In this document: piece after piece, positions 1 to 34,486 of the stretch | Position numbering within the stretch: position 1 is the first letter of the stretch | How the letters are laid out: each line of letters begins with the position of its first letter | From: Candidatus Omnitrophota bacterium | GTDB lineage: Bacteria; Omnitrophota; Gorgyraeia; Tantalellales; Tantalellaceae | Length of the DNA stretch: 34,486 nucleotides | Reading direction: 5' to 3' | Assembly (NCBI GenBank): GCA_015231405.1 | Contig: JADGBR010000037.1 | Span: forward strand, 1-34,486 | Made by a program: the position numbers and the translations under genes | Notes under the pieces: generated by a model | What the model was told of the DNA's origin: nothing | Databases searched by the model: none | The model's input: only the letters and a program-made list of their open reading frames with translations

Positions 1-7
1 AACTTTT

Positions 8-247
8 ATGTTCTTCGTTTATGTTCTTCAAAGCTTGAAAGATGAAAGTTACTATACAGGCTTTGCCGCAAATGTGGAAGCTCGTCTTGAGCAGCATAAT
101 AATGGCCTGGTTGAATATACTTCCCCAAAACGTCCGCTTAGATTGGTATGGTATTGCTGCTTTGAAAATAGATCAAAGGCTTTACAATTTGAAAAATACC
201 TGAAATCCGGTTCGGGTTTTGCTTTTGCCAGGAAAAGGCTGGTATAA
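8..247 (+). CDS. GIY-YIG domain protein (UPF0213/YhbQ-like)
   Basis: A 79-residue stand-alone GIY-YIG nuclease-fold protein. The N-terminus FVYVLQS...YYTGFAAN is the GIY-YIG signature in its variant form (YVL and YTG), followed by the RLEQHNNG helix and a KALQFEKYLKSGSG segment. The C-terminus FARKRLV is typical of this short family of about 80-100 residues. Proteins of this type are thought to act on DNA, but the role of the single-domain forms is not settled. The ATG lies 8 bases from the window edge, so the ribosome binding site cannot be assessed; the Met matches the usual family start. It ends in TAA about 76 bases before the first FecR-like gene. Confidence 0.85.
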   Translation: MFFVYVLQSLKDESYYTGFAANVEARLEQHNNGLVEYTSPKRPLRLVWYCCFENRSKALQFEKYLKSGSGFAFARKRLV

Positions 248-323
248 TAATTAGGTCAAAGGGAACTTTTTTTGTTTTGCAAATGTTAGATGTTTATTAG
301 AGGGATATCGGGGAAGGTGATCT

Positions 324-1172
324 GTGCATAACGGATGCGGGTTATGGAGATGTCCGGCGGTTGTGATGCTGAGCGCTGTAGTGTGGGCGGGGCTTTTGTG
401 TTTTACCGCCTTTGCCGAGGAGGTCAATGTCCTTGCTCTTACCGGCGGGGACGTGAAGGTCATAAAGAGAGGGAACAATGTCGGGGCGCTGTGCGAGAAG
501 GGGATGGCGCTTGTGCCTGGGGACTGGGTGCGTACCGGGCCGGGTTCGACCTGTACTCTGGGATTCGGACCGGGGGGGAAGAACAGGGTAACGGTCGAGG
601 AAAACTCGTTGACCATAGTGAAACCGGACGGATACTGCAAAATGCAGCTTTTGAACGGCGGTCTGTATACTGTACTTGAGAACGTCGCCGGAGGTGAGGT
701 GTTTAGAGTAACGACCCCGTCGGTCATTACCGAGGCGATGTCGAGCGGTTGGGCGGTCAGGGATAACGGGTCATATACGAATGTCGTTTGTTTCGATAAC
801 GAGGTGTTTGTCTGCGGCCTGAACCAGGACGGGACGGCAAAAGAAAAACAATTCTGGGTGAAAGAGGGATTCCAGCGAAAGACCGTGCAGTTCGAGGATC
901 CGGGGGAGGAGGAGAAGGTGCCGGAGGAGATAATGGCGTGGTTCAGGACGCAGGTGCTGTCGCATTATCTCGACAAGTCACTCACCGAGGAGAATGTCCC
1001 CGTCCCGGCTGTTCAGGATACGGCCAATGCTCCGGCTGAAGAAAAAGCTGAGGAAAAAAAGGATAAACCCAGGAATTACAGTGCCGGCGGCAACACGATC
1101 ATGGTTGACGGCGAAGAGGTCGATCTTATCGAGTATATTTATCGAAAGAGGCTCCAAAAAGGTTTCGAATAG
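324..1172 (+). CDS. Secreted FecR-like protein, paralog 1
   Basis: A 282-residue exported protein. A hydrophobic signal segment (about residues 12-30, ending FTAFA) is followed by a FecR-type domain: LTGGDVKV, GMALVPGDWVRTG, then ENSLTIV, the usual FecR beta-sandwich pattern (PF04773-like). A second conserved block follows (TPSVITEAMSSGW, FDNEVFVCGLNQDGT, GFQRKTV, FEDPGEEEK), then a charged Ala/Glu/Lys linker and a C-terminal motif VDGEEVDLIEYIYRKRL. GTG is taken as the start because GGGAAGG (311-317) lies at good spacing; an internal ATG at 366 would shorten the signal peptide. It is the first of three paralogs in 5 kb. No sigma factor or TonB receptor lies nearby, so classic FecIR signalling is not supported; a periplasmic or cell-surface role is inferred. 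Confidence 0.82.
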   Translation: MHNGCGLWRCPAVVMLSAVVWAGLLCFTAFAEEVNVLALTGGDVKVIKRGNNVGALCEKGMALVPGDWVRTGPGSTCTLGFGPGGKNRVTVEENSLTIVKPDGYCKMQLLNGGLYTVLENVAGGEVFRVTTPSVITEAMSSGWAVRDNGSYTNVVCFDNEVFVCGLNQDGTAKEKQFWVKEGFQRKTVQFEDPGEEEKVPEEIMAWFRTQVLSHYLDKSLTEENVPVPAVQDTANAPAEEKAEEKKDKPRNYSAGGNTIMVDGEEVDLIEYIYRKRLQKGFE

Positions 1173-1233
1173 TAACAATGACGTTCGATCCGGGATGTAT
1201 GCCCTTATTGAAATAACCGCAAGGGAATGTTTT

Positions 1234-2082
1234 ATGAAGTTAAGTTTTAAACGGGACCTCGGGCGAAAAATATTCTTTGGGCTGTTATTCGCCTTGAGCT
1301 CATATTCCGGACTTTCGAGGGTTTCGGCATGGGCTGAGGAAGTCAATGTCCTGGACATGAAGGGTTTTGACGTTAAGATCGTCAGGCGCGAAAGTAATGT
1401 CGGAACGGAATGCCGGAAGGGAATGGTCCTCAATCAGGGTGATTGGGTAAGGACCGGGGTGGGATCCACATGTACCCTGGGATTCGGCGTTGAAGGGAAG
1501 AACAGGATAACGATCGAGGAGAACTCGCTCGTTATAGTGAAAATTGACGGTTTCTGCAAAATGCAGCTTTTAAGCGGCGGCCTCTACGCAGTGCTTGAGG
1601 ATGTGTCAAAGGGCGATTCTTTTAAGGTTGTGACCCCTTCGGTCATAACGGAGGCGATGTCGAGCGGGTGGTCGATAAAGGATAACGGGACATACACTAA
1701 CGTCGTTGTGTTTGATAACGACGTGTTCGTCTGCGGGTTGAACAAGGACGGGACAGCCAGGGACGAGAAGTTCTGGATAAAGGAAGGATTTCAGCGTAAA
1801 ACGGTTAAGTTCGAGGACCCGGGAGAGATGGAAAAGGCCCCGAAGGATATTATCTCATGGTTCAAGGAGCAGGTCCTAGCGAACTATTTGGAAAAAACAT
1901 TGCCTCCCGGAGGGGATGCCGGTTCAGGCGAGGTTCAGCTTCCCGTCGCTAAAGAGGAAAATAGACCCGAGCGTAAGCCGATGTCCGGTAACGGAAATAA
2001 AGTAATGATCGACGGTAAAGAGGTCGATCTCATCGAATACCTATACCGCCAGAGATTGCAGAAAAACACCGGCCAGGAATAG
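1234..2082 (+). CDS. Secreted FecR-like protein, paralog 2
   Basis: A 282-residue close paralog of the preceding gene with the same order: signal segment (FFGLLFALSSY... to about residue 32), FecR-like domain (LDMKGFDVKIV, GDWVRTG, ENSLVIV), the TPSVITEAMSSGW block, FDNDVFVCGLNKDGT, FEDPGEMEKAPKD, a low-complexity linker and the C-terminal motif VDLIEYLYRQRL. The reading frame is open upstream to 994, but ATG 1234 is chosen: AAGGGA (1221-1226) sits 7 bases before it and the signal peptide begins there, while the upstream stretch overlaps paralog 1 and lacks family similarity. The 61-base gap suggests co-transcription with paralog 1. Function beyond a secreted FecR-fold protein is unknown. Confidence 0.85.
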   Translation: MKLSFKRDLGRKIFFGLLFALSSYSGLSRVSAWAEEVNVLDMKGFDVKIVRRESNVGTECRKGMVLNQGDWVRTGVGSTCTLGFGVEGKNRITIEENSLVIVKIDGFCKMQLLSGGLYAVLEDVSKGDSFKVVTPSVITEAMSSGWSIKDNGTYTNVVVFDNDVFVCGLNKDGTARDEKFWIKEGFQRKTVKFEDPGEMEKAPKDIISWFKEQVLANYLEKTLPPGGDAGSGEVQLPVAKEENRPERKPMSGNGNKVMIDGKEVDLIEYLYRQRLQKNTGQE

Positions 2083-2116
2083 TCCGCCGGGGGGTGCCTT
2101 CCGTTCTATTTTGATT

Positions 2117-3499
2117 ATGGACCATAAGAATAACGCTTCCCTTTTGAGCGATATCGTGTCTCTCATCGGGTCAGTTGTCCCTTTTGAATTAGGTTTGAAT
2201 AAAAAACGGGATATAACTAGACTTTTGTTTGAGATCAGCCGGCGTGACGGTTCGGACCCTGCCGATATCCTGAAGGCGATCGCTCTGGATGAAATACTCG
2301 CGGGGGATCGCGGCGGGATATACGATAAGCTGAAGGCAAGGCTTATAAAACTCAGGTATCCCTCTTTCGCTGCCGGTCATGAGCCTCGAATATTTCCCGT
2401 AAAAGTCCGTGAAACGATGGAGGAAACCCCCGGGTGGAAAGGCACTTTCGACCCGGAGAATATTTTTGTCGAGAAAAGCGTCGCCCATAGCGATTGGGTA
2501 TTGAGATTTACAGAAAAATTCCCGCGCGCCAGAGTTGTCGATATCGGTACCTTCAAGGAAGGGGTCAGCGACTTTTCAGGTCTTAATCCGGTAGAAAGGT
2601 ACGACCGGCGCGGAAAAAATATTTTCCTTGTCCGGAATAAGAACGCCTTCATCAAGGTTTGTCCATGTACCAAAGGTTATAAAAGATGCGGATATTGGAT
2701 ACTCAATATGGGGTTTGGCTGCCCGATAGACTGTTCCTACTGTTTTCTCCAGCTGTACAGCAATTCTCCCGGTATTATACTCCCCGCTAATGTCGATGAT
2801 TATGTCGGCTATGTAAGGGAATTCGACCGTAAAGTTTCAGGGACCACAAGGGTAGGCACGGGAGAATTCGCCGATTCACTTGCACTTGACCGATATACAG
2901 GGTATTCTAATATTCTGATACCGTTATTCGCGAGAACAGAGAAGCTGGTGCTTGAACTTAAGACAAAGGTTTCGGGTATCGACCTTGTTCTCGAACATGA
3001 ACCGCATGAAAAGGTGGTACTTTCGTGGTCGGTTAATTCGGCTTCAATGGCCGAAAGGTTCGAGAAGGGAGGGTCGCCTCTTTCGGAAAGGATAGACGCG
3101 GCAGAGCGTGCGGCTAAAAGAGGGTTCCGGGTAGGTTTTCATTTCGACCCTGTCATTTATTACCGGGGCTGGGAAGACGGGTATAAGGAGACGGTAGAAA
3201 GCATATTCTCGAGGCGCGCAATAAGGGAAAAGGCGGCATGGGTCAGCCTGGGAACCTTGAGGTACACCCCGGGGCTTAAAGAGTCCGCAGAGAAAAGGTT
3301 CGACGATAATTTGTTGTATTATTGGGGTGAGTTTTTCGAGGATACGGATGGCAAAATGCGCTATCCCGTCGATCTTCGGGTAGATATTTACAGGAAAATG
3401 GCGGGATGGTTAAAAAGCTATAAAACCGCGGCGTGGGTGTATCTTTGTATGGAGCCGGAAGAGGTTTGGGGTAAGGTAGGGGTATATGACGAACGATGA
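2117..3499 (+). CDS. Radical SAM protein, spore photoproduct lyase-like
   Basis: About 460 residues. The radical SAM cluster motif is GCPIDCSYC, with Cys at 202, 206 and 209 (C-x3-C-x2-C) to bind the 4Fe-4S cluster that cleaves S-adenosylmethionine. It is preceded by further cysteines in VCPCTKGYKRCGYW and followed by the aromatic FLQLY, as in SplB-type proteins. GTGEFADSLALD and the HFDPVIYYRGWEDGY block also match the spore photoproduct lyase branch. Nothing else here suggests sporulation, so the substrate is unknown; DNA or nucleotide repair is one possibility. ATG 2117 is preferred over in-frame TTG 2111; neither has a well-spaced ribosome site. It overlaps the next gene by 14 bases, which indicates translational coupling. 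Confidence 0.8.
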   Translation: MDHKNNASLLSDIVSLIGSVVPFELGLNKKRDITRLLFEISRRDGSDPADILKAIALDEILAGDRGGIYDKLKARLIKLRYPSFAAGHEPRIFPVKVRETMEETPGWKGTFDPENIFVEKSVAHSDWVLRFTEKFPRARVVDIGTFKEGVSDFSGLNPVERYDRRGKNIFLVRNKNAFIKVCPCTKGYKRCGYWILNMGFGCPIDCSYCFLQLYSNSPGIILPANVDDYVGYVREFDRKVSGTTRVGTGEFADSLALDRYTGYSNILIPLFARTEKLVLELKTKVSGIDLVLEHEPHEKVVLSWSVNSASMAERFEKGGSPLSERIDAAERAAKRGFRVGFHFDPVIYYRGWEDGYKETVESIFSRRAIREKAAWVSLGTLRYTPGLKESAEKRFDDNLLYYWGEFFEDTDGKMRYPVDLRVDIYRKMAGWLKSYKTAAWVYLCMEPEEVWGKVGVYDER

Positions 3500-4652
3500 G
3501 TTGAAAAGGATAGACGCCAAGATAGTGGATATCACTCGGGGTATAGATTTCATAACCCTGCTTACGCCGGTGAACCAGGCCGCCGAAAAGGAAAAATTTT
3601 TCAAGAGTTTTCATAACGGGTTCGAATATAATCCTGTTTTTGAGTTCAAGGAAAAAGACCTTTCGGATTTCAGGGTCGCACTTGTGGACATGCGTAACAC
3701 CCTAGACGAAAAAGAACCCATTGAGCGGCTTTTTATCCATAAGATAGTTTTCCTTCTCGGGCAGATAGATCTCGTCGAGTGCGAGGACAGGCGTTTCACG
3801 AAGCTTTCGGAAAAGCTGTATGGCATGCCCGATAAAAAAGGGCTGGATTTCGCGATGAAGATACTGGCTACTGAAGTCAACAGGGCGACGTTTTTTCCCG
3901 AAGAGACCGTCACTCCCAGGGAGATGGCTGAAATAATGCGCCAGAGGCTGAAGGCGCTCAAGATACCGTGGCGGGTGGAGCTTTCAAACAAGATCGTTTC
4001 CAAAATAAATGTTTCCGGCAGGGACAGGGTAATACTGGTCAATGCTGGCCTGAACTATACGCCGCAGGAAGCAGAACGCCATAAAGTGCATGAGATAGAG
4101 GTGCATGTGTTCCGCGGCATGAACGGCGACCACCAGCCTTTCAGTATTTTCAGGGAAGGGCTGGCCGGCCATGACGAGGCTGAAGAAGCGCTTGCCATAC
4201 TTGTCGAGGATATACTCGGGTGCCTGGAGCTGGACTTAAGGCAGATAAAGATATACGCGGGCAGATATTTCGCCATACATCTGGCGCTCGCCAACTCGTT
4301 CTTTGACGTATTTCTCAGGGTAAGGGAGTATATGCCTGACGAGCTGGCTTACCGCATAGTGGAAAGGGTTAAAAGGGGGCTCAAGGATACCTCCGCCCAT
4401 GGGGCTTTTACACGGGAACTTTTTTATATCAGGGGGATCATGAGGCTCGAGAAATTTCTCGAGAACGGAGGCGACCTGTGCAGCCTTTACGCCGGTAAAG
4501 TGGGTTTCGAGGATATAAAGATCGTGGAAAAACTGCTTAAAGACAAGATATTGAACCCGCCCAGCCATATGCCGGCGTTCCTCTACGCTCAGGACCACAG
4601 GTCTATTTGCAAGCACGCGGGTTTCATGAAGATGATAAACGATATTTATTAA
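3486..4652 (+). CDS. DUF1704-type HExxxH metallopeptidase-like protein
   Basis: A 388-residue cytosolic-looking protein with no signal peptide. The key motif is HEIEVHVFRGMNGDHQP: HExxxH with H202, E203 and H207, followed by REGLAGHDEAEEALA (residues 223-237), which would supply the third metal ligand. This arrangement is characteristic of the DUF1704 family (PF08014), which includes the eukaryotic tubulin tyrosine carboxypeptidase MATCAP and bacterial proteins annotated as QEGLA-motif. Zinc peptidase activity is therefore inferred from motif and family; the substrate is unknown. ATG 3486 lies inside the end of the radical SAM gene in another frame. The gene is enclosed between FecR-like paralogs 2 and 3, hinting that all five genes form one unit. 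Confidence 0.78.
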   Translation: MTNDELKRIDAKIVDITRGIDFITLLTPVNQAAEKEKFFKSFHNGFEYNPVFEFKEKDLSDFRVALVDMRNTLDEKEPIERLFIHKIVFLLGQIDLVECEDRRFTKLSEKLYGMPDKKGLDFAMKILATEVNRATFFPEETVTPREMAEIMRQRLKALKIPWRVELSNKIVSKINVSGRDRVILVNAGLNYTPQEAERHKVHEIEVHVFRGMNGDHQPFSIFREGLAGHDEAEEALAILVEDILGCLELDLRQIKIYAGRYFAIHLALANSFFDVFLRVREYMPDELAYRIVERVKRGLKDTSAHGAFTRELFYIRGIMRLEKFLENGGDLCSLYAGKVGFEDIKIVEKLLKDKILNPPSHMPAFLYAQDHRSICKHAGFMKMINDIY

Positions 4653-4662
4653 AAGGACCGAT

Positions 4663-5490
4663 ATGAAGATGGAGAGGCCTGGTATTCTGGTCAGGGTTTT
4701 GGCGCTATCCGTTCTGGTTTGGTTCGCGGGTGCGGTTTTCTCGCACGCGGCGGAAACGGCGAAGGTCATTTCCGTTACGGGCGATGTAAAGATAGTGCCA
4801 AAGGGGAGAAATATAGGGGTTGATTGCGTGATGGACATGAACGCTAACGCCGGGGACTGGGTGAAGACCGGTCCGAAATCTTCCGTTAGAATAGCTTTTG
4901 ACGAAGCCGGGGATAACGTGATCAAGATCGAGGAGAACAGTCTTGTGATTCTCAGGATGGATGGATACTTTAAGATACAGCTTTTGAGCGGGGAAATGTA
5001 TGCTATTCTCGAGGACGTTAAGAGCGGCGATAATTTCAAGGTGCTTACGCCTTCGGTAGTTACGGAGGCCATGTCGAGCGGTTGGGGGGTTAAAAGCGAC
5101 GGGACACAAACGAACGTCGTCGTGTTCGACAATAAGGTTTTCGTCTGCGGACTTAATAAGGATGGGACACAGAAAGAGGAGAAATTCTGGATAAACGAGG
5201 GATATCAGAGACATACGGTGAATTTCGAGGATCCGGGCGAGGCGGAAAAGGCTCCGGAACATCTGGTCGAGTGGTTCAAGGAGCAGGTGCTCACTCATTA
5301 CCTTGAGCAGACGCTGGTAGAAAGGGAGAAAGCCAAGGCTAAGCCCCAGGAAGTTAAACAGGAAGAAACAAAGCCCCAGGATGAGAAAAAGGAAACATAC
5401 AAACCCCCGACCGCCAACACTATAATAGTGGACGGCAAGGAAGTTAATCTGCTGGATTATCTTTACAAGAAGAGGCTGGGTAACAAGTAA
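4663..5490 (+). CDS. Secreted FecR-like protein, paralog 3
   Basis: A 275-residue third member of the local FecR-like family. Signal segment about residues 8-30 (VLALSVLVWFAGAVFSHAA), FecR-like domain (VTGDVKIV, ANAGDWVKTG, ENSLVIL), then TPSVVTEAMSSGW, FDNKVFVCGLNKDGT, FEDPGEAEKAPE, a Lys/Glu/Gln-rich linker (about 220-250) and the C-terminal motif VDGKEVNLLDYLYKKRL. It is more divergent than paralogs 1 and 2, with fewer cysteines in the FecR core. AAAAGGA just before ATG 4663 supports the start. It follows the metallopeptidase by 10 bases, so it is probably in the same transcript. A long open frame on the opposite strand is a shadow. Confidence 0.85.
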   Translation: MKMERPGILVRVLALSVLVWFAGAVFSHAAETAKVISVTGDVKIVPKGRNIGVDCVMDMNANAGDWVKTGPKSSVRIAFDEAGDNVIKIEENSLVILRMDGYFKIQLLSGEMYAILEDVKSGDNFKVLTPSVVTEAMSSGWGVKSDGTQTNVVVFDNKVFVCGLNKDGTQKEEKFWINEGYQRHTVNFEDPGEAEKAPEHLVEWFKEQVLTHYLEQTLVEREKAKAKPQEVKQEETKPQDEKKETYKPPTANTIIVDGKEVNLLDYLYKKRLGNK

Positions 5491-5543
5491 ATAGTTACCA
5501 GCGTACAATTGATAATTCGTAAAACGGACTTCCATAAGACCAT

Positions 5544-5576
5544 AAACTCCGTCTTTCACTTTTTCGTGAAAATCTT
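5544..5576 (+). terminator. Weak hairpin after the FecR cluster
   Basis: A small hairpin with a TTTCAC/GTGAAA stem and a TTTTTC loop lies between paralog 3 and tRNA-Arg. The stem is AT-rich and no clean U-tract follows, so it is at best a weak terminator. Confidence 0.25.
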
Positions 5577-5602
5577 GCTATTTGCCGTCATTCTATGCTA
5601 AT
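5575..5602 (+). promoter_or_regulatory. Possible tRNA-Arg promoter
   Basis: TTGCTA (5575-5580), 16-base spacer, GCTAAT (5597-5602) within TATGCTAAT, ending 11 bases before the tRNA. The position fits a tRNA promoter but the match to consensus is partial. Confidence 0.3.
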
Positions 5603-5613
5603 CTGACATTGAT

Positions 5614-5690
5614 GCGCCCGTAGCTCAGCCGGATAGAGCAACTGGCTTCGAACCAGTAGGTCGACCGTTCGAGTCGGTCCGGGCGCGCCA
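5614..5690 (+). tRNA. tRNA-Arg (UCG)
   Basis: A full cloverleaf of 77 bases. The acceptor GCGCCCG (5614-5620) pairs with CGGGCGC (5680-5686), then discriminator G and an encoded CCA (5688-5690). The anticodon stem ACTGG/CCAGT encloses the loop CTTCGAA, anticodon TCG, which reads CGA as arginine. The T arm is GACCG-TTCGAGT-CGGTC. Its 3' end is duplicated about 200 bases downstream (see the next entry). Confidence 0.95.
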
Positions 5691-5888
5691 ATAATGCAGG
5701 TATGAAGGACCGACTCGAAGGGAGCCGGCGAACCTTTAATAAAGCGGCTTGCGAGCTGGCGAGCAAGCCGACACAGATGAGCCGGCGGGTGGCCGACCGG
5801 AGGGCGAAAATAGGGAGCGGCGGGAGAGATAGCGGAAGCCGCTAGAATAAAAAGAGCCCGGAGGCGCCGAGTCGGTCCGGGCGCGCCA
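5691..5888 (+). repeat. tRNA-3'-end-flanked structured element, ~198 bp
   Basis: The last 21 bases of tRNA-Arg (5670-5690, including CCA) recur exactly at 5868-5888, so the intervening DNA is bounded by direct repeats like attL/attR at a tRNA 3' end. Inside, 5707-5719 is the reverse complement of the tRNA T-arm segment 5668-5680; its first 11 bases also pair with the distal copy at 5868-5878. Further hairpins include CGGCTTGC/GCAAGCCG and AGCGG/CCGCT. No open frame or integrase is present. It could be a tiny non-autonomous integrated element, a decayed satellite, or a local duplication. The antisense open frames here merely read through tRNA sequence. Confidence 0.6.
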
Positions 5889-5900
5889 GTTACAAAAACC

Positions 5901-7286
5901 ATGTTCAAAAACCTTGACCTGAATGACGAGTTCAATCGCGCCCTTGACCTTCTTGAGAATACCCGCGCTCATGTGTTCATCTCCGGGCGGGCGGGAACGG
6001 GTAAATCCACGCTTTTAGAGTATTTCCGAGGCGTCACTTCGAAAAGGGTCGTAGTTCTAGCATCGACCGGCGTCGCCGCCGTTAATGTGAAAGGCGAGAC
6101 TATACACTCGTTCTTCGGGTTCAAGCCGGGCGTTACGCTCGACAAGATCCGCGTGATAAGGTCCCGACGGGCTGACCTTTACAAAGAGATAGACACAGTC
6201 ATCATCGACGAAATATCCATGGTCAGGGCCGACCTTCTGGATTGCGTCGATAAGTTCCTCAGGCTTAACGCCAGGGATATACACCGTCCTTTCGGAAGCG
6301 TCCAGATGGTTTTTATCGGGGATTTGTACCAGCTGCCCCCGGTCCTGACCGCGGATGAAAAGGACGCCTATTATTCGAAATATAAAAGCATTTATTTTTT
6401 CGGGTCGGACGCCTTCAGAGGCCTTCCTGTCGAGTTCGTGGAGCTGGTTAAAATTTATCGGCAGAAGGACGAGGAGTTCATAGATATCCTCAACGCCGTC
6501 AGGGATAACACCGTTAACAAGGAACATCTGGATATCCTGAACCGGAAAGTGGTAGCGGGTATGCACATCGAGGACTTTACCGAACACGTTTACCTCACGC
6601 CGGCTAACCGTACGGCGTCTCTCTTGAACAATGACAGGTTGGAGGGCCTCGGGACGGAGCTCCATGTTTACAAAGGGGAGATGGAAGGCGATTTTTCCGG
6701 AAAATATCTTCCGACCGACGCTGAGCTCAGCGTAAAGGTCGGGGCGCAGGTGATGCTCCTTAATAACGATAATGAGGCGAGGTGGGTGAACGGGACCATA
6801 GGCAAGGTCGTAGATATCAGGAGGGACCTTAACTCTTCTGACATTATCATCGTTGAGATCCCCGGCAATAAAACGGTTGAGATAGGCCGGCATAAGTGGG
6901 AACTATTCCGTTTTAAACTTAACGAGAATTCGAGGGACCTCGAGTCTGAAGTTGTTGGGGCGTTCGTTCAATACCCACTGAAGCTCGCTTGGGCCATCAC
7001 GATCCATAAGAGCCAGGGGAAGACATTCGAGAAAATAATACTCGATACGACAAGCGGCATATTCGCCACGGGGCAAGTCTACGTGGCTCTAAGCCGTTCG
7101 AGGTCACTGGATGGCGTCATTCTGAAGAAGCCTTTGACCCGGAGGGATATAAGGATGAACAGCGAAATAGTGGATTTCTTCAAAGACTTTCGGGCCGGGA
7201 GATATGAAAGCAAGGGATCGCTTGCCGGTGAGATCGATATTTTTGGGTCCCCCTCGGAAGAAGAGCGCGTTATTGAGTTGGACTGA
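5901..7286 (+). CDS. PIF1-like superfamily 1 DNA helicase / AAA ATPase
   Basis: A 461-residue cytoplasmic ATPase. Walker A is GRAGTGKS (residues 29-36), followed by VVLASTGVAAVNVKGETIHSFF, the characteristic PIF1/RRM3 motif Ia region. Walker B is VIIDEISMV (D103, E104). Motif III-like MVFIGDLYQLPPV follows, and the C-terminal helicase motifs WAITIHKSQGKTF and GQVYVALSRSRSL are intact. It should unwind DNA 5' to 3' by family analogy, perhaps at G-quadruplex or stalled-fork substrates. ATG 5901 begins only 12 bases after the tRNA-linked repeat and has no clear Shine-Dalgarno; its promoter may lie inside that element or upstream of the tRNA. It ends about 20 bases before the first CIRCE operator of groESL. 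Confidence 0.85.
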   Translation: MFKNLDLNDEFNRALDLLENTRAHVFISGRAGTGKSTLLEYFRGVTSKRVVVLASTGVAAVNVKGETIHSFFGFKPGVTLDKIRVIRSRRADLYKEIDTVIIDEISMVRADLLDCVDKFLRLNARDIHRPFGSVQMVFIGDLYQLPPVLTADEKDAYYSKYKSIYFFGSDAFRGLPVEFVELVKIYRQKDEEFIDILNAVRDNTVNKEHLDILNRKVVAGMHIEDFTEHVYLTPANRTASLLNNDRLEGLGTELHVYKGEMEGDFSGKYLPTDAELSVKVGAQVMLLNNDNEARWVNGTIGKVVDIRRDLNSSDIIIVEIPGNKTVEIGRHKWELFRFKLNENSRDLESEVVGAFVQYPLKLAWAITIHKSQGKTFEKIILDTTSGIFATGQVYVALSRSRSLDGVILKKPLTRRDIRMNSEIVDFFKDFRAGRYESKGSLAGEIDIFGSPSEEERVIELD

Positions 7287-7305
7287 CCCGCCCGGATCCC
7301 AGAAA

Positions 7306-7332
7306 TTAGCACTCAACTAAAAAGAGTGCTAA
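7306..7332 (+). promoter_or_regulatory. CIRCE operator 1 (HrcA site), perfect
   Basis: TTAGCACTC (7306-7314), N9, GAGTGCTAA (7324-7332): an exact CIRCE inverted repeat, the binding site of the heat-shock repressor HrcA. It ends 8 bases upstream of the -35 box. Confidence 0.95.
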
Positions 7333-7340
7333 AAATCTTC

Positions 7341-7368
7341 TTGACAAAATTTAGGGATTTTCTATAAT
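7341..7368 (+). promoter_or_regulatory. Consensus sigma-70 promoter of groESL
   Basis: TTGACA (7341-7346), 16-base spacer, TATAAT (7363-7368): both hexamers match consensus exactly. It is flanked on both sides by CIRCE sites, so HrcA would control it. Predicted transcription start is near 7375. Confidence 0.9.
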
Positions 7369-7378
7369 GTCTTAGGCG

Positions 7379-7405
7379 TTGGCACTCATTGATATCGAGT
7401 GCTAA
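7379..7405 (+). promoter_or_regulatory. CIRCE operator 2 (HrcA site)
   Basis: TTGGCACTC (7379-7387), N9, GAGTGCTAA (7397-7405): one change from the CIRCE consensus. It lies at or just after the predicted start, so it would be in the 5' leader of the groESL mRNA. Confidence 0.92.
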
Positions 7406-7487
7406 TGCGGATGTCGTGACCCTTGTGGAAAAAGCCCTGGCTAAAGGGGAGTCAGGTTTACAAAATCAAAAAAAACGGAGGTAAGAA

Positions 7488-9438
<1,951 letters not shown>

Positions 9439-9460
9439 GGTGTTACAGTGAGTAAAAGGA

Positions 9461-9493
9461 AAAGGGGCCGGTTCCAACCGGCCCCTTTTTTTT
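9461..9493 (+). terminator. Rho-independent terminator of groESL
   Basis: GGGGCCGG (9464-9471) pairs with CCGGCCCC (9478-9485), with an A-run before and eight T after. A textbook intrinsic terminator 22 bases after groEL. Confidence 0.93.
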
Positions 9494-9646
9494 ACTTAAA
9501 TATGTAAAAAATAAAAAAGCAAGAAAGCAGAATTTGCATATTCCTTTTCCATTAGGTAAACTTTAAGTAATAGAAATAAATAGCGAGAATGTGTTTTTTT
9601 GTCTACTTTCTGAAAGAGTATCTAAAGCCATGAGTGAAGGTGTAGA

Positions 9647-10450
9647 ATGAATATCACGCAAATAGCTGCAAAAATTGTATTACCGGTTGGAATAGTTGCG
9701 GCTGTTTGTTTTAAAATATCGCCGGCCTCGGCTTTTGATGAGACAATAATGATCCCAAAGATCATTAAAGAGAATAGCGAAATTAAAACAGTCGGAACGA
9801 AAAATGAATCCGGTATACAGTATCGCGGGGAGAAAGTCCCTAATAAAGAACAGATCGATCAACAAAATAATAAATTGGCTCTGGGAGCGGCGAAATTAAA
9901 CACCGGAAAATCTCAATTATTGACCCCGATCGCTGATCTCAAGATATTCATGAATAGGTCTACTGTAGAGGACAATGAATTGAAAAATGAATTAGCGGGA
10001 CTGGATAAGAGATTGTCAGGGGAATTGAAAATTACCGATGTTGAAAAAGCAGCAGATAGGCCATTTGTAGAGGAACTCAACGGTAACAAGAGCCTGCCCA
10101 TTAATAAGGCGAGTGAAATTTCTTATGATAATGATCTCGTTCGGGAGATTGAGTCTTTAAAGAACCTTGGAGAGATTGCCGGTGTCATAGACCCTAAAAA
10201 ACTATGCGCGAGTATCGACGGCGCCAATAGCACAGATATTGCCGCGAAACTTGAACTTAAAAGCGCCATAGCGGTTACGGTAGTTCCCGAAGGCGCGCGC
10301 AACGCTAAAGCTATCGTGATAGATAAGGGTACGATAGAGGAAGTCGTGAACAGGAACGAAATGACAGCTAGCATGGCTCCTGCGGCAAACGGCTCAAATA
10401 TCGAAGAGAACACTGCAATAATTCCGCTAATAGGGAAAATTAAGTCTTAA
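9647..10450 (+). CDS. Secreted protein of unknown function
   Basis: A 267-residue protein I do not recognise. It has an N-terminal export signal (hydrophobic about residues 10-27, probable cleavage after SPASA), then a Lys/Glu/Asn-rich, probably helical or poorly ordered body without cysteine pairs or a known motif. GAAGG lies 10 bases before ATG 9647. The gene and its 150-base upstream region are clearly more AT-rich than groEL or the rib genes, which could mean recent transfer or relaxed selection. A poor -35/-10 pair (TTGCAT 9534, TAAACT 9557, spacing 17) is the only promoter candidate. It lies upstream of the giant gene with its own 160-base leader between, so a shared function is only a guess. 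Confidence 0.6.
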   Translation: MNITQIAAKIVLPVGIVAAVCFKISPASAFDETIMIPKIIKENSEIKTVGTKNESGIQYRGEKVPNKEQIDQQNNKLALGAAKLNTGKSQLLTPIADLKIFMNRSTVEDNELKNELAGLDKRLSGELKITDVEKAADRPFVEELNGNKSLPINKASEISYDNDLVREIESLKNLGEIAGVIDPKKLCASIDGANSTDIAAKLELKSAIAVTVVPEGARNAKAIVIDKGTIEEVVNRNEMTASMAPAANGSNIEENTAIIPLIGKIKS

Positions 10451-10543
10451 ATACCCCGAGTACCTTAACGAAGTAAATAGATCCCTTCCACATAGCGGCA
10501 TTATAGCATCCCCAAGCGTTAAGAGAACAAAAACATATTTATA

Positions 10544-10572
10544 TTGTTTTTTCTGGAGGGGTATGATAGAAT
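10544..10572 (+). promoter_or_regulatory. Candidate promoter of the giant gene
   Basis: TTGTTT (10544-10549), 17-base spacer, TAGAAT (10567-10572). Predicted start near 10579 leaves a leader of about 36 bases to ATG 10615. The -10 is 5/6 and the -35 only 3/6. The rest of 10451-10614 shows no recognisable riboswitch or gene. Confidence 0.3.
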
Positions 10573-10614
10573 AAAATAATAAAAAGTATGAAAATTATAA
10601 TATTTGGAGCGTTG

Positions 10615-13600
10615 ATGTTAGTTAAAAAAGACAGTGCGATAAAGATCATAGCGTGGATACTACTGATCATTTTTACGTTACAGGATCTTTCTCTGTCGCA
10701 AAATGTGACGCAGGATACAGTCTCCAAAATATCCTTACCGGATCAGATAGCGTCAATCAATGAATCTTACCAGTCGGCCTTTAGAGGCGCAAAGACAATT
10801 ATTAACATCCAGGACGCGCATTCTTCTCTTGGCGCGCAGGAATCCATAGTTTCTATTCTTGATTCGTTGGTGTCGAATTATGACCTTGAAATGGTCGCCG
10901 TAGAAGGGTCAAGCGGTTTCATAGACACTTCTATACTAAGGACATTCCCTGATAAAAAGGTCATTAGGGACACAGCTCAATATCTTATGCGCCAGGGAAG
11001 AATGTCCGCGGGAGAGTTCTATTCAGTGATTTCAGATCGGGAAATAGCGGTGTATGGGATAGAAGATACGCCTCTTTATGAGGAGAATGTCTCGGAATTC
11101 CGGCGAGTCCGCGAATTGGAGACGTCCGCAGGACCGTTGATCGATAGAGCGCTGGGGAGGCTTGAGGTATTGGGCGAGAAAATATATTCCACGGAACTTA
11201 GAGCACTGAACGACGATCTCCTCTCGGATCTCAGAGAGGATGTGAATTTCCATGAACGATGGGAACACGCGGTTGTTTTGGCCGGGAAGTGCGGGATCGA
11301 TCCATCCTCATATGATAACCTCGCGAAACTTGTAGGATCTTTGCGCGCTGAAAAAAGCATAGATTTTGAGAACGCGAACAGGGAACGAGACGTGATCATC
11401 GATGATCTTATAGATAAATTGTCCAAAGAGCGGATGGATAAGTTAACACGGAAAATAATTGATTTTAAGGGAGGAAAACTTTCTCCGGGAGAATTTTACC
11501 ATTTTATCGCTGATATGGCCGGGGAAGAGGGAATGGACATCGGGGCGTATAAGAACTTTTCGGGTTATGTGAATTATCTGGCTCTTTACGGGTCCATAGA
11601 CATATTCGCTATGTTCAACGAAGCCAGGCAATTCCAGGACGCCATAAGGGAGAAATTATTCACCAGTGGCGACCAGCGTGAACTATACGAGGTCACCCGC
11701 TTTGTAAGAGCATTAAAAGGTCTTTTTGCGCTGAAGTCCGAGGACCGAGAGACCGAATATGTCGTATCCCAAAGTGAGCGTTACTCCGCCGCATACTTCT
11801 CGGATTTTCAGGGAAAAATGTCGGCAAAGTACTGCGTTGACGACGACGTATCATGTGATCTGTCAAGTGTGTTCCTGGATATACCCGACGTATTAAAATT
11901 TTATGAAACAGCCAAAAAAAGAAATAACGTGATGTTCGCGAACGTAATACGCAGGATGGAAGAATCGGGCCGGTCCGTCGCTGCGCTCGTTACCGGCGGG
12001 TATCATATGAGAGGTTTAGCCGACCTTCTGAAACGGGATCAAACATCATATCTTGTCGTTATGCCGAAATTCGATCCTTCGAGAGGCGAGCGGCCATATG
12101 TTGCTATACTGACAAATAAAAAAGCTCCGTACGAAGGGTTGCTTTCCACAAAACGCTTTTATCTGGCTACAAGCGCATATTTCGAGGGACTTGGATCGAT
12201 CAGGGCTCCGTCGGCTGAAAGCGCCGGGGATGGGTATGAACGGTTACGGCGTGAGTACGGCGAGGCTTTCGCCGGGGCCCTGGCTATGAGCCTGACCGCT
12301 AGAGATGATCCTCAAGCGGCTGCCGCTGAACTGGTAAAGCGGTTAGCCAGACATCAAGAAAAAGTCAAAGAAGAATGTGTCGTTCTATTCAGGAGATGGC
12401 TGGCCGGGTATAAAGCGTTCTACGATAGTTTTACACAGAGCGCGACAAAACCTAAGGATTTTGAGCCCCTCGCGCCGGACGATCTTAAAGGCTTTTTGAT
12501 AACGATAGCCAGAAGCGTGGGTATTGAGTTGAACGAGATCACGGTGAAATTAAGCGCGATCGAAGAATGCCTGGAGATAGTTAACAGTGATGAAAAAGAG
12601 TTGTATCTCGAGTCGATGAGGCGCCGATCTATGCTTGGTTTGTCAGAAGGATCCGGGCCTGTCGAAGGATATGATGACGAAGCCTATGAAAGAGCAGTTT
12701 CCGGGCTGGAAGGGGATATTATCAAAGCCCCGTTAAGGATGGCGGATTCAGCGGATACGATAGTCGACGAGCATGTGCTTACTGCTGTCGGGGAAAAGAG
12801 GCAAAAGGGAAAAATAATGGTCGTCGGATTGGACGGCATGTCCGGAGCCATAAAATCCACTACAGCCAGAGCAATGGTAAAACGCATCGAGCTTTCGGGA
12901 CACAAAGCCGTGCGTATCAGCCGTGACTGGTTCATCCGTTCCAGGCAGGAAAGATATACCTCTCAGGATAAAGAGCTGGCCGATGAACCGTATAGCCTCA
13001 GCGACGACGAGATCTCGCTCAGGCACGATAAATTCGAGCGGGAGGTGCTGTCGAAGATAGCCGAGTTCAACACCGGGTCGGAAGAAACCCTTACGCTTGA
13101 TCTAAGGGACCTTTATGACAACGCTACGGGTGAACTCATCTATTCGGAAAAGATAACAATAGACCGTGATACGGTCGTGATAATAGAAGGGAATTATCTT
13201 TTTACCGAACGTTACGCGAATAACTACGACCTAAGGGTCCTTATGCTGGCAAAGCCTTCAGTCGCCCTTAGCCGGCGTCTCCCAAGGGATACGCATCCCG
13301 ATAAGGAAAGGATCAAACGGATATTCTGGAAGATACATACGCCATCGATGCTGGATTACCTGAATAACGCCATGTCCGGAGCCGATATTGTGGTGGTCAC
13401 CGATGATTGGAGAGAAGGGAGGACATCACGTCCGGGGTCGGGCACAAAGTCGTTCCCGGGCGGCGGGGCCATGGTTCCGGGAGAGCCGAAAAACACTCTT
13501 AAGGCTAAGCCCCCGCGGGGTCAGGTGTCTACCGGTTTCTTTATCCCGGGGCCCGAACACGCGAGGACCGTGGATCTCACCACCTACCGTTCCGAAAATG

Positions 13601-16600
13601 ATGGCCGCCCCGAAATATCCAAATATACGGAATTTGTCGGTCCTGTATATTCGGATGTCGGTGAATACCTGGATGAATGCGGGATCACCCCGGACGACGC
13701 CCGTGATATATTTGACGCTCCGAAGCAGCGGATAGTACTTGGGATACCCTCGTACCGGAATACCGGTGATATGCAAGGAAGGAAAGCGTTCCTTGAACGT
13801 GTGGCGGGAGAGCTCAAGGCTGTCATGGAACGCGCTCCAGCTAACGAGAAACGCGAGGCCGAGCTGGTGATAAATGTTAACGGCCTGGAACAGGAAAATT
13901 ACCTTAAAACAATTCTTGAAATACAGCGTGAAATATCCGGAAAAGGGGTGTCCGTGACGGTCCTTCATACCCCGCTCGGAGGTTGGGCTCCCGGAGAAAG
14001 TATCTTGAGCAAAATAGCGGCTACTAACCCGATAATAGAGTACGCCAGGAGAACAGGCGCGAGCATAGTAGGAGTGGTAGACGACGATCTTATCTTTTCT
14101 GAAGACATGGTGCGTATGAACGTGGAGTTGCTGATATCCAAAGCGCGCGATCTGGTATCTCCGGTGATGGTCGGCCCTGTCAGGCGAGCTTTCAGGCGAA
14201 GTGATACCTTCTGGTCTCGGATAGCCCCGCGTCAGCCGCAGATGGATAATTGGGGGGCCGCGTGGTTCGCTTTTACATGCTCGATCCCGCCGCTTCCGGC
14301 CCTTCCGGTAAGCGAGGAATACTACAAAATGTATTTCATGGACGCTAAAGCCGTGAAAGGCCGGGAGAACTGGAGGTTATTTCATTCAGATGCAAGCGTT
14401 TATTATACTTCCTACGAACAAAGTCCTAAGGGAGCGATACGTCAGCAATACCGGTTCAAGCGGGGAGACCTATGGGTTAATTCCGTCATGGGAGAAGGCA
14501 AACGCGGACTTCGAAGCGCGAATTTCGGGATCGGCATGGTGTCGGAATACGCGGGAAGTATATTCACCGGTCTTCATATTGGCAATCTTTGGGAGAAGAT
14601 GTGGCTTTTGAGGAATACATTCGTGTCATTCTTGCTCAAGCTGGCGGTTAATCATGCGGTTCTGGGGGAAGTGTGGTTAAGGAAGATCACCGCGAACCCC
14701 CTTCATTCGGTCAAGTGGCGAAAATCTGTAGCGCCGGCTTCGAAACTGGGCCTGGGAAGCGCCAAGGAGAAGGGATACGTTGTCAGGACCGTTGTTCCGG
14801 AATGGTTTATCGGATATCTCGATGAGATCATCGTTCACTTTGAGAAAAGGGCGCTTAAGGATAAACGGTACAGATCAGCGCGAAACGCCATTTTAATGAC
14901 GAGACGAGACATGATAGAAAAACCGGAGGAGTTCGATCTTCGTTCGCTGGGCGCGTCGGGCGACAGCGCCGCCGAGCGCGCAAAAACTCTGATCCAAATG
15001 GTCATGGACTATCCCGGGAAGTTGAGATCGGTCTCAGGTCTTAGCGTTGATATGCCGCCTATAGATCTGGATTTTATGGGAAAAAAGGTCCGTGAGACCG
15101 CGAAGGGATATCTGTCGGCTATAACGGTCAATGATAGGAACGGTGATGCCTGTTCCGTAAGAGGAACAGAAAATACCGATGAATATGAGATGATCGGCCG
15201 GGACGGTCGAATAGCCGGGGTTTTTAAATTTATTTCAGCGATCGATACGGTTGACGGACGCGAGCGCTTAAACTGGAAAATGTTCATAGACTGGCTCGAT
15301 GTTGTCAGGGTAGATCCCCGGGAGGTGAACTCCGCGCTCTTGGATCTCAGAGGAATAGTCCCGGAAGGGGTGGAGTTGGAGTTGTCGTTCGAAGATCTGG
15401 GTAGTAAGGTCAGGTCTTTATCCGAAATACTCTTCAACCTGAGAGGCAAGGTCCCGGACGAGCGACTTCTGGATGTAGATAAAGCGGTTTATGCGGTGAA
15501 CGGTGAGGTTATTGTCACTCTTTCGAGAAATGGACAACTTAACGCTTATGACCGTTTTACTGGGAGCCAGGTGGCCGTTCCCCTGAAAGTGTATGGCGGT
15601 GTAACGGAACTTTCCGTGTCAGAAAGCGGGAGGTTTATATTTGCGGTGACGTCACCGACACGTGAAAGAGCCAAACTGCTTTATGCTCCGGGTGTCGTGG
15701 GCGAGGTAAGTGTCTGGGATTTTATGAGAGGACGAAGTAATACACTCACATATGACGGTGAAGCCGTCGATGCGGGGGCAGAGATCCTGAAGACAAAGGC
15801 TGCATTAGTCGGGATTTTCAGGGATTGGGATAAGACCGCTCTAGTGGACAGGAATTTATTGAAATTATCTCCCTCGACTTATGAGAACGATCTGGAGTGG
15901 ATAGAGAGATATCATTCACCGTGGGGTGTCTCGCCGGGCGGCGGATACGCCGATATTTTTGATCTGGATGGGCCCGCTCCTTTATCGAATGCCATACGGG
16001 ATTACGAAGGAGTTTCTGTTGTAGGGAATTCAAAGACGATAATATCGGTGACAGCCTCTCCTGGAGCAAGGGGCCTTAAGGAATTAGTGGACCGCGCGTT
16101 GGAATTATGCGCGAACTTCGTTCCGGAAAGAGCATCCAGGGCCAATTTGCACGTGCTTCCGCGGGTCCGGGGGAATATCAAGAAAGATATCCTTTCGTCG
16201 GGAGAAGTCCACATAAGGATAGACCGGAATTTCCTGGAAAGGCTTATCCGGAATAAAAAAGACCATCCTGACGCGGTCGAGCGGATATTCGCGGAAAGAT
16301 TGGGACACGAACTGTCGCATGACGACAGCGTAGGTTCTGACCGCGAGGAGGCTTTTGAAGAGAGGAATGTGATACTCGGTTTCGACCTGCCGTTCTATAG
16401 AGCTCTATGCGCCCGAGGGGAGCTCAAAGATAAAGTGGACCATTTCTTTGATAGGACCGGAGTTAGTTTCGGCGGGCGAAATTACTTCAAATGCCTTCTG
16501 GACAGGATAAAAGATATGCCCCTGGACGAGGCGCGCCACGAGGTCGAGATGGTGGTGGACCATTTGTACGGGTTCGGCTATAAGTTCGTGCGTAAGGGCA

Positions 16601-19476
16601 GTTCCGGAGCGAGGACACAACCCGGGCGCCAAAGCTTCACCGAACATGCCGTGGTGTCGAAATCATTCCCGGCCGATGACTTGGCTTCACGTGATGGCCG
16701 TGAGGTCTACGCTTTCGATTTTGACAAAACCCTGGTAGGGTCTACGAGGCCGATAACCAAAACCATGGCGAGAAAGGTAGCGCGGCTTATATTCGAGAGA
16801 AACGCAAAGGTCGCTATAGTGACCGGAAAAAGTTTAGGCGAGCAGGGAGCTTTGCTTAAGGAGATCGAACGGGTAAGGGCCGCGGGAGAAGATATAGAGG
16901 CTTCTGAGATACAAGAAGCCCTCGATAGAGGGCTCGGGGTGCTTGAGTTCTCGGCGGAAAGGATAATAAGGGAACTCTCCTCGATCGCCTCGAGAGATAT
17001 GTCCAAAGAAGACCTCAGCCGTTCTTTGGTCCTATACCCATCAAAATCTTCCGAGAAATACGTTTATGTTGACGGTCAATTAGAGCGGAGATTCGGCAGT
17101 TACATAGACTATTCGCGCAAGGAAGGGATCATCGATGTTTTGGACGGACTTTTACCGGGTATCAGGAACAGGATGTTCGATTCGAGAGACATGCCTCTGG
17201 CGAAACTGGCGACTATCGGGGAGGAACAATGCCGTAATATGGACGTAGGGTATATTTTCGGCAATGAACAGGGCATAACAAAAATATACCTTGGGCTGTG
17301 GGGTATGAAGAAAAGGATGGAACTTCCCGGCAAAAGGGATGAGCTTTGCGCAAGGTTGGCTCAAAAATTCGCGGCGATAGGGCTTGGAGATGTTTGTGTC
17401 GAGATCGGAGGCGGCACCTCGGTGGACATAACTAAACGGGGTAAGACGAACGCCATTGAGGACCTGATAGCCGAGGGGCATCGAGAGATCCGCTATTTCG
17501 GCGATGAGCCGGACGGTAATGACAAGGTGATAGCGCAAATGGCACTGACATGCCCATGGCTGGAGTTCAACGATGTTTCTTCCGGGAAAGAGAGCCAAAC
17601 CGAGCGGAAGCTGGACGATATACTGGAGAGTGTCGATATCGCCGAAAGCGCCGCGCGTTGGGCAGTACCGGGATATGACGATGCGGCGTATGAAGATATT
17701 GTTAAGGGCTTGAATGGGAAAAAGATCGAAGGAATTGTGACAGATCGATCTATCCGCTCTGTCATAGTGAATGAGCATATTATCCCGTCCGCCGAGGCAA
17801 AAAAAGGCGACGGGAAGGTATTAGTTGTAGGGATAGACGGTTCATCAGGCGCTACGAAAACAACTACTTCCAGAAAAATGGTGGAGGAGCTGACGATTGG
17901 CGGCAGGAAAGCCGTCAGGATCAGCAAAGACTGGTTTGTCCGTCCAAGGTCCGAAAGGTATGCCGCTCAGGATAGAGAGATCGGACATAACGGGTTCAGT
18001 TTGCGAAACGAAGAGACGTCTTTCCCTTCGGGGATATTCGAAAAAGAAGTTCTCGATAAGATAGATGAATTCAATAAAGGGACAGATGAGAGTTTGACCC
18101 TGGAATTGAAAGGGCTTTACGATAAGGACGGGCTCAGCACGCATTCCGAAACCATCAGGATCGATAGGAACACCGTAGTTATAATTGACGGGAATTATCT
18201 GTTCACGGATAAGATCGCGCATTTTTTCGATCTGAAAGTGCTTATGGTCGTTAAACCTTCAATAGGGCTAGCTAGGAGGATACCCCGTGATCAACAACCT
18301 TACAAAGGGAGAATAGCCAGGGTGTTTTGGAAGTTACATTCACCTTCTATGATCGATTATCTGAGGAACAGGATGACCGGTGCGGATATTATCGTGTCGA
18401 CCGATTCCTGGGGAAAAAGTCTTTCCCCGGTGACTGAGCTCCCGTTATCCACTCCTCCGGACTTTCTTTTAGCTATACCAAGCGAGGGGCATAGCGAAAC
18501 GGAATTGGCCGGGGCGGTAGAGGCGATAAAGCGCATTGCCGGTAGCAGGATAGAGGTGAAATTGCTCGAGGGCGCCCCTGCCGAAGCGGACATTAACGGT
18601 CTTATGCTTATCGCCGAGAAGAAGGGTATCCCTTTTGTCCGTATTCTCGACTGTGAAAAGCTGGATGATGACATGATCGTTGCCTTTATCTCAGAGATCC
18701 TCAAAATGTCTGACCTTGACAGGGAAGAATTGGCGGGGATACTTCGGTTCTTGAAGGCCTCCATTGAAAGGATCGAGAAGGTGGATATCGACGGCATGAT
18801 CCTTGCCTGGCAGGCGAGGACCTTTAGGCGTGATCCCAGCGTTCTTTACAGGTACAGCGGCGAAACAAAGAGAGCGTTCTCCGGGAGAACGCCGATGGTC
18901 TCGGCCGCGACACAGGGCGTTGTCGAGAGCGGGTTGTCCTGGGGGGCGAGGATACAGGAAAGATGGAATAAAATGGGCGTCACATCACGCGATCTTGATC
19001 CGGTACAAGAGACCCTGATCGTTACCGACCCGCTAATGACCGTGGATGGTATTAAAAGCTATCTCGCTTCACGCGGCCTCGCGGTGTATATTGACCCGAA
19101 GAACGTGATCTTCGCTAATACGATGGGAACAACGGACCTAAAGCAGATCGAAACGAAAATAGCTTCTATTAGCGGGGTAGATCCAGTGAATATAGGGATA
19201 TGCGCCAAAGAAGGCGAACTTGAGGCTGACGGCCGGCAGGGTTCAATATTTTTACAGCTTCAAAAAGATCCGGGGACGGACCGATTCATAAATATTAACA
19301 TGTATGAAGTGCTTTTCGACCTTTTGTGCGATGCCGACGCCCTCAGGTCTATCCCCGGACTTGAAAGAACCGGTAATAAGGTTTTCAGATATCTTCCTCC
19401 GACTATCCCAGGTTATTATCTTGATGAAGTGAAAAATTATGAACGCACCGCAGAAATTATCCTAAAAGCGGCGTAA
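10615..19476 (+). CDS. Giant multidomain membrane-anchored protein
   Basis: One uninterrupted frame of about 2,953 residues (numbering from ATG 10615; GGAG at 10606 favours it over ATG 10588). Order: hydrophobic anchor about 8-27; Tiki/TraB/EreA-like region about 55-520 (QDAHSSLGAQ, VAVEG, VTGGYHMRG); uridine-kinase-like domain 1 about 686-937 (GMSGAIKST, SRDWF, VVIIEGNYLF); GT2-like domain about 1035-1300 with DDD at 1156-1158; a WD-like beta segment about 1624-1703; an HELSH metalloprotease-like motif at 1898-1902; a HAD phosphatase domain about 2030-2320 (DFDKTL, IVTGKS, GDEPDGNDK), closest in style to phosphomannomutase-type HADs; kinase-like domain 2 about 2353-2602; and an unrecognised C-terminus. 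Individual catalytic activities are inferred from motifs only. It could modify surface glycans at the membrane, or some domains may be inactive. Very large proteins are known in Omnitrophota. Confidence 0.75.
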   Translation: MLVKKDSAIKIIAWILLIIFTLQDLSLSQNVTQDTVSKISLPDQIASINESYQSAFRGAKTIINIQDAHSSLGAQESIVSILDSLVSNYDLEMVAVEGSSGFIDTSILRTFPDKKVIRDTAQYLMRQGRMSAGEFYSVISDREIAVYGIEDTPLYEENVSEFRRVRELETSAGPLIDRALGRLEVLGEKIYSTELRALNDDLLSDLREDVNFHERWEHAVVLAGKCGIDPSSYDNLAKLVGSLRAEKSIDFENANRERDVIIDDLIDKLSKERMDKLTRKIIDFKGGKLSPGEFYHFIADMAGEEGMDIGAYKNFSGYVNYLALYGSIDIFAMFNEARQFQDAIREKLFTSGDQRELYEVTRFVRALKGLFALKSEDRETEYVVSQSERYSAAYFSDFQGKMSAKYCVDDDVSCDLSSVFLDIPDVLKFYETAKKRNNVMFANVIRRMEESGRSVAALVTGGYHMRGLADLLKRDQTSYLVVMPKFDPSRGERPYVAILTNKKAPYEGLLSTKRFYLATSAYFEGLGSIRAPSAESAGDGYERLRREYGEAFAGALAMSLTARDDPQAAAAELVKRLARHQEKVKEECVVLFRRWLAGYKAFYDSFTQSATKPKDFEPLAPDDLKGFLITIARSVGIELNEITVKLSAIEECLEIVNSDEKELYLESMRRRSMLGLSEGSGPVEGYDDEAYERAVSGLEGDIIKAPLRMADSADTIVDEHVLTAVGEKRQKGKIMVVGLDGMSGAIKSTTARAMVKRIELSGHKAVRISRDWFIRSRQERYTSQDKELADEPYSLSDDEISLRHDKFEREVLSKIAEFNTGSEETLTLDLRDLYDNATGELIYSEKITIDRDTVVIIEGNYLFTERYANNYDLRVLMLAKPSVALSRRLPRDTHPDKERIKRIFWKIHTPSMLDYLNNAMSGADIVVVTDDWREGRTSRPGSGTKSFPGGGAMVPGEPKNTLKAKPPRGQVSTGFFIPGPEHARTVDLTTYRSENDGRPEISKYTEFVGPVYSDVGEYLDECGITPDDARDIFDAPKQRIVLGIPSYRNTGDMQGRKAFLERVAGELKAVMERAPANEKREAELVINVNGLEQENYLKTILEIQREISGKGVSVTVLHTPLGGWAPGESILSKIAATNPIIEYARRTGASIVGVVDDDLIFSEDMVRMNVELLISKARDLVSPVMVGPVRRAFRRSDTFWSRIAPRQPQMDNWGAAWFAFTCSIPPLPALPVSEEYYKMYFMDAKAVKGRENWRLFHSDASVYYTSYEQSPKGAIRQQYRFKRGDLWVNSVMGEGKRGLRSANFGIGMVSEYAGSIFTGLHIGNLWEKMWLLRNTFVSFLLKLAVNHAVLGEVWLRKITANPLHSVKWRKSVAPASKLGLGSAKEKGYVVRTVVPEWFIGYLDEIIVHFEKRALKDKRYRSARNAILMTRRDMIEKPEEFDLRSLGASGDSAAERAKTLIQMVMDYPGKLRSVSGLSVDMPPIDLDFMGKKVRETAKGYLSAITVNDRNGDACSVRGTENTDEYEMIGRDGRIAGVFKFISAIDTVDGRERLNWKMFIDWLDVVRVDPREVNSALLDLRGIVPEGVELELSFEDLGSKVRSLSEILFNLRGKVPDERLLDVDKAVYAVNGEVIVTLSRNGQLNAYDRFTGSQVAVPLKVYGGVTELSVSESGRFIFAVTSPTRERAKLLYAPGVVGEVSVWDFMRGRSNTLTYDGEAVDAGAEILKTKAALVGIFRDWDKTALVDRNLLKLSPSTYENDLEWIERYHSPWGVSPGGGYADIFDLDGPAPLSNAIRDYEGVSVVGNSKTIISVTASPGARGLKELVDRALELCANFVPERASRANLHVLPRVRGNIKKDILSSGEVHIRIDRNFLERLIRNKKDHPDAVERIFAERLGHELSHDDSVGSDREEAFEERNVILGFDLPFYRALCARGELKDKVDHFFDRTGVSFGGRNYFKCLLDRIKDMPLDEARHEVEMVVDHLYGFGYKFVRKGSSGARTQPGRQSFTEHAVVSKSFPADDLASRDGREVYAFDFDKTLVGSTRPITKTMARKVARLIFERNAKVAIVTGKSLGEQGALLKEIERVRAAGEDIEASEIQEALDRGLGVLEFSAERIIRELSSIASRDMSKEDLSRSLVLYPSKSSEKYVYVDGQLERRFGSYIDYSRKEGIIDVLDGLLPGIRNRMFDSRDMPLAKLATIGEEQCRNMDVGYIFGNEQGITKIYLGLWGMKKRMELPGKRDELCARLAQKFAAIGLGDVCVEIGGGTSVDITKRGKTNAIEDLIAEGHREIRYFGDEPDGNDKVIAQMALTCPWLEFNDVSSGKESQTERKLDDILESVDIAESAARWAVPGYDDAAYEDIVKGLNGKKIEGIVTDRSIRSVIVNEHIIPSAEAKKGDGKVLVVGIDGSSGATKTTTSRKMVEELTIGGRKAVRISKDWFVRPRSERYAAQDREIGHNGFSLRNEETSFPSGIFEKEVLDKIDEFNKGTDESLTLELKGLYDKDGLSTHSETIRIDRNTVVIIDGNYLFTDKIAHFFDLKVLMVVKPSIGLARRIPRDQQPYKGRIARVFWKLHSPSMIDYLRNRMTGADIIVSTDSWGKSLSPVTELPLSTPPDFLLAIPSEGHSETELAGAVEAIKRIAGSRIEVKLLEGAPAEADINGLMLIAEKKGIPFVRILDCEKLDDDMIVAFISEILKMSDLDREELAGILRFLKASIERIEKVDIDGMILAWQARTFRRDPSVLYRYSGETKRAFSGRTPMVSAATQGVVESGLSWGARIQERWNKMGVTSRDLDPVQETLIVTDPLMTVDGIKSYLASRGLAVYIDPKNVIFANTMGTTDLKQIETKIASISGVDPVNIGICAKEGELEADGRQGSIFLQLQKDPGTDRFININMYEVLFDLLCDADALRSIPGLERTGNKVFRYLPPTIPGYYLDEVKNYERTAEIILKAA

Positions 19477-19499
19477 GAACCGGTTTCAGGGCTAATGCC

Positions 19500-19527
19500 T
19501 TGACTTTTTGGCCTGAAGTGCTAAAAT
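19500..19527 (+). promoter_or_regulatory. Promoter of the riboflavin operon
   Basis: TTGACT (19500-19505), 16-base spacer, TAAAAT (19522-19527). It sits immediately upstream of the FMN aptamer, and the predicted start near 19534 coincides with the aptamer's first bases. Confidence 0.65.
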
Positions 19528-19532
19528 GGCAA

Positions 19533-19667
19533 TGTCTTCAGGGTAAGGTGAGCGTTGGATCTGGCGCGATTCCTTAGCCGGCGGTATAGCCCGCGAGGCC
19601 CCGATAGGGGCTTGAACCCGTGGAATTCGGGTGCCGACCGTAAAGGCGGGATGAGAGAAGGAAGGAT
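19533..19667 (+). ncRNA. FMN riboswitch (RFN element)
   Basis: Conserved RFN blocks appear in order: CTTCAGGGTAAGGTGAG, GATTCC, GCCGGCGGT, AGCCCGCGAG, a variable hairpin, GCCGACCGT, GGCGGGATGAGAGAAGGA. These match the FMN aptamer consensus with its closing P1 helix (TCTTC with GAAGGA). It binds flavin mononucleotide and is followed by a terminator and ribBA, so control is probably by premature termination when FMN is abundant. Confidence 0.93.
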
Positions 19668-19684
19668 CTATTCTTATCTTTTTG

Positions 19685-19713
19685 ACCCTGGAGTTTTCCG
19701 GGGTTTTTTTTTT
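19685..19713 (+). terminator. Riboswitch-linked intrinsic terminator
   Basis: CCCTGGA (19686-19692) pairs with TCCGGGG-type sequence (19697-19703) over a 4-base loop, followed by ten T (19704-19713). It lies between the FMN aptamer and the ribBA start, as expected for the expression platform. Confidence 0.85.
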
Positions 19714-19724
19714 ACGGGGACGGT

Positions 19725-20924
19725 ATGAAGCTTAACAAGATCGAAGAAGTGATAACCGACATCGGTAAAGGGAAGATCGTGATACTGGTAGATGACCCTT
19801 CAAGGGAGAATGAGGGAGACCTTCTTTTTGCCGCCGAGGACGCGACACCTTTTAAGGTCAACTTCATGGCTACGAAAGGGAGGGGGCTTGTCTGTGTTCC
19901 CATGACCGAAAATATCGCGGGGAAACTCGAGCTTCACCAGATGTCGAGGGAGCCCCAGGACCCCTATAAAACAGCCTGGTCTGTGACAGTCGACGCGAAG
20001 GAAGGCATAACTACCGGCATCTCCGCTCATGACAGGGCAAGGACGATCAAACTTCTGGCCGACCCGTGTTCCGGGCCCGAGGCTTTCGTTAAGCCCGGCC
20101 ATATTTTTCCTTTGCGCGCGAGGAAAGGCGGGGTGCTGATCAGGGCGGGGCATACTGAAGCGTGCACTGACCTTATGAAACTCGCAGGGAAACGTCCGGT
20201 GGGTGTTATCTGCGAGATCATGAACGAGGACGGCACAATGTCCAGAATGCCGGACCTTATCCGGTTCGCTAAAAAATACAGGCTTAAGATCGGGACGATA
20301 GAAGATCTCATAAGATACCGGCGCGAAAAAGAAAGGCTCATCAGGAAGGAAGCGGAAACTGTCCTTCCTACTCCTTACGGTGAATTCAAACTCCTGGCGT
20401 ACAGGTCCATGATAGACGATTTCCAGCATCTGGCGCTTGTAAAAGGAGATGTTTCGGGCGGCGAAGTCCTGGTCAGGGTCCATTCACAGTGCCTTACCGG
20501 AGATGTTTTCCGTTCCGGGAGATGCGATTGCGGCGACCAGCTGGAAGCGGCGATGAAAGCTATACAGACTGAAGGCAAAGGCGTACTTTTATATCTTTCC
20601 CAGGAAGGCAGGGGCATCGGCATTTTTAATAAATTGAAAGCCTATGAACTCCAGGACAAGGGCCATGACACGGTCGAGGCTAATCGCCTCCTGGGATTCA
20701 AAGCCGATCTCCGGGATTACGGTACCGGTGCTCAGATACTAGCCGACCTGGGACTTGAAAAGATAAGACTGCTTACAAATAACCCGAGGAAGGTCGTGGG
20801 CCTGCAAGGTTATGGACTTAAGGTAGTGAAAAGGGTGCCGCTTGAAGTCGCGCCTAAACACACGAATACAAAGTATCTGAAAACAAAAAAGACACGTCTG
20901 GGCCACAAACTGACGAGGGTATAG
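19725..20924 (+). CDS. ribBA: RibBA: DHBP synthase / GTP cyclohydrolase II
   Basis: A 399-residue bifunctional enzyme that starts both branches of riboflavin synthesis. The N-terminal half (about 1-200) is 3,4-dihydroxy-2-butanone-4-phosphate synthase: [11 protein letters not shown] binds Mg and ribulose 5-phosphate, and [14 protein letters not shown] is conserved. The C-terminal half (about 210-390) is GTP cyclohydrolase II: zinc ligands C256, C267 and C269 in [19 protein letters not shown], then LSQEGRGIG and the LTNNPRKV loop. Both halves look complete. GGGGA (19716-19720) precedes ATG 19725. It is the first gene of the FMN-riboswitch operon. Confidence 0.97.
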
Positions 20925-20938
20925 GTCTATTCAACAAC

Positions 20939-20970
20939 AGCCGATAGCTGAAAGCTGACGGCTGAAAGCC
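20939..20970 (+). repeat. 7-nt tandem repeat, consensus AGCTGAA
   Basis: About 4.5 heptamers in phase: AGCCGAT, AGCTGAA, AGCTGAC, GGCTGAA, AGCC. It fills the ribBA-ribH spacer and ends 6 bases before the ribH Shine-Dalgarno. Confidence 0.75.
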
Positions 20971-20985
20971 AAAAAGGAGGTTCCG

Positions 20986-21456
20986 ATGTCTGATATGAAA
21001 GTCATCAAAGCCCCTATGACCGCAAAGGGGAAGAAGTTCGGTATAGTTATTTCCAGGTTCAACGAGTTTATTTCGTCCAAACTCCTTGAGGGCGCGGTGG
21101 ACACACTTGTACGGCACGGCGCGATGGAAAAGGATATCACGGCGGTATGGGTGCCGGGGTCTTTTGAGGTGCCAATGGCGGCCCAGAAAATGGCTTCATC
21201 CGATAAATATGACGCGGTCATATGCCTGGGTGCTATCATACGCGGCGAAACCCCGCATTTCGATTATATCGCCGCTGAGGCGGCTAAAGGGGTGGCGCAT
21301 GTCGGTATGAACGGTAACATCCCGTGCGTGTTCGGCATATTAACTACCGATAATCTCGAGCAGGCGCTTGACCGCGCCGGGACGAAAAGCGGCAACAAAG
21401 GCCGTGACGCCGCCCTGACGGCAATAGAAATGAGCAATCTGTACGAAGCTATATAA
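20986..21456 (+). CDS. ribH: 6,7-dimethyl-8-ribityllumazine synthase
   Basis: A 156-residue lumazine synthase, which condenses the RibB and RibD-branch products into the direct precursor of riboflavin. Features: [12 protein letters not shown] at the N-terminal substrate site, [15 protein letters not shown], and [21 protein letters not shown] with the catalytic His. Full family length. AAAAAGGAGG (about 20971-20980) precedes ATG 20986. The short spacer after ribBA carries a heptamer tandem repeat but no terminator, so the genes are one transcript. Confidence 0.97.
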
Positions 21457-21468
21457 GATACATTCTAA

Positions 21469-21517
21469 GGTCCATTGTCCATGGTCTATGGTCCATGGTC
21501 TATGGTCTATGGTCCAT
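21469..21517 (+). repeat. 7-nt tandem repeat, 7 copies of GGTCYAT
   Basis: Seven contiguous heptamers: GGTCCAT, TGTCCAT, GGTCTAT, GGTCCAT, GGTCTAT, GGTCTAT, GGTCCAT. It fills the ribH-nusB spacer and ends two bases before the nusB Shine-Dalgarno (GGAGGAG from 21520). In one frame it reads as a spurious N-terminal extension of nusB. Confidence 0.9.
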
Positions 21518-21532
21518 ATCGGAGGAGACGAC

Positions 21533-21943
21533 ATGCGAAAGCGCACGATGGCGCGGGAGATAGCTCTTAAGATCCTTTACGCCATGGAAATGACCAAAGA
21601 GGCCGCGGAAGAAAGTATCGAAAACTATTGGGAGCATGCCGGCGAAAAGGACGAGCCTGTGGTTGATTTCACTTCCGCGCTTGTCGTCGGAGTTTCGAAA
21701 AATATGGACAAGATCGACGGCATACTATCAGAAAGCGCGGATAACTGGAAGCTCGCGCGTATGGCCGTCATAGATCGGAATATACTGCGTATCGCCTGTT
21801 TCGAGCTCCTGTTCCTTCCTGATGTCCCACCCAAGGTGGCCATAAACGAGGCTATAGACATGGCTAAAAAATACGGAGATAAGGATTCCGGCAAGTTCGT
21901 TAACGGTATCCTCGACAGGATAAAAAGATCTAAAGACGCCTGA
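21533..21943 (+). CDS. nusB: Transcription antitermination factor NusB
   Basis: A 136-residue all-helical RNA-binding factor; with NusE/S10 it binds boxA during rRNA transcription. Recognised from AREIALKILYAMEM at the N-terminus, the DFTSALVVGVSKN block, and LARMAVIDRNILRIACFELLF...PPKVAINEAIDMAKKYGDKDSGKFVNGILD, the NusB hallmark. The frame is open to 21488, but that part is translated heptamer repeat; ATG 21533 with GGAGGAG at 21520-21526 is the start. Placement between ribH and ribD puts it under the FMN riboswitch; rib-nusB linkage is common in bacteria. Confidence 0.95.
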   Translation: MRKRTMAREIALKILYAMEMTKEAAEESIENYWEHAGEKDEPVVDFTSALVVGVSKNMDKIDGILSESADNWKLARMAVIDRNILRIACFELLFLPDVPPKVAINEAIDMAKKYGDKDSGKFVNGILDRIKRSKDA

Positions 21944-21944
21944 C

Positions 21945-22769
21945 ATGAAAGACGATCTTACAGCGGACCTCCATATCCATACCTGCTATTCCGACGGGTC
22001 TCTAACCCCCGAACAAGTCGTTGATCTGGCATGTGAGGCCGGCCTCGGGGCTGTGAGCGTTACCGACCATGACTGTGTTGAGGGAGTCCGCCCGGCTATG
22101 TCGGCGGCAAAAGCGAAAGGGATAGAGGTCATCCCCGGTGTGGAGATTTCATGCGAGATATCCGGCCAGGAGATACACCTCCTGGGATATTTTATAGATC
22201 TCGATGACGATGTCCTTAACGCTAAGCTGGCCGTCATGAAAGAGAACAGGCTGGAACGCATGAGAGGCATGATAAAACTGCTTAACGGTATAGGCATAAA
22301 AGTATCGGAGAAAGATATCGCCGAATTATCCCCGGTGGGCATCATTGGACGGATGCACATCGCTTATTTCCTCGCCAATAACAGGTATGTTCGGACTGTG
22401 CAGGACGCCTTCGATAAGTATCTCTCATCGGGTAAACCGTGCCACGTGAAATATAAACGTTTCACCCACGATGAGGCTATAGAAATGGTCGTATCCTCAG
22501 GAGGTGTCCCGGTCATAGCGCATCCCCTAAGCCCGAATATCGAGAAATTTATTCCTGATCTTGTTAAGTCCGGGGTTAGAGGGATAGAGGCATACCATCC
22601 GAAACACAATCCCAAAGATACGCTAAAATTTATCGAGATAGCCGAATCGAACGGCCTTATTACCACGGGCGGTTCCGATTGCCACGGCGGTCCCGTGAAC
22701 ACGACGATAGGAAAAGTCCGAGCGACGGCCGGCATGGTCGAAGCTATCAGGAGTTTGAGCGGGAGTTAG
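21945..22769 (+). CDS. PHP domain phosphoesterase (RNase AM/TrpH-like)
   Basis: A 274-residue metal-dependent phosphoesterase of the PHP superfamily. Metal-binding motifs occur in the expected order: ADLHIHTCYSDG (about 8-19), TDHDC, GVEISCE, VIAHPLSP and GGSDCHGG near the C-terminus. This arrangement is that of the YciV/RNase AM/TrpH group, whose E. coli member is a 5'-3' exonuclease acting on short RNA and on 5S/23S rRNA ends. The exact substrate here is not shown by sequence. ATG 21945 begins one base after the nusB stop, so translation is coupled. Confidence 0.85.
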   Translation: MKDDLTADLHIHTCYSDGSLTPEQVVDLACEAGLGAVSVTDHDCVEGVRPAMSAAKAKGIEVIPGVEISCEISGQEIHLLGYFIDLDDDVLNAKLAVMKENRLERMRGMIKLLNGIGIKVSEKDIAELSPVGIIGRMHIAYFLANNRYVRTVQDAFDKYLSSGKPCHVKYKRFTHDEAIEMVVSSGGVPVIAHPLSPNIEKFIPDLVKSGVRGIEAYHPKHNPKDTLKFIEIAESNGLITTGGSDCHGGPVNTTIGKVRATAGMVEAIRSLSGS

Positions 22770-22771
22770 GG

Positions 22772-23869
22772 ATGCTTAGAGACGAGTATTTTATGAAAAT
22801 GGCGATAGGCCTGGCCGCTCGGGGCGGTGACAGGACTTATCCCAACCCGATGGTAGGCGCCGTTATAGTCCGGGGAGGTAAGGTGATAGGCGCCGGATAT
22901 CATCGAAAGGCCGGTGAGGATCACGCGGAGATCCGGGCGCTTAAGAACGCGAAAGGCCCTGTTCGGGGAGCCAGTATGTACGTGTCGCTCGAGCCCTGCG
23001 CTCATTACGGAAAAACACCGCCGTGCGTTGACACCATAATTTCAAGCGGGATAAAGAAGGTATATTACGCTATGGTCGACCCTAATCCCATAACCCGGGG
23101 CAAGGGGACAATGGCGCTCAAAGACGCGGGGATATTTGTTGTTCCCGGGATATGCAGCCCAGAGGCTCTGGATCTTAACAGGAAATACATCAAGTTCATT
23201 ACACTGAAAATGCCGTACGTCACGGTAAAACTCGCGGAAACGCTGGACGGGAAGATAGCCGCTTCGGACGGCAGTTCGAAATGGATAACATCCGAATTGT
23301 CAAGAGATCACGCGAGGCGCCTCCGGCGCAAATTCAGCGCGGTGTTGATAGGCGCCAATACCGCCTTGAACGATGACCCTTCGCTGCTTGCTCCCGGCAA
23401 AGACACTGGATATACCATGAGAGTGGTAGTCGACACGAAATTGAGGCTGCCGGAAACTTCCAGGCTGATAAAGACCAGCAGAGAGGCTCCGCTTTTGGTG
23501 GCTACCACGGAGCTGGGAGACAAGAAAAAAGCGGCAAGGCTCGAACGGATGCCTGGCGTCGAGATAATGGTGTTCAAGAGCGTTAAAGGCGGCGTGCCGC
23601 TCGCAAAGTTATTATCGCGTCTCGCCGGTAAGGGTTTGGTTAGCGTCATGGTTGAAGGCGGAGGAGAGATCGTCGGCAGCCTTTTGGCGGAAAAGCTTGT
23701 GGATGAATGGATTTTCTTCATCTCTCCGAAAATACTTGGCGGGGCCATGAGCTCGATAAAGGGCCCGGGAGTAAAAAATATCAGGGACGCCGTCACGCTC
23801 AGCGACGTTAAGAGGTATTTTATCGGGGAGGATATGGTGATCCGAGGGAGAACATGTTCACGGGGATAA
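22772..23869 (+). CDS. ribD: RibD: riboflavin deaminase/reductase
   Basis: A 365-residue bifunctional enzyme that deaminates the GTP cyclohydrolase II product and then reduces its ribose side chain. The N-terminal cytidine-deaminase-like domain has zinc ligands H51-A-E53, C76 and C85 (HAE, PCAHYGKTPPC). The C-terminal reductase domain (about 145-360) has VTVKLAETLDGKIA, SKWITS, GANTALNDDPSL and VMVEGGGE. ATG 22772, two bases after the PHP stop, is preferred over the open upstream frame (22679), which only duplicates PHP coding DNA. It overlaps ribE by 16 bases. Confidence 0.95.
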   Translation: MLRDEYFMKMAIGLAARGGDRTYPNPMVGAVIVRGGKVIGAGYHRKAGEDHAEIRALKNAKGPVRGASMYVSLEPCAHYGKTPPCVDTIISSGIKKVYYAMVDPNPITRGKGTMALKDAGIFVVPGICSPEALDLNRKYIKFITLKMPYVTVKLAETLDGKIAASDGSSKWITSELSRDHARRLRRKFSAVLIGANTALNDDPSLLAPGKDTGYTMRVVVDTKLRLPETSRLIKTSREAPLLVATTELGDKKKAARLERMPGVEIMVFKSVKGGVPLAKLLSRLAGKGLVSVMVEGGGEIVGSLLAEKLVDEWIFFISPKILGGAMSSIKGPGVKNIRDAVTLSDVKRYFIGEDMVIRGRTCSRG

Positions 23870-24477
23870 TAACCGAGATAGGCGAAGTGAAAAAGATGAG
23901 GCTGACTTCCGGAGGTGCGCGTCTGGAGATAAGCTCGGACAGGCTCTCGGAAGGCCTGGCTTTAGGTGACAGCGTGTCCGTGAACGGGGTATGTCTGAGC
24001 GCGGTCGGTATCGGGAAGGCTCTGTCATTCGATGTCGTCAAGAACACTTTATCCCGAACAGGGCTCAAAAGGCTTAGGCCCGGGGACAAGGTGAATCTTG
24101 AAGGTCCTCTGAAAATGGGCGATAACATAAGCGGGCATATAGTTACGGGACATATAGACGGCGAGCGGAAGATCAGAAAGAATTCTTTGATGTCAAAAGG
24201 CTGGGAGATGGATATCGCTCTGGCCGAAGGGGATACGCGATACGCGATTCCGCGGGGTTCGATAGCCATAGACGGCGTTAGCCTGACGATCGCGGAATGC
24301 CTGAAAGGATCTTTATCCGTCTACATCATACCCGTAACCCTCTCCGGAACAATATTAAAATTGAAAAAAAAAGGCGATTATGTTAATGTGGAGTTCGATA
24401 TGGCCGCTAAAATTTCGGGAAAGACGGCGGGAAGCGGCATCAGCGAGGAAATGTTAAGGAAAACCGGCTTTATGTGA
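23854..24477 (+). CDS. ribE: Riboflavin synthase, alpha subunit
   Basis: A 207-residue enzyme that dismutates two lumazine molecules to riboflavin. It starts with the invariant MFTGIITEIG and shows the expected two-barrel repeat: barrel 1 (about 1-90, VNGVCLSAV, FDVV) and barrel 2 (about 95-190, GHIVTGHIDG, IAIDGVSLTI). Length is standard. The start lies within the end of ribD in another frame, so translation is coupled. It is the last gene of the rib operon; no terminator hairpin is evident in the 25 bases before the next gene, so some read-through is likely. Confidence 0.96.
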   Translation: MFTGIITEIGEVKKMRLTSGGARLEISSDRLSEGLALGDSVSVNGVCLSAVGIGKALSFDVVKNTLSRTGLKRLRPGDKVNLEGPLKMGDNISGHIVTGHIDGERKIRKNSLMSKGWEMDIALAEGDTRYAIPRGSIAIDGVSLTIAECLKGSLSVYIIPVTLSGTILKLKKKGDYVNVEFDMAAKISGKTAGSGISEEMLRKTGFM

Positions 24478-24502
24478 TTTATGTAATTAAGGAGGTTAAC
24501 GT

Positions 24503-24874
24503 ATGAGAAGAGTGGTTGTGGCGTTAATTGTTCTGGTAATGGTCGTTTCTGCTCAAGGGTTAGTTTTTGCCGTTGAGGGGCCGGTAAAGAAGCTTTCGAG
24601 AGGATTTGCGAACGTAGCGACCTCGCCGTGGGAAATGGTAGACGGGTGGAAGGATAAAACAAAAGAGTCGGGATTCATCGCCGGGGTGATATGGGGAACA
24701 GCCTCAGGCGTGGTCAATACATGTAAAAGGGCCGCGGTGGGAGCTTATGAAGTAGCTACGTTCCCGCTGCCTTACCCTGTGGGCTATAAACCTATAATAG
24801 ATGACCCTGAGTTTTTCTTCGATAAAGATCTTCCTCCGTTCAGCGAGGAAGGGATAGTAAGGGAAAAGATCTGA
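24503..24874 (+). CDS. TIGR04073-like exosortase-associated exported protein
   Basis: A 123-residue secreted protein. The signal peptide spans about residues 1-23 (VVVALIVLVMVVSAQGLVFA). The mature part begins with VKKLSRGFANVATSPWEM, then a glycine/alanine-rich amphipathic stretch (GFIAGVIWGTASGVVNTCKRAAVGAYEVATFPLPYP) and an acidic end. This pattern matches the TIGR04073 family, known from genomes with exosortase/PEP-CTERM surface systems, whose function is not known. No exosortase gene lies in the window. TAAGGAGG precedes ATG 24503. It follows ribE by 25 bases and precedes tRNA-Pro by 15. Confidence 0.72.
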   Translation: MRRVVVALIVLVMVVSAQGLVFAVEGPVKKLSRGFANVATSPWEMVDGWKDKTKESGFIAGVIWGTASGVVNTCKRAAVGAYEVATFPLPYPVGYKPIIDDPEFFFDKDLPPFSEEGIVREKI

Positions 24875-24889
24875 TCTTTCGCCGTTTGT

Positions 24890-24967
24890 CGGGGCGTAGC
24901 GCAGTTTGGCTAGCGTGCCACGTTCGGGACGTGGAGGTCCTGGGTTCAAATCCCAGCGCCCCGACCA
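24890..24967 (+). tRNA. tRNA-Pro (CGG)
   Basis: A full cloverleaf of 78 bases. The acceptor CGGGGCG (24890-24896) pairs with CGCCCCG (24957-24963), discriminator A, encoded CCA (24965-24967). The anticodon stem CCACG/CGTGG encloses the loop TTCGGGA, anticodon CGG, reading CCG as proline. The T arm is CTGGG-TTCAAAT-CCCAG. Confidence 0.95.
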
Positions 24968-25054
24968 TGAACCACACTTTGTTTTAATATTATGTCGGGT
25001 TCATGGCAATGCCAGTGAAAAAAGTTGCAGTGGTTCATGGCCTGAACCCGACAT
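24965..25054. repeat. Interleaved inverted repeats after tRNA-Pro
   Basis: Two perfect inverted repeats overlap in ABA'B' order. A is the 11 bases 24965-24975 (including the tRNA CCA), pairing with 25030-25040. B is the 12 bases 24992-25003, pairing with 25043-25054. A small TGGC-AAT-GCCA hairpin follows B. The two long helices cannot form together without a pseudoknot, so this is either a compact structured RNA, alternative hairpins, or two nested palindromic insertions. No poly-T follows, so it is not a simple terminator. Confidence 0.6.
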
Positions 25055-25100
25055 GATGCCCAAATAAAGAGTGGTTTAGGGCCAACTTATTGTGATTGTC

Positions 25101-25385
25101 ATGAAAGACCAACTCGCTCGCGTTGAGGCTGTTTTTTTCGGGCATGTCCAGGGTGTGGGGTTCCGTTATACAGTTCGAAGTCTTTCCGCTGATTTTCCGG
25201 ATATTTCAGGCTATGTGAAGAATATGCCCGACGGAAGCGTCCTTGTCATAGCCGAAGGGATCGCGGGTTCCATTGACAGGTTCATTGCCGGGATAAATGA
25301 CGGCATGGTCCGCTACATACGTGACGTAAAGGTAACGCGTCCGCCGTATTCCGGTGAATTCAGGAATTTCGATGTAAGGTTCTAG
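25101..25385 (+). CDS. Acylphosphatase
   Basis: A 94-residue single-domain acylphosphatase, which hydrolyses carboxyl-phosphate bonds. The signature GHVQGVGFRYTVR includes the phosphate-binding loop and catalytic Arg22; the catalytic Asn is N41 in GYVKNMPDGSV. The size is that of the stand-alone family. ATG 25101 is used; an in-frame GTG at 25092 would add three residues, and neither has a clear ribosome site. It is 4 bases before the phosphoesterase gene, so the two are probably co-transcribed. Confidence 0.93.
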   Translation: MKDQLARVEAVFFGHVQGVGFRYTVRSLSADFPDISGYVKNMPDGSVLVIAEGIAGSIDRFIAGINDGMVRYIRDVKVTRPPYSGEFRNFDVRF

Positions 25386-25389
25386 CCTT

Positions 25390-26115
25390 ATGAAACATGT
25401 CGTGATCTCGGATATTCACGGAAATCTGGAGGCCTTTAACGCGGTCACAATGGATCTCCCCGACGATGAGTATCAGGAGATCTATTCGGCCGGAGATATA
25501 GTGGGTTACGGTGCCGATCCGGCGGCCTGCCTCCGCGGGTTGGCTGATATGAACGCTAAATGCGTTATCGGTAACCACGACGCCGCAGTATCCGGGTTAT
25601 CTGACCTCGTTGATCTCAACGAGCCCGCCGCTAAAGCCGTTATGTGGACGAGAGAAGCTCTTTCTGCCCAGGACAAAGCAAAGCTTTCCACCCTTCCGTA
25701 CATAGTGGAATCGGATCTTTTTGCCGTCGCCCACGGCACTCTCCACGGTCCGGAAAAATTCAATTATATGCTTGGCATCTCCGACGCGTGGGGCACGTTC
25801 AGGGTCCTGAAAAAATGGATATGTTTTGTGGGGCATACGCATGTTCCCGGGGTTTTTATACTTTCCGGCGATAAGGTGACATACTCGACGGCAAAGGATA
25901 TGCGTCTCGATAAGGACGCCCGCTATATAATCAACGCGGGCAGCGTCGGGCAGCCCCGTGATAACGATACAAGAGCCTGTTATTGCGTTTTTGACGATGA
26001 ACGCGGGAAGATAATGTTCCGCAAAGTGAGCTACGATATCAAGACGGCCCAGGACAAGATACGTTCGATGGGCCTCTCGGATTCTTTAGCCGAAAGGCTG
26101 GGGCACGGATGGTGA
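25390..26115 (+). CDS. Calcineurin-like metallophosphoesterase
   Basis: A 241-residue two-metal phosphoesterase. Motifs in order: SDIHGN (D8, H10), AGDIVGYGADP, VIGNHDAAV, AHGTLHGP, FVGHTHVPG and NAGSVGQPRD. The ending with GSVGQPR is typical of the YfcE/MJ0936-type bacterial phosphodiesterases of unknown physiological substrate. No signal peptide is present, so it is cytosolic. ATG 25390 lies directly after acylphosphatase. Confidence 0.9.
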   Translation: MKHVVISDIHGNLEAFNAVTMDLPDDEYQEIYSAGDIVGYGADPAACLRGLADMNAKCVIGNHDAAVSGLSDLVDLNEPAAKAVMWTREALSAQDKAKLSTLPYIVESDLFAVAHGTLHGPEKFNYMLGISDAWGTFRVLKKWICFVGHTHVPGVFILSGDKVTYSTAKDMRLDKDARYIINAGSVGQPRDNDTRACYCVFDDERGKIMFRKVSYDIKTAQDKIRSMGLSDSLAERLGHGW

Positions 26116-26129
26116 GCGAGTGTTTTGCT

Positions 26130-26157
26130 TTGAATATTCGGATCGGGATGTTAAAAT
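26130..26157 (+). promoter_or_regulatory. Candidate promoter for the lipoprotein gene
   Basis: TTGAAT (26130-26135), 16-base spacer, TAAAAT (26152-26157), 61 bases before the lipoprotein ATG. The leader contains a short GC-rich imperfect repeat (GGGGCTTTACGCCC). Confidence 0.4.
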
Positions 26158-26217
26158 ATAGGACGCGGTGTTGGTCCGGGGCTTTACGCCCGCAATGACG
26201 GAACGAAAGGAGAAATA

Positions 26218-26724
26218 ATGAAAAAGATGGCGTTATTAACAAGCGTGGTGGTGCTCTCCTTCGCGATGACGGGATGCGCGGCTATGAAAGAAAAATTCGT
26301 GCCGAAGAAGAAAGAGCCGGCTTACAAGGCTGTCAGATACTCCGGGGTAAGAAAATACAATGTGAAGCCAAACCTGGACCTTTACACAAAACGGTATGTT
26401 TTCTGGAAGAATTGGCATACCGAGCTCCTGAATGTAATGAGGGATTCAAATTCGAAGAAAAAAACCGTAGCTGTCGAGCAGGAAATATCGAACCTCATGG
26501 ATATGCGCAACATGCTTCGCGATGAAAAAGCCGAAGGGCTGACTAAACTTATCGGGAAAATGGAAGAGGTCGAGAAAGCCATTAAAACCGATAACGACAA
26601 CGGGGCCAGCGAGGTGAGGATCAGGAACACGCTGGAATCGACGGGAAGAGCGATAATGAAGGATTATTCTTACACCAAGGTGGGGGACGATCTCAGGGAT
26701 GACTTCAAAAGCGCATCACAGTAA
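26218..26724 (+). CDS. Putative lipoprotein
   Basis: A 168-residue exported lipoprotein. The type II signal MKKMALLTSVVVLSFAMTGC has Cys20 in a lipobox-like MTGC, so it should be lipidated and anchored after export. The remainder is Lys-rich and mainly alpha-helical, with a likely coiled-coil between about 80 and 135 (EQEISNLMDMRNMLRDEKAE and neighbouring segments). I do not recognise a named family. AAAGGAG lies just before ATG 26218. It overlaps the next gene by 26 bases if that gene starts at 26699. Confidence 0.78.
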   Translation: MKKMALLTSVVVLSFAMTGCAAMKEKFVPKKKEPAYKAVRYSGVRKYNVKPNLDLYTKRYVFWKNWHTELLNVMRDSNSKKKTVAVEQEISNLMDMRNMLRDEKAEGLTKLIGKMEEVEKAIKTDNDNGASEVRIRNTLESTGRAIMKDYSYTKVGDDLRDDFKSASQ

Positions 26725-27328
26725 TGAAGTGAAAAGATTCGTAGGCGGGCCGATCCAGACAAATTGTTACGTTGTCCATGATACGGCTTCACTTGACGGG
26801 GTTTTGATCGACCCCGGTTTTTATGCCGGCGAAATTACAGGCTATATCCGCGACAAAGGCATAAAAATACTTTTTACCGTTAACACCCACGGTCATTATG
26901 ACCATATAACGGCCAACGGAAGTTTCGGTTATCCTGTCCTGATACATGAGAGCGACAGAGATTATCTTTCTTCGGGAGGCGGACTCCTGGGCCTTTTCCC
27001 CGGGGTTTCCTTTAAACCGGTAGAGCCGGCTGGGTTCCTTAAGGACGGCGGAGTAATAGACCTCGGCTCGACTAGGCTCGAGATCATCCATACTCCCGGG
27101 CATACCCCCGGATGCGTATCTATTAAGTGCGGCGAGGTCCTTTTCAGCGGAGATACTTTATTTTTCGAGGGCGTCGGCCGGACCGATCTTCCCGGAGGCG
27201 ATCACCGGAGCCTTGTCAAGTCGATCACCGATAAGCTGTTCAAACTCCCGGACGGAACGAAGGTGCTGCCGGGGCATGGGCCTCTGACTACCATAGGGCA
27301 TGAAAAGACGGCCAACGCCTTTTTATGA
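26699..27328 (+). CDS. Metallo-beta-lactamase-fold hydrolase (glyoxalase II-like)
   Basis: A 209-residue MBL-fold hydrolase. The metal site THGHYDH (H64, H66, D68, H69) is intact; further ligands are in HTPGHTPGC and SGDTLF, with a last His in LPGHGPLT. The short single-domain form with the VGRTDLPGGD block matches the YcbL/glyoxalase II-like group, which hydrolyses thioesters such as hydroxyacyl-glutathione or analogous thiols; the substrate cannot be assigned. ATG 26699 lies within the lipoprotein gene; GTG 26729 (VKRFVGGPIQTNCYVV) is a plausible shorter start. The stop overlaps the xerD ATG by 4 bases. Confidence 0.88.
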   Translation: MTSKAHHSNEVKRFVGGPIQTNCYVVHDTASLDGVLIDPGFYAGEITGYIRDKGIKILFTVNTHGHYDHITANGSFGYPVLIHESDRDYLSSGGGLLGLFPGVSFKPVEPAGFLKDGGVIDLGSTRLEIIHTPGHTPGCVSIKCGEVLFSGDTLFFEGVGRTDLPGGDHRSLVKSITDKLFKLPDGTKVLPGHGPLTTIGHEKTANAFL

Positions 27329-28209
27329 AAGACCATATCTCCCAATTCGTTTATTTTCTTGAAGTGGAGCGGGGAGTGAGCCCGAACACTGTCCAGTCTT
27401 ACAAGAGGGACCTGGATAAACTTGCCGCCTATCTGGACGCTAATAAGAAGACCGTGGGGGACTGTTCGCGCGATAATATCTCGGATTTCATGATGACCCT
27501 CAAAAAAAAAGGGCTCGAGGCTTCGTCAATAGCCAGGAATCTCGCGGCCATCAAGACATTCTGGAAATTCCTTCTATCGGAAAGGATAATTGAGGAGAAC
27601 GTGGCGGCAGTCGTTGAAACCCCGAAATTGTGGAAAAATATCCCGGATGTCCTGACGAAAGAGGAGGTGGAGGCCCTTCTCAATGTTCCGGGAGGTCTCG
27701 GCTGGATGGACATACGAGATAAGGCTATACTGGAGCTAATGTACGCTACCGGGCTAAGGGTATCCGAGGTCAATAACCTTAAGGTGGGGGACGTCAACCT
27801 GGAAGCCGAGTATCTGAAATGTTTCGGGAAGGGCGGCAAGGAAAGGTTCGTTCCAGTAGGGCATGTCGCGAGGAAAGCCGTGGAAAGATATCTCGGAAGG
27901 CCCAGGATGAAACTTTCAAAGCGGACGGGTGACGCTCACCTTTTCCTTTCGCGGTTAGGCAGAAAGCTCACCAGGCAGAGCATATGGAAAATGATCATAC
28001 GATCGACTAAGCTGGCCGGTATTAAAAAAACGGTTACGCCGCATACGCTAAGGCACTCTTTCGCGACCCATCTTCTCGAAGGCGGAGCGGAACTCCGGGG
28101 GGTCCAGGAGATGCTCGGCCACGCCGATATATCGTCGACGCAGATCTACACTCATGTCGACAGCGCGCGGTTAAAGAAGGTGCACGGTAAGTACCATCCG
28201 CGGGCGTAG
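27325..28209 (+). CDS. xerD: Tyrosine recombinase XerD/XerC
   Basis: A 294-residue site-specific tyrosine recombinase. The N-terminal SAM-like DNA-binding domain is about 1-90; the catalytic domain has R145 (GLRVSE), K169 (GKGGKER), H240/R243 (HTLRHSF), H266 (LGHADI) and the nucleophile Y275 (IYTHV). All are present with spacing close to E. coli XerD, so it is probably the chromosome-dimer-resolution enzyme rather than a phage integrase. No matching mobile element surrounds it. It starts on ATGA overlapping the MBL hydrolase gene and is followed by a long hairpin before the CCA enzyme gene. XerC versus XerD cannot be settled from one protein. Confidence 0.92.
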   Translation: MKDHISQFVYFLEVERGVSPNTVQSYKRDLDKLAAYLDANKKTVGDCSRDNISDFMMTLKKKGLEASSIARNLAAIKTFWKFLLSERIIEENVAAVVETPKLWKNIPDVLTKEEVEALLNVPGGLGWMDIRDKAILELMYATGLRVSEVNNLKVGDVNLEAEYLKCFGKGGKERFVPVGHVARKAVERYLGRPRMKLSKRTGDAHLFLSRLGRKLTRQSIWKMIIRSTKLAGIKKTVTPHTLRHSFATHLLEGGAELRGVQEMLGHADISSTQIYTHVDSARLKKVHGKYHPRA

Positions 28210-28280
28210 GGGCGGCCTTTACCTGCCCTCCGAAGCCGGATGATATATATAAATGATCCGGCGAAGGAGGGTGGCCGCCC
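28210..28280. repeat. Long palindromic hairpin between xerD and the CCA gene
   Basis: Three stacked helices: GGGCGGCC (28210-28217) with GGCCGCCC (28273-28280); CCCTCC (28226-28231) with GGAGGG (28266-28271); GCCGGAT (28235-28241) with ATCCGGC (28256-28262), closed by an AT-rich loop. The only purine-rich ribosome-site candidate for the next gene, GGAGGG, lies inside the stem. Its first 17 bases (28205-28221) recur exactly at 29608-29624. Confidence 0.8.
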
Positions 28281-28283
28281 TTT

Positions 28284-29612
28284 ATGGGTTCTCCGCGACT
28301 GGATGAACAAATGATCTTGAATGACATAACAAATAAGGTTTTACCCGCGCCTCTTCTTCGCGTGGTTCGTCTCATCGGCCGGGAAGCCTCAAACGCCGGG
28401 ATTGACGTATATCTTGTCGGCGGGATCGTGCGCGATATGCTTCTCGGGAGGAAAAACCTGGACCTGGACATAGTCGTCGAGGGTAACGCCCTCGGATTCG
28501 GCCACGAGCTTAAATCTGTCTTCGGGGGAACTCTGGTCGAACATAAAAGGTTCGGGACAGCGTCTCTTTTTATTTCGCGTCCGGGATCCGCTGGCCGGAT
28601 AGATATAGCCGCGGCCCGTCGTGAAAAATATGAAAAACCCGCGGCCCTGCCCGCGGTTGAATTCGCCCAGCTGAAAGACGACCTGTATAGGAGAGATTTT
28701 ACGATAAACGCTATGGCCGTAAAGATCGAACCGGGCGGTCTCGGCGCTTTAATAGATATGTTCGGCGGAAGGGACGACCTTAAGAAAGGGTTTATAAGGG
28801 CGCTCCACGACAGGAGCTTTATTGACGACCCCACAAGGATATTCAGGGCCGTAAGGTTCGAACAGCGTTTCGGGTTCAAAATAGAACTTCGTACCGGATA
28901 TCTTATCCGCGACGCAGCCAGCCGGGGAATGGTGCGATTGACCGAAGCCCAGCGTATTCGCGAAGAACTTATCCTGATCTGTCGGGAGGAGAAGCCTGAG
29001 AAAGCCGTTTTGCGGATGAGAGATCTTCATGAGCTCGTGTTCATACATAAGGACCTGTCTTTTTCAGGTACTCTGGGGAGAATGTTCGCGGTTTCCAGGA
29101 GCCTGGTAAAATGGTACGGCGTGTTCATTAAAAGTCCGGCCGGCATAGAAGTCTGGATAATCAATTTCCTTATTATGATCGACAGCCTGGGTGTCAAAGA
29201 AACCCGGGAGGTAACGGATAAATTCGTTTTTTCCAATGATGACAGGAATAAAATATTGTCATTCAAGGAAAACCGGGATAATGTCAGGAGGCATCTCGAA
29301 CGTGACGGCAAGATGCTCCCGAGCGAGGTGTGCGGTGTGTTACGGCCATTGTCAGATGAGGTTATCCTTAGTATAATGGCTAGGTCTCGCCCCGGGGTAT
29401 TGAGGGAAAGGTGCCGGAAATATCTTAGGAGCTACAGGGATATAAAACTCAAGGTCACAGGCGACGACCTGATAAAACTGGGATTGCCTCGCGGCCCCAG
29501 ATACCGTGAAATACTTAAAAAAGCTCTCTCGGCCAAACTTGACGGAAAATTGCCTGGCAAGGCGGATGAGCTGAGATACCTTGAAAAGAATGTGACACAG
29601 AACACGCCGTAG
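28284..29612 (+). CDS. CCA tRNA nucleotidyltransferase / poly(A) polymerase
   Basis: A 442-residue class II nucleotidyltransferase that adds or repairs the tRNA 3' CCA, or polyadenylates RNA. Head domain: YLVGGIVRDMLLGRKNLDLDIVV with catalytic D60 and D62. Then RRDFTINAMAV, FIDDPTRIFRAVRFEQRFGF and TEAQRIREEL, all diagnostic of the class. The C-terminal 200 residues are helical and less conserved. Both tRNA genes in the window already encode CCA, so repair or polyadenylation may be its main job. ATG 28284 directly follows the palindrome; ATG 28311 is an alternative. Confidence 0.92.
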   Translation: MGSPRLDEQMILNDITNKVLPAPLLRVVRLIGREASNAGIDVYLVGGIVRDMLLGRKNLDLDIVVEGNALGFGHELKSVFGGTLVEHKRFGTASLFISRPGSAGRIDIAAARREKYEKPAALPAVEFAQLKDDLYRRDFTINAMAVKIEPGGLGALIDMFGGRDDLKKGFIRALHDRSFIDDPTRIFRAVRFEQRFGFKIELRTGYLIRDAASRGMVRLTEAQRIREELILICREEKPEKAVLRMRDLHELVFIHKDLSFSGTLGRMFAVSRSLVKWYGVFIKSPAGIEVWIINFLIMIDSLGVKETREVTDKFVFSNDDRNKILSFKENRDNVRRHLERDGKMLPSEVCGVLRPLSDEVILSIMARSRPGVLRERCRKYLRSYRDIKLKVTGDDLIKLGLPRGPRYREILKKALSAKLDGKLPGKADELRYLEKNVTQNTP

Positions 29613-29633
29613 GGGCGGCCTTTATGGCCGCCC
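29613..29633. repeat. Short palindromic hairpin between the CCA gene and rbfA
   Basis: GGGCGGCC (29613-29620), loop TTTAT, GGCCGCCC (29626-29633). The left arm and the preceding bases are identical to the palindrome after xerD; both begin in the stop codon of the upstream gene. The rbfA Shine-Dalgarno lies just after it and is not sequestered. Confidence 0.8.
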
Positions 29634-29644
29634 GAAAGGGACTT

Positions 29645-30037
29645 ATGAAAAGCAGAATAGCCAGAGTCGAAGAGCTGATAAGGAGGAATATCCTCTCCAT
29701 CCTCCTCACCGAGGTCGAAGGCCTCAACGCCGATGATATAACCGTTACCAGGGTGGAACTGACAAAGGACCTCCGTCTCGCAAAAATATTCTATATCTGT
29801 TCGGATATGGTCGAGGATACATCCGAGATAGCCGAACTTCTGACGAACAACGCGAAGAATATCCGTTATGAGCTGGCCCATAGGATGACCATGAAATTCA
29901 TGCCGCGGATATCTTTCAGGGAGGACGCCCTCGAGAAAACTCAGAGGTCCGTCACCGAGCTCTTCAAGCGGCTGGAACCGGAGCTCGGGATCGAAGAGAG
30001 CGAAAAGGGAAAAGAAGAGGAGAACGATGAATTATAA
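29645..30037 (+). CDS. rbfA: Ribosome-binding factor A
   Basis: A 130-residue KH-fold factor for late 30S maturation. The N-terminus RIARVEELIRRNILSILLTEV, VTVTRVEL-type strand (ITVTRVELTKDLRLAKIFY) and the RYELAHRMTMKFMPRISFREDALEKTQR block are all RbfA-typical; the tail is acidic. The frame is open from 29624, but ATG 29645 with AAAGGGA just upstream and the family start are preferred. It overlaps nrnA by 11 bases and belongs to the widespread rbfA-nrnA-truB-ribF cluster; nusA and infB, often found just before it, are replaced here by xerD and the CCA enzyme. Confidence 0.93.
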   Translation: MKSRIARVEELIRRNILSILLTEVEGLNADDITVTRVELTKDLRLAKIFYICSDMVEDTSEIAELLTNNAKNIRYELAHRMTMKFMPRISFREDALEKTQRSVTELFKRLEPELGIEESEKGKEEENDEL

Positions 30038-31001
30038 GGAAATGCAATCAGTGATAGATGCTATTAAGGAGAGGGATAATTTCATCCTTTCGTCCCATAT
30101 TAAACCCGAAGGCGATTCTATCGGCAGCCAGCTCGCGATGAAGAGCCTTCTTCTAGCCATAGGTAAAAAAGCCGCGATCATCAACCAGGACCCGGTGCCG
30201 GACAATATGAAATTCCTTAGGGGGGCCGAGTCCATATCGGATTTCATCCCATCCGGGTTCATCCCCCAGACGATAATATATCTGGACTCCCCTCTGAGCG
30301 ATAGGGTAGGGAGCGTCGGGGATCTTTTTGACGACGGTTTATTCTCTATCAATATCGACCACCACGTGAGCAACGAATATTTCGCGGACGTCAATTGGGT
30401 CGAGAAGGATATGAGCTCCGCCGGTGAAATGGTGCATCTCCTATATTCAGCTTTTGGGCTCAAACATGACATGAACACTGCCGAGATAGTCTACGCCGCC
30501 ATCGTGACGGATACGGGTATGTTCAATTACGACAACACTTCGCCAGATACCCACAGGATAGCTGCCGACCTCATAACCAGCGGAGTTTTACCCAATAAGA
30601 TGTTCAGGAATATTTACGAGGGGAAAGAATGGTTCCAGGTGAAGATACTCGGCAAGGTCCTTTCTTCGCTGGTTATCGAAGAAGGCGGACGCGTGGCCCA
30701 CATAAGCCTTACTAAAGAGATGGTGCACGATGAGGGGCTGAAGTACGTCTCGACCGAGGAATTTATCAATTATCCCAGGGCGATAAAAGGCGTATCCGTG
30801 GCGGTGTTCTTTAACGAGAACGCGAAAGTCAACGACTCCATCAGCATAGGGTTCCGCTCCAACAGCGAAATAATAGACGTGAACGAGATAGCCTCTAAAT
30901 TTGGAGGAGGTGGCCACAAAAAAGCCGCGGGATGTTACTACTCCGGTACTCTCGACGAAGCCCGTAAAGCCGTGTTATCCGAAATTAAGAGGGTGTTATG
31001 A
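30027..31001 (+). CDS. nrnA: DHH/DHHA1 phosphoesterase NrnA
   Basis: A 324-residue DHH-family enzyme that degrades nanoRNA and probably pAp. Motifs: SSHIKPEGDSIGSQLA for metal binding, the NIDHHVSNEYF DHH box, AAIVTDTGMFNYDNTSP, and the C-terminal DHHA1 substrate loop FGGGGHKKAAGCYYSG. Full length for the family. GAGGAG within the rbfA end serves as ribosome site. The stop overlaps the truB start as ATGA, so translation is coupled. Confidence 0.93.
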   Translation: MNYKEMQSVIDAIKERDNFILSSHIKPEGDSIGSQLAMKSLLLAIGKKAAIINQDPVPDNMKFLRGAESISDFIPSGFIPQTIIYLDSPLSDRVGSVGDLFDDGLFSINIDHHVSNEYFADVNWVEKDMSSAGEMVHLLYSAFGLKHDMNTAEIVYAAIVTDTGMFNYDNTSPDTHRIAADLITSGVLPNKMFRNIYEGKEWFQVKILGKVLSSLVIEEGGRVAHISLTKEMVHDEGLKYVSTEEFINYPRAIKGVSVAVFFNENAKVNDSISIGFRSNSEIIDVNEIASKFGGGGHKKAAGCYYSGTLDEARKAVLSEIKRVL

Positions 31002-31711
31002 TCGATAATATATTCGGCATACTCGTGATCGACAAGCCCAAAGATATGACCAGCCACGACGTTGTCAGCTGGGTACGCCGTAAATTCGCTATCGATAAAG
31101 TCGGGCACGCGGGGACGCTTGACCCCAACGCTACCGGTGTCCTTGTTCTTCTCTTAGGCAAAGCGACTAAGATGTCCGATACCTTTATGAACTCCGACAA
31201 GGAATATCTCGCCGTGATGGAGCTGGGCAAAACCACCGATTCATGCGACGCTTGCGGTAAAGTGACGGCGGAGAAGGGTATTAAGGATCTCGACCTCGAC
31301 GAAACGAAGATATCCGAGACGGTAAAAAGGTTCACCGGCGTCATAGATCAGCTCCCTCCGATGTTCTCGGCCATAAAGATCGGCGGCGAAAAACTCTACA
31401 ATCTGGCCCGCAAAGGGATAGAAATTGAAAGAGAGCCGAAGAAGGTAAATATCAAGGAAATAGAAGTGACGAAGATAGAGCTTCCTATCGTCGAGTTCAG
31501 GGTGCTGTGCGGCAAGGGCACTTATATACGCCAGCTTGTTTACGACATCGGCGAAAAACTTTCCTCGGGAGCCTATCTGAAAGAGCTCCGGCGCACAAGA
31601 TCCGGTGATTTCACGGTAGAGAAGTCGGTTACGCTTGAAGCTCTGGAGAAAATGACGAGAGAATCCGTCCTGACCCTGGGCAGGTCCTGGCAATTCCTTA
31701 GGAGTGTTTGA
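30998..31711 (+). CDS. truB: tRNA pseudouridine55 synthase
   Basis: A 237-residue TruB that makes pseudouridine 55 in the tRNA T loop. Core: GILVIDKPKDMTSHDVV, then VGHAGTLDPNATGVL with catalytic Asp42, KEYLAVMELGKTTDSCD, QLPPMFSAIKIGGEKLYNLARKG and GTYIRQLVYDIGEKL. It is slightly short and lacks a large C-terminal PUA-like extension, which is common outside Proteobacteria. Overlaps nrnA by 4 bases and ribF by 1 (TGATG). Confidence 0.95.
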   Translation: MIDNIFGILVIDKPKDMTSHDVVSWVRRKFAIDKVGHAGTLDPNATGVLVLLLGKATKMSDTFMNSDKEYLAVMELGKTTDSCDACGKVTAEKGIKDLDLDETKISETVKRFTGVIDQLPPMFSAIKIGGEKLYNLARKGIEIEREPKKVNIKEIEVTKIELPIVEFRVLCGKGTYIRQLVYDIGEKLSSGAYLKELRRTRSGDFTVEKSVTLEALEKMTRESVLTLGRSWQFLRSV

Positions 31712-32667
31712 TGCGAATATTCCACGGAGTGAAGAGCGCGAAGGGCCTTCACGCGCCGTCCGCCGCGATCGGTAACTTTGACGGCGTTCATCTTGGCCAT
31801 CAGGCGGTGATACGGCGTCTTTTGAGGGACGGAGGTGCCGGGGGCGACAAGATCATCATCACATTCGATCCCCATCCGAGAACTGTCCTTCGTAAAGGTA
31901 ACGCTCCGCTTAGGATAATGCCGCTCGAGCACAGGCTCAGGATATTCGAAAAGGAAGGCATCGACGCCGTAGTTATTATTAAATTCACAAAACGTTTCTC
32001 TTTATTGAGCCCCGAAGATTTTATAAAACAAACGCTTGTTCCGCTCGGATGCCGCAAAGTATTTGTAGGATGCGATTTCCATTTCGGGAAAGGCCGGATG
32101 GGGGATGCCGCCGCGGTCGAAGAAGCCGGTAAGAAATACGGGATAAGTATCTTTAGCGTGAGCCCGGTTAAAAAGAACGGGACCATAGTTTCAAGCACTC
32201 GAGTCCGTGAACTTATCGCGGCAGGGGAACTCGAAAAAGCGTCAAAGCTGCTGGCGCGGCCAGTATCTGTTCTTGGCACCGTCGTTAAGGGAGACGAGCG
32301 AGGGCGTGAGCTCGGGTTCCCGACCGCGAACATAGACCCGCATCACGAAATAACCCCGCCTCCCGGCGTATACGCCGTAAGGGCCTGTATTAAAGGCAAA
32401 TATCGAGGCGGCGTCGCCAATATCGGCTTCAGGCCGACTTTTTACGGCACACGCCGTAATGAGCGGGAAGAGCCTTTAATAGAGGTATTCATATTCGATT
32501 TTAAGGAAAATATCTACGGGACGAACATTGAAGTACAGTTCCTGAAAATGCTGCGCCGCGAAAAGAAGTTCGGTTCCAAAGAAGCCCTGGTACGTCAGAT
32601 CCGGAAGGACATCGCGCGCGCGAAAACGATCGTACGGTCGGGGTCCCCCCGCCCCCTAACGAGGTGA
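31711..32667 (+). CDS. ribF: Bifunctional riboflavin kinase/FAD synthetase
   Basis: A 318-residue enzyme converting riboflavin to FMN and then FAD. The N-terminal FAD synthetase domain has IGNFDGVHLGHQ (HxGH-type nucleotidyltransferase site), FVGCDFHFGKGR and SSTRVRELI. The C-terminal kinase domain has GRELGFPTANI and PPPGVYAVRACIKGKYRGGVANIGFRPTF. ATG 31711 overlaps the truB stop by one base; a TTG three bases earlier is less likely. It consumes the product of the ribBA-ribE operon and supplies the FMN sensed by that operon's riboswitch. Confidence 0.95.
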   Translation: MRIFHGVKSAKGLHAPSAAIGNFDGVHLGHQAVIRRLLRDGGAGGDKIIITFDPHPRTVLRKGNAPLRIMPLEHRLRIFEKEGIDAVVIIKFTKRFSLLSPEDFIKQTLVPLGCRKVFVGCDFHFGKGRMGDAAAVEEAGKKYGISIFSVSPVKKNGTIVSSTRVRELIAAGELEKASKLLARPVSVLGTVVKGDERGRELGFPTANIDPHHEITPPPGVYAVRACIKGKYRGGVANIGFRPTFYGTRRNEREEPLIEVFIFDFKENIYGTNIEVQFLKMLRREKKFGSKEALVRQIRKDIARAKTIVRSGSPRPLTR

Positions 32668-32670
32668 AAC

Positions 32671-34486
32671 ATGAAAAAAACGATAATGATTGTCCTTTTA
32701 TTGTTGTTTGCCCCAGGCCAACATGCTTCCGCCGCCACCACCGACGCCAACTTCACTCTCGACGACGGAGTTGCCGATTCGCCGCAACTGATCTTCCGAG
32801 ACGCTGACGACAAAGACCTGACGCTCCAAAAAACCGACGCCGGCGCGGCGAACATCATAAACACCGACGGCGACATGAATTTCAAGCCGTCGAACGACAC
32901 CGACGATTACATCCTTATGAACACCGCGGCTAACGCGGTTTTTCTCGGCTGGGAGATAGCTGGTCTGGCTTACGCCAACGACCCGGGCTTCAGGGTAGAC
33001 CCGGCGACGGGAAAGCTCCAGTACCGCGACCAGAACGGCCCTGGCTGGACGGCGCTGGCTGACATGGCGAGCGGCTCGACGGCGACGTTCGCGTCGCTAA
33101 CCGACGTAAGTTTAGCCGGCATAGCCAGGGGAGATGTGCTTTACTGGAACGGTACTGATTGGGTGAACCTTCATCCGGGCAATAACGGGTATTTTCTTAA
33201 GTCCCAGGGCGCCGGGGCAGATCCTTTATGGGCTGATGTTACAGCCGCGGGAGTTACGCTAGATAAAGCTTATGACCAGGGAAAGACGATAACCGTCGAT
33301 GCCGGGGCGGTCGCTCTCACCACGCCGAATACTTCCAATAACCAGGTATTTACGGCAACTCAGAATGACACGGCAAATAATCCTATAGCTGTGACTATAG
33401 CGAACACGGGCACAGGAAACGCTTTATTCATAAATCAGGACGGTAACGGAGCATCTGTAAATATTGATACAGAAGCTACATCGGTAAACGCGATAGCCAT
33501 AGACGGTACAACGATGACTACGGGGTCGCTTCTCGCCGCGGAAATAGACGATACCCTGACGGCGAATACAGCGTTGATAAATATAACGAGCACTCTGGCT
33601 AACGACGATTTCAGGCTTATACAGGCGACGCTGACCGACGGCAACGGCGCGGACGTGGACGCTGTATTTCTAGACCGCAATACGAACGACGCTAGGATAC
33701 TCTATAACGACGCGACTGAAAAATGGCAGATCGACCAGGGTGACGGTCTCGGACTTATAAACATAGGTGCCGGTTCCAGCGGTAACGTAGCCGGAGCTGA
33801 TACTCAAGTTCAGTTTAACGACAGTTTGGCCTTTGGAGCCGACGCATTATTTTCGTACAACAAGGCAACTGACGCATTAACGGTATCCGGTATGACATTC
33901 GACGCCGGGTCTCTTACTGACGCGACGGGCGCTATAAGTTTCGGCAACGAGAACCTTTCGACGACCGGCACTTTCAGCTCGGAGGATTTGGCATCGACGG
34001 ACGATGCGGATATTAACGACCAGATGACAGCTGGAAATATAGTTATAGACGAAGCGGCCGGCACTTTGGATTTTACGGGCGCCGGATCCGCGGCAATCAC
34101 TTCCAGCGGGAGTGGCAGCATCAGTTTCGGCGACGACAATATCACAACGACGGGCAACGCCACAGCCTCGGACGGAACACTTGCCGGAGGTGACCTGACA
34201 ATAGGGGCCGGAGCGACGGCCTATGCCGGCAGAATTGTACTTCATGACGGGGACGGAGGAGACCTTTTAACGACTACAATATTGAGTAACGCTAATGTGG
34301 GTGGTAGTTATACTCTGACATTGCCCGCCGATGACGGCGGACTGAACCAGGTTTTGCAGACTGACGGCAACGGGGTCCTCAGCTGGGTCAATGCAGGGAG
34401 CGCCGCGGCGGGCGGGGCGGATACGCAGGTACAATTCAATGACGGCGGTTCAGCGTTAGGCGGAGACGCGCTATTAACCTACAATA
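32671..34486 (+). CDS. Large secreted repetitive surface/tail-fibre-like protein, partial
   Basis: A frame open from ATG 32671 through the window end, 605 codons and incomplete. GAGGTG just upstream supports the start, 3 bases after the ribF stop. A signal peptide (KTIMIVLLLLFAPGQHASA, about 2-20) precedes Asp/Asn/Thr/Gly/Ala-rich, cysteine-free beta-type sequence. The phrase ADTQVQFND recurs (near codons 375 and 590), a repeat seen in phage tail fibres and very large bacterial surface proteins; LTLPADDGGLNQVLQTDGNGVLSWVNA is another typical tail-fibre-like phrase. The signal peptide favours a cell-surface protein over a phage component. No anchor can be seen. The C-terminus lies outside the window. 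Confidence 0.75.
   Translation, partial: MKKTIMIVLLLLFAPGQHASAATTDANFTLDDGVADSPQLIFRDADDKDLTLQKTDAGAANIINTDGDMNFKPSNDTDDYILMNTAANAVFLGWEIAGLAYANDPGFRVDPATGKLQYRDQNGPGWTALADMASGSTATFASLTDVSLAGIARGDVLYWNGTDWVNLHPGNNGYFLKSQGAGADPLWADVTAAGVTLDKAYDQGKTITVDAGAVALTTPNTSNNQVFTATQNDTANNPIAVTIANTGTGNALFINQDGNGASVNIDTEATSVNAIAIDGTTMTTGSLLAAEIDDTLTANTALINITSTLANDDFRLIQATLTDGNGADVDAVFLDRNTNDARILYNDATEKWQIDQGDGLGLINIGAGSSGNVAGADTQVQFNDSLAFGADALFSYNKATDALTVSGMTFDAGSLTDATGAISFGNENLSTTGTFSSEDLASTDDADINDQMTAGNIVIDEAAGTLDFTGAGSAAITSSGSGSISFGDDNITTTGNATASDGTLAGGDLTIGAGATAYAGRIVLHDGDGGDLLTTTILSNANVGGSYTLTLPADDGGLNQVLQTDGNGVLSWVNAGSAAAGGADTQVQFNDGGSALGGDALLTYN

Follow-up and report, generated by a model that had tools for sequence, protein, structure and literature searches.

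Results

The window, the whole stretch of DNA that was analysed, is 34,486 nucleotides of contig JADGBR010000037.1 (GenBank assembly GCA_015231405.1; Candidatus Omnitrophota bacterium, family Tantalellaceae). It holds a coding sequence of 2,953 residues (10615..19476, + strand), hereafter the giant, whose features all lie on the + strand. The frame is also open from an ATG at 10588; the ATG at 10615 is favoured as the start, giving 2,953 residues, because GGAG lies five bases ahead of it. The first-pass annotation had described one unbroken frame, and this agrees with a single open + strand frame (10588..19476), a translation of the coding sequence that contains no Ns and a GC3 that is even over its whole length (0.47 to 0.59). 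Upstream lie a spore photoproduct lyase-like radical SAM protein (2111-3499), a bacterial gene that strongly matches MATCAP, the family of microtubule-associated tyrosine carboxypeptidases (3486-4652; E = 1.6e-49), a PIF1-like helicase (5901-7286) and, just ahead of the giant, a TCP-1/cpn60 chaperonin-family gene (7795-9438). Riboflavin genes follow downstream, and no dedicated partner gene was seen in the neighbourhood. The host assembly that was searched (3.66 Mb, 93 contigs) encodes three secretins, so the host is probably diderm, with one or more channels through its outer membrane. A search of the whole protein against the PDB with phmmer returned UBC9 matches only, which were judged to be chance.

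The giant opens with a segment resembling a signal peptide or anchor (residues 1-30; 10615..10704), in which Lys/Arg residues precede a hydrophobic stretch (maximum KD13 2.78, at residue 8), and its paralogs have a similar N-terminus. The hydrophobic anchor proposed earlier is thus present, and the protein is predicted, from hydrophobicity only, to be exported.

The next 500 or so residues form a conserved domain, here called the head (residues ~36-525; 10720..12189), which the first-pass annotation overlooked, as it did the C-terminal domain and tail described below. When the host genome was searched with the giant, 44 matches were found, nearly all confined to residues ~36-525, and about 35 of them were other large frames, the longest with 8,035 residues. 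Across 30 aligned heads of the same genome, the DxH, E, GxE, R and GG(F/Y)H positions were invariant or nearly so: in D67-A-H69 (10813..10821) the Asp and the His were each kept in 29 of 30, and E97 (10903..10905) and H464, within TGG(F/Y)H (12004..12006), in all 30. TIKI enzymes use a catalytic set of two His and two Glu (ExH, E, H; PMC6254334), and D67xH69, E97 and H464 fit this set in 29 to 30 of 30 paralogs, with Asp replacing the first Glu. An AlphaFold2 model of the head (pLDDT 83, pTM 0.74) was compared with the PDB using Foldseek; EreC ranked first, accompanied by 3b55/2rad, HopBA1 and ChaN, at a best E of 0.07 and low TM. No Pfam family scored over its cut-off on the heads, where matches were below cut-off or scattered (ChaN, E = 0.18). 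The predicted fold points to the TIKI/Ere/ChaN group, and from its motifs and model we call the head TIKI-like, which is not to say a proven TIKI protease. Troponin and calmodulin matches to a head profile in the PDB were rejected as compositional; they fall on a helical insertion.

The head was found in 43 of the 59 genomes of the search among relatives and, across the phylum, in 174 of 384 genomes. Among the best 80 of 214 named head loci, almost all were from Omnitrophota, with a few records from Auribacterota, other PVC bacteria or unclassified sources. One frame with this head (L022; contig C93 of G000) is 8,035 residues long and has a DEAD-type motif, and SecA models match slices of an alignment that includes it. 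Paired Walker A sites were seen in five shared-head giants (L034, L040, L042, L049 and L051), slices of which are matched by AAA_5-type models.

At the other end, the C-terminal domain (residues 2604-2953; 18424..19473) ends at the stop codon and is common to about 30 giants of relatives. Its AlphaFold2 model had a pLDDT of 84, and a fold search against the PDB gave many Rossmann-like and periplasmic-binding-like matches, none reliable. Within it, the last 34 residues (19372..19473; ...YLPPTIPGYYLDEVKNYERTAEIILKAA) make up a tail that also occurs in own-genome paralogs lacking most of the C-terminal domain, where it takes the form I-x-[PK]-[IV]-[DN]-x-x-E-I-x-E-...-E-V-x-x-S-L-stop. A 34-position profile of this tail matched 41 places in the host genome, nearly all within frames longer than 800 residues (two were in short frames of 54 and 89 residues). 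Twelve places, 11 of them outside the training set of the profile, were read separately, and all 12 reached a stop within three residues. Beyond the host, 16 genomes of the family and one of the class have the tail as well. At five loci (L090, L092, L095, L107 and L108) giants stand in tandem, the C-terminal domain ending one and the TIKI-like head starting the next.

Between head and C-terminal domain lie five enzyme-like modules. The first and last, K1 (residues 683-940; 12661..13434) and K2 (residues 2351-2605; 17665..18429), are uridine kinase/PRK-like and both exceed the PF00485 cut-off of 22 bits (39.1 bits, E = 9.2e-10, and 42.1 bits, E = 1.1e-10, respectively). They arose by internal duplication and remain 52% identical over 258 residues. 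Synonymous change between them is saturated (pS 0.80) while nonsynonymous change is low (pN 0.32), so both are constrained and under selection. The two P-loop kinase motifs reported in the first-pass annotation do mark kinase domains; the loops themselves (GMSGAIKST and GSSGATKTT) depart from the canonical Walker A GxxxxGK[ST] in having no Gly before the Lys, which makes catalysis by K1 and K2 uncertain. GSGKTT is seen in more distant relatives. Three further genomes (G154, G220 and G153) have a K2-related kinase module in open frames of 29,000-36,000 residues.

The second module (residues ~959-1377; 13489..14745) is GT2-like and matches a TIKI-headed giant of another class (G333) at 32-34% identity, with 33% over ~400 residues (E = 4e-65). 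Its DDD motif (residues ~1156-1158; 14080..14088) aligns with LIDDDVDF of that homologue; the module also has QQYRF, in which the usual W is F, and the homologue has QNRRW. The glycosyltransferase-like motif noted earlier is therefore kept, as DDD plus QxxR(F/W), in a giant of another class; the Pfam GT2 model Glyco_tranf_2_3 (PF13641) matches the module below cut-off (E = 0.03; 14.8 versus 27 bits). The third module, zincin-like (residues 1771-1993; 15925..16593), contains the HELSH listed in the first-pass annotation (residues 1898-1902; 16306..16320). It has no Pfam match. About 12 frames from other genomes carry relatives of it that keep an HExxH-type sequence, and a module in contig C223 of G276 is 47% identical to it. 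The fourth module (residues ~2028-2330; 16696..17604) resembles HAD-IIB and PMM enzymes (NCBIfam HAD-IIB, E = 1.5e-4; Pfam PMM, E = 0.009; both under the curated cut-offs) and carries the HAD motifs FDFDKT and GDEPDGND that had been called complete. Searches of the GT and HAD segments against the PDB gave nothing firm except a weak PMM2 match. The HExxH, DDD and HAD motifs are all intact in the giant, which is a multi-domain fusion as first described, of closer to six identifiable domain types than the "about eight" then counted.

The same two ends are common to some 35 to 40 large frames of the host genome, far from what chance would give, whereas detectable similarity between middles was limited to 18 of 276 pairs of own-genome giants. 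The middles contain ABC1 kinases, AAA_5 pairs, M48 peptidases, a protein kinase, SecA-like segments, PGM/PMM, WD40, PTS-EI/HPr and others. HExxH occurs 28 times in these giants (20 of 40 frames), versus 1.5 expected and a maximum of 6 in 200 shuffles. WD40 stretches of giants in one alignment (A3) are matched, slice by slice, by eukaryotic beta-propeller models, at E values down to 1.8e-50.

The domain order of the giant is conserved in none of the genomes searched. A giant of 2,971 residues from another MAG (L098) shares both the head (41% identity) and the C-terminal domain, which there enclose a different middle of HExxH motifs and PTS-EI/HPr modules. Most middle modules of the giant recur singly (33-53% identity) in giants from other families or classes that otherwise differ from it; K1, for example, is 48% identical to a module in contig C3 of G165, and the C-terminal domain likewise recurs singly in contig C62 of G276 (53% identity). 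The neighbours of the matches to the C-terminal domain (G276 C62), the HExxH module (G276 C223) and K1 (G165) have no similarity to the giant. Modules are exchanged between giants, and L098 and the singly recurring modules are direct evidence of it.

Head and tail diverge together. Pairwise head identity correlated with tail similarity (Mantel r = 0.56, p = 0.0002), also among the 258 pairs whose middles are not similar (r = 0.51, p = 0.0004) and after removal of a clade ending in Ala (r = 0.43, p = 0.004). For control segments r was near 0, with one value of 0.16. Head and tail either function together or are co-inherited while the middle is replaced.

Discussion

We read the giant as one permutation of an exported protein family with constant ends and an exchangeable middle, in which the ends serve handling and the modules are payload (probability about 0.6). 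The head would comprise the signal or anchor segment and, after it, a TIKI/EreA/ChaN-like hydrolase domain that carries the DxH...E...H residues; the foot would be the short tail, preceded in the present giant by the wider conserved C-terminal domain. Enzyme modules would recombine as units between them, here in the order kinase, GT2, HExxH, HAD, kinase. The protein would be exported, and head and tail would jointly act as a common handling part, most likely in sorting, processing or anchoring to the envelope; the TIKI-like domain may be a protease acting on the tail or on the junctions between modules. The modules would be a variable payload, most likely acting at the cell surface or inside a partner cell of a host-dependent bacterium. 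Several points count against this reading: export is predicted from hydrophobicity only, the Foldseek matches of the head are weak and no Pfam family exceeds its cut-off there, no secretion machine is tied to the tail, and the co-divergence of head and tail could be mere co-inheritance without functional contact. Another concerns the payload. Many of the modules (kinases, AAA_5, SecA-like, PTS-EI) normally need cytoplasmic ATP or PEP, which would be strange in an exported protein that does not enter another cytoplasm.

The first-pass annotation offered two interpretations, an envelope-associated assembly line or a giant scaffold of decayed enzymes. In the former, the kinase, GT, HAD and HExxH modules would work in sequence on one sugar or nucleoside substrate, and most of the module types do act on sugars, nucleosides or sugar phosphates, behind a hydrophobic N-terminus. 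An envelope-directed fusion of kinase, GT, HAD and other parts in a previously undescribed arrangement is supported, whereas a dedicated pathway is not: the order of modules is kept in no genome searched, for which reason we reject this reading as highly improbable; single modules are found beside unrelated neighbours, and between the same two ends paralogs have unrelated enzymes (protein kinase, SecA-like, PTS-EI, AAA_5). The scaffold interpretation, restated as a surface coat or adhesion protein whose enzyme folds are structural or ligand-binding, mostly inactive, and whose ends anchor or assemble it, is rather unlikely. Coat or adhesin roles have been proposed for giant ORFs of Omnitrophota (in the passages on them in PMC10066038). 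ATP is not expected outside the cell, and both K1 and K2 have lost the final Gly of the P-loop, a change that lends decay weak support. The duplicated kinases are nevertheless strongly constrained (the pS and pN above), the HExxH, DDD and HAD motifs are undamaged, HExxH is strongly enriched over shuffled sequences, and some paralogs have canonical Walker A sites, all of which argues against this interpretation.

A cytoplasmic, polyprotein-like fusion, in which the N-terminus is an anchor with the body facing inwards and a TIKI-like or HExxH domain frees the enzymes, would suit both the cytoplasmic type of the fused enzymes and the presence of a protease-like head and HExxH modules. We consider it improbable: Lys/Arg ahead of the hydrophobic stretch would favour an N-in, body-out topology, and the modules make up no recognisable complete cytoplasmic pathway. 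That the gene is an artefact of assembly or gene calling on a chimeric contig is hardly credible, even with an assembly fragmented into 93 contigs and N runs in some paralog contigs; its frame is continuous with even GC3, its ends are of the kind seen in dozens of paralogs and in giants from many independent genomes, and another MAG holds a complete giant that matches it in ends and length.

If the constant-ends reading is right, the roughly 40 giants of this uncultured bacterium that share these ends suggest a large family of interchangeable proteins, placed at the surface or delivered, that has not been described so far. More speculatively, and less probably than not, head and tail may mark an as yet undescribed route of handling or delivery among Omnitrophota and their neighbours, by which dozens of giants per genome bring metabolic and signalling enzymes of ordinary kinds to the surface or into partner cells, their modules swapped between lineages. 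With a common head, a short common tail and an exchangeable middle as marks, giant Omnitrophota proteins can be recognised, counted and classified; this architecture turns the giant-protein puzzle into a testable family and points to what may be a new signal for sorting or processing in host-dependent bacteria. The exchangeable middle also accounts for the fact that no fixed function fits any single giant.

The earlier statement that no described system has this order of parts holds within the literature searched, where no description of the shared head and tail was found either; that literature left subscription papers mostly uncovered, and a prior description is possible. Work on giant ORFs of the same phylum (Seymour et al. 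2023, PMC10066038) links them to host-dependent lifestyles and calls them poorly understood; its giant-ORF passages describe them as poorly conserved and as having few domains annotated, and mention no shared head, shared tail or exchangeable middle. A preprint on giant genes (10.1101/2023.11.21.568195) is cited in a passage of PMC12057145. Predatory Omnitrophota have gigantic multi-domain proteins with lipocone domains, which likewise combine peptidases and polysaccharide enzymes and were proposed to serve predation (PMC12419801); the main text of that study does not mention TIKI.

With the TIKI superfamily (TIKI, EreA/EreC, ChaN, HopBA1 and RRSP) the head shares the DxH...E...H residues; its model predicts an alpha/beta core, which may correspond to the superfamily's parallel beta core with flanking helices. 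It differs in a long helical insertion, in having Asp rather than Glu as the first acidic residue, in standing at the head of giants and in lacking a Pfam model over cut-off. Polymorphic toxins similarly join a constant trafficking part to recombining modules, but in them the C-terminus varies and an immunity gene usually lies next to it (PMC3482391), whereas the C-terminus of the giant is constant and the genes downstream are for riboflavin synthesis. MARTX multi-effector proteins, one module of which (RRSP) is a TIKI-fold protease (PMC6254334), offer an analogy of design only. The giant has no Pfam match to RTX repeats or the cysteine protease domain at E values up to 1, and its constant parts are unrelated to those of MARTX; what the two have in common is constant ends around an exchangeable middle of several enzyme modules.
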